From a bacterium TMED217 (GTDB lineage Bacteria > Fidelibacterota > Marinisomatia > Marinisomatales > UBA1611): a stretch of 48,757 nucleotides of DNA. The stretch is taken from assembly GCA_002169695.1 (NCBI GenBank), contig NHJO01000001.1, positions 1 to 48,757 of the forward strand, in the 5' to 3' direction. Below the pieces are notes generated by a model. The model was not told where the DNA came from. It saw only the letters and a program-made list of their open reading frames with translations, and did not search any database. Below, in pieces: positions 1 to 48,757 of the stretch. The position numbers were made by a program, and so were the translations under genes. The stretch's first letter is position 1. Each line of letters begins with the position of its first letter.

Positions 1-203
1 CAATCATCCTGCAACTCACCAATATGCCAGGTAGGGCATCCTATAATCAATTTTTTATATTCAAGCATCTTTGCTGGTGGTGTATCAGCAATATTATATA
101 GATCAACCTCACATCCCTCACCTTTCATATAATCAGTGAGATAGTTAGTCGCTTCTTCTTGGTTTCCAGTATTACTACCCCAAAACAAACCTATTTTATT
201 CAT
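1..203 (-). CDS. fld: Flavodoxin, 3' part cut by window edge
   Basis: Only the first 67 codons are inside the window; the gene starts at ATG 203-201 and runs off the left edge. The N-terminus reads MNKIGLFWGSNTGNQEEA, the flavodoxin beta1 strand plus FMN phosphate-binding loop (S-N-T-G-N-Q). Further in, CPTWHIGELQDD matches the W-x-x-G-E-L-Q loop beside the flavin in long-chain flavodoxins. Flavodoxins are small cytoplasmic electron carriers that replace ferredoxin when iron is short. The following 230 bases hold several inverted repeats that could be regulatory. The family call is firm; which partner it serves cannot be told. Confidence 0.88.
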   Translation of the reverse strand, partial: MNKIGLFWGSNTGNQEEATNYLTDYMKGEGCEVDLYNIADTPPAKMLEYKKLIIGCPTWHIGELQDD

Positions 204-266
204 AATATCAATATCATCCCTTTTTTAAATTATTAAAAATTACTTAAATTACTATCGTGAAATTAA

Positions 267-340
267 CGAATCGGGCTCTGATTAGATTTGGAACCAATTT
301 TAAGTATAGACTTATATTATAATAATCAGAACCCTATTCG
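267..340. repeat. Imperfect 18-bp inverted repeat upstream of flavodoxin
   Basis: Left arm 267-284 and right arm 323-340 are reverse complements at 16 of 18 positions, separated by 38 bases. The arms contain the only GC-rich stretch of this intergenic region (CGGGCTCTG against CAGAACCC). It lies 64-137 bases upstream of the flavodoxin start on the minus strand, so it could be a long-hairpin leader, an operator or a terminator remnant. No T-tract follows either arm. Confidence 0.5.
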
Positions 341-377
341 AATAAAATTATATCATATAACTGGTTAAATATATAAC

Positions 378-419
378 TATTGAGAATTAGTCTCAATAGC
401 AAATTTAAAAAATTTGCTA
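378..419. terminator. Two overlapping perfect hairpins after the DUF4920 gene
   Basis: 378-385 pairs perfectly with 391-398 (8 bp, 5-base loop). 397-406 pairs perfectly with 410-419 (10 bp, 3-base loop). The two share bases 397-398, so they cannot both fully form. They sit 17 bases beyond the stop of the minus-strand DUF4920 gene and upstream of flavodoxin. The first element, TTGAGAATTAGTCTCAA, is palindromic enough to be an operator, perhaps Fur-like, but that is a guess. Confidence 0.4.
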
Positions 420-435
420 AAAAGCTTAATCAATA

Positions 436-939
436 CTAAAATATTTTCGCAGCTTTAGAATACAGACGATATTCATAATAATCATCCTCCTCTAAAACAA
501 CTTGCGCTGTATCAATTTCTATTCCTTTTTCAGCCGCTAAATGGGCTTTCCAACTTTTTGCCTGTTTTTCAGATAATACTAATTTTGAAAATTCACCTTC
601 AGCTATAACATTTTTACCTCTTGATGACAATGGAAAGACAATATCTCCATCTGTAACTTTAACTCTAATCGACTGCTGAGAGTTATTATCTTTAACTTGA
701 ATCCAGCAACCACGCATCGGGCAAACTTCAGATATTACACCATTAATTAAAATAGAATTTCCAATGTTATTCCTAGGAGAGGATAATATATCTTCGACAC
801 TATAAATAGGAGCATCAGATAACGCGTTACCATAAGCGCCGACAGGATTTTTCTTATTTAGACGATTAATTTCAGAAACCTTATTTGAACATCCAAAAGA
901 AGCTATAATATAAATTAAAAAAGCAATTCTATAAATCAT
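436..939 (-). CDS. DUF4920 lipoprotein
   Basis: A 167-residue exported lipoprotein. The first 17 residues are hydrophobic and end in the lipobox ASFGC, so Cys17 is probably lipidated. The core (about residues 45-135) has the DUF4920 pattern: an OB-like strand series with the central motif VCPMRGCWIQV followed by IRVKVTDGDIVFP. The two cysteines in C-P-M-R-G-C are the family hallmark and may bind metal or a cofactor; the function of the family is not known to me. It stands alone on the minus strand with tandem hairpins downstream. The stop is TAG. Confidence 0.8.
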   Translation of the reverse strand: MIYRIAFLIYIIASFGCSNKVSEINRLNKKNPVGAYGNALSDAPIYSVEDILSSPRNNIGNSILINGVISEVCPMRGCWIQVKDNNSQQSIRVKVTDGDIVFPLSSRGKNVIAEGEFSKLVLSEKQAKSWKAHLAAEKGIEIDTAQVVLEEDDYYEYRLYSKAAKIF

Positions 940-1011
940 CTGCTAATCTACAAATCACTAAGACTACAAAAAATAAATAGTAAACCTATATTTATATTTT
1001 TTTGAAAAATT

Positions 1012-1989
1012 TTAATAGTCAACAATCGATGAATAACTATTTTTAAAAGTATCTATTAAATAATCTCCAAAATGAAGTGGTTTATAACTTGGTGAATTAT
1101 GTTTATTGCAAAATTTATCTAATGGAGATACTACTGTGTCAAAATTTGGTTCAAAAAAGAATGGGATTGAGTATCTATTGTTACTAGGCGAAATCACGCG
1201 ATGGACTGTCGCTTTATAATAATCATTAGACCAGCGCTGTATCATATGTCCAATATTAATCAAGAATGTCTCTGGTATAATCGGAGCGTTCAACCATTCA
1301 TCATTATGGTTTTTTATTTGTAGTCCCTCAATTTTATCTTGAGTTAAAATAGTAAGGAATCCATAATCAATATGGGGCCCTATCCCTTCACCGATATTTT
1401 TTTTATTACTATTATTATTTGGGGGATAATGCGACACTCTCATATAGCTATGTGATTTATCCATAAATGGTAAAAAATGATCTTTGGACAGATCTAAACT
1501 AATAGCTAAACCTTGGGTAATTTTCTTACCTAATCTAATCATTAAATCCCAGTGTCTCTCTAATGCTTTTCTAAAAGCAGTTTGCCCCTCTGGCCATTGA
1601 TTTGGCCCTAATAATTTTTTGTAATTAGAATCATTTTTTTTAGTCTCGAGACCAAAATCAACACACTCATGCCAATCATAACTATTATCAGTATATTCTT
1701 CTCCAAGAGGAGTATATCCTCTAAATATTTTGGAATTATTTATATGTATTTTATTTTTATCTTTTATCGGAAGGTTAAAAAAATTTTGTATTACAGAAAT
1801 TAATATATCAATATGAGATTTTGAAATATTATGATTTTTGATATAAAAAAATCCAAAATTTTTACAGGCATCTCTTATTTTTCTCCCAACCTCATCTAAA
1901 TAAATTGAATTTTCATTATTGATTAAAGGCGCAATATCAATAATAGGAATTTTATCAAAATTTTCTTTTTTCTTTAGAACTATTACCAT
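1012..1989 (-). CDS. 2-oxoglutarate/Fe(II) oxygenase, isopenicillin N synthase-like
   Basis: 325 residues, the usual length for the isopenicillin N synthase/gibberellin oxidase family. The N-terminal DIOX_N region is recognisable from IPIIDIAPL and KNFGFFYIKNH. The catalytic jelly roll holds the iron ligands as H-x-D in GPHIDYGFLTIL and a distal His in TVHRV, followed by the R-x-S motif (NRYSIP) that binds 2-oxoglutarate. Such cytoplasmic enzymes hydroxylate or desaturate small molecules; the substrate is not predictable. It lies 24 bases downstream of the 2014-2505 gene on the same strand, so the two are probably cotranscribed with the 38-codon ORF before them. Confidence 0.85.
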   Translation of the reverse strand: MVIVLKKKENFDKIPIIDIAPLINNENSIYLDEVGRKIRDACKNFGFFYIKNHNISKSHIDILISVIQNFFNLPIKDKNKIHINNSKIFRGYTPLGEEYTDNSYDWHECVDFGLETKKNDSNYKKLLGPNQWPEGQTAFRKALERHWDLMIRLGKKITQGLAISLDLSKDHFLPFMDKSHSYMRVSHYPPNNNSNKKNIGEGIGPHIDYGFLTILTQDKIEGLQIKNHNDEWLNAPIIPETFLINIGHMIQRWSNDYYKATVHRVISPSNNRYSIPFFFEPNFDTVVSPLDKFCNKHNSPSYKPLHFGDYLIDTFKNSYSSIVDY

Positions 1990-2013
1990 TTTTAAATCTG
2001 AAAAATCAAATTA

Positions 2014-2505
2014 TTATATTTTTGTTGGGCCAATAAGCATTTTTTTAATTAAATGCATTGGCAAAAAAAATAGCGCCTCAAATATGAAATTTATTTTACA
2101 AGTATTCTTATCAATAATTTGAATCGGGTTTATTATAAAACCATCACCATCTTTTCTATTTTTTGGTCGAACCTCAAAATTCATTGGCCCAATAGTTCTA
2201 AGAAGGTTCATAACCGTTTTATAATTTCTATCACCATCTTTAGGCATTAGGTTATTATTTTTATCACGAATTAGTGTGATTAATAAATTAACTTTTTCTT
2301 TGAATATAACTTTCTCCCACCTTATGATACCTTTATCAAATCGAAAACATGCTTCTTTAGCCATTAAAGGATGAGGGCGAGATAGCCTTATTGCCTCTAT
2401 AAGACTAAGAAAGTAATTTTTACCACCAATTAATGATGCATGTTTGGAAAGCTGCTTTTTTAAATCTTGTTTTTCATCACTATTAAGTGAATTATAATTA
2501 ATCAT
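2014..2505 (-). CDS. Uncharacterised 163-residue protein
   Basis: I do not recognise this protein. It has no signal peptide, is basic, and is probably cytoplasmic. The C-terminus has one hydrophobic stretch (FIFEALFFLPMHLIKKMLIG) that could be amphipathic or membrane-associated. The start ATG overlaps the stop of the preceding 38-codon ORF (2502-2618) in an ATGA arrangement, suggesting translational coupling. The 2OG oxygenase follows after 24 bases, so the protein may supply, carry or modify that enzyme's substrate; this is inference from position only. Confidence 0.7.
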   Translation of the reverse strand: MINYNSLNSDEKQDLKKQLSKHASLIGGKNYFLSLIEAIRLSRPHPLMAKEACFRFDKGIIRWEKVIFKEKVNLLITLIRDKNNNLMPKDGDRNYKTVMNLLRTIGPMNFEVRPKNRKDGDGFIINPIQIIDKNTCKINFIFEALFFLPMHLIKKMLIGPTKI

Positions 2506-2618
2506 ATTTTTATTTTTGGTTTACGATACTTTTTCCAATGATCTTTAGGTTTAATAGAATTATTTTTTTTTCCAAGAATTATTTTTTCAACTTTTTGCAA
2601 TGTTTTCAAAAATGACAT
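2502..2618 (-). CDS. Small basic protein, 38 residues
   Basis: A short ORF starting MSFLKTLQKVEKIILGKK and ending in a Lys/Arg/Pro-rich tail. A good ribosome site (AAGGGG, 6 bases before ATG) precedes it, and its TGA overlaps the ATG of the 2014-2505 gene. These two signs of real translation are stronger than usual for such a short frame. The first 15 residues could form an amphipathic helix. It may be a genuine small protein or a leader that couples translation of the downstream gene; I know no homologue. Confidence 0.5.
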   Translation of the reverse strand: MSFLKTLQKVEKIILGKKNNSIKPKDHWKKYRKPKIKI

Positions 2619-2789
2619 AATACACCCCTTATTTGAATGAATAAATCTACAAATATCTTCTAAAATAAACTGTTTTTGTTATTAAGAACTTGGATTTAGT
2701 GAATAATCTTGAGCATATATCCAAACTATTATTTAAAAATCTCTTCATTTATTTCTTTATTATAGATAATAGCACTTTTAGTTAGTCAA

Positions 2790-3521
2790 TTATCTCCTAT
2801 TATTCTCAATTATATTAATAAAATACTCAATCATACGGTCCTCTCCTTTTTCGGGGTTATAAATTGATCGAAGATTATGACCAAAAACTCTTGCAGTTAA
2901 CTGCCAAAAACTAGCACTAACTATATTCCTAAAATCTTTTATAACGTTATATGATGTTTTACTTGTTTCTCTATCAACTAACCTAATCAATATCCGGCCC
3001 TGGCTTTTTGTCAATTTTTTAATAGAGTAACCATAATCTGATATTAATTCCTCTTCAATTTTAGAAAATATTTTTCTCTTTTTCTGGTATCTCATTATTC
3101 CAGAATATTGTTCAATACTATCGATTATTGATGAATACTGGGCTAATAAGTCTGATATTTTTTTTGCATATGGGTATACTTTCCTCACATTCCTTTCTAA
3201 CCGACTATATCTTCTTTTTGACTTACTACTTTTTCCTATAATATTAACTATATCCATAGGAATTGCATCATTTTTCAAATATACTATTCCTGGTACATCA
3301 CTAAATGGTAATGTAATTGTCCTGTAGCCAATCATTGAAAAAGTAACTGTATCACCATTATTAAATTTACCTAGGTTGCAAGAACCATAACTATCTGTCG
3401 TTGTCCCATTATCACCAACAAATACATTAACATTTTCAATTGGAGTCTTAGTTTGAAAATCAACCAAAGTTATTGTTTGAGCGCTTGCTAATGATAACAA
3501 GATAAAAAAAATAAATATCAA
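2790..3521 (-). CDS. Exported DUF4294 protein with carboxypeptidase-regulatory-like domain
   Basis: 243 residues starting from TTG at 3521-3519; an in-frame TAG lies seven codons upstream and no ATG is available. A short signal peptide ends at SASAQ. Residues about 15-90 form a carboxypeptidase-D-regulatory-like beta-sandwich (FQTKTPIENVNVFVGDNGT, then SMIGYRTITL). Residues about 105-235 match DUF4294, with the motif RNVRKVYPYAKK and a helical, charged C-terminus. Both parts are common in Bacteroidetes and relatives, usually as periplasmic proteins of unknown role. It is monocistronic as far as can be seen. Confidence 0.8.
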   Translation of the reverse strand: MIFIFFILLSLASAQTITLVDFQTKTPIENVNVFVGDNGTTTDSYGSCNLGKFNNGDTVTFSMIGYRTITLPFSDVPGIVYLKNDAIPMDIVNIIGKSSKSKRRYSRLERNVRKVYPYAKKISDLLAQYSSIIDSIEQYSGIMRYQKKRKIFSKIEEELISDYGYSIKKLTKSQGRILIRLVDRETSKTSYNVIKDFRNIVSASFWQLTARVFGHNLRSIYNPEKGEDRMIEYFINIIENNRR

Positions 3522-3638
3522 TTTATTATCTAAAAACTAACATCGTTTGATTCTTTAAGAAAAAAAATGAGAGATACTTTTTTAAGTCTGATTTAAAATA
3601 TAATTAACTATAATTTTATATTTAATATAAAAGAATAC

Positions 3639-3968
3639 CTATAGAAATAAAAAACGAAGTGATTTGACTTCCTTATAGATTAATTCAATCCATAAGGAAA
3701 CCAAAATTGGCAACACTACTAAAACTCCTAGATTGAGCCTGCAAGCACCAAATAAATCACCTTCAAAAACTAAAAATATTGCTCTAGTAATACCACAACC
3801 AAGGCAATTAAACTCAAAAATGTTTTTAAATAGACATATTGTTTGCCCATCAAAAATCATGTTTTTTGGGAACATAATAATTACCAAAGGAATGGTCAAT
3901 AAAACGGAAACCCTTGCGAATATTTTCAAAAAAAAGAATTTACTTTTTAAGTGGGCGCCCCTGAGCAT
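3639..3968 (-). CDS. DUF2752 membrane protein
   Basis: A 109-residue protein with about three membrane segments and the DUF2752 signature [11 protein letters not shown] followed by a G-D-x-x-x-A-x-x-x-N pattern ([13 protein letters not shown]). The first 29 bases overlap the end of the TM2 gene, so the two are cotranscribed and probably coupled. The chosen ATG has GGTAAG upstream; a later TTG is the only other in-frame option before the first helix. Its function is unknown; DUF2752 and TM2 proteins are often neighbours in Bacteroidetes-type genomes, from memory. Confidence 0.85.
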
Positions 3969-4275
3969 CTGTGTACTTACCTAGAAGGATCATAATGAAA
4001 TCGATAAATGACCAAATACCACAACCACCCATAGTAAGTAGCATTGCAACACCTGACCCAGTCTTCCCAGTATAGAATCTATGAATTCCTAAGAAACCGA
4101 GAAAGAAAGATAAGAGTAAAGTAACAAGCCATTCTTTTGGCTCATCATCAACCGTTGCTTCTTTGTTTTCTACATCTGGTGTGCTAGCCTCTTGGCTCTC
4201 TTCAACTGCAGGAGCAGTCTGGTTTTGCTCCTCATTATCATTTTCAGCATTCATTTCTTTTTTATCATCAGCCAT
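3940..4275 (-). CDS. TM2 domain membrane protein
   Basis: 111 residues. The first 45 are acidic and rich in Glu, Asp, Asn and Gln, probably disordered. The TM2 domain follows: two membrane helices with the characteristic F-L-G-x-x-G-x-H-R-F-Y-x-G motif ([18 protein letters not shown]) and the second helix [15 protein letters not shown]2 proteins are small inner-membrane proteins of unclear function. An AGGAGTATTT ribosome site precedes the ATG. DUF2752 overlaps its 3' end. Confidence 0.88.
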
Positions 4276-4412
4276 TCTAAATACTCCTCAATTTTGTTAT
4301 TTAAAAATAATACATAAGGATAATTTTAAAAATAAAAAAAATATATATAAAAATATTCATTAAAATACATAGCGATTAGTATGTAACTAAAATGAGATAA
4401 AAAGAAAAATCA

Positions 4413-5426
4413 ATGATAAAATACATATTATTATTCACAATGACTTTCAACTTTCTATTTTCACAAGGAAAGCTTTCTGCAGCTTTTGGGGGTGCCAAAG
4501 ATAAATTGAAAAAAATAGAAAAAGAAATTAAAGATAATGCTGCTTTATTAAGTATCGACACACCCGATAATTTTGATGGTGTTAGACAAGATATGAATAA
4601 AGTTTTTATGATTCAAAAAGTAAAAGAATCGGTATTTCAATCCAAAACAAAAAATCAGGAACGTAGCGAAAGTGGATGGCTAAAATTTGGAACAATAGGA
4701 GATAATATTCCAATTGAAAACCTCCAGTCAGATTACACTCAAAATCTAAGATCCAAAAAACTTGGTAAAAGAGTATATACACGTGGATATAATTTTGATG
4801 TAATAGTTGATGGTGATAAAACAACATGTGAGTGTGAATCTGTAACTGAAGTAAAAGGCCTGATATGGTGGAGATGGTTTAAAAGGTATACTGATCTTTT
4901 AGAATGTGATATTATTGCATCAAATGGAGATAAATCTCGTTTAATTATGGAATATGCTACTTATAAAGAAAAAATTTCTATTGCAAAAAAATTAGCGTCT
5001 AAGCTTCTACCTGAAAACATGAGGGATGATGCAAAAAGAACCAAAATAGCAGGAACACTTCAAAGCGGTGATCAGCAATATGATGTATCATCGACTTATG
5101 ATTATGACATAGCTTTCTTAGGTGATAAGTCTGCACTATCAATTATAAAGCCTCCAGTTGGTTACTATATTAGCTCTAGCTCATCTGGTGAATATTTTGT
5201 TGTAAAAGATCCTTCAAAATTCAGAATGAGTAAAAGTATAAAATCCTCTACCGAACAAGGTAAGCTATATTCAACATTGTTAGCTGCATATTTCTACTCC
5301 CCGCATAGCACAGACTTCATAATGCATGGCGGAAAACAAGGCCTCTTTGGATATAACAAGATGAGAGGCAGAATGAGTGACCATTTTTACGATGCAAAAT
5401 ATAGAGGAGCATTTGGACTGTTTTAA
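4413..5426 (+). CDS. Uncharacterised exported protein, 337 residues
   Basis: I do not recognise the family. A signal peptide of about 18 residues ends FLFSQG. Residues 20-45 are a charged, possibly helical segment; the rest alternates polar strands, with a Trp-rich stretch LIWWRWFKRY near residue 150 and one CEC pair at about 135-140. The end is rich in Ser, Tyr and Gly (YYISSSSSGEYF) and closes in GAFGLF, with a terminal Phe as in many outer-membrane proteins. It is the only plus-strand gene in this part and is followed by a strong hairpin. Periplasmic or outer-membrane location is inferred. Confidence 0.75.
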   Translation: MIKYILLFTMTFNFLFSQGKLSAAFGGAKDKLKKIEKEIKDNAALLSIDTPDNFDGVRQDMNKVFMIQKVKESVFQSKTKNQERSESGWLKFGTIGDNIPIENLQSDYTQNLRSKKLGKRVYTRGYNFDVIVDGDKTTCECESVTEVKGLIWWRWFKRYTDLLECDIIASNGDKSRLIMEYATYKEKISIAKKLASKLLPENMRDDAKRTKIAGTLQSGDQQYDVSSTYDYDIAFLGDKSALSIIKPPVGYYISSSSSGEYFVVKDPSKFRMSKSIKSSTEQGKLYSTLLAAYFYSPHSTDFIMHGGKQGLFGYNKMRGRMSDHFYDAKYRGAFGLF

Positions 5427-5437
5427 ATCTAAATATT

Positions 5438-5494
5438 AATATTATAGAATAATAAGTCTTATGAAAAAAATAGGGCTTGTTATTCTATAATATT
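5438..5494. terminator. 21-bp stem-loop between convergent genes
   Basis: 5438-5458 pairs with 5474-5494 along all 21 positions, counting two G-U wobbles, around a 15-base loop. It starts 11 bases after the stop of the plus-strand 4413-5426 gene and faces the end of the minus-strand FMN reductase gene. A T-tract is weak on both sides, so it may act as a processing or mRNA-stabilising hairpin rather than a textbook intrinsic terminator. Confidence 0.65.
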
Positions 5495-5567
5495 GAATTT
5501 CGTATCAATCCTTCAACTTAATAGGAAGTTTTCTTTTAAGCTCTCAATCTTTTCAAAGTATTATCAA

Positions 5568-6056
5568 TTATAATAATTTTTGGAATCTATCTATAATTTT
5601 TTTACTCGATTCTACATTGAATTCTTTGCTTTTGTTTACTACAATTGATCTTGGGTAAACAATTACACCCATAAATTCTAATTGCTGCCTGAAAGTGGAT
5701 AAAAAGCTATTCCCGTTACCGCCACTATGAGTAGCAATTAATCCAATTTTATCTGAAAAAGCATCTCTCCAATAATCTGTTGTGACTGAAATCCAAGTGA
5801 TTGCATTTGTTAATATTGGGGCAGACCCACCATTATATTCTGGACCACAAAAAACAAAGCCATTAGCATTAACAACTTTTTCGCAGAGGTCATTAATTAT
5901 TGTTTGATTTTCTAATTTGAATTTTCCAGTATATAGAGGTAGATGGTAATCTTCTAATGTGATTATTTCATTTTTTAAATCAAATAATTCTCCAATATTT
6001 TTAGCAAGAGTCAAATTATTTCCAGAAGTAGCTGACACTATTATTATTTTTTTCAT
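5568..6056 (-). CDS. NAD(P)H-dependent FMN reductase (flavodoxin-like fold)
   Basis: The start is placed at ATG 6056, giving MKKIIIVSATSGNNLTL and 162 residues; eight upstream codons are open from another ATG at 6080 but would put non-conserved residues before the first strand. S-A-T-S-G-N-N is the phosphate-binding loop, and PEYNGGSAPILTNAITW is the family motif P-x-Y-N-x-S-x-P-x-x-L-K-N-A-I-D-W near the flavin. These soluble enzymes reduce FMN, quinones or azo compounds with NAD(P)H. The gene is close after the nuclease gene on the same strand (83 bases). Confidence 0.88.
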   Translation of the reverse strand: MKKIIIVSATSGNNLTLAKNIGELFDLKNEIITLEDYHLPLYTGKFKLENQTIINDLCEKVVNANGFVFCGPEYNGGSAPILTNAITWISVTTDYWRDAFSDKIGLIATHSGGNGNSFLSTFRQQLEFMGVIVYPRSIVVNKSKEFNVESSKKIIDRFQKLL

Positions 6057-6138
6057 AACTAATCTAAATCTACCTATCATTCTATAATTTAGAAACTCAA
6101 CAAAATCGAAATCTGATAGACTAATAAATTTTATTTAT

Positions 6139-7209
6139 TTACATATTTTGAAGAAAATCAGATAAAAATAATAAATCAAAAATATTTATTTCTAAATCAG
6201 AATTAATATCTGCGAGATTTATTGATCCATTATTATTTATAACAAAAGATAATAATAATATAAAGTCAGCATTATTTAAAATACCATCACCATTGATATC
6301 ATAAAGGGAACTAAGATTAAAATTAAACTTTATTGCAACAGGTCTATGATCTGAAATATTTTGATCATACTCATTCCAACCACCATCAAGATATTCATCT
6401 ATCTTAATTACTCGCACTTCAAAACTATTTGTCCCCTGGAATAATTCATCAGTGATTAAAACATGATCAAGATGAGAAGGCCAATTCGGATATGACCATT
6501 CAGAACTATTTCCTTGGGCAATCTCTAAATCTGCAAAAAAGTAATTAACTGAATCATTTAATACTTCCTGGAATATATTATTTGCTGGCGCTTCAGCTAT
6601 ATCATCATTTAAATCACCTAAAACAATTACTCGACTATTTTCAAGATTATTATCAATGTATTCTTTAATAAGATTTATCGCAGCATATCTCCTATTTTCT
6701 TCATCAGTTATATCATCAAAGTCAACTATACCATCGCCACAACATTTAAAATGATTGTTAATTATAAAATAATTCTCTCCCATAAAATCAATATCCATTA
6801 CCATAGGAGATCGAGGAAATGCGTTCCAATAAGATGAAGTAGTATAAATTTCATATATATCATTGATTTCCACCGTTCCGGTTTTATAGATATATGCTAA
6901 ACCTGCAAACCAACTTGATTCATAATACCCAGTATATGCCTGTAGATCATTTAACATTTGGTCAAACATAATTGTATCGTCTAGCTCCTGTATTGCAATA
7001 ATGTCTAAATCTAAATTTTCAATAATTTCAGAAACATAATCAATCGTAACTTGATCGTTTTTTGGGAACCATTCGATATTCCATGTTGCTATATCTAAAG
7101 AATTATTATCACCGAAAGACAGACTATCCAAATTTTGAGTAAACAAATTAGAAACCAATAAAAAAAGAAAGTAAATAATAGTTTTTAAATTTTTTTGATA
7201 AAAAAACAT
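6139..7209 (-). CDS. Secreted endonuclease/exonuclease/phosphatase-family protein with C-terminal dockerin
   Basis: 356 residues. A signal peptide covers about residues 1-25 (ends NLFTQ). The EEP fold has all expected catalytic motifs: ATWNIEWF (Asn), AIQELDD (Glu, metal), NNHFKC (His), LGDLNDD (Asp and Asn) and SDHRPVAI (Asp-His pair). Residues about 303-356 are a type-I-like dockerin with two EF-hand-type repeats, DINGDGILNNADF and DINSDLEINIFD, which bind calcium and a cohesin partner or fold as a stalk. It is therefore probably a secreted or surface-held nuclease or phosphodiesterase, useful for phosphate or nucleotide scavenging. No cohesin is in the window. Confidence 0.87.
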   Translation of the reverse strand: MFFYQKNLKTIIYFLFLLVSNLFTQNLDSLSFGDNNSLDIATWNIEWFPKNDQVTIDYVSEIIENLDLDIIAIQELDDTIMFDQMLNDLQAYTGYYESSWFAGLAYIYKTGTVEINDIYEIYTTSSYWNAFPRSPMVMDIDFMGENYFIINNHFKCCGDGIVDFDDITDEENRRYAAINLIKEYIDNNLENSRVIVLGDLNDDIAEAPANNIFQEVLNDSVNYFFADLEIAQGNSSEWSYPNWPSHLDHVLITDELFQGTNSFEVRVIKIDEYLDGGWNEYDQNISDHRPVAIKFNFNLSSLYDINGDGILNNADFILLLSFVINNNGSINLADINSDLEINIFDLLFLSDFLQNM

Positions 7210-7332
7210 ATATACAATTAGGAATTACTATAAAACAAAGTTGTTATTACCATATGAAATATACACCAAACGATTCATTAGAATAAATTCTCTACCAATA
7301 GTGACAATATAATGTATATGGAAGCTATAAAC

Positions 7333-7354
7333 AAAAAACCCCACAAACGTGGGG
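7333..7354 (-). terminator. Intrinsic terminator for the 7381-7707 gene
   Basis: A 6-bp GC stem (CCCCAC with GTGGGG, 7339-7344 and 7349-7354) and a 4-base loop are followed on the minus strand by GG and a run of six T. It lies 27 bases past the stop of the minus-strand gene. This is one of the clearest rho-independent terminators in the window. Confidence 0.85.
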
Positions 7355-7380
7355 TGTGATATAAAAAATAATATCTTAAA

Positions 7381-7707
7381 TCAGACTTTAACCATTCCTC
7401 TTTTTTCTAAATCTTTTAAACATTTATCAAATATTTTTTTACTATCACCTGGAGTAAATCCATTTATTGTGTCATCGATTTTTTTCGAACATTTAAGTTT
7501 AACCTCTAGCATATCTTCACTTTCATCATCTTGAAGTCGATAATTTTTAATTTGGCTAATAACTGTATCACCTTTACCAAATTTACCATTTGAAAATTTT
7601 TTTTCAAGTGAAAGCATTTTATATATATAAAAGTTGTACTTCTCCCCATTCGTAATAGTTTTTCTTTTAGTTAAGTGTATATCATCATATATACTATCGT
7701 CATTCAT
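7381..7707 (-). CDS. Uncharacterised 108-residue cytoplasmic protein
   Basis: No recognised family. It is highly charged, without signal peptide or membrane segment. An AAGG ribosome site sits 7 bases before ATG, and a strong terminator lies just downstream, so it is a real monocistronic gene. The C-terminal half (KIFDKCLKDLEKRGMVKV) looks helical and could belong to a small winged-helix or adaptor domain, but no motif proves this. Confidence 0.7.
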   Translation of the reverse strand: MNDDSIYDDIHLTKRKTITNGEKYNFYIYKMLSLEKKFSNGKFGKGDTVISQIKNYRLQDDESEDMLEVKLKCSKKIDDTINGFTPGDSKKIFDKCLKDLEKRGMVKV

Positions 7708-8060
7708 ATTTATACCTTATTTTATTTTTAAGTTGTTCTAATCTATTATCAAATATTCTATCAGACCATAAACAAAAATCTGCACGAATAAGCACTGATT
7801 ATAGCGATTTATTATAATCAGTTCAAATAGATTCTATTAAAACTATCTATCGCACTCTTTTAGTAATCCATATAGACGTATATATTTATAATTTTAAGTT
7901 ATCTTTTAGATTAATTGTATTATGAAAATAATTTAATTATAACAAAAGCAGCGCATTACTCATTATTTTTGTACCTTTAAGTTAAATAAGATCAAATTTA
8001 ATTTAGTAAGTCTCAGTATATTAAAGGTCGCTCAATGTTATATGAAAGGTAAAGGTTTTT
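7708..8060. other. Intergenic region between divergent genes, 353 bases
   Basis: This gap separates the minus-strand 7381-7707 gene from the plus-strand LOG gene and must hold both promoters. It contains a 9-bp perfect inverted repeat, CTGATTATA at 7795-7803 with TATAATCAG at 7813-7821 (9-base spacer), which could be an operator. An AAAGGTAAAGG ribosome site lies just before the LOG start. No ORF with a plausible start, RNA gene or mobile element is visible. Confidence 0.6.
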
Positions 8061-8732
8061 ATGCAAATAAAAGAAAAAGTGGTACGAAAATTTCTGTCAA
8101 AAAAAATTCAGCAATTAAATAATATAGTCGCAGATTTAGATTCATTAGTAACAGAAATAGGTACAGATTATTACAGGGTTAGCATTTTTGGATCAGCAAG
8201 AATTAAAACCAAAACAAATGAATATGCCCAGGTTTATGAACTTGCTAAAAAGCTAGCACAAAATAAAACTGATGTTGTAACAGGTGGAGGACCTGGTTTA
8301 ATGGAAGCAGCTAACGCTGGGGCAAAGGATGGTGGCTCAAAAACAAAGTCATTTGGACTACATATTGATCTTCCTTTTGAAACTGCTCCAAATGAGCATT
8401 TAGACATTACTTATCATCATAAAAAATTTTCATCAAGGCTAGATGAATTTATGCGAATCAGTCACGCTGTTATAGTTACTCCTGGTGGGATAGGTACAAT
8501 CCTTGAGTTATTATATACTTGGCAATTAATACAAGTAAGTCATATATCCGAAAGACCGATAATCTTATTAGGAGAAATGTGGAATGGTCTTCTGGATTGG
8601 ATGGAATCAGAGCCATTAAAAAGACATTTAATTGATAAATCTGATTTTGAAAATATAAAAATTGTTCAAAATGCGGATGAAGCGATTGAATTACTCAAGC
8701 CTTATATAAATAGTTTTTATTCTGAAAATTAA
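8061..8732 (+). CDS. LOG family protein (nucleoside monophosphate phosphoribohydrolase-like)
   Basis: 223 residues. The Rossmann-type fold carries both LOG motifs: VTGGGPGLMEAANAGA around residue 75 and the catalytic P-G-G-x-G-T-x-x-E (PGGIGTILELLYTWQL) around residue 140. An Arg in SRLDEFMR completes the active site. LOG enzymes cleave the N-glycosidic bond of nucleoside 5'-monophosphates; in bacteria many were first annotated as lysine decarboxylases, which they are not. The N-terminal 40 residues form an extra helix typical of the long bacterial subgroup. A clear AAAGG ribosome site precedes ATG. Confidence 0.88.
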   Translation: MQIKEKVVRKFLSKKIQQLNNIVADLDSLVTEIGTDYYRVSIFGSARIKTKTNEYAQVYELAKKLAQNKTDVVTGGGPGLMEAANAGAKDGGSKTKSFGLHIDLPFETAPNEHLDITYHHKKFSSRLDEFMRISHAVIVTPGGIGTILELLYTWQLIQVSHISERPIILLGEMWNGLLDWMESEPLKRHLIDKSDFENIKIVQNADEAIELLKPYINSFYSEN

Positions 8733-8929
8733 AACTTAATTAACCTCATAATATTTTTTGAGTATATCAATTAAACAATACTCTATAAATAGAACTTTAC
8801 AATTCTATATCTATTAAAAAGTTACACTTGAAGATGGTCGTAATCTCATTTATGAAAAAACTAATTTCTCGATAAATAATTTATACAAATTAAATAAATA
8901 TGGTAAAATTGAATAATTGATCTAGATAA

Positions 8930-9709
8930 TTAATAATAAAATTCTTGACCGATAAAAGGCATATGATTTTTTTGATTAAAGACTGGCTTTTTAATATAAT
9001 TATTTTTTATTCCATTTGTAGAATTCCCTTTTAACAAAATACACTTCCAATCTTTTTTATTAACATAAGTAGAAGTAGGGATATACCGAATTGTAAGACC
9101 GATTCGCCACTTATTAGATACATTAGGATTTGAACCATGCACTATTAATGGATTATGGATTGATATATCTCCCGCTTTGAGCTCTATATTTATAGCATCT
9201 ATATAATTAATTTCATCAGGATGTATCGCTAAGTCTAAAACAAAATCCTCCGTATTCAGATTAATCATCTCAGATGGTTTTAATAACTTTTTTTTATGGG
9301 TTCCTGGGATTACTCTCATACAGGCGTTCTCAGCTGTTGAATCTGTGCCCGCTAACCACAAAGAAAGAACCTTCATCGGCTTTAAAGACCAGTATGAGCC
9401 ATCCTGGTGCCAGCCAACTGGCTTTCCATCATAGGGTTTTTTTGCGATATAATGAGTACCAAAAACTGCAATATCAGGACCAATGATTTGCTCTACTAAA
9501 TCCAATAAATTTTTATTATTTAACAAATGATGGATAAAAGGGTCATGAACTAATAAATGATGATGAAACGACTCTGGATGAATATAAGGGTATTTTTTAC
9601 TTAACCAATTTACATGGCCTTGAACTTCTGAAATTAAGTTTGCATCAATTATATTCCGGATAATAGCATATCCATTCTTGCTATATTCTTTCTTTATTTT
9701 TTCAAACAT
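8930..9709 (-). CDS. Phytanoyl-CoA dioxygenase (PhyH) family protein
   Basis: 259 residues, normal for the family. Fe(II) ligands are visible as H-x-D in WHQDGSYWSL and a distal His in IVHGSNPN; the Arg in NKWRIGLTIRYIP should bind 2-oxoglutarate. The N-terminal GYAIIRNIIDANL is the usual opening. PhyH-type enzymes hydroxylate very varied small molecules, so phytanoyl-CoA should not be assumed. The gene is the last of a six-gene minus-strand operon and its ATG abuts the stop of the transglutaminase gene with no gap. In this sugar-catabolic setting it may act on a modified sugar or aglycone (inference). Confidence 0.85.
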   Translation of the reverse strand: MFEKIKKEYSKNGYAIIRNIIDANLISEVQGHVNWLSKKYPYIHPESFHHHLLVHDPFIHHLLNNKNLLDLVEQIIGPDIAVFGTHYIAKKPYDGKPVGWHQDGSYWSLKPMKVLSLWLAGTDSTAENACMRVIPGTHKKKLLKPSEMINLNTEDFVLDLAIHPDEINYIDAINIELKAGDISIHNPLIVHGSNPNVSNKWRIGLTIRYIPTSTYVNKKDWKCILLKGNSTNGIKNNYIKKPVFNQKNHMPFIGQEFYY

Positions 9710-10813
9710 TTAATTAATTAGTTTCAAGTCAATTATCTCTTCTTTTTTTACTCTGATTTTTTGGATGTGTTTGCCTACTTTAATAGTAAAATTTTCACCT
9801 TTTGGTAGCATTAGTGTCAAGTGGTCATTAAAATCACATGTTTCATCTTTACTAAAACCTTCAAAATAAAAATTATTACCTCCTGTTACTTTTACTTGTA
9901 ACTGTTGTCGCTTCCCATTTGAATCAACTGCTCTTATTTTTATTGGGACTAAATTGCTGTCTATGTTTGTTATATATCGTGAAGTAATATCAATAGCATT
10001 ATAGGTTTTGACATTTGGAAGCCAATTCATCGGGAAAAATAAATCTGACTCTCCCCATGTAGCTGCATATATCCCATACTTTGAATGTCCTTCTACCGCT
10101 CGTGCTGCCAAATTAGAAAACCATCCTTCATTCAATTTGTGCCCAGTTGGCTCATAAGCTCCAGTGAAATGCCATCCATTATCCCATATTTCCACCCAAG
10201 AATGATTCCCTGAATTATTATACCACAATGGAGTACCAACAAAACGCGCAGGGACACCAATACTCCTGCAAGCATCAATCAATAAAAAACTAAGTCCAGT
10301 ACACGATGCTAAACCTGATGCCATACTTTCATATGGAGATTGATCAGCTTTTAACCTTTTAGTAGAATATTTCACACCAATTGCATCAAACATTTTATTA
10401 TTTATGATAGTAGCTGCCTCATAGGAAGATGAAGCATCTTTTGTCATATTAAAGAACCTATTATAGAAATCCTTTCGCCAATCATCTCTCTTCTCATTTA
10501 AATTAGCAAACGGTAAAATATATTCATAAAAAATTGAATCTGGAATATCATGACCCCAAGGAGATTCTTTCCAAGTTTTATATGCTAAGTTACAATTTTC
10601 AATTAAAAATTCTGAAGTAACTGTTTTTAAATCTTGATCAGGCATGTGTTTTACTAACCACTTCATACCTTCAAGCTGATTTTTTGGAACCTCGCTTAAA
10701 GCTGTATTTATTTCTTTTTTATTTTTACCAGCAATTACTAGTTGCTGATTTAAATCTGAACAACAAAACAAAAAAATAAATGATATGAAAACTATTATTT
10801 TATTTAATCTCAT
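9710..10813 (-). CDS. Transglutaminase-like lipoprotein
   Basis: 367 residues with a signal peptide and lipobox ending IFLFCC, so it is probably membrane-anchored and periplasmic or surface-facing. The transglutaminase-like core holds a catalytic Cys (LASCTGLSFLLIDACRS), a His (GNHSWVEIWDNGWHF) and, at the place of the third acid, GAYEPTG rather than the usual D-P-T; this G-A-x-E-P form is, from memory, typical of a Bacteroidetes/Planctomycetes subgroup. The superfamily includes peptide:N-glycanases and proteases. Beside mannosidases and a glycosylasparaginase it could be an amidase acting on glycopeptides, but this is only an inference. A C-terminal beta domain follows. Confidence 0.83.
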   Translation of the reverse strand: MRLNKIIVFISFIFLFCCSDLNQQLVIAGKNKKEINTALSEVPKNQLEGMKWLVKHMPDQDLKTVTSEFLIENCNLAYKTWKESPWGHDIPDSIFYEYILPFANLNEKRDDWRKDFYNRFFNMTKDASSSYEAATIINNKMFDAIGVKYSTKRLKADQSPYESMASGLASCTGLSFLLIDACRSIGVPARFVGTPLWYNNSGNHSWVEIWDNGWHFTGAYEPTGHKLNEGWFSNLAARAVEGHSKYGIYAATWGESDLFFPMNWLPNVKTYNAIDITSRYITNIDSNLVPIKIRAVDSNGKRQQLQVKVTGGNNFYFEGFSKDETCDFNDHLTLMLPKGENFTIKVGKHIQKIRVKKEEIIDLKLIN

Positions 10814-10825
10814 TAGTATTAATTC

Positions 10826-12898
10826 TTAGCTATTAACCCACCCATCATCTTTGTGGTCACGCTTATCAGACTCTAATCTTTGAATCATATTTTTCAAATC
10901 ATTAAACCCACCTATTGTAAACCATATAATAACAATCACAGAAATAAACATATGGACATAAATATAATATTTCCAATATGACATCCATTTACTATTACTG
11001 ACTGGAGTTGAAACATTATATATTGTGCCAATAATAAATACTAATGTCCACATCCCGGTCCATACATAATTCATTATATAAATCAATTTATCCATTTTTG
11101 TGAATTCTTTTCCCATTCCAAAGATTTTCCACCCAAGCGTTGGTTCTTTGTCTACTACATTGACCTCACCTCTTATACTGTACTTACCTCTATTTAATAA
11201 TTTATCCATATTAATCTTTTCAACCGGAAATAGTAAAGAAACTGAAATGTAAGAAATCGATGAAGCAGTCATACCAATACCCCAATATTCTTGGCCGTTA
11301 ATATCTTTTAAATATAAAATAATTGATTTGATTGTGCTTAAAGAGGATAGGTCTAGAAGCCACTCGTTCGAAACTTGTTTTACTAACGTTCCTCCTACTC
11401 CTATTAAAGCACCTATAACCATTGCTGTCCAAGCGGCTGCTGTTGTTCCTCTCTCCCAATATAGACCACCAATAATTACTGCTCCGCATCCTCCTGAAAA
11501 AATAGCAGCAGTTACAGCAAAATAAAGAGCGATCTTCTGACTCTGACTAAAAAACATACTAAACAAAAATATAAAAATAGCTACACCAAATATCGAATAT
11601 CGTAAAACTGTAATATGAGTTTTGTTATCAAAAGGTTCTTTCCTAAAAGGCATTATAACATCTTGCACAAATATTGATCCCCAGGAGTGCAAATAAGTAT
11701 CATGGGTACTAATAAACGCTGCAAGCATTAGAGCAGCAAATGCTCCTAATAACCCAACAGGCAATACCTCAGAAAGAACGAAAGGTGCGCGCATCTGACT
11801 ACGCAAAGTATCAGTAGAAAGACTTTCTAAAGAACTACTAACCGAATCAGCAACAGACTGATAATCAGGGTGATTCATAAAAACATAAATTAGGACTGGG
11901 ACAAGAAACATAAAAAGTCCCTGCGGAAGCCCTCTGAAGCCAGCTAAGACAGATCCCATTTTTGCTTCATGCGCACTCTTCGCTGATGAATTATACCCCT
12001 GTGAACCCTGCCAACCAAGAGTGCCATACATAACACCGATAATGCCAATTAAAAAATACCAAAAATTAAAATCCTCGACATGGCTCGTTTTAAAAGGATT
12101 AATTCTAGATGAGTTTTCATACTTCTCATTGATATCATAAATCTTATTGTCCTGCTGATCCTTAGATAATTTCTGAAAAGTAGGATCCTCCCTCAAAACT
12201 TGTATTTCATTTTGAGCAAGATTTATAGGTGTCTGTTCAAGTGACTCAGACACCTGGTCCCAGCCAATATTAAAAAACAAATAAACTGCAATCACAAATA
12301 ATATAACTGTAACAAAAACACCTTGAAAAAAATCAGCAATAATAACAGCAATTTGCCCACCAGTATAAACAAAATATAGAGCGACACCAAGCAATAGTAT
12401 CATAACCAATGGATACGTTGGAATACCCAAAAATGATTCAGGTAATCCACAATAATTCATAAAAAATTGAGCGCCAACTGCAGGAAAGATTCCAAAATTG
12501 ATCAAACCAGCAAAAAAAGCTACTATACCTGCAAAAATACGAAAATTTCTACTATATCTTTTTTCAAAGAACTGAGCAAGGGTGAGACTCCTAGTCAAGC
12601 GAAAACGATAGATCACCCAGCCCGACATTGTAATTGCAAGTATTATAATCCCTTGACTTAAACCCCACCATGAAAGTGAAAAACCTGCGACATAGCCCAT
12701 CTCTAAAAACATTACTATGGAAATCGCACCAAGACCGGCAACACCGCTTGAAACAGATAAGACATATCTACCTGCTGACCTACCTGCAGATAAAAAATCT
12801 GTTACACTTTTCATCAAACCTTTGGTTATTGTTACTGAATAAATCATAGCAACCAAAACCAATAAAACAATCAACCAATCAATAAATGTAAGATTCAT
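10826..12898 (-). CDS. Sodium:solute symporter (SSS family)
   Basis: 690 residues with about 13-14 membrane helices and no signal peptide. The opening FIDWLIVLLVLVAMIYSV and the following FLSAGRSAGRYVL (S-A-G-R-S motif) are typical of SSS sugar symporters, which couple uptake to sodium. A long polar loop around residues 225-270 and an extended C-terminus make it longer than the usual 500-550 residues, as in symporters found beside glycosidase genes. Its ATG overlaps the TGA of the CBM9-like gene by four bases. It probably imports mannose, GlcNAc-Asn or another product released by the neighbouring enzymes; the exact substrate is inferred. Confidence 0.87.
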   Translation of the reverse strand: MNLTFIDWLIVLLVLVAMIYSVTITKGLMKSVTDFLSAGRSAGRYVLSVSSGVAGLGAISIVMFLEMGYVAGFSLSWWGLSQGIIILAITMSGWVIYRFRLTRSLTLAQFFEKRYSRNFRIFAGIVAFFAGLINFGIFPAVGAQFFMNYCGLPESFLGIPTYPLVMILLLGVALYFVYTGGQIAVIIADFFQGVFVTVILFVIAVYLFFNIGWDQVSESLEQTPINLAQNEIQVLREDPTFQKLSKDQQDNKIYDINEKYENSSRINPFKTSHVEDFNFWYFLIGIIGVMYGTLGWQGSQGYNSSAKSAHEAKMGSVLAGFRGLPQGLFMFLVPVLIYVFMNHPDYQSVADSVSSSLESLSTDTLRSQMRAPFVLSEVLPVGLLGAFAALMLAAFISTHDTYLHSWGSIFVQDVIMPFRKEPFDNKTHITVLRYSIFGVAIFIFLFSMFFSQSQKIALYFAVTAAIFSGGCGAVIIGGLYWERGTTAAAWTAMVIGALIGVGGTLVKQVSNEWLLDLSSLSTIKSIILYLKDINGQEYWGIGMTASSISYISVSLLFPVEKINMDKLLNRGKYSIRGEVNVVDKEPTLGWKIFGMGKEFTKMDKLIYIMNYVWTGMWTLVFIIGTIYNVSTPVSNSKWMSYWKYYIYVHMFISVIVIIWFTIGGFNDLKNMIQRLESDKRDHKDDGWVNS

Positions 12899-13992
12899 TC
12901 AATCCATACCCTGCCATCTTTTCGTATAATAATTTGCTGACCTCTATATTTCAAAGAAGCCTCCCAGCCAGAAGGTGTTAATACTATTTTTGGTGGCCAT
13001 GGTACATTTTTCGTAGGAGCTTTCCTTATCTTAAGTGATGCAATCGAAGCCGTATATTTATCATTCTTATAATAATAGTTTCTCTGGCGGTAGTAAAGCT
13101 GGCGTAGGGACCATTTTATTAAATCAATATTATCATCAACGAATGTAACCTTTTTTTCATCTGACGTGAATTCAGTAAACTGTACCAAACCCCATAGATC
13201 TGGCATATGCATATAAATGATCCCTTGTGGAGACCAAACCCAATTATATTCTGGAGTATTTGTTTTTACATACTTCCCGTCAATAATCTCAGTTTCCCAA
13301 TGTACTCTACTAAAATTTACTTTCCACTGTTCACCTTCTCTAGGGTATGTTTTCGAACGATAATTACTAATAAAAGTCTTCCATGGTATTGCAATCTCCA
13401 CACTCCAATTTTTATCAATATTAGTCGGGTCATTAATAGTACCATCAACATGAACCTTCGTGATTAAACCAGGAATATCCCACGAGTCTAAAACTACTTT
13501 TTCATCATCATGATATGGCTTCAAAAGAAAAAGATCCCACTCTGTCTCTAGTGCATTTACTTCCAATTCATAATAATTATGTGTGTCACCATCCGGATCT
13601 AAAAATATTTCAAAATCATTATCTTTAAAAATAACTTCATCCCTTTCGGTTATAGTCGCCCATACATGTGGCTCTTCCAATAAAGCTGCAAAATAGAAAA
13701 AATTCTCATCCCATAGCATCTTAACCTTTGTATCATAATATGGATCGGGTTTTAAATTTCCTTCAATATCAACAAAAGAATCTGTCCAAGGTACATTCTC
13801 CCAAGCCTCTTCGTTAATCTTACCATCAAGAATCACTACATTTTTTGCTTTGTAGCAAATATATTTTCTTGGAGAGTATTTTATTTTCCCTTCAGGGAAT
13901 TCTTTGCCCCAAAAGCCTTGAGACAAAGAATAAGAATTCAATAATATTAATAATGAAATTTTAATAAAATTCTTAACATGAAAATAATACAT
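12895..13992 (-). CDS. Exported CBM9-like carbohydrate-binding protein
   Basis: 365 residues with a signal peptide ending SYSLSQG. Residues about 45-260 show the family-9-like carbohydrate-binding fold: ICYKAKNVVILDGKINEEAW, then KVKMLWDENFFYFAALLEEP, IFKDNDFEIFLDPDGDTHNY and WSVEIAIPWKTF. The fold presents a sugar site and, usually, calcium. The C-terminal 100 residues are basic and aromatic-rich (LRQLYYRQRNYYYK). No catalytic residues are recognised. It overlaps the symporter gene (ATGA), so it probably captures the sugar ligand in the periplasm or on the cell surface before import. Confidence 0.85.
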   Translation of the reverse strand: MYYFHVKNFIKISLLILLNSYSLSQGFWGKEFPEGKIKYSPRKYICYKAKNVVILDGKINEEAWENVPWTDSFVDIEGNLKPDPYYDTKVKMLWDENFFYFAALLEEPHVWATITERDEVIFKDNDFEIFLDPDGDTHNYYELEVNALETEWDLFLLKPYHDDEKVVLDSWDIPGLITKVHVDGTINDPTNIDKNWSVEIAIPWKTFISNYRSKTYPREGEQWKVNFSRVHWETEIIDGKYVKTNTPEYNWVWSPQGIIYMHMPDLWGLVQFTEFTSDEKKVTFVDDNIDLIKWSLRQLYYRQRNYYYKNDKYTASIASLKIRKAPTKNVPWPPKIVLTPSGWEASLKYRGQQIIIRKDGRVWIE

Positions 13993-14001
13993 ATGAATAA
14001 C

Positions 14002-14664
14002 CTATTTGATTCCAGGGATTAATTTTTTAATTGTTTTTTGCATGACTTTATAGCCAGATCTTGTTGGGTGGACACCATCATAACCATATATAGACTTTAA
14101 CCCTTTTTTCTTATCAACCATAGAGGAATAATAATCAATATAAATAAGACCATTATCTTTACAAAATTTTTTGAGATTAGAATTAATAAATGAGATAATC
14201 TTTGGTGGATTTTTGACATTTTCATTCCAAGGATATTTATAGACAGGCAATATTGATGACAGCGAAACATCAATATTATTTCTAATCGCAATATCCACCA
14301 TCGAATAAATATTATCAATAATTGTTTCTGATGTGACTCGCTCAGTATTACCCGCAATATCATTTGTTCCTGCATTAATAATAATCATTTTTGGGTTTAG
14401 TTTTATAGCATCAGGCCTGAATCGGACTAACATTTGAAGTGTTGTTTGACCGCTAATTCCTCGATTAATAAAATTATTTTTTAAAAAAAAATTAGGATCA
14501 CTATCATACCATCCTTCAGTAATTGAATCACCGATAAAAACAATTCTATTAAGGTTTTTTTTTGAAACCATTATTTTTTGGTTTTCTTCATGATATTTAG
14601 AAAGATTTGCCCAATCTAATTCTTCTGATTTTTTAGATGTAAAATGATTTATTAGATTATTCAT
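14002..14664 (-). CDS. SGNH/GDSL hydrolase, likely carbohydrate esterase
   Basis: 220 residues without signal peptide. All SGNH blocks are present: FIGDSITEGW (nucleophile Ser47), NRGISGQTTLQML (Gly), NAGTNDIAGN (Asn) and YDGVHPTRSGY (Asp-His). It resembles lysophospholipase-L1-type and acetylxylan-esterase-type proteins of sugar loci. It is preceded by the beta-mannosidase gene (14-base gap) and followed by the CBM9-like gene (9 bases), so it probably removes acetyl groups from mannose-containing oligosaccharides in the cytoplasm (inference). A second, membrane-anchored SGNH protein is encoded at 17301-18089. Confidence 0.88.
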   Translation of the reverse strand: MNNLINHFTSKKSEELDWANLSKYHEENQKIMVSKKNLNRIVFIGDSITEGWYDSDPNFFLKNNFINRGISGQTTLQMLVRFRPDAIKLNPKMIIINAGTNDIAGNTERVTSETIIDNIYSMVDIAIRNNIDVSLSSILPVYKYPWNENVKNPPKIISFINSNLKKFCKDNGLIYIDYYSSMVDKKKGLKSIYGYDGVHPTRSGYKVMQKTIKKLIPGIK

Positions 14665-14678
14665 TTACTATTCAAATA

Positions 14679-17171
14679 TTATTTATTGACTAATCCAAAG
14701 GTGCTATTGTAATTAAATTGTGGCTCTTCATTATTATAACTGTTAATAAATATTTTTGATGGTAAATATTTTATTTTGACAATCTCTCCAGGGAGCATAT
14801 TAAAATAATTTTTACTAAATACACCTGAATCATTTGCACATTGCAAATAAAATCTATAAAGGAATGAATCTGCTTTAATTGTTATGATATATTCATCCTG
14901 ATTTTTTTTATAACTACATCTAAAATCTTGTTTAGGTAATTTTAATTCTTTCGGCTTCGCAAAAATATAATCACTACTAAAAATTTTCTTTTTTTTAATT
15001 ATAACTGCACTACGTAAAATAACTTCATCTGGTTTTGTAGAGTTCAACATCAAAGACTTATTAATTGAAAATACTTTTGCTGATGAATTAGATGGTACAT
15101 TAAACACAATTTTTTTGGAATATTTTAGCTTACCGCTAAAATTGAACAATTCTATTAATAGTTCTGCTTTTTTTATATCATTTCTATCATAAACAATAAA
15201 AAAAGAGATTTCTTTTTTTATCTCTGTAATTGAAATAATAATAGGATTAAAAAAATCTTTAGCAAAATAATGAAGTGCTTTCCAATTACCATAATAATCT
15301 AAAGAGGACCACGAAGCTACTGGCCAACAATCATTTAATTGCCAATATAAAGAACCCATACAATAAGGCATGGACCTCCTTTGTGATTCAACCGCTTTTT
15401 TTATAGCCTCTCCGGCCATAATTTGACTTAAAACAACAAAAGAAGCAAAATCTTTTGGAGTTGGGAAATACATATCAACATATTTCTTAACATTACGATT
15501 ACCGAGCGAAGCTTTCTGATGAGCTTTTATCGTATCAGACTCTAGGTAATGTTCTTTTGAGTCACAAAAAGAAGCTATGGTCTTTAAATCTGGAAAAGAC
15601 TGCATCCCGAACTCAGACATAAACCTCCCGATATTATCCTCAAATGCTTGAAAATCTTTGCCTCCATGCCAAACTTCCCAAAAATGATTGTCACCTTTAC
15701 CATAATTTTGTCCTATTAAAGGTAGACTATCATCATCTCCTGGAGAGGAAGGCCAATAGAATCTATATGGATCTAATTCTTTACAAACACGTGGTAATAT
15801 TTTATGAAATAAATTATTGTAGTCCTCTTCAAATACATCCTTTGGATATTTATCTTTCCATCCCCAATTATGCCAGGCCCATGCAATCTCATTATTACCA
15901 CACCATAGAATAATACTTGGATGATCTTTTAAACGAGAAACCTGATATCTAGCTTCTTTTTCTACACTTTTTAGAAACTCTTTATCACCTGGATATAGAG
16001 AACAAGAAAACATGAAATCCTGCCAAACTAGAATACCCATCTCATCACAAATACTATAAAAATGTTCAGACTCGTATATCCCCCCTCCCCAAACACGAAG
16101 CGTATTCATATTTACACTAACAGCACTTTCTAATAATCGATAATAGTCTTCTTTTTTTAATCTAGTCGTGAAAAAATCTGCAGGGATCCAATTCGCACCT
16201 TTTGAATAAATTGGCTTTCCATTAATTACAAAAGTAAATCCTGTGCCTGCATGATCTGCTTTTTGATCAACTCTGAAGTCTCTTAATCCTACCCTCTTTC
16301 TAATAGTTTGATTATATCCCTTTGTCTCAAAAACAATATTAAAATCATAGAGATTTTGTCCGCCATGTCCAATTGGCCACCATAAGTCAGGATTATTAAT
16401 AACCATTTTTTTATTTATTATATTCAATCCTTTAGATAAGAATATTGATTCAGACGTATTAATTCCTTTGCTTAATTCGGAAATAGTTAAAACTGCATCA
16501 CTATCTATAAATGATTCGATATCCATTTTTATAATTAAATCTGCTTTTTGTTTTGTGACCTTTTCTTGATGAATATGAATACTTTTAACCCTCCAGTTAT
16601 CATATCCAATAAGTTCAACGGACTTCCAAATACCAGATGTAGCAAAGCTAGGGCCCCAGTCCCAGCCATAATGATAAGGTGCTTTCCTAGTATAAGGGCT
16701 TGTATTTTTTATCTTATCATTATCAGCGGGTAATATATAATCTTTTCTTTTTAATGCTGGCAATACTGAATTAATAGGAGAATAAAAATAAACCAATAAT
16801 TCATTCTCATTTACTTTTAATATATCCTGAACTTCAACCAACCAAGGATGAAACATATTATTTGTATCTAAAATTTTATTACTATTTAGATATACTTTTG
16901 CGTAAGTATCAAGTCCATGAAATATCAAAACTATTTTATCTCGCTCTAATAATTTTTTATCAGGATAAAAACTTAATTTATAAATCCAATCTACATCCGA
17001 TACCCATTGGATCTCTTTTTCATTTGTTCCAAAAAATGGATCAGGAATTTGATTGTTATTTAAAAGATCAAGATGAACGCAACCTGGGACAATTGCATTA
17101 AGCCATTCATTTCCTTCTTTTTTTTGAAATATCCAATTACTATTTAAACTCTGCTTGATTGGTTGATCCAT
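14679..17171 (-). CDS. Beta-mannosidase, glycoside hydrolase family 2
   Basis: 830 residues, the normal length for GH2 beta-mannosidases. The sugar-binding domain starts with LNSNWIF and includes PGCVHLDLL; YHYGWDWGPSFATSGIW is typical of the family. In the TIM barrel, the acid/base is Glu428 in CGNNEIAWAW and the nucleophile is Glu520 in SEFGMQSFPD. WMG-like VRVWGGGIYE is also present. It lacks a signal peptide, so hydrolysis should be cytoplasmic. The enzyme releases beta-linked mannose, including the Man-beta-1,4-GlcNAc core of N-glycans. It is the first gene of the minus-strand operon and diverges from the 17301-18089 gene across a 129-base promoter region. Confidence 0.93.
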   Translation of the reverse strand: MDQPIKQSLNSNWIFQKKEGNEWLNAIVPGCVHLDLLNNNQIPDPFFGTNEKEIQWVSDVDWIYKLSFYPDKKLLERDKIVLIFHGLDTYAKVYLNSNKILDTNNMFHPWLVEVQDILKVNENELLVYFYSPINSVLPALKRKDYILPADNDKIKNTSPYTRKAPYHYGWDWGPSFATSGIWKSVELIGYDNWRVKSIHIHQEKVTKQKADLIIKMDIESFIDSDAVLTISELSKGINTSESIFLSKGLNIINKKMVINNPDLWWPIGHGGQNLYDFNIVFETKGYNQTIRKRVGLRDFRVDQKADHAGTGFTFVINGKPIYSKGANWIPADFFTTRLKKEDYYRLLESAVSVNMNTLRVWGGGIYESEHFYSICDEMGILVWQDFMFSCSLYPGDKEFLKSVEKEARYQVSRLKDHPSIILWCGNNEIAWAWHNWGWKDKYPKDVFEEDYNNLFHKILPRVCKELDPYRFYWPSSPGDDDSLPLIGQNYGKGDNHFWEVWHGGKDFQAFEDNIGRFMSEFGMQSFPDLKTIASFCDSKEHYLESDTIKAHQKASLGNRNVKKYVDMYFPTPKDFASFVVLSQIMAGEAIKKAVESQRRSMPYCMGSLYWQLNDCWPVASWSSLDYYGNWKALHYFAKDFFNPIIISITEIKKEISFFIVYDRNDIKKAELLIELFNFSGKLKYSKKIVFNVPSNSSAKVFSINKSLMLNSTKPDEVILRSAVIIKKKKIFSSDYIFAKPKELKLPKQDFRCSYKKNQDEYIITIKADSFLYRFYLQCANDSGVFSKNYFNMLPGEIVKIKYLPSKIFINSYNNEEPQFNYNSTFGLVNK

Positions 17172-17300
17172 TATATTTTTATTTATTAATTATATCAAAT
17201 AATTACTAGAATACTAATTATAATCGCCAAATAATATAGAGATTACTTATCCTCATTAATTTAATCTAAAATAACTATATATGAATCAAGCTTATTATCT

Positions 17301-18089
17301 ATGAAACACTCCAAATACATTTTATTATTTTTTTTAATAACATTTGTAATTATCATTATAATACCAAACTATATTATCCTTAATCCTTCAATAAAAAACT
17401 TATATCCAAAATCTAGCATTCAAATAAAAAATCAATTACCTTGGCAAAGAGAGTTTTATTTTAATAAAATCGAAGAATTTAAAAATAATCCAATCGGTAA
17501 CAATAAAATTGTTTTTTTAGGGAATAGTATTACAGAAGGTGGTGGAAATTGGAACCAAAGCTTTTCTACAAAGAACATTGTAAATAGAGGTATCTCAGGC
17601 GACTATACAGAAGGAATATTACATAGACTTGATGAAATAATTTTTTATAAGCCAATCGCTGTATTTCTATTAATTGGAGTAAATGAGTTTTTTAAAGATA
17701 ACTCCAGTAATCTAGATATAAAGCCAATATATGTAGCAAATAATATTATTAAGATTGCAGACATAATAAAAAAGGATAGCCCCTCTACTACAGTTTTTAT
17801 TCAAACAATCCTTCCCATCAATAATGAATATTACATGAAAATAAAAAAAGTCGATTATAATTTTCTGCAACCAGATTATAAACCCAGTATTAATGAGCAG
17901 ATCAAAGAGGTCAACTCTATACTAATAAAAAATATAAAACACCGAATAGTAGACTTGTATCCTTTATTCTTAAATAGTGAAAATATCCTTGAACCAAAAC
18001 TCAGTTCAGATGGGGTGCATTTAAATCAAAAAGGATACGAAATCTGGATTAATAGATTGAGCAATATAATATTAGAACTAAATAATTAA
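17301..18089 (+). CDS. Membrane-anchored SGNH hydrolase, GNS variant
   Basis: 262 residues. A hydrophobic segment at about residues 5-30 is a signal anchor, placing the enzyme in the periplasm. The nucleophile block reads FLGNSITEGGGNW (G-N-S rather than G-D-S). NRGISGDYTEG supplies the Gly and SDGVHLNQKGYEIW supplies Asp-His; the third block is GVNEF instead of G-T-N-D, still containing Asn. GNS-type SGNH proteins are common in Bacteroidetes sugar loci, from memory. Divergent from the GH2 operon, it probably deacylates extracellular glycan before transport. Substrate is inferred. Confidence 0.83.
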   Translation: MKHSKYILLFFLITFVIIIIIPNYIILNPSIKNLYPKSSIQIKNQLPWQREFYFNKIEEFKNNPIGNNKIVFLGNSITEGGGNWNQSFSTKNIVNRGISGDYTEGILHRLDEIIFYKPIAVFLLIGVNEFFKDNSSNLDIKPIYVANNIIKIADIIKKDSPSTTVFIQTILPINNEYYMKIKKVDYNFLQPDYKPSINEQIKEVNSILIKNIKHRIVDLYPLFLNSENILEPKLSSDGVHLNQKGYEIWINRLSNIILELNN

Positions 18090-18143
18090 ATTAAATTCTT
18101 TATCAATGATTATGTAAAAATAAATATACACATTCAAACCCCT

Positions 18144-19094
18144 TTAATTAATAAGACCTTTAACTTTATAAAGTTTGGTATTCATATTTTTACTTACTAA
18201 ATAATCAAAACTCCACTTTAAGCAAGCCGATCCAACTTCACCATCTTTCCTCATAGCAATAAATCCTATTTGAAAATCTGGATTACCATTGTGTCCTTTT
18301 ATAACTCTACTTAATGCTTTTTCACAAGCTTCTGTTGGACTATATCCTTGTCTCATCAGCTCAACAACAAGAAAACTTCCTGATATCTTTATTACTTCTT
18401 CACCAAGGCCTGTAGCTGCCGCAGAACCGATTTCATTATCTACATATAGCCCAGCTCCTATGATTGGACTATCACCTACTCTGCCATGCATTTTGTATGC
18501 CCAACCACCCGTAGTACATGCACCTGCTAAATCTCCATTATGATCCTGAGCTAACATTGATATTGTGTCATGAGTATCATGAGGAGACATATTCCTTTTA
18601 TTTTTTAACCACTCTCTCCAAGCTTTACTAGATTTTTTTGTCAAAAGATTTTTATGCTTAAAGCCTTTTGAAAGGGCGAACTTCTTGGCGCCATCTCCTA
18701 CAAGCATGACATGTTTTGTATCATCCATTACTTTCCTTGCAACCGATACTGGATGAATAATATTTTGCAAGAAAGCAACTGAACCACAATTCCCCCTACT
18801 ATCCATCACAGACGAATCAAGTGTTACCTTACCATTTTCGTCTGGAAGGCTTCCAATGCCAACATAAATATTTTCTTCATCTGCTTCTACTATTCTACAT
18901 CCAGCTTCTACTGCATCAATGGCATTACCATGATTATCTAGTAACCCAAGAGCTATTTCATTTGCTTTTGGATAATTCCAAGTAGTGATTATTACTGGTT
19001 TATTTTTATTTCTACTGACTTTTGAATTTCCAAAAATGAACGATGGAATAGATAAGCCAAATATACTTCTTTTAAAAAAATCTCTTCTTTTCAT
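18144..19094 (-). CDS. N4-(beta-N-acetylglucosaminyl)-L-asparaginase (glycosylasparaginase), Tat-exported
   Basis: 316 residues. The N-terminus MKRRDFFKRS is a twin-arginine signal followed by a hydrophobic run, so folded export to the periplasm is likely. The Ntn-hydrolase motif HDTHDTISML gives the autoproteolysis site and new N-terminal nucleophile Thr177. Substrate-binding motifs follow: GGWAYKMHGRVGDSPIIGAG and YVDNEIGSAAATG. The enzyme hydrolyses GlcNAc-Asn, the last step of N-glycoprotein breakdown, to Asp and GlcNAc-amine. Its presence with alpha- and beta-mannosidases is the key evidence that this locus targets N-linked glycans. Confidence 0.92.
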   Translation of the reverse strand: MKRRDFFKRSIFGLSIPSFIFGNSKVSRNKNKPVIITTWNYPKANEIALGLLDNHGNAIDAVEAGCRIVEADEENIYVGIGSLPDENGKVTLDSSVMDSRGNCGSVAFLQNIIHPVSVARKVMDDTKHVMLVGDGAKKFALSKGFKHKNLLTKKSSKAWREWLKNKRNMSPHDTHDTISMLAQDHNGDLAGACTTGGWAYKMHGRVGDSPIIGAGLYVDNEIGSAAATGLGEEVIKISGSFLVVELMRQGYSPTEACEKALSRVIKGHNGNPDFQIGFIAMRKDGEVGSACLKWSFDYLVSKNMNTKLYKVKGLIN

Positions 19095-19271
19095 AAAAAT
19101 CCTTATTTTTTAAATGATTTAATTATATTTGCAACAATGCACCAAGTAAAAAATGATTATTATTAATTATTTTGTTATAAAATTAACAATACAATAATTC
19201 TTTAATTTTTTAAATGCAACATTCAAATCTGTAGATAGTATTAAAAATCTTAAAAACTATTTCTTTATTTT

Positions 19272-22200
19272 ATGAATGAAAAAGAAACAAATATAATTAT
19301 TACTAGAATAGAACGATGGTACAATCGTCTTCAAGGTATGCTAATTGAAGATAGAAAATCATTAACAGCTAAATATTCCTGGTCAAAAAACCCAGTGCCA
19401 TTTACTGATAGGCTAGAAAAAAAATATAAATTAATCCAAAAAGGTGAATCATGGGGTAAAGAATGGGATAGCGCCTGGTTTCATTTAGTCGGAAAAGTAA
19501 AAAAAGAATGGGCAGATAAAATAATCGTAGCAGACCTAGATTTCTCTGGAGAAGGACTTGTATATGATCCTAAAGGGAACGAAATACAAGGCATCACCAA
19601 TGCATCAATCTGGGATCCAAATTTTATAAGAACACGTATTATCATTCCAAAAAATTGTATAAAAAAAAATACTGTAGAGCTATGGGTTGAGGCCGCAGCG
19701 AATTCACTTTTTGGAATTTACTTAGACCCAGATCCTGAGCAAGACAATCCAAAAAGACATGGTACCTTTGATGCAAAAGTAGAAACAATTGATATTGGAG
19801 TATTTAGAAAAGATATATGGAAATTATATCTTGACGCTAGAATACTCTATGGCCTTATTGAAAGGTTGGATAAAAAATCAACTCGACGTGCAAGGATTAT
19901 AGATTCACTGAATCAAGCTATTATTGTCTTTAAGGATGATGATAAAAATACAGCAGCATCAAGAAAAGTTCTTTCAAAAGAATTGAATAAGAGAGCAACA
20001 TCATCAGATCTGAAAGTAACTGCAGTTGGGCATGCTCATATTGACACTGGTTGGCTATGGCCCGTAAAAGAAACAATTAGAAAATGTGCTAGGACTTTTT
20101 CAACACAATTAAATCTAATCGATAAATATCCAGATTATATTTTTGGTGCTTCAATGCCCCAACATTATCAATTCATGAAAGATTATTATCCTAACATTTT
20201 CAAAAGAATTAAATCAGCAGTAAAAAAAGGTCAATGGGAACTCCAAGGAGGAATGTGGGTAGAGGCAGACTGTAACCTTATCAGTGGTGAGTCTATGGTC
20301 AGGCAATTATTATACGGGAAGAATTTTTTTATAAAAGAGTTCAATGTGGATGTAGACAACCTATGGTTGCCTGATGTTTTTGGATATTCTGCTGCTCTAC
20401 CACAAATACTAAAAAAAGCCGATATAAATTATTTCCTAACACAAAAAATTTCTTGGAATCAATTCAATGAATTTCCATACCAAACATTTAAATGGAGGGG
20501 AATAGATGGGACTGAGGTCTTAACACATTTCCCTCCTGAGAATACATATAATAGCGAACTAGATTCAAAATTTCTAATTCCAGCTCAAGAAACATTTAAA
20601 GAAAAAATAAAACTAGATGAATTCATGTCACTTTTTGGCGTTGGAGATGGAGGTGGTGGACCAAAGCCAGAAAATATTGAACTAGGTAGAAGACTTAAAA
20701 ATCTTGAAAATGCACCAAGAGTATCTTTCGATACTGCAAAAAATTTTTTTAATAGGCTCAATAAAAAGAAAAACAAGCTTGAAACATGGGTCGGTGAACT
20801 TTACTTAGAACTGCACCGAGGAACATTGACGACCCATGGACTAGTAAAAAAACAAAACAGAAAATTAGAAAATAAATTAAAAACTGTAGAATTTCTATGG
20901 TCATGTATTGATTTGACAAAATACCCTTCTTCCATCTTAGATGCGTTATGGAAAAAATTATTAATCAATCAATTCCATGACATTATTCCAGGATCAAGTA
21001 TAAATCTAGTATATCAAACAACTCATAAAGAGTATAATGAGATACATAAATCATGTGACGATTTAATAAAAAAAGCTAGTAGAACTCTTTTTCAAAAGGA
21101 AAATAATTCATTCGTATTATCAAATTCTTTATCCTATAATTATGAGGGGATAATAAAAATTCCAGATAGTTTCAAAGGACATCGTATTATCACTGAAAAC
21201 AAAACAGAACTTTATACTCAAGAGATAAATGGAAATGCATATTGCCAAATTTCTATACCTCCACTATCTTTCACAAACTTCCACAAAGGTGTAAAACAAA
21301 AAAATCAAACAAAAAAACAATTAAACTATATTTTAGAAAATGATTTTGTAAAATACAAATTTTCAAAAAATGGCACCCTAATATCTGGATTCGATAAAGA
21401 ATCAAATAAAAATTTACTAAGCGCGCCCGGGAATATTCTCTCACTTTATGAAGATAGGCCACTCAACTGGGATGCTTGGGATATAGATTTCTATTATAAA
21501 CAGTCTTTGTTAGAGACTGCTAAAGTAGCAAAAATACATAAAGTAGAATACGGAAGTATTTTTAGCTCTTTAGAAATAGAGTACACTATTGGTAATTCCA
21601 AAATTAAGCAAATGATCATATTATCAAACCAATCAAAAAGGTTAGACTTTGATACTACTGTTGACTGGAATGAAAAACATAAAATGCTTAGAGTGCATTT
21701 TCCTACAAATATAATATCTGACCAAGCATCATTTGATATTCAATATGGTTATGTAAAAAGAAACACACATAAAAATACAAGTTGGGATAGGGCTAAGTTT
21801 GAGGTAGTAGGTCATAAATATGCTGACCTTTCAGATAATGATTATGGAGTCGCATTACTGAATGACTGTAAATATGGTTATTCAATTTTTGATAAGACAA
21901 TTGATTTAAACCTACTTAGATCACCCAATAATCCTGACGCAGATGCCGATCTTGGCAAACATGTATTTACCTTTAGCATGTATCCTCATAAACATGATTT
22001 GATTCGATCAAATGTAATCGAAGAATCTTCAAGCTTAAATAATCCACCAACATTATTTAACGGTTTAAAGAATATAAAAAGTAAACCAATAATCAACTTT
22101 AAAGGAAAAGGAATTGAAATTTCTTCAATCAAAAAATCTGAAAATAATAATGAAATAATACTCAGAGCCGTAGAGACACTTGGAAGGACATCAAAAGGAA

Positions 22201-22340
22201 GAATTTATTTTAAGGGTCATATTACAGAAACTAATATTATGGAACGAAAAAATTTAAGCCCTACAAAAAAAATAAATAAAAACTTAGATTTTGTACTAAA
22301 ACCTTTTGAAATAAAAACCTACAAGTGCGTACATATTTGA
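19272..22340 (+). CDS. Alpha-mannosidase, glycoside hydrolase family 38
   Basis: 1022 residues, full family length, without signal peptide. The catalytic domain starts at VTAVGHAHIDTGWLW (His254 and Asp258 bind zinc) and contains the nucleophile Asp368 in LWLPDVFGYS. NQFHDIIPGSS carries another active-site His-Asp pair. The mid domain and beta-rich GH38 C-terminal domain (from about residue 680) complete the protein. It removes alpha-linked mannose from high-mannose or hybrid glycans, in the cytoplasm after import. Its TGA is followed after 11 bases by the DPP-IV-type gene with its own ribosome site, so the two form an operon. Confidence 0.94.
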   Translation: MNEKETNIIITRIERWYNRLQGMLIEDRKSLTAKYSWSKNPVPFTDRLEKKYKLIQKGESWGKEWDSAWFHLVGKVKKEWADKIIVADLDFSGEGLVYDPKGNEIQGITNASIWDPNFIRTRIIIPKNCIKKNTVELWVEAAANSLFGIYLDPDPEQDNPKRHGTFDAKVETIDIGVFRKDIWKLYLDARILYGLIERLDKKSTRRARIIDSLNQAIIVFKDDDKNTAASRKVLSKELNKRATSSDLKVTAVGHAHIDTGWLWPVKETIRKCARTFSTQLNLIDKYPDYIFGASMPQHYQFMKDYYPNIFKRIKSAVKKGQWELQGGMWVEADCNLISGESMVRQLLYGKNFFIKEFNVDVDNLWLPDVFGYSAALPQILKKADINYFLTQKISWNQFNEFPYQTFKWRGIDGTEVLTHFPPENTYNSELDSKFLIPAQETFKEKIKLDEFMSLFGVGDGGGGPKPENIELGRRLKNLENAPRVSFDTAKNFFNRLNKKKNKLETWVGELYLELHRGTLTTHGLVKKQNRKLENKLKTVEFLWSCIDLTKYPSSILDALWKKLLINQFHDIIPGSSINLVYQTTHKEYNEIHKSCDDLIKKASRTLFQKENNSFVLSNSLSYNYEGIIKIPDSFKGHRIITENKTELYTQEINGNAYCQISIPPLSFTNFHKGVKQKNQTKKQLNYILENDFVKYKFSKNGTLISGFDKESNKNLLSAPGNILSLYEDRPLNWDAWDIDFYYKQSLLETAKVAKIHKVEYGSIFSSLEIEYTIGNSKIKQMIILSNQSKRLDFDTTVDWNEKHKMLRVHFPTNIISDQASFDIQYGYVKRNTHKNTSWDRAKFEVVGHKYADLSDNDYGVALLNDCKYGYSIFDKTIDLNLLRSPNNPDADADLGKHVFTFSMYPHKHDLIRSNVIEESSSLNNPPTLFNGLKNIKSKPIINFKGKGIEISSIKKSENNNEIILRAVETLGRTSKGRIYFKGHITETNIMERKNLSPTKKINKNLDFVLKPFEIKTYKCVHI

Positions 22341-22351
22341 AAGGAACACAA

Positions 22352-24559
22352 ATGAAAAATATTACAATAATAATTATAGCTTCATTTATTTTGTTGAATT
22401 CCTGTTCTGATCAAGAAAAGAAAAATGAAGTCACAATAGAGTGGCTTTATTCAGATGAAGGTAAATCTATAGGTTCACTTTATAAAACAGAATGGATGGA
22501 TAATAATCTCCTCTATCTAATGGATATGCGTAAACCTAAAAAAGATAGAACTATTTTAAAAATAAACCCAATAGAGTCAAAAACAATCAAACCTCTTATT
22601 AATAAGAACAAAGTAATAGAAAGTTTAATGTCCTTAATAAATAATAATGATACAATCATGCACCTGGACTGGCCAAAATCATTTAGTTCAGGAGGTGAAT
22701 ATGGACTATATATTTATGATGGAGATATTTTTATTTTAGATATTTATTCTGAAGTTTTTATCAAAATAACAGACACACCAAACTTAGAAAAATCAGCTAG
22801 ATTTTCCCCAGACGGTAACAATATTGCTTTCGTAAGAGATAACAACCTTTATATTTATAATATAAAAAAGAAAAATGAAAAACAATTAACCTATAGTGGA
22901 TCTGAGACAATACTTAATGGAACAGTTTCATGGGTATATTGGGAAGAAATTTTTGGCAGACAAGATATAGGGTATTGGTGGTCAAATGATTCAAAGTCTT
23001 TAGCTTTTTTACAAACAGATGAATCCAATGTGACAAAAATGCATTATCTTCATTGGAAACCTGAAGAGCCAAAATTAATTACACAAAGATACCCAAAAGC
23101 GGGAACAGAAAACCCTACTGTGAAATTGGGAATAATAGAAACAAACGAATCTAAAATAAAATGGGTTAACCTGGACCCATTTGAATATTTATGTAGAGTA
23201 AAATGGTTACCAAATAATAAACACGTAAGTGTCCAGACAATGAATCGTGCACAAGATAAGCTTGACCTATTTTTTGTAGACCGTGCATCAGGAAAAAATA
23301 TAGAAAAAATAATAACAGAAATTGATAGTGGATGGGTCAATATTAATGATGATCTTTATTTTTTAAATAATAGTTTTATCTGGCAATCAGAAAGAAGTGG
23401 ATATGCTCATTTATATCAATTTTCTTATAAAGGTGATCTGATAAATCAAATTACAGATGGAGATTGGGCCCTACGATCTTCAGGTGGCCCATTTTGGTTA
23501 AGACAATCTGTAGTTAACATAGATATAGAAAATCGATTCATTTATTATACATCTTTAAAAGAATCCTCAATCGAAAGACATCTATATCGATCTAGTTTCG
23601 ATGGAAAAACCATGGAAAAAATATCTAAACAAAAAGGAGTACATAAAATAAGTTTTAGTAATAATGGAAAATATTATCTTGATATTCACTCGAACACAAA
23701 GTCCCCACCAACCCTAATTCTTTATAATAATAATGGGGGAAAGGTATCCACTCTTATTGATCATAGACCAGAAATCATCAAAGAATACGATCTACAAACC
23801 CCAGAGATTTTCACAATACCTACAGAAGATAATTTTATGATGCCTGCACAAATTTTAAAACCAAACGACTTCATAAAAACAAAGAAATACCCCATTATAT
23901 TTCATGTTTATGGTGGTCCTGCTGCACCAACTGTATTTAATCAATGGCAGGGAAACTCATTGTTCTATGATAATATTTTACTTGATATGGGTTTCCTAAT
24001 TGTAAAATTTGATCATCGGGCTAGTACAGCAAAGAGTAAAAAACTAGAAAACCATGTCTTGAATATGATGTCGGGGCCGATTGAAAGAAAAGATATCGTC
24101 GATGGTATAAACTGGCTTAAATCACAATCTTATGTAGACAAAAATAGAATAGGTATTTGGGGATGGAGCGGTGGAGGAAGTTTTACCCTTAACATGATGA
24201 CAAATACAAAAGAGTTTAAAGCGGGTGTATCTGTTGCACCAGTAACTGACTGGCACTACTACGATACAAAATGGGCTGAGTTTGCTATGAAAAGACCTAT
24301 AGATAACCCAAAAGGATATGAAGAGACTTCTTTTATAAAATCAGCAAAAAATCTACATGGTTCGCTTCTTTTAGTTCATGGCACATATGATGACAATGTA
24401 CATCCTCAAAACTCATGGCATTTTATTGATGAATTAGTTAAAGCAAATATACAATTTGATATGATGTTCTATCCAATGCGAAAACATGGAATAGCAGATG
24501 ATGCAGCAAAAATACATCTATATAATAAAATGTTAGAATTTTGGAATAAAAACCTATAA
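22352..24559 (+). CDS. DPP-IV-type prolyl oligopeptidase lipoprotein (S9B)
   Basis: The start is set at ATG 22352, preceded by GAAAGGAAC, giving MKNITIIII and a lipobox ILLNSC; 735 residues. An ATG at 22325 lies inside the mannosidase gene and would bury the lipobox. The N-terminal beta-propeller contains WVYWEEIFGRQDIGYWW, the Glu-Glu motif that anchors substrate N-termini in DPP-IV. The alpha/beta-hydrolase domain has Ser606 in GIWGWSGGGSF, Asp in GTYDDNVHP and His in MRKHGIADD. It trims X-Pro or X-Ala dipeptides from peptides, fitting periplasmic degradation of glycopeptides. Confidence 0.92.
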   Translation: MKNITIIIIASFILLNSCSDQEKKNEVTIEWLYSDEGKSIGSLYKTEWMDNNLLYLMDMRKPKKDRTILKINPIESKTIKPLINKNKVIESLMSLINNNDTIMHLDWPKSFSSGGEYGLYIYDGDIFILDIYSEVFIKITDTPNLEKSARFSPDGNNIAFVRDNNLYIYNIKKKNEKQLTYSGSETILNGTVSWVYWEEIFGRQDIGYWWSNDSKSLAFLQTDESNVTKMHYLHWKPEEPKLITQRYPKAGTENPTVKLGIIETNESKIKWVNLDPFEYLCRVKWLPNNKHVSVQTMNRAQDKLDLFFVDRASGKNIEKIITEIDSGWVNINDDLYFLNNSFIWQSERSGYAHLYQFSYKGDLINQITDGDWALRSSGGPFWLRQSVVNIDIENRFIYYTSLKESSIERHLYRSSFDGKTMEKISKQKGVHKISFSNNGKYYLDIHSNTKSPPTLILYNNNGGKVSTLIDHRPEIIKEYDLQTPEIFTIPTEDNFMMPAQILKPNDFIKTKKYPIIFHVYGGPAAPTVFNQWQGNSLFYDNILLDMGFLIVKFDHRASTAKSKKLENHVLNMMSGPIERKDIVDGINWLKSQSYVDKNRIGIWGWSGGGSFTLNMMTNTKEFKAGVSVAPVTDWHYYDTKWAEFAMKRPIDNPKGYEETSFIKSAKNLHGSLLLVHGTYDDNVHPQNSWHFIDELVKANIQFDMMFYPMRKHGIADDAAKIHLYNKMLEFWNKNL

Positions 24560-24564
24560 AAAAT

Positions 24565-25050
24565 CTAAAATTTTTGCGCTGCTTGTCGAATATCTAGACT
24601 AATATTTTTTCTGTTTATCCGAACACTACGTCCATCATTTGAATACATATTAATCACTAATTTTTCGAAATTAGGCTCTTGAATCTCTTTTAGCTGAAGA
24701 ATAATATCACCTTCGTACTCTGCACCAAATGTATTTTTTAATACATTAAACAGAGTATTAAAAAGCTCAATCGAATCTAGATAGTCAATATTTTTATCCC
24801 AGTCAGTTGTTACATAACTCAATTTTCCATCTTCGAAACCAATAGACCCGATAGTTTGGTTATCATTTTTTAACCAAAAGTTATCACTGCTAGAGTCTTG
24901 CTCTGTTTGGTCTAAAAATTCATACATACTATTTAAGGCTAGACTTTTATCCATACCTATCTTTAATTCTTTGCCTTCTATATTTATTGTTTGAGCAAAT
25001 GTAAACACACCTAAATGGATAAATAAAATAAACAAATATTTAATTATCAT
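24565..25050 (-). CDS. Uncharacterised exported protein, 161 residues
   Basis: A signal peptide ends VFTFAQ. The rest is a small, mixed alpha/beta protein with a repeated pattern of polar strands (IGSIGFEDGKLSYVTTDWDK); no family recognised. It ends only 5 bases from the stop of the plus-strand DPP-IV-type gene, so the two genes converge without space for a separate terminator. It is preceded on the minus strand by the ABC exporter genes (57 bases), with which it may be cotranscribed. Confidence 0.7.
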   Translation of the reverse strand: MIIKYLFILFIHLGVFTFAQTINIEGKELKIGMDKSLALNSMYEFLDQTEQDSSSDNFWLKNDNQTIGSIGFEDGKLSYVTTDWDKNIDYLDSIELFNTLFNVLKNTFGAEYEGDIILQLKEIQEPNFEKLVINMYSNDGRSVRINRKNISLDIRQAAQKF

Positions 25051-25107
25051 ATCTCAACACCTTTCAAAAAAAATATTTTAACTGATGTAACTAATCCTAC
25101 AATAAAA

Positions 25108-26301
25108 TTATACTCTGAAAATTGTATTTTCTTTATTAAACCAGTATACTGAAAATTTTATTCCAACAGCAGCGAAAAATAAAAGTGAGCATAATGTTTC
25201 AATAAAATAAATTGGCTCTACAGAGCCAGCTAATATTTCTTTTGTTAACAGGCCAACGTTTATAAGAGGCATTAGGGCCGTTGCATGATCAATCTCCATA
25301 CCTGGACCTAAGCTTAAAAATAAAGGAACAATAATTACCATATTAAGCGGAGCCATTAAACTCTGTGCTTCTTTAAATGAGCGAGCATAAAAAGATATAG
25401 ATAATAGCATAGATGCAAAAAAGATTGCAATAGGTATCATTAAAATAATTACAGAAAATATCATAAACGGATTAATTAATTCCATGATAGTAGATTGTAT
25501 TTGTTCTGGAATATTATCTATAAAAAACAAAGAGGATGAGATGCCTAAAACTGAAACCAATCCAGATACTAATCCAGTTAATGATACAACTAAAAGCTTG
25601 CCCATCGTAATCTCAAATTTTGTCGCTGGTGAAGAAAGTAAAGTCTCTAAGGAGCCTCTCTCTTTTTCCCCTGCACCCAGATCTATCGCAGGATACATTG
25701 CACCTAGAAATATAAACATAACTAAAATATATGGTATAAACCCACCTACAGCTTTTCCGATAGTCTCTTTTGCTGTAGACATATCAACATCTACAATATC
25801 TAATGGTTCTAAAAGTTTCTCATCTATATTAAAATTAGTTAATCTCTCTGCCACTACAGTTTTTTTATAATTTTCTAAAGCATCTTTCATTCTTTTTTTT
25901 GATCTACTCATTAGATCAGATGATTTATAATAAATATTTATTATCCCAGTATTATTAGATGATATTTTACTCAAAAATTCTTTTTCTATATACATGCCTC
26001 CTTGAATCGAATCTGTTTTAATTCCTGACTCTAGACTATCTAATGAAATATCTTCAATAATTTCTACGCCCTTTTGTTCAGATAAAAAGCCTTTTATGAT
26101 TACATCATCGGTTTCATTAATAAAAGCAATTTTAAGAATTTTTTCGTCAGATTTTTTATTTTGATACTCCTGAAACTTTATTGACCCCACTACTAATAAT
26201 GGTGTAATTAAAACAGGAATAACCACCATGAACATGAGGGTCCTACGGTCTCTCAAGACATCAATAAGCTCTTTTAAAAATATCGATATAATTATGTTCA
26301 T
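25108..26301 (-). CDS. ABC-2 type exporter permease, NatB-like
   Basis: 397 residues. One N-terminal helix (residues about 22-40), a periplasmic domain of about 140 residues, then five or six C-terminal helices: the NatB/ABC-2 arrangement. FLKELIDVLRDRRTLMFMVVIPVL and AGEKERGSLETLLSSPAT-type motifs (GAGEKERGSLETLL) mark the family. It partners with the overlapping ATPase gene (ATGA, four bases). NatAB exports sodium in Bacillus, but relatives export varied substrates, so the cargo is open. Confidence 0.9.
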   Translation of the reverse strand: MNIIISIFLKELIDVLRDRRTLMFMVVIPVLITPLLVVGSIKFQEYQNKKSDEKILKIAFINETDDVIIKGFLSEQKGVEIIEDISLDSLESGIKTDSIQGGMYIEKEFLSKISSNNTGIINIYYKSSDLMSRSKKRMKDALENYKKTVVAERLTNFNIDEKLLEPLDIVDVDMSTAKETIGKAVGGFIPYILVMFIFLGAMYPAIDLGAGEKERGSLETLLSSPATKFEITMGKLLVVSLTGLVSGLVSVLGISSSLFFIDNIPEQIQSTIMELINPFMIFSVIILMIPIAIFFASMLLSISFYARSFKEAQSLMAPLNMVIIVPLFLSLGPGMEIDHATALMPLINVGLLTKEILAGSVEPIYFIETLCSLLFFAAVGIKFSVYWFNKENTIFRV

Positions 26302-27071
26302 GATTGATCAATCAAATTAATTAAAGTATCATCATAACTTTTAGGCTCGGCCTCTAAAGATTCAAAATCATTTTTTGTTCCAGAGAATATTAGCTTCCCA
26401 TTATATATAACCCCGATAGCATCTGCTAGTGATTGAACTTCTTCCATTCGATGTGATGAAAAAATGATTGTTTTCTTTTCCTCTTTAGAGTTTTTTATTA
26501 ATTCAATAATCGACCTTGAAGTCATTACATCTAATCCTGTAGTAGGCTCATCAAAAACTATAATATCTGGATTATGGATGATTGTTCTAGCGATAGAAGT
26601 CTTTTGTTTCATTCCAGAGCTAAGCGTACCAATCCTCTTATTTGCAAATGAGTTCATATCCAAACTCTCAAATATTTTTTCACATCTTTGATTAAAAACT
26701 GTCCTATCCATGCTATTTAAATCAGCAAAATACTTTACCATTTCATATGGGCTTAATCGATCGTAAAGGGCTGTCTGATTTGTCATAAAACCTATTGATT
26801 TTCTAGCTGAACGACCATCTGCAGCAACATCATTCTCGTTAATTTTAATAGAGCCTGATGTAGGGGAGATCATTGTTGATATCATTCTGAGTGTTGTTGT
26901 TTTTCCTGAACCATTTGGACCAATCAAAGCGAAAACTTTACTAGAATTACATTTTAAACTTATTGAATCAACAGCCGTAAATAACTTTGGTCTAAGTTCA
27001 GCACTACCAACGATTTTGCGTTGGTCTTTTGTCAGGGTAAAAACTTTTGTGACGTCCGTTAATTCAATCAT
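26298..27071 (-). CDS. ABC exporter ATP-binding protein, NatA-like
   Basis: 257 residues with all ABC motifs in order: Walker A GPNGSGKTT, Q-loop in FMTNQTALYD, signature LSSGMKQKTS, Walker B IIVFDEPTTGLD and H-loop IIFSSHRMEE. Its TGA overlaps the ATG of the permease. It forms the cytoplasmic motor of the 25108-26301 exporter. No other subunit is nearby. Confidence 0.93.
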   Translation of the reverse strand: MIELTDVTKVFTLTKDQRKIVGSAELRPKLFTAVDSISLKCNSSKVFALIGPNGSGKTTTLRMISTMISPTSGSIKINENDVAADGRSARKSIGFMTNQTALYDRLSPYEMVKYFADLNSMDRTVFNQRCEKIFESLDMNSFANKRIGTLSSGMKQKTSIARTIIHNPDIIVFDEPTTGLDVMTSRSIIELIKNSKEEKKTIIFSSHRMEEVQSLADAIGVIYNGKLIFSGTKNDFESLEAEPKSYDDTLINLIDQS

Positions 27072-27242
27072 TATTTATTAAAATAGTTAGGTTAATCAAA
27101 TCAAAACTTAATGATTATCTTTTTTTAAATTAATGGTTATTATAATGAACAAAAATCTACAATATTTTAAAAAATGGATATTTAGCCTAGACTCTTATAG
27201 TATTGGTTATATAAAATCTATATGATATTTAACCACATTATT

Positions 27243-27818
27243 ATGAAAAAACTAGACCTACAAACAGGAATATTAACAATAATTATTCTAATTGCTGCTT
27301 TTACTAGAATAATGCCACACCCCCCTAATTTTTCACCTATGGCTGCAATTGGTTTATTTGGGGCAGCACATTTTGCAAAAAAATGGCAAGCATTCTTTAT
27401 TCCGATATTTGGTATATGGCTAAGTGACCTGATCATTAATAATTATATTTATAGTAACTCAACTACAAACTTTGTATGGTTCTATAATGGATTTTATTGG
27501 CAGTATATTTCATACGCACTTATAATATTCAGTGGGGTTCTTATTTTTAACAAAAATATCTCTCTATCTAGAACATTCGGAGCAATAGTATCTTCGAGTG
27601 GAATATTCTTTTTAATATCTAACTTTGGGGTTTGGGCTGGTAGTGGAATGTATACTAAAAATTTTACAGGTCTAATCACTTGTTATACAGCCGGTATTCC
27701 ATTTATCCATAATACAATTATAAGTGATTTTCTATTTACTACAGTTTTATTTGGCTCATACTATTTATTGCAATCAGAATATTCTTTTTTAAAAATAAAA
27801 CACCTTAAATATTCTTAG
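27243..27818 (+). CDS. DUF6580 integral membrane protein
   Basis: The start is placed at ATG 27243 (MKKLDLQTG), giving 191 residues; ATG 27222 is possible but adds seven unconserved residues. About five membrane helices. The motif RIMPHPPNFSPMAAIGLFG followed by F-I-P-I-F-G-I-W-L-S-D-L is the DUF6580 signature; the family resembles ECF-transporter substrate-binding S components, so a vitamin-uptake role is possible but not shown. It is monocistronic between divergent ABC genes and the HIT gene. Confidence 0.8.
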   Translation: MKKLDLQTGILTIIILIAAFTRIMPHPPNFSPMAAIGLFGAAHFAKKWQAFFIPIFGIWLSDLIINNYIYSNSTTNFVWFYNGFYWQYISYALIIFSGVLIFNKNISLSRTFGAIVSSSGIFFLISNFGVWAGSGMYTKNFTGLITCYTAGIPFIHNTIISDFLFTTVLFGSYYLLQSEYSFLKIKHLKYS

Positions 27819-27826
27819 CATATAAA

Positions 27827-27848
27827 AGAGTCATTCTAAAGTGACTCT
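27827..27848. terminator. 7-bp hairpin after DUF6580 gene
   Basis: AGAGTCA (27827-27833) pairs perfectly with TGACTCT (27842-27848) around an 8-base loop, 8 bases after the stop of the plus-strand gene. The T-rich side lies on the minus strand, so it is a weak intrinsic terminator on plus. Confidence 0.4.
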
Positions 27849-27931
27849 ACTAAATTATATTTACTGTCTTCAATTTGAATTATAAAATTCAATATATGAT
27901 AGAAAGAATAATACCTACAAAGGATTAGACC

Positions 27932-28273
27932 ATGAGCACAATTTTTACAAAAATAATTAATAAAGAAATACCCGCTGAAATTTTATTTGAAAATGAAAAT
28001 GTTTTGGCATTTCGAGATATTAACCCTCAAGCGCCTATTCATTTCCTTGTAATACCTAAAAAAGAAATAAGTACACTAAATGACCTTGAAGAAACTGACA
28101 AAGACATTGTTGGCGAATTGTTTATCGTTGCAAAAAACCTAGCGAAGGAAGAAGGAATAGCAGATAGTGGTTATCGAACTGTGTTCAATTGTAATGAAGA
28201 TGGAGCACAGACAGTTTACCATATTCATCTACATGTTTTAGGAGGTAGACAATTAAATTGGCCTCCTGGTTAA
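27932..28273 (+). CDS. HIT family protein, HinT-like
   Basis: 113 residues. [20 protein letters not shown] and the histidine triad HIHLHVLGG (H-x-H-x-H) mark a HinT-type purine nucleoside phosphoramidase. The C-terminal end NWPPG is also typical. Cytoplasmic, homodimeric in the family. An AAAGGATT ribosome site precedes ATG. Confidence 0.93.
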
Positions 28274-28299
28274 AATAATTACTTTAATTAGGAATAAAA

Positions 28300-29694
28300 T
28301 TAATTCTTATTACGCCATATAGTTCCCTCTGGCGTATCTTCAATTTCTACTCCAATTGACTTTAACTCATCACGTATCTCATCAGCACGACTAAAGTTTT
28401 TTTCATCCCTAGACTGATTTCTTTCCGCAATCATACCCTCTATATAGCGTATATCTTTTTCAGCAATTTCTTTATCATAGCCTAGCCATTTATCTGGATC
28501 GTGTTGCAATATACCAAGCATCTTTGCACTAGCATCAATTGTACTAATTATTTTTTGTTGTTGTTCTAAATCAGCACCCTGCAAACGATTAAAAAGAATA
28601 TTTAACTGTCCTAAAGCTTCAGGTGTGTTTAGATCATCACATAAAGCATCTACTATGTGCGAAGATGGTTCAGCTTTGTCTGATTTAATAACAAGTCCTG
28701 ATTTTCGTATTATTCTATATAGCCTATCTAAAGTCTTTTTGGCTTGCTCAATTGCTTTACTAGACCAATTAAGTGGCTGCCTATAATGAGTTGATAATAG
28801 TACCATCCTAAGAGTTTCACCATTATGATCATTAAGCAAATCATTTATATAGCGGATATTGCCAAGGGATTTAGACATCTTATCACCATCAAATTTTATC
28901 ATACCATTATGCACCCAATACTTGGCATATGAAGTAATATCATCTATCTTTTTATGAACACCACAGCACTGAGCTAGTTCATTCTCATGATGTGGAAAAA
29001 TCAAGTCCTGACCACCTGAGTGAATATCAAAAGGAACACCTAATGTTTTTTCTGACATAGCAGAGCACTCTAAATGCCAACCTGGCCGACCATAGCCCCA
29101 AGGAGATTTCCAACCTGGTTGGTCCTCAATACTTGGTTTCCAAAGTACAAAATCTATTGGGTCTTTTTTGTATGATGCCACCTCTACTCGACTGCCAAGT
29201 ATCTGTTCATCTTTATCTCTTCCAGATAAAGAGCCGTATTCTGGAAAAGTATTTACACTAAAAAGGACATGCTTATCATTTTCGTATGCGTATCCATTTT
29301 GAATAAGCGCCTCAATTTGTTCGATCATCTCAGGGATATGATCTGTTGCTCTAGGCTGCTGATTTGGTGGATCAATACCTAACTCTTTGAGGTTCTCATT
29401 ATAAATATTTTCATACTTTTTTGTTAATGCACTTATAGGCATACCTTGCTCTTTAGCGGCATTAATGATCTTATCATCTATATCTGTAATATTTGATACA
29501 TACGTCACTCTAGGATACAAATATTTTAAAAGTCTTACCAAAATATCTGAGACCATTGGAGGACGGGCATTCCCAATATGTGCATAATTATATACCGTTG
29601 GCCCACAAGTATAAACACGCACATGGCTATGATCAATTGGAAGAAAATCTTCTTTCTTATTTATAAGAGAGTTATATAATCTTAGTTGTGCCAT
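28300..29694 (-). CDS. cysS: Cysteinyl-tRNA synthetase
   Basis: 464 residues, matching the bacterial enzyme (about 460). Class I motifs are clear: the zinc Cys and HIGH box in YTCGPTVYNYAHIGNAR, and KMSKSLGN. GWHLECSAM and HHENELAQ give the other zinc ligands. It charges tRNA-Cys. It ends in RDELKSIGVEIEDTPEGT, the normal C-terminus. Divergent from yidD across 52 bases. Confidence 0.96.
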   Translation of the reverse strand: MAQLRLYNSLINKKEDFLPIDHSHVRVYTCGPTVYNYAHIGNARPPMVSDILVRLLKYLYPRVTYVSNITDIDDKIINAAKEQGMPISALTKKYENIYNENLKELGIDPPNQQPRATDHIPEMIEQIEALIQNGYAYENDKHVLFSVNTFPEYGSLSGRDKDEQILGSRVEVASYKKDPIDFVLWKPSIEDQPGWKSPWGYGRPGWHLECSAMSEKTLGVPFDIHSGGQDLIFPHHENELAQCCGVHKKIDDITSYAKYWVHNGMIKFDGDKMSKSLGNIRYINDLLNDHNGETLRMVLLSTHYRQPLNWSSKAIEQAKKTLDRLYRIIRKSGLVIKSDKAEPSSHIVDALCDDLNTPEALGQLNILFNRLQGADLEQQQKIISTIDASAKMLGILQHDPDKWLGYDKEIAEKDIRYIEGMIAERNQSRDEKNFSRADEIRDELKSIGVEIEDTPEGTIWRNKN

Positions 29695-29746
29695 GTTGCT
29701 TACATTTCAAATATTACTATTTATAAAATTACAAGAATTTTAATAT

Positions 29747-29986
29747 ATGCTCAGTAAAGTATTTTCAAAACTATTTATATTACCTATCAAATTATATCAA
29801 CTAACTATATCTCCATTATTAGGTCAAAACTGTGCCTATACACCAACTTGCTCCAACTACGCAATACAAGCAATTAGCGAATGGGGAATCATTAGGGGGT
29901 CGTGGCTTTCAATAAAACGCATTATTAGATGTAACCCTTGGTGGGGATCCCACGGAGATGACCCTGTGCCGCCAAAGAAAAAATAA
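29747..29986 (+). CDS. yidD: YidD membrane protein insertion factor
   Basis: 79 residues. [17 protein letters not shown] and [13 protein letters not shown], then [14 protein letters not shown], are the YidD signature with its conserved Cys residues. YidD is a small amphipathic protein thought to assist YidC in membrane insertion. Usually it sits in the rnpA-yidC cluster; here it stands alone next to cysS. Confidence 0.93.
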
Positions 29987-29996
29987 TGTTTTATAT

Positions 29997-30365
29997 TTAT
30001 TTTGTGTGCCAATAAGCTAGCCCAATAAATACGAACTGAAAAGGAAGTCTCCCCCAAGCTATTAAAGGGGTAGTATTCATTGCAGCACCATTGGTCTGTG
30101 CTAAATATATATTTGCAGGATAAACAGCAATTAATAGAATGATTAATGCCCATCCTGCATATAACCTCATACTAGGTATTAAAAGCATTAACCCTAAAAT
30201 TATCTCCAAAAAGCCACTGATATAAACAAGCTCTAATTTATAATGAAGGTAGGGTGGTACAATCTGTACGAACCAATATGGATCTGTGAAGTGACTTACC
30301 CCTACAGAAACATAAAAACAGCTCATCAATAGGATGCTAATTAATTTTATGTTGTATCGAATCAT
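29997..30365 (-). CDS. DoxX-like membrane protein
   Basis: 122 residues with four membrane helices. The pattern VSVGVSHFTDPYWFVQIVPP, then YISGFLEIILGLMLL and AVYPANIYLA is typical of DoxX/DoxD-like proteins in Bacteroidetes-type genomes. Its function is unknown. It converges on yidD with a 10-base gap. Confidence 0.82.
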   Translation of the reverse strand: MIRYNIKLISILLMSCFYVSVGVSHFTDPYWFVQIVPPYLHYKLELVYISGFLEIILGLMLLIPSMRLYAGWALIILLIAVYPANIYLAQTNGAAMNTTPLIAWGRLPFQFVFIGLAYWHTK

Positions 30366-30392
30366 TTCTATAATAATAATTCAGTTAATTAT

Positions 30393-30422
30393 AAAAAAAA
30401 AGCCTCGAAAACGAGGCTTTTT
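30393..30422. terminator. Bidirectional intrinsic terminator
   Basis: AGCCTCG (30401-30407) pairs with CGAGGCT (30412-30418) around AAAA, flanked by A-runs on the left and T-runs on the right, so each strand reads stem then T-tract. It ends the minus-strand barrel gene at 30446. Confidence 0.9.
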
Positions 30423-30445
30423 AATAATATATAATAGTATCTAGC

Positions 30446-31036
30446 TTAGAAAGTATATCCTACCATCATAAAAATACCATTAAACTTCATTTCTCCTACA
30501 TCTGAATCACCATGATCAGCTAAGCCTAAATAATATCCCGCTGAAACACCAATTTTTTCATTCACCGGATAACTATAAGCAAGCATAAGACCATAGTCAG
30601 GATCCATTTCCAGGTCATCAATAGATGACGATTCTGATTCACCATCAATATCAAGAGTCATTGTTCCTGAATTAAGAGGAACACCGAAAAGAAGTCCGGC
30701 CGATGCAAAACCTGGCCCAGCAGGGAACGGCATACCAACAGCTATATCTAAATAGTCATATGACATTCCTGTCTTCCATTTTACACCCATGTCTACTTCA
30801 GTATTAAATCCTCTCTTACCAAGACCTACATTTACTAATAGAGGAACTCCAAGCATTAAACCTTTGCTAACACCAATAAATGGTAGCTGTGGCTCAGATC
30901 CTACGGTAACACCATCCGGTGCATCCATAGAAACACCCCCAAGACCACCACCAAGATAAACTCCCCAACCTGGAAGTTCATCCTGTGCAATAGTCAAAGA
31001 TGAAAGTGCTAAAGTTATTGTTAATAAGTATTTCAT
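30446..31036 (-). CDS. Outer-membrane beta-barrel protein
   Basis: 196 residues. A signal peptide ends SLTIAQ. The mature part is Gly-rich with alternating hydrophobic strands and closes in MMVGYTF, an outer-membrane insertion end with terminal Phe. It resembles porin-family or OMP_b-brl proteins of eight strands. A strong AAAGGAGAAG ribosome site precedes the ATG and a strong terminator follows, so expression may be high. No ligand can be named. Confidence 0.82.
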   Translation of the reverse strand: MKYLLTITLALSSLTIAQDELPGWGVYLGGGLGGVSMDAPDGVTVGSEPQLPFIGVSKGLMLGVPLLVNVGLGKRGFNTEVDMGVKWKTGMSYDYLDIAVGMPFPAGPGFASAGLLFGVPLNSGTMTLDIDGESESSSIDDLEMDPDYGLMLAYSYPVNEKIGVSAGYYLGLADHGDSDVGEMKFNGIFMMVGYTF

Positions 31037-31252
31037 TATCTTCTCCTTTGTTTTTTTTGAGATATACTCATACTAATTCATGGAAAGTCAATATGGACTC
31101 ACAATTAATGTTTATTGGTAATTACATGTTACTGAAGACAGTATTATATAATACCCTGGTATGTGTTCTATATTGGATTACTCTCCGCTTCTAATATTAA
31201 TATAAATCACACAAAAAGGAGAAGTTTTTTTATAATGAATAAAAATGGGATT
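31037..31252. other. Intergenic region, 216 bases
   Basis: It holds the promoter of the 30446-31036 gene. On plus, AAGGAGAAG followed by ATG gives an eight-residue peptide only; it is probably chance. No other structure was found. Confidence 0.4.
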
Positions 31253-31879
31253 TTATTTTAAATATAAAACTTTTTTTAACCCTTGTATTTTATTATCAAC
31301 TTCAAATCCAATCAGATATAGTCCACCTGATATAGGTCGGTTGAAGTCATCAACACCATTCCAAAAAACCAAATCTCTACCAACACCATAGTTTTTTCTG
31401 GTAATTGTTTTAACTCTTTTACCTAAAATATCAAAAATTATTATATTTTCTAGCTCCGACTGATTCAACATAAATGATATATTAATTTTATTATTAAATG
31501 GATTCGGGTAAACATCAAAGGATGGAGGCTCTCTAGGTGACTCACTCATAACAGAAACGGTAGAAGCTATCGCCCCTTCATTAATCCAATTATAAATTAT
31601 CATTTGCTGATCTTGTGGTAAAGGCTCAGCATTTTTTGGCATCCGACAACATATGGGTTCATTAGGAACAATAACAGAATCACGAAGGAGAACTCTATAA
31701 AGCAAACTACTATCAGCATTAAATGGAATTACTACCGGGCCATTATTACTATCACCTTCCATTAAATATTCATAAGAATCTAGCTCAAGAGCCCCAGATC
31801 CATTTACTGAAACATGACAACTTAGACAATGATTATAAAAAATAGGCTGAACCTGTGTCGCATAGTCAACCTGTGCCAT
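31253..31879 (-). CDS. Secreted mono-haem protein with type IX sorting domain; true start probably upstream
   Basis: From the first ATG it has 208 residues. C-L-S-C-H at residues 18-22 is a haem c site in a planctomycete-type cytochrome-like domain (VQPIFYNHCLSCH, then NWINEG near residue 105). Residues about 122-208 are a sorting domain: VYPNPFNNKINISF, then IFDILGKRVK and GGLYLIGFE. The ATG start leaves no signal peptide, yet the same frame upstream encodes a Lys followed by a hydrophobic run that ends MAQ, to an AUA codon at 31930-31928, with AAGGAAA five bases before it. I therefore think translation begins at that AUA. It lies directly after the Bax-inhibitor gene. Confidence 0.8.
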   Translation of the reverse strand: MAQVDYATQVQPIFYNHCLSCHVSVNGSGALELDSYEYLMEGDSNNGPVVIPFNADSSLLYRVLLRDSVIVPNEPICCRMPKNAEPLPQDQQMIIYNWINEGAIASTVSVMSESPREPPSFDVYPNPFNNKINISFMLNQSELENIIIFDILGKRVKTITRKNYGVGRDLVFWNGVDDFNRPISGGLYLIGFEVDNKIQGLKKVLYLK

Positions 31880-31940
31880 TAAAATAGCAGTGTGAATAAA
31901 AAAGGATAGCCAGTACTCAGTTTTTATTATAAGAGTTTCC

Positions 31941-32687
31941 TTATCGTCTACTATTTAATTTGGATAAAAGCCTTAGGATTTCGATGTATAGCCATATAAG
32001 AGTAACAAGAAGCCCAAATGTTGCGTACCACTCCATATATTTTGGGGCACCAATCTCTGCACCTTCTTCAATAAAATCAAAGTCTAAGACAAGATTTAAA
32101 GCAGCAATAACAACCACACCAAGGCTAAACAATATACCCATTGGACTGCTACTGTGAATGACACCAATACCCGTTCCAAAAAAACTCATCACAAAATTAA
32201 TCAAATATAATACTCCAATTGCGCCTGTTGCAGCAAAAACACCAAGCTTAAAATTTTCTGTCGCCTTAATTAGTCCCGACATATACGCAAGTAGCAGAGA
32301 ACCTAGCGTCCCGAATGTAAGGAATATAGCCTGAACCGCAATCCCAGGATACTGCATCTCAAAAACCCTTGATATTGCCCCCAATACCAGACCCTGAGAA
32401 ATAGCATATATCGGAACAGTTATATTAGAAATAGTTGGTTTAAAAATTGTAGCAATAGCAGCAACAAGGCCAACAACAAAGCCAAGCATCGCTAAACCTG
32501 AGAGAGTAGGGTCAGACCATGTAATCGACGCACTAATAATTAATAATAAAAGAGCCAAACCTGTTTTGTTTACCACTCCATTAACTGTCATTACTTCGCT
32601 TGCTCCCATAGAGCCAGTCATAGATTTTTTAAAAGTATCTGACTGTAGTGCTGGGTTTGCTGTTCTCATACTAAGATGTCTATTCAT
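31941..32687 (-). CDS. Bax inhibitor-1/YccA family membrane protein
   Basis: 248 residues with seven membrane helices. The cytoplasmic N-terminus RTANPALQSDTFK is the bacterial YccA-like opening, and the C-terminal helix carries LVLDFDFIEEGAEIGAPKYMEWYATFGLLVTLIWLY-type Asp/Glu motifs (FDFIEEGAE). The family forms pH-sensitive calcium leak channels or modulates membrane proteases such as FtsH. A GAGGAG ribosome site lies inside the preceding 43-residue gene. Confidence 0.9.
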   Translation of the reverse strand: MNRHLSMRTANPALQSDTFKKSMTGSMGASEVMTVNGVVNKTGLALLLLIISASITWSDPTLSGLAMLGFVVGLVAAIATIFKPTISNITVPIYAISQGLVLGAISRVFEMQYPGIAVQAIFLTFGTLGSLLLAYMSGLIKATENFKLGVFAATGAIGVLYLINFVMSFFGTGIGVIHSSSPMGILFSLGVVVIAALNLVLDFDFIEEGAEIGAPKYMEWYATFGLLVTLIWLYIEILRLLSKLNSRR

Positions 32688-32811
32688 TTTCTTTTATCTC
32701 CTCAATCCTTATCCAAGGTTTTCGATTTCCTTTATTTTTATTCATTATTTTAATAATACTTGCCACCGTTAAAAGTATTATTGGAAGCCAAAGTAATAAT
32801 TCTGTATCCAT
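32680..32811 (-). CDS. Small membrane protein, 43 residues
   Basis: Reads MDTELLLWLPIILLTVASII then a basic, polar tail ending KENE. One membrane helix with a short outside N-terminus. AAGGAAAG sits 6 bases before the ATG. Its last eight bases overlap the start of the Bax-inhibitor gene, whose ribosome site lies within this ORF, so translation may be coupled. I do not know its function; it may be a partner or regulator of the Bax-inhibitor protein. Confidence 0.55.
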   Translation of the reverse strand: MDTELLLWLPIILLTVASIIKIMNKNKGNRKPWIRIEEIKENE

Positions 32812-32872
32812 GTTTATCTTTCCTTATCAAAATTACTAAAAATATCATTAGAAATAAAAATCATGATGAGAA

Positions 32873-33562
32873 TTAAATAAATAAATTGAAGGTTGATAAA
32901 ACCACTGATGCAATTACAAAAATTTTATATGGCCTTTCTGGTATTTTTTTAACGACCCAAACACCCATAAGAGCTCCAATCAATATCAAAGGAAACAAGC
33001 TCAAATCAAATAATAAAATCTGTAGGTCTACTGTATTCCAAATAAATATGTGAAAAGGAACTTTAAATAAATTTACAAAGAGGAAAAACCATGCGACTGT
33101 ACCAATAAATTTATTTTTATTAAATCCCATGGATAAAAAATATATCGACATTATAGGACCAGCTGCATTTCCAATCATCGTAATAAACCCTCCTAAAAAG
33201 CCTACAATGATTGAAAATATTTTGTTCTCTTTTATATCAACTTTGATTATTGTCATTAGCGCACCAGAGATAATTACCATACCAAGCAATATCTGGAAAT
33301 ATTCATCTGATATTTGATCACCAATAAAAACGCCAGTTATAATGCCAATGATAGTACTTGGTATAAGCTTAAAAAGCTGTTTGATGTCCGAGTGCATGTG
33401 ATAATAGCGAACTCCAAATATATCTGCCATGATTAATAATAAAAGCAGAATACCTGTTGATGACTTGGCGCCAAATATATTTGCGAGGACAGGAACAACA
33501 ACCATTCCTAAACCACCAAGGCCTGTTTTTGCCATTCCTATTCCAATAGCACATAACCCCAT
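32873..33562 (-). CDS. TauE/SafE family permease; true start probably upstream
   Basis: 229 residues from the first ATG, with about seven helices. GMAKTGLGGLGMVVVPVLA is the N-terminal TauE signature and a second half repeats the pattern (GFLGGFITMIGNAAGP). The family exports or imports sulfite, taurine products or related sulfur anions. From the ATG the first helix is truncated. The frame stays open 18 more codons to AUU codons at 33616 and 33613 behind AAGG, and encodes ALELSYYELII, which restores the helix; no ATG, GTG or TTG exists in this stretch. A CTG is also possible. Confidence 0.85.
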   Translation of the reverse strand: MGLCAIGIGMAKTGLGGLGMVVVPVLANIFGAKSSTGILLLLLIMADIFGVRYYHMHSDIKQLFKLIPSTIIGIITGVFIGDQISDEYFQILLGMVIISGALMTIIKVDIKENKIFSIIVGFLGGFITMIGNAAGPIMSIYFLSMGFNKNKFIGTVAWFFLFVNLFKVPFHIFIWNTVDLQILLFDLSLFPLILIGALMGVWVVKKIPERPYKIFVIASVVLSTFNLFI

Positions 33563-33680
33563 TATTATCAGCTCATAATAACTGAGTTCAAGAGCATAAA
33601 AAAATGAGAAAATAATGAGCCTTAGATTGGTTTAACTAATTTTCATTATGGCAATAATATACGTTATAAAACCAGTCGAA

Positions 33681-35720
33681 TTATTTTAAAAGAATCATTT
33701 TCCGAGTATTAACAAAATTTTCATACTTAATCTTGTAAAGATAAACACCTGCAGTAACGGCCTGATTTTGATTATTAGTAGCATCCCATCTAATAGACTT
33801 GTAGCCATTGGACTGCTTAGAACTAACTAGGTTCTTTATCTCTCTACCCATCATGTCAAAGATAGTAACATCAACAAAGCCATCATTCGGAATCATATAG
33901 CTGATTGTAGTGAATGGATTAAAGGGATTTGGAAATGCAGAAAAAACAGTGAAAGACTCAGGTATAGTCTCATTAACAATATCTAAATAATCATTAAAAA
34001 TAATATAAAAAGAATCTGAAACCTCTGCTGACTCATCTATTCCATCTGTCGCTTTTACACTCCAATGTATTTCATGAGGAACAGAAAATATAGGCCCATC
34101 AACCATCCCACTTAGAATATTAAAAAGATAGCTATGTGCAATATAGTTGTTATTATTATCTAGCATATCTGAGGTGCTCCACATATCAATTCCATCACAA
34201 CACTGTATATATAATCTAAAACTGTATTGAATATTAACTTGGTCAGGGTCATTGCTCTCTTCCCAATAAAAATGTATGTTATCTATGAATAAAAGACTAT
34301 CGCCTTGGCTAACCAGGTCTGCGGTTAACGTATCACTCACTAAAGGAAATGTTAGAGAGAAATCGTTAGGAGGAGTATTTATAATATTTGACTGCCCAGG
34401 AGTAGGTGGCATATGAGTCCAAAAGTCAGAGCCATCAGGACTACGACCGTAAGAGACATCATCTATCTGAGGCCCAAAATCATAGCTTATTATTTCAATA
34501 CCAATTTCATTAGCTATATATATTGTCTCTCCATCTCCTGATAATTTTTCATTAATCTCAGGGAAACCGTTATTATCACCTGTATACCACAGAACTAGAA
34601 AGTCACCAGGAGCTATACTCGTATCTGGTGCAACTGTTGTAATCGTTCCATCTGTATCGCTAAAACCCCAGCCATTAATACTAACAGGCTCTGTTCCATA
34701 ATTATAAAGCTCAACAAAATCTTCCGTACTACCATCAAAAATATCACTCCCGCAACAATTATCACTAATAGACAAAAATTCATTGATTATAATCGTAGGA
34801 GTTTCAACTCCACTCGTATCTGCATTACTTAAATCTATATACAATACAAAATGATTATTTTCATATCCTATATCATCAAAATCAATTTCTCCAAAAGTAG
34901 CAATACCATCCGATGAAAAAACACTCCAATAAACAGGGAACACTGCTCCTGTTTCAAAAAAATACCAGTTATATGGTTCTGAATAAAAATTGAATACAAG
35001 ATTAGAAAGGTAATCATTAGAAAATGATAGTTCTGTATTATCTAAAGTATGATTATAAAAATTAGAAAAAGAAGCAGTCATGTCAAGACCATATAAATTG
35101 AAAGTATATTGAATATTATCACCATCAGGGTCTACACTTTCTTCCCAAGAAAAAATTATACTATCATTTTGATTATCGAGATCAATAACAAGTGTGTCAT
35201 TATCCTCTGGAGATAAGAAATAAAATGGCCCTGGAGGTGAATTCTCAATAACATTTGATTGTCCGGGACTTGGGATTGAAAAATACTCCCACGTATCAGA
35301 CCCATCAGGGTTACGACCATAAGAAATATCATCTGTCTGAGGTCCAAAATCATAACTGATCAATGGATTTCCATCTGCGTCAACTATAAAAATAGTTTCA
35401 CCGTCTTTTGAAAGCTTTTCATTTACTTCTGGGAAGCCATTGTTATCACCTGTATACCAAAGAACTAGAAAATCACCAGGAGCTATACTCGTATCCGGTG
35501 CAACTGTTGTAATCACTCCATCTGTATCACTAAAACCCCAACCATTTATATTAATTGGCTCTGTTCCATAATTATACAGCTCAACAAAATCTTCTGAACT
35601 TCCATCAAAAATATCAGCTCCGCAACAAGTGTCACTTCCTGCTAAGAATTCATTGATTAAAATATCAGCATTAATAATAGAAACAGATAACAAAACATAT
35701 ACTGTGATTATAGTTTTCAT
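33681..35720 (-). CDS. Secreted protein with two lamin-tail domains and type IX sorting domain
   Basis: 679 residues. Signal peptide ends SIINA. Two lamin-tail domains, residues about 20-156 and 310-445, are nearly identical (both contain DFVELYNYGTEP and PDTSIAPGDFLVLWYTGDNN). Each is followed by a fibronectin-like segment with DPDG-type turns. Residues about 596-679 are the sorting domain (FPNPFNPFTTISY, IFDMMGREIK, GVYLYKIKYE). Each LTD has a CCG pair near its start (TCCGAD, NCCGSD) that could form an unusual vicinal disulfide or bind metal. The protein is expected on the cell surface; LTDs in bacteria are often beside nuclease-like or adhesion proteins. Confidence 0.88.
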   Translation of the reverse strand: MKTIITVYVLLSVSIINADILINEFLAGSDTCCGADIFDGSSEDFVELYNYGTEPININGWGFSDTDGVITTVAPDTSIAPGDFLVLWYTGDNNGFPEVNEKLSKDGETIFIVDADGNPLISYDFGPQTDDISYGRNPDGSDTWEYFSIPSPGQSNVIENSPPGPFYFLSPEDNDTLVIDLDNQNDSIIFSWEESVDPDGDNIQYTFNLYGLDMTASFSNFYNHTLDNTELSFSNDYLSNLVFNFYSEPYNWYFFETGAVFPVYWSVFSSDGIATFGEIDFDDIGYENNHFVLYIDLSNADTSGVETPTIIINEFLSISDNCCGSDIFDGSTEDFVELYNYGTEPVSINGWGFSDTDGTITTVAPDTSIAPGDFLVLWYTGDNNGFPEINEKLSGDGETIYIANEIGIEIISYDFGPQIDDVSYGRSPDGSDFWTHMPPTPGQSNIINTPPNDFSLTFPLVSDTLTADLVSQGDSLLFIDNIHFYWEESNDPDQVNIQYSFRLYIQCCDGIDMWSTSDMLDNNNNYIAHSYLFNILSGMVDGPIFSVPHEIHWSVKATDGIDESAEVSDSFYIIFNDYLDIVNETIPESFTVFSAFPNPFNPFTTISYMIPNDGFVDVTIFDMMGREIKNLVSSKQSNGYKSIRWDATNNQNQAVTAGVYLYKIKYENFVNTRKMILLK
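34386..34793 (-). repeat. Lamin-tail domain copy 2 (DNA-level repeat)
   Basis: Second copy of the repeat in the 33681-35720 gene (residues 310-445). Long stretches agree with copy 1 at 35253-35663 at both protein and DNA level, which points to a recent internal duplication or gene conversion. Confidence 0.85.
35253..35663 (-). repeat. Lamin-tail domain copy 1 (DNA-level repeat)
   Basis: First copy of the duplicated domain (residues 20-156) in the 33681-35720 gene. It differs from copy 2 mainly around residues 28-35 and 105-122, the likely variable loops. Confidence 0.85.
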
Positions 35721-35769
35721 ATTATGATCTCAATCTAAAAAGGTTTTAAAGAAACGAATTATTATTTAA

Positions 35770-35916
35770 TTATTTTTTAATATATGTAAGAATTGATTTT
35801 ATCATATCATTCCTAGCAAGAAAACGACTTCCACAGCTTGGACAAGTTGAAAGAAAAGATATATATTCAATCCACTTACTTCTTTTCCAGGAATATGAAC
35901 AAGATAAACACTTCAT
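35770..35916 (-). CDS. Zinc-ribbon small protein, 48 residues
   Basis: Reads MKCLSCSYSWKRSKWIEYI then STCPSCGSRFL, with two C-x-x-C pairs (residues 3 and 6, 25 and 28) spaced as in a zinc ribbon. An AGG ribosome site lies 8 bases upstream of ATG. It is transcribed away from the candidate selenoprotein gene; their starts are 140 bases apart, so they share a promoter region. It could be a transcription or RNA-linked adaptor; function unknown. Confidence 0.7.
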   Translation of the reverse strand: MKCLSCSYSWKRSKWIEYISFLSTCPSCGSRFLARNDMIKSILTYIKK

Positions 35917-36056
35917 ATAATTAACCTAAAATGTTACTTAATAATTTAAAACTGATATTATGTATCATTAAAATCAATTTTTAATTATATATAATCATTG
36001 TTTAATCTTTTATATACTATTAATTTTTAAATTCATTTATTAAAATAAAAGCAAAA

Positions 36057-37064
36057 ATGAAAAAATTATATATCATAGCTATTCTATTTTTTTTCTTATT
36101 CAACGTACTCTATGGCCAATGAGCGCTATGAGGGAACCCCTCATTGCCAGGTGGCGATTCAGATAAAGGCTTAGGTGCTAAAAAAAATGAAATATATTTA
36201 TCACTAGAAAATAGTTATCAATACATCGACTGGTGGCATGAAGCAATCCCTGGGGAACCTTTTGATCATGAAGGTTCAATATTAACTACCGTATTACGGC
36301 CAGGCGCTATTTATGGTATTTCAAATAATATAAATCTATTTCTAACAACAACCTTCGGAGTAAGATCGATGGAATGGTTTGGAGACAATGTTTCTAAGCA
36401 CCATCGTGATGAGCATTCAGCAGAAGACTTTGATAATGCAATAGGTGGATTATTAGGTGACTCTAAAATTATTTTTAGGTATCTACTAAAAAATACAGGG
36501 GCTGGAGATGGATTCAGAATTATTATTGGGTCTGGATTAACAATTCCTTCAAAAAATACTCTTACAATAAATCCGTTCGCCAAGGCTGATGGCTTATTTG
36601 TTCCGCATCGGCATTTCAGTATGAGCGACGGAACCTATAATTATAATTCAGATTTTCAAATTTTTTATAAACGTTCAAAGAATCCAGTTTTTTTTGGCGG
36701 GAGTCTCTCAATTGCAAAACCCATTAATGAAAATAAATACTCATATTTACCTCCTACTAGCGCAAAAGCTGTATTAAATATTATTTATAAAACATTTGAT
36801 AAGATTGATGGAGCCATAGATCTTAGTCTGGGTTTGCAATCGTTATCTCTTGCTAGCTGGGATAATGAACCAGTTGCAAATTCTGATGCAATTATAATGA
36901 CCCCATCGTTCAGTTATTTATTTAACTTAAAAAAAGGCGCAATCAGTATTGGTATACAAAAGCCTTATTTTTTAGAAGGAGGATATGGTTGGAATGAGGA
37001 CAACATAAAAGAGACAACAAATGCATGGCAGCTCATTATAGCATACCGCTCTAAGATTAAATAA
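36057..37064 (+). CDS. Candidate selenoprotein: outer-membrane beta-barrel with two in-frame UGA codons (Sec-x-x-Sec)
   Basis: The full frame starts at ATG 36057: a Lys-Lys signal peptide of about 20 residues ending LYGQ, then UGA (36120-36122), Ala, Leu, UGA (36129-36131), and GNPSLPGGDSDKGLG. Read as 335 codons the rest is an outer-membrane barrel of the transporter/MetA-like kind: GGLLGDSKIIFRYLL, IIIGSGLTIPS, SLSIAKPIN, ending WQLIIAYRSKIK. A TTG at 36144 is the only start after the UGAs and would remove the signal peptide. U-x-x-U mimics C-x-x-C at the mature N-terminus. A GGU-loop hairpin at 36144-36157 follows at SECIS distance. UGA is a normal stop elsewhere in the window. A pseudogene with two nonsense mutations is the alternative. 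Confidence 0.72.
36129..36157 (+). promoter_or_regulatory. Putative bacterial SECIS element
   Basis: UGA 36129-36131 is followed by 18 bases and then GGU at 36150-36152. The GGU lies in an AGGU loop on a short stem, UUGCC (36144-36148) with GGCGA (36153-36157), one U-G wobble. Bacterial SECIS elements have a loop containing GGU or an early G, about 16-37 nt after the UGA; E. coli fdhF has 18 nt, as I recall its sequence. The first UGA lies 27 nt before the same GGU, still in range, so one element could serve both. Confidence 0.6.
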
Positions 37065-37072
37065 ATATTTTT

Positions 37073-37390
37073 TTAATTAAACCAAACTCCAACACCTTTC
37101 TCTCGTAATCTCTTCCCAAGGTATTCTTCTATATCCTCAGCATCTTTTCTGTTTGGTATCGGATTATATTTCTCATAGATATCTGGTCTAAGTTTGATTC
37201 CATAATACTTTGCATACTTATTCGATTTATAACCTTCTTTATGTTGCTCAAATCGAACTTCAGGCTTTTTTGATGACTGCCCAATATACACGCAACCATT
37301 ACCTTTTATATATTTTGGATTTTTTAAACGAAACTTTCTAAGGTCTGCGACCGTGGAATCAAGTTCTATAACATAAACATAATATTTCAA
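37073..37390 (-). CDS. GIY-YIG nuclease-like protein
   Basis: 105 residues from TTG 37390. YYVYVIELD and CVYIGQSSKKPEVRFEQH form the GIY-YIG-type motifs, with an Arg in VRFEQH; the Glu near the end of the domain may be in EDIEEYLG. A long insert between the two motifs distinguishes it from UvrC-type domains. It could be a stand-alone nicking enzyme of unknown target. It converges with the barrel gene after 8 bases. Confidence 0.75.
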   Translation of the reverse strand: MKYYVYVIELDSTVADLRKFRLKNPKYIKGNGCVYIGQSSKKPEVRFEQHKEGYKSNKYAKYYGIKLRPDIYEKYNPIPNRKDAEDIEEYLGKRLREKGVGVWFN

Positions 37391-37488
37391 TATTAAGCCT
37401 CTCTGAACCTTGATATTATTAATAATTAAAAAAATAAATGGTTGTAATATTTATAAAAGGATTAATCAAAGTAAAATTAAATTAAAAT

Positions 37489-38280
37489 ATGGGCGCAAAT
37501 TCAATACCTAGGAAAATTATTAAAAATTTATTAGTCCCGTTTCCACGATTAAGAGAATATTTACAAACAATGGCAATGGCAAAAGATATCTATACAGATG
37601 AATGGGCTATAAAAAATGAACCTGAAATTTTCTGGATAAAATCGGCTTTAAAAACGGGCGATGTAGCAATTGATATAGGTGCTAATTATGGATTATATAC
37701 ATATAATTTATCTAAAACAGTCGGCAATGATGGTTTAGTATATGCTTTTGAACCGATACCATATACCTTCAGAACGCTAAAAAGAATAACTAAAATCTTT
37801 AGATTGAATAATGTAGAGCTCATAAATAAAGGCTGTTCAAATAGTGTTGGTAAAATCAAATTTTCAGTACCATTGCAAGAGAATGGGACAATTAGTGCGG
37901 GACTAGCATTTATTGATATGAATGAAAAAAATAGAAATTCTAGATTAAAAAAAGGGAATCATACTGATGTTATTACGATAGAATCAGAAATCATAAAAAT
38001 TGATGATCTAAATTTTAAAAAAGTTTCTTTTATAAAAGTTGATGTAGAAGGGGCCGAATTATTAGTTTTAGAAGGTGCTATAAAAACCATAAAGAATTTA
38101 AGACCAATTATAATGTTAGAAGTCGAAGATAGATGGATTGATAGTTATGATATAAAACGAAATGATATAAATAATTTTTTTAAAAATTTAAACTACCAAA
38201 CAAATTATTACAATAATGGTCAACTAATTAAATGTGATATAAACTTAAAAAATATTAATAATTTTATATTTACACCTTAG
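37489..38280 (+). CDS. FkbM family methyltransferase
   Basis: 263 residues. SAM-binding motif AIDIGANYGLYTYNLSK with VYAFEPIPYTF after it, then FIKVDVEGAELLVLEGA are FkbM hallmarks. These enzymes O-methylate sugars or other small molecules in surface-glycan clusters, consistent with the neighbouring region. Cytoplasmic. It is followed by a hairpin-like repeat (38363-38408) before the minus-strand VTC gene. Confidence 0.9.
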   Translation: MGANSIPRKIIKNLLVPFPRLREYLQTMAMAKDIYTDEWAIKNEPEIFWIKSALKTGDVAIDIGANYGLYTYNLSKTVGNDGLVYAFEPIPYTFRTLKRITKIFRLNNVELINKGCSNSVGKIKFSVPLQENGTISAGLAFIDMNEKNRNSRLKKGNHTDVITIESEIIKIDDLNFKKVSFIKVDVEGAELLVLEGAIKTIKNLRPIIMLEVEDRWIDSYDIKRNDINNFFKNLNYQTNYYNNGQLIKCDINLKNINNFIFTP

Positions 38281-38362
38281 TTATATCAATACACTTCAAT
38301 AAAAGAAGTATAACACTAAAATTGATATTTTTTTTCTCTTCAGAGCTAATATATCAAAGATG

Positions 38363-38408
38363 ATACGAAAACTATTTTATCGAATTTTTAATTAAATTAG
38401 TTTCGTAT
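38363..38408. terminator. Bulged hairpin between convergent genes
   Basis: ATACGAAA (38363-38370) pairs with TTTCGTAT (38401-38408), and CTA (38372-38374) with TAG (38398-38400), with one bulged A. It lies between the FkbM and VTC genes. No proper T-tract is seen on the plus strand. Confidence 0.4.
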
Positions 38409-38427
38409 AAAAAAGATTAAGATACAA

Positions 38428-39141
38428 TTAAAATTGTTCTTTTAAATAATCAATACCATTAATGTATTTTGAATTTTTTGAAATTAAAAAAGGGAATTGA
38501 TTGGAAACTTCTGATGCAATATCATCATATTTAATATCATATTTTAATTCTAAAACAAAATCATTTTTATCTGAAAATATTTTTTTTATAGGCCTCATCC
38601 CTAACCTCCGAATTGAAAAATATTCTTGTTTATAATCTAACGTAACTCTAAATCTTTCACATCTAGAAATAAAATAAATCCTAGTATAAGCATTCATTAT
38701 TACTGGAAAATTATTTTTAATATCTAAGCTTTCATTAATACTTAATTCATTCATTAAATTTTTAAAGTAATTATAAACCGATTTTTTTTTATCAAAGTTA
38801 AAAGGTTCACAATCATAGGTCTTTTTTGAACCTACCCAACCAAACTTATTTTTTTTTTCAAATTTTAAATTATTATTTTGCATTATATCATTACCATACC
38901 ATCTAAGTCTATATTTTGTTCTATCTGATATACCTACCTGATTGTCTGTATAGTTTTGATAATTATGATTATCTAAATAAATATTGTTTATTCTTCTTTG
39001 TGGGTAATGAATTTTAAAATTGAAAGTGTTCAGCTTAATTATATAAATCAACCGACTTAAACTAATTTGATTTTTTATCCTAAATTTTCTTTCATAGCGA
39101 AGGTTCATAATATTAGCTTTTCTTTCCATATTCGATTCCAT
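38428..39141 (-). CDS. VTC domain polyphosphate polymerase-like protein
   Basis: 237 residues. The triphosphate-tunnel residues are all present: RYERKFRI (Glu, Lys), TKYRLRWYG (Arg pair), LKFEKKNKFG (Glu-Lys-Lys), RVTLDYKQEYF and VLELKYDI (Glu-Lys). No signal peptide or membrane helix; cytoplasmic. VTC enzymes make or use polyphosphate from ATP. Start at 39141 is supported by AAGGA eight bases upstream within the CotH gene; the next ATG at 39108 is also possible. It is last in a minus-strand cluster with CotH, DUF4956 and a lipocalin-like gene. Confidence 0.88.
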   Translation of the reverse strand: MESNMERKANIMNLRYERKFRIKNQISLSRLIYIIKLNTFNFKIHYPQRRINNIYLDNHNYQNYTDNQVGISDRTKYRLRWYGNDIMQNNNLKFEKKNKFGWVGSKKTYDCEPFNFDKKKSVYNYFKNLMNELSINESLDIKNNFPVIMNAYTRIYFISRCERFRVTLDYKQEYFSIRRLGMRPIKKIFSDKNDFVLELKYDIKYDDIASEVSNQFPFLISKNSKYINGIDYLKEQF

Positions 39142-41665
39142 ACAACATATCCTTAACCTTCTTATTATTAACAGGGTCGACTATGCTGTCATCAATAGTT
39201 AGCCTTGATCCTTTCTCAATTAAAAATGGAACATCAATTTTAGATAACTTTGAATTTCTAATTTCAATAACACCTGGCCCATATATACTCTTTTTGTTAA
39301 ACGCACAAAAAGCAACCTTAGTATTAAAAATATTTACATCTTCAATAAAAATAAAAGAATCATCCTTACTTGTAATTGCAATTTCACAGCTACTCGCAAT
39401 TAAGGAAGATCCATTTATAATTGTACCCTCACCTGCGCTAATTGCTTTGTCACCTACCTTTTTAAAATTAATACTATCAACATAAATATTACTCCCTGAG
39501 AAATCTAAAGCATCGTTTCCAATATTATTAAATTCCATATTATTCAGTACACCGGTGCAAAAGTCAGCATCTAGAGCATCTGCGAAGCTATTGTTAAAAA
39601 CACAATTATTTATTTTAAAGTTTGATTTAATTATATTTAAAAAATCATCTGCTATCACATTATTGCTGAAGCTACAATTATCAAAAATTACTGGAGCTTT
39701 ATAAAAAGTTATTGAACCTGTTATTCCCCAATCTTTTTCATTAATCTTAGAAAGGTTGTAAAAATTAGTATAATTAATTTTTGATGTATCTACCCCATTT
39801 CCTATTACAACTAAACTATTTGATTGTGAACTATTACCTTCAATTATGATTGGAGAATCTCGACTACCATTTAAATAGATTGAGGAATAAGATACTAAGC
39901 CACCACCATCCTCGAATTTGATTTTGGTTCCTGCGTTACAAATTAAATTATAATTTGGCGGTATTATTATGACTTCATCAAAACTAACCTCTTGAGGAAA
40001 TTCTATTAATTGCTTTTGATGATTTATTTTTAAATCATATTTCTTAAAGATTTTTTCCTGATTCGGTTTAGAAAGGAATGTAAATAAAGAGTTTCTATAT
40101 TCAATAGGAATTAAAACTTTTTTACTAAAGGTTTTTTTTTGATTAAGAAATAGTACTTCTATATTTAAAAATATAGTTTCTAATTTTTTTGCAGAACTGA
40201 AGTTACTATAATCATCTAAATCTAATAAAACCATATTACTACTATCCTGCAATAATTTATTTTCTATAGAAATATTTTCATTATTTAAAATAATCTCATT
40301 TAATTGAATGGGCAAATTTGTATTATTAATTATTTGAATAAATGCTCTATTATGCTCTTTAATAATGAGCTTAGTATCTATTTTATCAGTTATTTTATTT
40401 AATCTGTTTCTTATATATTTCTGATTCCTAATCAAATAATCAAAAGAATAATTATAATATGGATAATCTTTATGTAAAATACTACTCAACGAATCTTTCT
40501 CTGCTTTAATTTCAGTGAAAAATGATTCAAGATAAGACTTACTACTGACTAACTCCAACTCCTTAAAATATAACTTTGTAAAATTTTCGTCAGAAAATAA
40601 AATTTTATTGAAATAAACGTCTTCTAAATCAATAGTTATCGATTCTATTTTATTAAATGCTCGTGAAGACCATTCACGGCCTATTGGCTCAACAAGTTTA
40701 GTGATTGGATTAAAATACCAAATGGTGTTTTGCCTATTATAAACATGGCTACCATTGAGAAGATCTACTAAAGCAAAATGTTTTGCAAATTTATCGTAAT
40801 CAAAGAAAAAACTTGGATTTACTTCTCCATTTATCAGTCCAAAATAATTATTTTTCAGATAACTTAATTGACTTTTTAGTTGATCATTTTTTAATACTTT
40901 ATTTTCTTTAAATATTTTTATAACATCATTATATCTAGGACTGAAAATAATACCAGCTCTACCACCATCTTTTTCAATCATTGGCTTATCAAACCATTCT
41001 TCTAAAATATAAACTCCTTTCAATTCCCCGTTTATAGTGATGTCTACAAATTCATAATTAATATTTATAAAATCATTTTTCTTATAAAACTCATTACACA
41101 CCCAAGGAGACATTAATAATCTCGTATGAGGGTTCATTAAATTAAATTCATGCATCCCCATAATAGATTTCCCGTTTTTTACCTTACATCTAAATGACCA
41201 TTTTGTTGAACTCACATGATCCATCTCACCGCCTGCCAATCTTATACCCACATCATATTTTTCACCTTTATAGGTTAAACTAGCGTTAACTAATTTTCTT
41301 TCCTCCTTGTCTAAAATTTTTTCGTTTTTTCTTAATAAATCAATTTTATTCTGAATTTCTTTTAAGTTTTGAAACTTCACATCAAATGAAAAAGAAGCCG
41401 GGTTAGATAACTTTCCATTTACAAAATTTTTTACAATATTTATATTTTCTTGATATAATCCATTTAGAAAGACTCTATATCTGCCAAGTGTGCCATCTAT
41501 ACGCCCATATGCACCTAACCAAAAAAAATATGTGCTTGTAAAAAAAATAAAAAATAAAAAAAATAAAATATTGATGTATTTATTTAAAAATATTTTATTG
41601 AATTTTCTATAAGTAGTATTTCTACTTAGTTTCAATTTTAGTGAATTAGGTTTTTTAATTATCAT
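39113..41665 (-). CDS. CotH-like kinase fused to right-handed beta-helix domain, membrane-anchored
   Basis: 850 residues. One N-terminal membrane helix (about 30-50). Residues about 110-420 match CotH kinases: DVGIRLAGGEMDH, TKWSFRCKVKNG, GMHEFNLMNPHTR, GELKGVYILEEWFDKP and KHFALVDLLNG. CotH kinases phosphorylate surface proteins in spores and elsewhere. At the metal-binding W-D-x-D-x-x-F site I read GREWSSRAF, so the usual Asp pair is not evident. Residues about 560-840 form a parallel beta-helix with repeated N-C-x-F/N-N strands. The protein probably faces the periplasm. Its stop overlaps the VTC start by 29 bases. Confidence 0.85.
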   Translation of the reverse strand: MIIKKPNSLKLKLSRNTTYRKFNKIFLNKYINILFFLFFIFFTSTYFFWLGAYGRIDGTLGRYRVFLNGLYQENINIVKNFVNGKLSNPASFSFDVKFQNLKEIQNKIDLLRKNEKILDKEERKLVNASLTYKGEKYDVGIRLAGGEMDHVSSTKWSFRCKVKNGKSIMGMHEFNLMNPHTRLLMSPWVCNEFYKKNDFININYEFVDITINGELKGVYILEEWFDKPMIEKDGGRAGIIFSPRYNDVIKIFKENKVLKNDQLKSQLSYLKNNYFGLINGEVNPSFFFDYDKFAKHFALVDLLNGSHVYNRQNTIWYFNPITKLVEPIGREWSSRAFNKIESITIDLEDVYFNKILFSDENFTKLYFKELELVSSKSYLESFFTEIKAEKDSLSSILHKDYPYYNYSFDYLIRNQKYIRNRLNKITDKIDTKLIIKEHNRAFIQIINNTNLPIQLNEIILNNENISIENKLLQDSSNMVLLDLDDYSNFSSAKKLETIFLNIEVLFLNQKKTFSKKVLIPIEYRNSLFTFLSKPNQEKIFKKYDLKINHQKQLIEFPQEVSFDEVIIIPPNYNLICNAGTKIKFEDGGGLVSYSSIYLNGSRDSPIIIEGNSSQSNSLVVIGNGVDTSKINYTNFYNLSKINEKDWGITGSITFYKAPVIFDNCSFSNNVIADDFLNIIKSNFKINNCVFNNSFADALDADFCTGVLNNMEFNNIGNDALDFSGSNIYVDSINFKKVGDKAISAGEGTIINGSSLIASSCEIAITSKDDSFIFIEDVNIFNTKVAFCAFNKKSIYGPGVIEIRNSKLSKIDVPFLIEKGSRLTIDDSIVDPVNNKKVKDMLYGIEYGKKS

Positions 41666-41667
41666 AA

Positions 41668-42348
41668 TTAATAGATAGTGTCAATAAATGTTATATATAT
41701 TGTTTTATCAATTTTTCTAATATCTTCTTTTATTTTTTTAAAACTATTAAAATCATCGATATCTACTGTGAGTGATATCTCAGTAGTTGATTCTGATTCT
41801 TCAAGCCTCCTAAGGCTTAGACCAGAACTATACTTTTTAACAGTATTTATAATTTCATCAATTTTAATTTCATTATTTTTTTCATGCATTATTGTTAAAT
41901 GTAAATTATTATTATCAGTTTCACCCATATCAAGAGATTTCCGCAATATTATAAAGCCGACTATCAATAAAAACCCCACAATAGTTATAAACCCCTGATT
42001 AGCTCCAAACCCTAAACCCAAAGCGATAGTTATAAATAAATATGCTAATTCTTCAGGTTCTTTAATAGCAGCTCTAAAGCGAATTATTGATAGCGCACCT
42101 ACTAATCCTAATGATAATGCTAAAGATGATTTAACAATTGTAATTATTACTGCAGTAGTCATTGCAATAGGTATAAAATTTTGTCCAAATTTTTTCCTAT
42201 TTGATATACTAGTACCATTTTTTACATAAGTAATTGTAAGTATCTGTGCCATAAGTGAACAAAAAAACATGTTTATGACAAATTGAAAAAAAGGTATATC
42301 TATATTAATATCATTTAAAAAGGTAGTATTATTTAATATTTCATTCAT
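41668..42348 (-). CDS. DUF4956 membrane protein
   Basis: Start set at ATG 42348 (MNEILNNTTFLND), giving 226 residues behind GAAAGATAAAA; an upstream ATG at 42420 would overlap the lipocalin-like gene by 67 bases with an unlikely Asn/Lys-rich leader. Three or four membrane helices with the signature SLALSLGLVGALSIIRFRAA followed by IKEPEELAYLF, then a cytoplasmic alpha/beta domain. The family is usually found beside VTC-type polymerases and CotH proteins, from memory; function not established. The stop is 3 bases before the CotH ATG. Confidence 0.9.
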   Translation of the reverse strand: MNEILNNTTFLNDINIDIPFFQFVINMFFCSLMAQILTITYVKNGTSISNRKKFGQNFIPIAMTTAVIITIVKSSLALSLGLVGALSIIRFRAAIKEPEELAYLFITIALGLGFGANQGFITIVGFLLIVGFIILRKSLDMGETDNNNLHLTIMHEKNNEIKIDEIINTVKKYSSGLSLRRLEESESTTEISLTVDIDDFNSFKKIKEDIRKIDKTIYITFIDTIY

Positions 42349-42353
42349 TTTTT

Positions 42354-42782
42354 TTATCTTTCTACTTTGATTAGGTTTATTTTGGTTTTTTCTCCAAAAC
42401 TTATTGGTCTCAGCCTCCATTTAGGAGCAAACTTTTCAATAATTAATTTGTTCTCATCAACTTTAGCAATAATTGTATGCAATGGGTGATTCATATCAGA
42501 AATTTTATAAATAGAAAACGCATTTGGTTGTTTTTTTGCATCAAAATAGACTTCGCCATCAATAAAAACTGTATCACTTTTTGATCGAAAAATTTTAATT
42601 TGACATTTTTTATCTGGTGAAAATTCCATAACAATCTTTTTATCTGTATCCTCACTGTACCATCTACCAATTAAATAATCATAGCTATTGATCTTCTTAG
42701 GCTCAATTATAGATAATTGACTTGAAAAGTATGCAATTATAACTACTACTAATAGGTAAAAACCATAAATATATTTTTTCAT
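42354..42782 (-). CDS. Membrane-anchored lipocalin-like small protein
   Basis: 142 residues. One N-terminal helix then a beta-rich domain: LIGRWYSEDTDKKIVMEFSPDKKCQ, then TVFIDGEVYFD and HTIIAKVDENKLIIE. G-R-W at the start of the domain recalls lipocalin-like (DUF4488/lipocalin_5) folds, which bind hydrophobic or small ligands. It precedes DUF4956 in the operon. Named only by pattern. Confidence 0.65.
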   Translation of the reverse strand: MKKYIYGFYLLVVVIIAYFSSQLSIIEPKKINSYDYLIGRWYSEDTDKKIVMEFSPDKKCQIKIFRSKSDTVFIDGEVYFDAKKQPNAFSIYKISDMNHPLHTIIAKVDENKLIIEKFAPKWRLRPISFGEKTKINLIKVER

Positions 42783-42802
42783 AACATCACTTTTATTATT
42801 TA

Positions 42803-44068
42803 TTATTTTTTAACTTTTGATATATAGTAAAAAAAGTTTCTGATTGGAACAACAAAAATAGCTATCCATCTAATAATTATACTATAAAAAACGTCGTTTT
42901 TTAGTAACAGCTTTTGTTTTTCGTTTTTTAATAAATTCTGATAAATTTTTCTATGTGCACTGATTAAATGATGAGCGTCCATATGCTTTTCTACCCACTT
43001 TTTCCCGTCTATTCCATATTGATGCATAAGCTTTGGATTATTTAATAAATAATCTATACTAACAGATACCTTTTGAACGTTCCATGTAGTATTTAGCTCT
43101 CTACTTGAAAAATTAGTTTTTATTAATTTTTTTAAATATTTTTTATTTTTTACATCTATTATACCAGAGCATCCCCTCTCACCAATTAATATAACAGGTT
43201 TAGAGCTCATCATAGCTTCAAAACAAACTCGTGCGACCCCAATAATTATATCAAAATTTTTATATAAACTTATTGAACTCGATGATAATTCTTTTGCATG
43301 AACTATAATTTCATCACCTATTTTTTTATTTATATCTTCAATTTTTTTTTCTATAAACTTTCGCAATTTGTTATTTTCACTAAAAGCAACCATTACTAAA
43401 CAAAAATCTTTTCTTTTTTCCGAAAGTTCAACAACCCCTTCAAACAATAATAAAATTGCATTAATCTTTAAATTGCTTATCCTGGTTATGAAAAGTATAT
43501 TTTTTCTATGATCATTTTTACCAGGTATTAATTTTTTTAAATTATTATTTTCTAAATCTTTTCGAAAAAGTGAAATGTCCATCCTTGATTTTTCTATAAA
43601 AATTCCATTCTTATTAAATTGAAATCTTTTAATCATCATTTCTTTTAATTCTTTTGAATATACAATAATAGGATAAGAAAATGGATATTTATGCCCTATA
43701 GTCCCTCCGCAAACAGTAGCGCAAATACGTATATTCTTATCAATAATCATTTTATATAGAGAGGAAATAATATGTGAACTCAAATCAAAAGAGTGTATTA
43801 AATCTATTTTTTGTTTTTTAATTACTTTTTGAAGATATTTAGTTAAAAATATCTCTCTTGGTAAATAACGATTTTTTGGTAACCACACGATTTTTTCATA
43901 CGGAAATATATTTTTTATTTCAATATAATTTCGTTTCTTTAAACTTTCAGGTAATCCTACAAATGCATTTATCTTTCCAATATTTAAATATTTTGCTGTG
44001 GTAAGCAGAGATCGAAAATGCCCACCCATATACTTAGTGTACTGACTTGCATATAAAAATACATTCAT
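42803..44068 (-). CDS. Glycosyltransferase family 4-like protein
   Basis: 421 residues with a GT-B fold: N-terminal domain with GGHFRSLLTTAKYL, linker, and C-terminal domain with NILFITRISNLKINAI and the nucleotide-sugar site in IIGVARVCFEAMMSSKPVIL (E-A-M/x-x-x-x-P-V). The C-terminus has an extra basic hydrophobic segment that may associate with the membrane. It transfers a sugar during surface-polymer synthesis; donor not predictable. Confidence 0.83.
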   Translation of the reverse strand: MNVFLYASQYTKYMGGHFRSLLTTAKYLNIGKINAFVGLPESLKKRNYIEIKNIFPYEKIVWLPKNRYLPREIFLTKYLQKVIKKQKIDLIHSFDLSSHIISSLYKMIIDKNIRICATVCGGTIGHKYPFSYPIIVYSKELKEMMIKRFQFNKNGIFIEKSRMDISLFRKDLENNNLKKLIPGKNDHRKNILFITRISNLKINAILLLFEGVVELSEKRKDFCLVMVAFSENNKLRKFIEKKIEDINKKIGDEIIVHAKELSSSSISLYKNFDIIIGVARVCFEAMMSSKPVILIGERGCSGIIDVKNKKYLKKLIKTNFSSRELNTTWNVQKVSVSIDYLLNNPKLMHQYGIDGKKWVEKHMDAHHLISAHRKIYQNLLKNEKQKLLLKNDVFYSIIIRWIAIFVVPIRNFFYYISKVKK

Positions 44069-44131
44069 TAATAATAATTTGATTTCATAACTAAAAATTT
44101 ACTATCAGTTTAAAACATTAATTCACCAATA

Positions 44132-45343
44132 TTATTTAATCAGATATATAAATTTGTAATATATAAATAACCCTAATGTAGAATATGTAATTGCTGAAGC
44201 TAATGCTGCACCAAAAATAGAAAAATACGGAATTAGTATTACATTAAGAGCTAAATTAAATAATACACTAATGAAAAAGGGGATAAAATATTTTACTGGG
44301 GGTTTATTCCTGGCTAATAGTGGATAAATTATTTTAATCAAAAATAACCCGATTAGTCCAGGCGACAGTGCAATAATTGTTATTGCAATTTTAAAATCAG
44401 ACTGATCAAACAAAGCGTTTATAATTGCTCCCGAAGAAAAGATAATTGAAATAATTATTATTATACAAAAATATATAGAATATTTTATAATACTAATTAT
44501 TGAATTGTTTTTTTTATCAATATTTATTAATGAATTTTTGCTAAAAAAATACATGCCAATAGATTGCGGTATTATGCAAATGAAGCTTATCAATTTTGAC
44601 GCAATATGATACGAGCCAATGTCGCTATCGCTCACATAAAATTTAAGTAGAATAATATCCCCGCTATAAATTAATCCAATTAAAAAAAGGTTGGCTCCAT
44701 AAATGAAGCCACTTCTTATCATTTTATTGTAGAGTCTTAAATCAACTTCCCAGTTTTTTGAATGATAAGATGATAAATTAATAAATGAAAAAATTAAAAA
44801 AGCTATATGAGATAATATCAATATAATTAATGCAATCTTACTTGTTATAATTATAAAGTGATTAATCACTAATAAGATAATTATTTTGGAAAAATGAACA
44901 GAAAGGTTATTTATTGTATAGTTATCGTACATATTTAAGCCTAAATAAATTCCATTTATTTGACTAAATATTATTGATAATAAAATGAAGCTTAATCCTA
45001 AAAGATACAAATCAGATTCAGCTATTATAAAAAAGTAATTAATAAATAAATATCCAAAGAAACTAATCGCAGATATGCAAGTTATATGGAAAATAATGTT
45101 ATTGATTATAATTGAAATTAATCCATTATTTTTCTTTAATTGAATTGTGATCGATTGTCTAATTCCAAAAGATAAAATATGAATTATTATACTTAATAAA
45201 GAAAGTGAAAAACTAAATTTTCCTAATTCCGTTAGTGATAGAGATTTAATTAATAAGAATGTGAAAAAAAATTGAAATAATAAAGAAAAAAAATTGGAGT
45301 ATAAAAGATTACGTATGCCTTTAAAGAAGGATAAATTTTGCAA
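44132..45343 (-). CDS. Polysaccharide flippase (Wzx/MVF-type)
   Basis: 403 residues, about 12 membrane helices, basic N-terminus with KGIRNLLYSNFFSLLFQFF and LTELGKFSFSLSLL, the polysaccharide-synthase/flippase pattern. It moves lipid-linked oligosaccharides across the inner membrane. Flanked by GT4 and MurA-like genes. Slightly shorter than the usual 420-480 residues. Very AT-rich even for this window. Confidence 0.85.
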   Translation of the reverse strand: MQNLSFFKGIRNLLYSNFFSLLFQFFFTFLLIKSLSLTELGKFSFSLSLLSIIIHILSFGIRQSITIQLKKNNGLISIIINNIIFHITCISAISFFGYLFINYFFIIAESDLYLLGLSFILLSIIFSQINGIYLGLNMYDNYTINNLSVHFSKIIILLVINHFIIITSKIALIILILSHIAFLIFSFINLSSYHSKNWEVDLRLYNKMIRSGFIYGANLFLIGLIYSGDIILLKFYVSDSDIGSYHIASKLISFICIIPQSIGMYFFSKNSLINIDKKNNSIISIIKYSIYFCIIIIISIIFSSGAIINALFDQSDFKIAITIIALSPGLIGLFLIKIIYPLLARNKPPVKYFIPFFISVLFNLALNVILIPYFSIFGAALASAITYSTLGLFIYYKFIYLIK

Positions 45344-45400
45344 CTAAATACCTTTATATATTTAAGATAAATATTTTATTATAATGGTGGCATTATAATA

Positions 45401-46654
45401 TTAATGTTGAAAATTAATTTTCCCGCCAAGTGAATTAATCTTTAAGTCAATATTTTCATAGCCTCTTTTTATTTCATTAGCATTCTTAATTATTGTATCT
45501 CCTTTTGCACAAATCGCAGCGATTATTAAAGCGGCACCACACCTTATATCCAATGCTTTGACAGTGCCTCCATTAACTATACTAGTCCCTTTAATTTCAA
45601 TCCCATTTCTATTTTTTTTGATTGATGCACCTAGTTTTTTCAATTCTTCAATATATTGGTACCTTTCAGGAAATCTATAATCAGTTATATAAGAAGTCCC
45701 ATTAGAAAATAATGCATATGATGAAAAAAGAGGTTGTAACTCGGATTGTATTTGAGGATATCGTCCTGTAAATAATTTAAATGGAAGTATTGACCCGTTT
45801 GAAATAATTAAATCATTGTTATTAACAAATATATTAGCACCAGATTCATGCAAAAGTTTGGTCGGGATCTCAAGATAAGCAAATGGATAGTTTTTTATTT
45901 TTATTTCACCTTTAGTTGTCGCTCCCAAAATTAAATATGTAAACGCTTCAATAATATCATCCATTAATCTAAAATTTGCTCCTGACAAAGAGTCTGAACC
46001 TTCAACTTCTATAGTATTATTGCTATATGATATTTTCGCACCCATTTTATTAAATAAATTGATAATATCTATCACTTCAGGTCTAATATGGGCATTTTCT
46101 ATTAATGTTTTCCCAATAGTTGTACTAGACAAAATTAAAGCACAAAGCGTCCCACCAGTAGAGACTTTTTGTAAAACCAATTTATCAACTTTTAACTTCT
46201 TTTTGGTTTCAGCAGTCATATGATTTTCACTTATAACAAAATCCACACCAAATTTTTTAAAAATATATTCAAAAACATCAATCTTTCTATTTCCTATTTT
46301 ACAACCTCCCGGTAATGGGACTTTTACTTTGTTTTGATTAACTAATAATGAAGCTATTATAAGTAATGTATATCTAATTGAGTATTTATCAGATAGAAGC
46401 TTATCATTTAATTTTTTACTTTGAGTTATTGTTACATTGTTTTGATTTAAATTGATTTTCTTACCTAAGTCCTCTATCATTTTTAAACAGATTTTTACAT
46501 CCAATAAATCTTTAGGGAAATTGCTGAAAATAAATCTTTCTGTAGTGCTTAGAGAAATAATTAATCCAACAATAGCACTAATTTTTGAGCCTGAAAGATT
46601 AACAGATCCTGATAAGGGAGTTGGAGAGATTTTTAAAATTGACGAGTTAATCAT
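45401..46654 (-). CDS. Divergent UDP-GlcNAc 1-carboxyvinyltransferase (MurA-like)
   Basis: 417 residues, full MurA length, two inside-out barrel halves. Catalytic Cys118 in PLPGGCKIGNRKID, Lys24 in LSGSK, Arg331, Arg371 and Arg397 (KRGYENID) are retained. Two positions differ from E. coli MurA: Asn23 is Ile25 (GSKI rather than GSKN/GAKN) and Asp305 is Glu305 in YPQIQSELQP. It could be the only MurA, or a paralogue that makes enolpyruvyl-UDP-sugar for a surface polysaccharide, which its place among glycan genes favours. Confidence 0.82.
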   Translation of the reverse strand: MINSSILKISPTPLSGSVNLSGSKISAIVGLIISLSTTERFIFSNFPKDLLDVKICLKMIEDLGKKINLNQNNVTITQSKKLNDKLLSDKYSIRYTLLIIASLLVNQNKVKVPLPGGCKIGNRKIDVFEYIFKKFGVDFVISENHMTAETKKKLKVDKLVLQKVSTGGTLCALILSSTTIGKTLIENAHIRPEVIDIINLFNKMGAKISYSNNTIEVEGSDSLSGANFRLMDDIIEAFTYLILGATTKGEIKIKNYPFAYLEIPTKLLHESGANIFVNNNDLIISNGSILPFKLFTGRYPQIQSELQPLFSSYALFSNGTSYITDYRFPERYQYIEELKKLGASIKKNRNGIEIKGTSIVNGGTVKALDIRCGAALIIAAICAKGDTIIKNANEIKRGYENIDLKINSLGGKINFQH

Positions 46655-46728
46655 TTAAACAACTTATAATCTATAATTTTTAGATAAACAAATATAAAGC
46701 CCAACATTAACCTTGTAAGGGCAGCATT

Positions 46729-46766
46729 GGATAGTGTTAACTTAGAGTGCCATATCCTTTTTTTTT
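46729..46766 (+). terminator. Hairpin plus T9 tract without an evident gene
   Basis: GGATA (46729-46733) pairs with TATCC (46753-46757), followed by nine T (46758-46766). It lies in the MurA-aquaporin divergent gap, with no plus-strand gene before it. It could end a short RNA or be an attenuator of the aquaporin transcript; the stem is short. Confidence 0.3.
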
Positions 46767-46894
46767 ATATTGCATTTATCATTTAAGCACTAGATACAAA
46801 TTAGTAATAATAATCATGAAACTAAATAAATTTAAAAGCGTTGATGAGCCTTTAAAAATTTCTTATAAATATTGTGAATATCACAATCCAAATA

Positions 46895-47566
46895 ATGTTT
46901 AAAGTTCAATCCTCTGATATTGTAGAATTAATTGGGACTTTTTTTTTAACGGGTGTCGTTATTGGTTCAGGGATTATGGCTGAAAACCTTTCTCAAGGTA
47001 ATGATGCAGTAGCATTATTAGGAAATACAATTTCAACAGGAGCTATCCTTTTTGTTTTGATAAAAAGTTTTTCTTCTATATCGGGTGCTCACTTTAATCC
47101 TATTGTAAGTTTTGTATCATTTATTAATAAAGAATTAACTCTTCCTACTTTTTTTAAATACATAACTTTTCAATTTCTTGGAGCTATTCTTTCAGTTTTC
47201 GTCGTTCATTATTATTTTGCTCAGGAATTAATACAGATATCTACAAATTTTCGAGGTGAAGAAAAATTATTGATTAGTGAAATAGTAGCTACATTTGGTC
47301 TATTGACTACCATATTATTTGTAAGAAAATATAATCCAAAAGATATTGCCGCAGCTGTGGCCTTATTTATTACAGCTGGATATTGGTTTACTTCTTCAAC
47401 CGCTTTTGCAAATCCTGCAGTTACAATTGCAAGAATGTTTACCGATACATTTACTGGGATAGGGCCTTCTTGTGTAGTTTATTTCATAATTGGTCAAATA
47501 ATTGGGGCATTATTAGCAAATTATTTCCATAATAAAATTAGCAGCGGAATATCATTCCATAATTGA
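46895..47566 (+). CDS. Aquaporin/MIP family channel
   Basis: Start set at ATG 46895 (MFKVQSSDIVELIGTFFLT), giving 223 residues; a GTG at 46874 is possible. Six membrane helices. The two pore loops are GAHFNPIVSF (N-P-I instead of N-P-A) and ANPAVTIARMF (N-P-A with the selectivity-filter Arg). ELIGTFFLT is the canonical MIP N-terminus. It conducts water or small neutral solutes such as glycerol or arsenite. The gene lies apart from the surface-glycan genes. Confidence 0.88.
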   Translation: MFKVQSSDIVELIGTFFLTGVVIGSGIMAENLSQGNDAVALLGNTISTGAILFVLIKSFSSISGAHFNPIVSFVSFINKELTLPTFFKYITFQFLGAILSVFVVHYYFAQELIQISTNFRGEEKLLISEIVATFGLLTTILFVRKYNPKDIAAAVALFITAGYWFTSSTAFANPAVTIARMFTDTFTGIGPSCVVYFIIGQIIGALLANYFHNKISSGISFHN

Positions 47567-47570
47567 CTCA

Positions 47571-47627
47571 TTTTGTTACTTTTTGTTACTTTAAAAACTT
47601 TATTATTTAAGTCAGGACTTTATTATT
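47571..47627. repeat. Short direct repeats after the aquaporin gene
   Basis: TTTTGTTACT occurs twice in tandem at 47571-47590. ACTTTATTATT occurs at 47597-47607 and again at 47617-47627 with a 20-base period. No element ends or genes are linked to them. Confidence 0.5.
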
Positions 47628-47819
47628 AAAACCTATGGCTCTAAAATGTGTCCGGGTATGTACATATAGACCCATCACCATGCTCTAAGGGCATATGGAT
47701 ATATCGGGTAAATTGTGTAATTATCTACTCCACTAAGCACAAAAAAAGAATATACCAAGAAGGTCTGCTTGTAAACAATTCCATTCATATTAGGCTTATT
47801 ATACGCAATGAGACATAGA

Positions 47820-48757
47820 CTAATCGTAAATGATTAGTTTATTTTTAGTATTTTTAATATCATTCTTAAGACTACCATAACTTATATACTTATTAGCAAG
47901 AGAATTATTTTCACTCATGTTTAATAATATTTTTGCATAAGTCAATTCTCCTCCATGAAAACCATCAATAAATTCAATATTACTTGAGTTAATAATTGAA
48001 GGGTTGGAATAATCCCAAAACTCAAATCCATAAGCAGCAAATAAGATATTTAATCTTTCTGCACTTTTTTTAATGTAATCATATCTAATATCTGATTCAT
48101 TCATTTTATCATATACTTTTTTTGAAAAAGGAGTAAACAAGGATATTAACTTAATGTTATTATTTTTTATGATATCCAAGACTTCAGATAATTCTAGAAA
48201 CGATTCTTGCCTAGGAGTTTCACCATATTGGAATCTCCTATTGGAATTGTTTATTCTATCAATTATGTTCGCAAATTCTAATGAATAATTCACTTTTTTT
48301 TTATTAACTAATAATTGAATTTTTTCTCCATAATTCTTACTCCCATCAAATCTTATACCACTGTTTTTAACTAAAGCACTTAAACCAAATTTATTTTTTG
48401 AGCTGATTGCTTTTTTTAATGTTTCAAAATATTGTAATTCCTCTTTAAATATTTTAGAGTAAACAAAATGAACATCACTCTTATTTGGAAAAAACCTAAA
48501 TGAATTTTCCCAATAATTATGATTTTTAAATGATTTATTGCTCGCCCAATCTTCATTAAACATCCATTGATCTAATCCCAAAATAATTACCTTTGGCAAT
48601 TTATCCTTAGGTATTGTTTTTAGAAAAATCTTGATGTCTGATATATGAGAAATCATCAATCCAAGATTATAAAATGATGAGGAAAACATTTGTTCTCTAA
48701 ATTGTAATACTCTAGACGACCCTAAAGCCCAAATATCATAAGAATTATTATTTAAAA
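47820..48757 (-). CDS. SGNH hydrolase-like protein of exopolysaccharide type, 5' end outside window
   Basis: The open frame continues beyond the first ATG at 48689 to the window edge, so at least 311 residues, partial. Just upstream of that ATG the frame reads WALGSSRVLQFREQMF: the G-S-S-R form of the SGNH nucleophile block seen in AlgX/AlgJ- or DltD-like proteins. DGFHGGELTYAKI near the C-terminus supplies the Asp-x-x-His pair. Such proteins acetylate or deacetylate surface polysaccharide in the periplasm. The signal peptide or helix would lie outside the window. Taking the ATG 48689 as start would lose the nucleophile. Confidence 0.78.
   Translation of the reverse strand, partial: LNNNSYDIWALGSSRVLQFREQMFSSSFYNLGLMISHISDIKIFLKTIPKDKLPKVIILGLDQWMFNEDWASNKSFKNHNYWENSFRFFPNKSDVHFVYSKIFKEELQYFETLKKAISSKNKFGLSALVKNSGIRFDGSKNYGEKIQLLVNKKKVNYSLEFANIIDRINNSNRRFQYGETPRQESFLELSEVLDIIKNNNIKLISLFTPFSKKVYDKMNESDIRYDYIKKSAERLNILFAAYGFEFWDYSNPSIINSSNIEFIDGFHGGELTYAKILLNMSENNSLANKYISYGSLKNDIKNTKNKLIIYD

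Follow-up and report, generated by a model that had tools for sequence, protein, structure and literature searches.

An inventory of May 2026 comprises 119 prokaryotic selenoprotein families, in which the only outer-membrane barrels are of the GSU2204/MtrB type or a TonB receptor, both of them with a single selenocysteine (Sec, U) (PMC13188914). Within this inventory, the motif UxxU is confined to Prx-like, HMA-like and FmdB proteins (PMC13188914). For the hairpin that accompanies a Sec-encoding UGA, the bacterial SECIS (bSECIS) model asks for a G among the first two nucleotides of the loop, a stem of 4-16 bp and a loop placed 16-37 nt after the UGA (PMC13188914). With regard to barrel architecture, the structure of a COG4313 channel is available, in which the first 14 residues of the chain are folded into the barrel lumen (PMC4493636).

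Here we analyse a gene from a 48,757-nt stretch of contig NHJO01000001.1 (hereafter the window) whose frame contains two UGA codons spaced as Sec-x-x-Sec. We consider it very likely that the gene belongs to an uncatalogued Neomarinimicrobiota selenoprotein family, which would form a channel of about 12 strands in the outer membrane with an N-terminal Sec-x-x-Sec; this judgement does not extend to the metal role discussed below. The preliminary description of the locus knew of no described outer-membrane barrel with Sec-x-x-Sec; the 119-family inventory has only single-Sec barrels (PMC13188914).

Table 1. Coordinates of the gene, its predicted elements and the tandem paralogue (positions refer to the window unless another locus is named)
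Feature	Position	Strand	Remarks
Putative di-selenocysteine outer-membrane barrel gene	36057..37064	+	335 residues, TAA stop; same architecture in 83 genomes
Putative signal peptide MKKLYIIAILFFFLFNVLYG-Q	36057..36119	+	read from the sequence, without a dedicated cleavage-prediction program
First putative Sec-UGA, U22	36120..36122	+	TGA in almost every intact member, TGT (Cys) instead in L087
Second putative Sec-UGA, U25	36129..36131	+	TGA in almost every intact member, TGT (Cys) instead in L086
SECIS-like hairpin AUUGCC / GGCGAU	36143..36158	+	apical loop AGGU (36149-36152); covariation, RNAalifold
Predicted beta-barrel domain, ~12 strands, COG4313/FapF-like	36189..37061	+	AlphaFold2, Foldseek, PF13557
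Invariant His71 (D-H-x-G), predicted loop L1	36267..36269	+	24 members; low-confidence model placement
Invariant His115-His116 (HHRxE), predicted loop L2	36399..36404	+	24 members
Invariant His184-x-His186 (HxHF), predicted loop L3	36606..36614	+	24 members
Paralogue in tandem, immediately 3' of the UxxU gene, L090	3277-5323	-	
Paralogue in tandem, immediately 3' of the UxxU gene, L091	4119-6165	+	
Paralogue in tandem, immediately 3' of the UxxU gene, L126	4523-6529	+	

Reading frame and conservation of the UGA pair

The frame outlined in the preliminary description was confirmed on the sequence. It runs on the plus strand from ATG 36057 to the TAA at 37062-37064, and its only internal stops are the two TGA codons of Table 1, which are separated by two codons. 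Downstream of the second TGA, 309 codons follow without a stop, for which the chance probability is ~1e-10 at the base composition of the window. TGA terminates 5 of the 36 long ORFs of the window and thus has to be regarded as a normal stop, as had been claimed, without any sign of genome-wide recoding. A further UGA precedes the ORF at 29997-30365; on examination it was left as a chance occurrence. The order of signal peptide and UxxU, likewise proposed beforehand, gains support from the dipeptide G-Q, which precedes the first U and is near invariant in the family, while the cleavage itself remains inferred from the residues alone. It probably adjoins Gln21, which would make the two Sec approximately residues 2 and 5 of the processed protein.

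A homologue was found in 29 of 61 relatives; 28 of these hits carry exactly two in-frame TGAs and the remaining one is a C-terminal fragment. An alignment-based search of 245 Neomarinimicrobiota genomes gave a match in 83, nearly all matches that reach the N-terminus having two TGAs, and more than 70 related genomes of the phylum retain the UGA pair. In an alignment of 24 members with identities down to 22%, neither Sec column varies, nor do Q21, N27, P31, G33, H71, H115, H116, H184 and H186, and the UGA-bearing segment is among the most conserved of the protein. Intact N-termini read GQUxxU(x)N nearly throughout. The exceptions are locus L086 (genome G143) with UALC, encoded by TGA then TGT, and locus L087 (genome G108) with CSLU, encoded by TGT then TGA, and each Sec site has thus been replaced by Cys independently. 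Neither Trp nor any other residue besides Sec or Cys was seen at the two sites among the intact N-termini read, which agrees with what the preliminary description had proposed to look for in an alignment of homologues.

The tandem paralogue carries the motif CALU in L090 and L091 (QCALUNAPPPPVGGSE, Cys/Sec) and CAMC in L126 (QCAMCNSPPPPAGGSE, Cys/Cys). Its Cys/Sec form apparently represents a second uncatalogued, putative selenoprotein. Two observations concern the ends of the UxxU genes: in L090 and L091 the gene ends with WHRH followed by TGA TGA TGA, i.e. three stops in a row, and the C-termini in L030 and L034 are His-rich (EEHEHEHEDE, GHDHAH), consistent with metal binding.

As to the spread of the family, a genome-collection scan returned two loci, and no homologue was detected on plasmids and viral contigs at the sensitivity used. 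One of the two loci (L009, MPSY01000005.1) is filed under a Methylococcales metagenome-assembled genome. It was not counted as a case of transfer to another phylum, since the other genes of this contig match Neomarinimicrobiota (L104/G009) at 56-91%; the contig is probably misbinned Neomarinimicrobiota, and phyla beyond were not otherwise searched.

Selenocysteine machinery and a SECIS-like hairpin

The preliminary description had named the sel genes as a test of its proposal. In the window's own genome, selA (E 9.7e-118) and selB (E 2.4e-102) lie adjacent to each other on one contig (C25). The genes selC (tRNA-Sec) and selD were not found in this genome, which is 64% complete, and are present in relatives, congeners among them: G005 has a tRNA-Sec with anticodon UCA, and both G002 and G005 encode a SelD with an in-frame TGA of its own (Sec form). 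Two lineages, f15 (24 genomes) and f23 (19 genomes), are without any strong SelB and without the UxxU gene. Against the selenoprotein reading, to judge from the table, about 17 UxxU-bearing metagenome-assembled genomes are without full-score SelB, most of them incomplete; they include G110 (95% complete) and G177 (100% complete, 8% contaminated). Missing contigs, a divergent SelB and contamination are candidate causes.

A SECIS predictor had likewise been recommended, and a covarying SECIS-like hairpin was indeed found downstream of the second UGA. RNAalifold, applied to 69 sequences, recovered the same 6-bp stem unguided. Pairing statistics were determined for this stem together with the loop-flanking pair, using 500 shuffles, which ignore relatedness, and slid controls. 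The covariation score amounts to 0.590, compared to 0.222 ± 0.017 for shuffled and at most 0.128 for slid versions; 94.7% of cells are paired (75.1 ± 1.3 shuffled) and 119 cells show double-sided changes (42.6 ± 6.1 shuffled), none of the 500 shuffles reaching any of the three values. Folded alone, the window sequence is not exceptional (z -1.25), the structure being visible in the alignment only, and Rfam gave only chance matches across the UGA region.

The bases flanking the loop (P3/V3) are exclusively G..C (53) or A..U (23) among 76 sequences. In members with LPVG they are synonymous third positions, namely CCG GTC (53) or CCA GTT (19); CCA GGT occurs in four sequences from the window's genus. 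No member shows a mixed state, although CCG and GTC each make up ~15% of usage elsewhere in these genes. Relatedness was accounted for by a tree built from the rest of the protein, with the hairpin region excluded. On this tree the P3/V3 state switches about six times, the two bases never changing singly. Agreement was found in 5 of 5 independent pairs (p 0.0625, which is the lowest value attainable with five). By counts, the L3-G3 wobble pair also covaries, but on the tree it offers too few independent pairs for significance.

The loop starts 17 nt past the second UGA and 26 nt past the first. The hairpin thereby meets the bSECIS criteria with its loop (GGUC, AGUU or AGGU), its 6-bp stem and both UGA distances within 16-37 nt. 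L086, where only the first UGA is left, retains the hairpin apart from one mismatch; the only UGA of L087 is the second. The Cys/Sec paralogue possesses a perfect GGUC hairpin of its own, whereas the Cys/Cys paralogue has GGCG instead and has lost the loop. We infer, as the simplest reading, that one SECIS hairpin serves both UGAs. The natural single-Sec and Sec-free variants, together with the compactness of the hairpin, provide a clean test of one bacterial SECIS for two UGAs.

Barrel fold and possible role in metal handling

An AlphaFold2 model calculated from three input sequences shows about 12 strands with a pTM of 0.57 and a pLDDT of 55.6; its first 35 residues are unresolved, and the U-x-x-U segment has a pLDDT below 50. 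Foldseek, run with this model against the PDB, ranks the COG4313 channel 4rl8 first (E 7.7e-8) and FapF next. The Pfam family PF13557 (Phenol_MetA_deg), which we take to be the equivalent of COG4313, matches 2 of the 24 members (best E 3.2e-6), the window protein not being among them. The window protein thus looks like a distant relative of the 12-stranded COG4313/Phenol_MetA channels, and the barrel assignment of the preliminary description can be upheld on the basis of a modest model and weak family hits. By analogy to COG4313, both Sec of the U-x-x-U segment may lie in the barrel lumen, which is an inference on a weak model. The same reservation applies to the five invariant histidines, which, provided that both chain ends are periplasmic, would occupy extracellular loops one to three.

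A metal-handling gene accompanies the UxxU gene within ~2.6 kb on the same strand in 19 of 61 loci, a count that does not include a background rate. The neighbours include MerT or MerTP, MerP-type HMA proteins, ArsR regulators and, in some loci, DUF3179. Above the respective cut-offs, MerA (curated cut-off) was identified in L095, a CopZ-type metallochaperone in L115 and an SO_0444 Cu/Zn efflux transporter in L100 and L123, and a mer-operon-like gene set is present in L089, L101, L115, L120, L126 and L135. The window holds no metal-handling neighbours, and a search of the window's own genome for MerT was negative, as it also was for the control genomes. A separate observation in the window is a small protein (31253-31879, minus strand) that combines a cytochrome c domain of the planctomycete type (PSCyt1) with a Por secretion tail.

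Because of the mer-like gene neighbourhoods, a metal role is favoured for some members of the family. In our estimation, the most likely role of the UxxU barrel is soft-metal binding or gating; it is inferred without function data, and we give it an even chance. The main rival accepts a di-Sec outer-membrane protein and assigns the pair to redox chemistry, i.e. a diselenide/diselenol acting on peroxides or disulfides in the envelope, instead of to metal ligation. Most known UxxC and CxxU Sec motifs are thought to be redox motifs (PMC13188914), UxxU is found in Prx-like proteins, and Cys substitutes for Sec at either site. This role nevertheless appears less likely, given the barrel fold without a thioredoxin fold or redox partner domain, the five invariant His, and the MerT, MerA, CopZ, HMA and Cu/Zn efflux genes beside the gene in the loci counted above.

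Returning to soft-metal binding, the following sequence of steps can be proposed. SelB and tRNA-Sec would read both UGAs as Sec, for which the comparative evidence is strong, and a single SECIS hairpin past the second UGA would direct both insertions, its shared use being inferred. The N-terminal di-selenol segment would then reside in the barrel lumen or at its periplasmic mouth, as inferred from the COG4313 analogy. A soft metal or organometal (mercury, copper, silver or similar) may be captured by the outer His ligands, held by the di-selenol pair and passed on to periplasmic HMA, MerT or CopZ carriers, all of which is inferred. The more specific proposal that the barrel acts as outer-membrane entry or guard of mer-like systems, with His residues catching e.g. 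Hg(II), a luminal di-selenol passing it to MerT/HMA/CopZ, and one SECIS serving two UGAs, remains tentative, and we lean slightly against it as a whole. If true, it would amount to an outer-membrane component of mer-like systems that is built on selenium and contains a selenol-lined channel.

Remaining explanations and comparison with described families

Two selenium-free explanations of the UGA codons seem very improbable to us, to the same degree. UGA is the leakiest stop codon, and the two codons could principally be read by ordinary tRNAs such as that for Trp, or by unspecific readthrough; this is difficult to reconcile with the replacement of UGA by Cys and never by Trp, with the SECIS-like covariation that is lost in the Cys/Cys paralogue, and with the presence of the Sec machinery. 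Alternatively, the frame could be decayed or regulatory, consisting of a 21-residue leader that ends at UGA and either a pseudogene or a barrel started at TTG 36144, where the downstream ORF in the window's ORF listing does begin. Such a TTG-started product would be without a signal peptide, and the phylum-wide retention of frame, signal peptide and both UGAs, in a segment among the most conserved of the protein, likewise speaks against decay. A CxxC protein with a sequencing or assembly error, which the preliminary description had named as a possible refutation and for which one base change from TGT or TGC to TGA would suffice, can practically be discounted, as the TGA pair reappears in more than 70 genomes that were assembled separately. 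Nor are the Cys variants L086 and L087 likely to be pure errors, since a random single-base error in TGA yields Cys in only 2 of 9 cases (~0.05 for two Cys cases by error alone); the paralogues are independent of this argument.

In conclusion, the putative di-selenocysteine reading of the gene is strongly supported, with Sec incorporation and function experimentally unproven and without any evidence at the protein level. The known selenoproteins seem to gain an unlisted family here, namely an outer-membrane channel with two Sec, and the marine phylum concerned is largely uncultured. Standard gene calling would begin at the TTG past the second UGA and thereby lose both the signal peptide and U-x-x-U. 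The metal-gene context suggests that selenium chemistry in the envelope may handle soft metals in the ocean.

Compared to catalogued families, the UxxU barrel family provisionally belongs to no described selenoprotein family that we found. The window protein matches nothing in Pfam, NCBIfam and PHROGs, including any reviewed selenoprotein family; in NCBIfam, P0001 has no match at E ≤ 10, and A1 has only weak non-selenoprotein matches. The PDB sequence search gave nothing relevant. Within the titles and abstracts of the open-access literature on Marinimicrobia/SAR406 selenoproteins, with subscription papers outside the search, the UxxU barrel does not occur. Its best fold match is with the COG4313/PF13557 channels (Pput2725, PDB 4rl8), and 2 of 24 members reach PF13557, whereas most of the family, the window protein included, misses it; neither UxxU nor the invariant His set is mentioned for Pput2725 in the text consulted. 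The GSU2204 MtrB/PioB-type barrel (NF041027) and the TonB receptor of the FCYXU type (NF049945) are likewise Sec-predicted outer-membrane barrels, but they have one Sec each and belong to other barrel families, and the UxxU barrel family produced no NCBIfam hit to either of them. Prx-like UxxU proteins share the two Sec in UxxU and differ in their thioredoxin-fold redox chemistry and unrelated sequence; selenoprotein L, too, is a thioredoxin-fold redox protein with two Sec in a UxxU motif, and its sequence is unrelated to that of the UxxU barrel. NF041115 (UxxU), the MerT selenoproteins (PF02411) and MerT_CopZ_Se (NF045683) have Sec at CxxC-like positions and handle mercury or copper, yet they are small HMA domains or inner-membrane proteins without a barrel, and thus resemble the neighbours of the gene rather than the gene itself.
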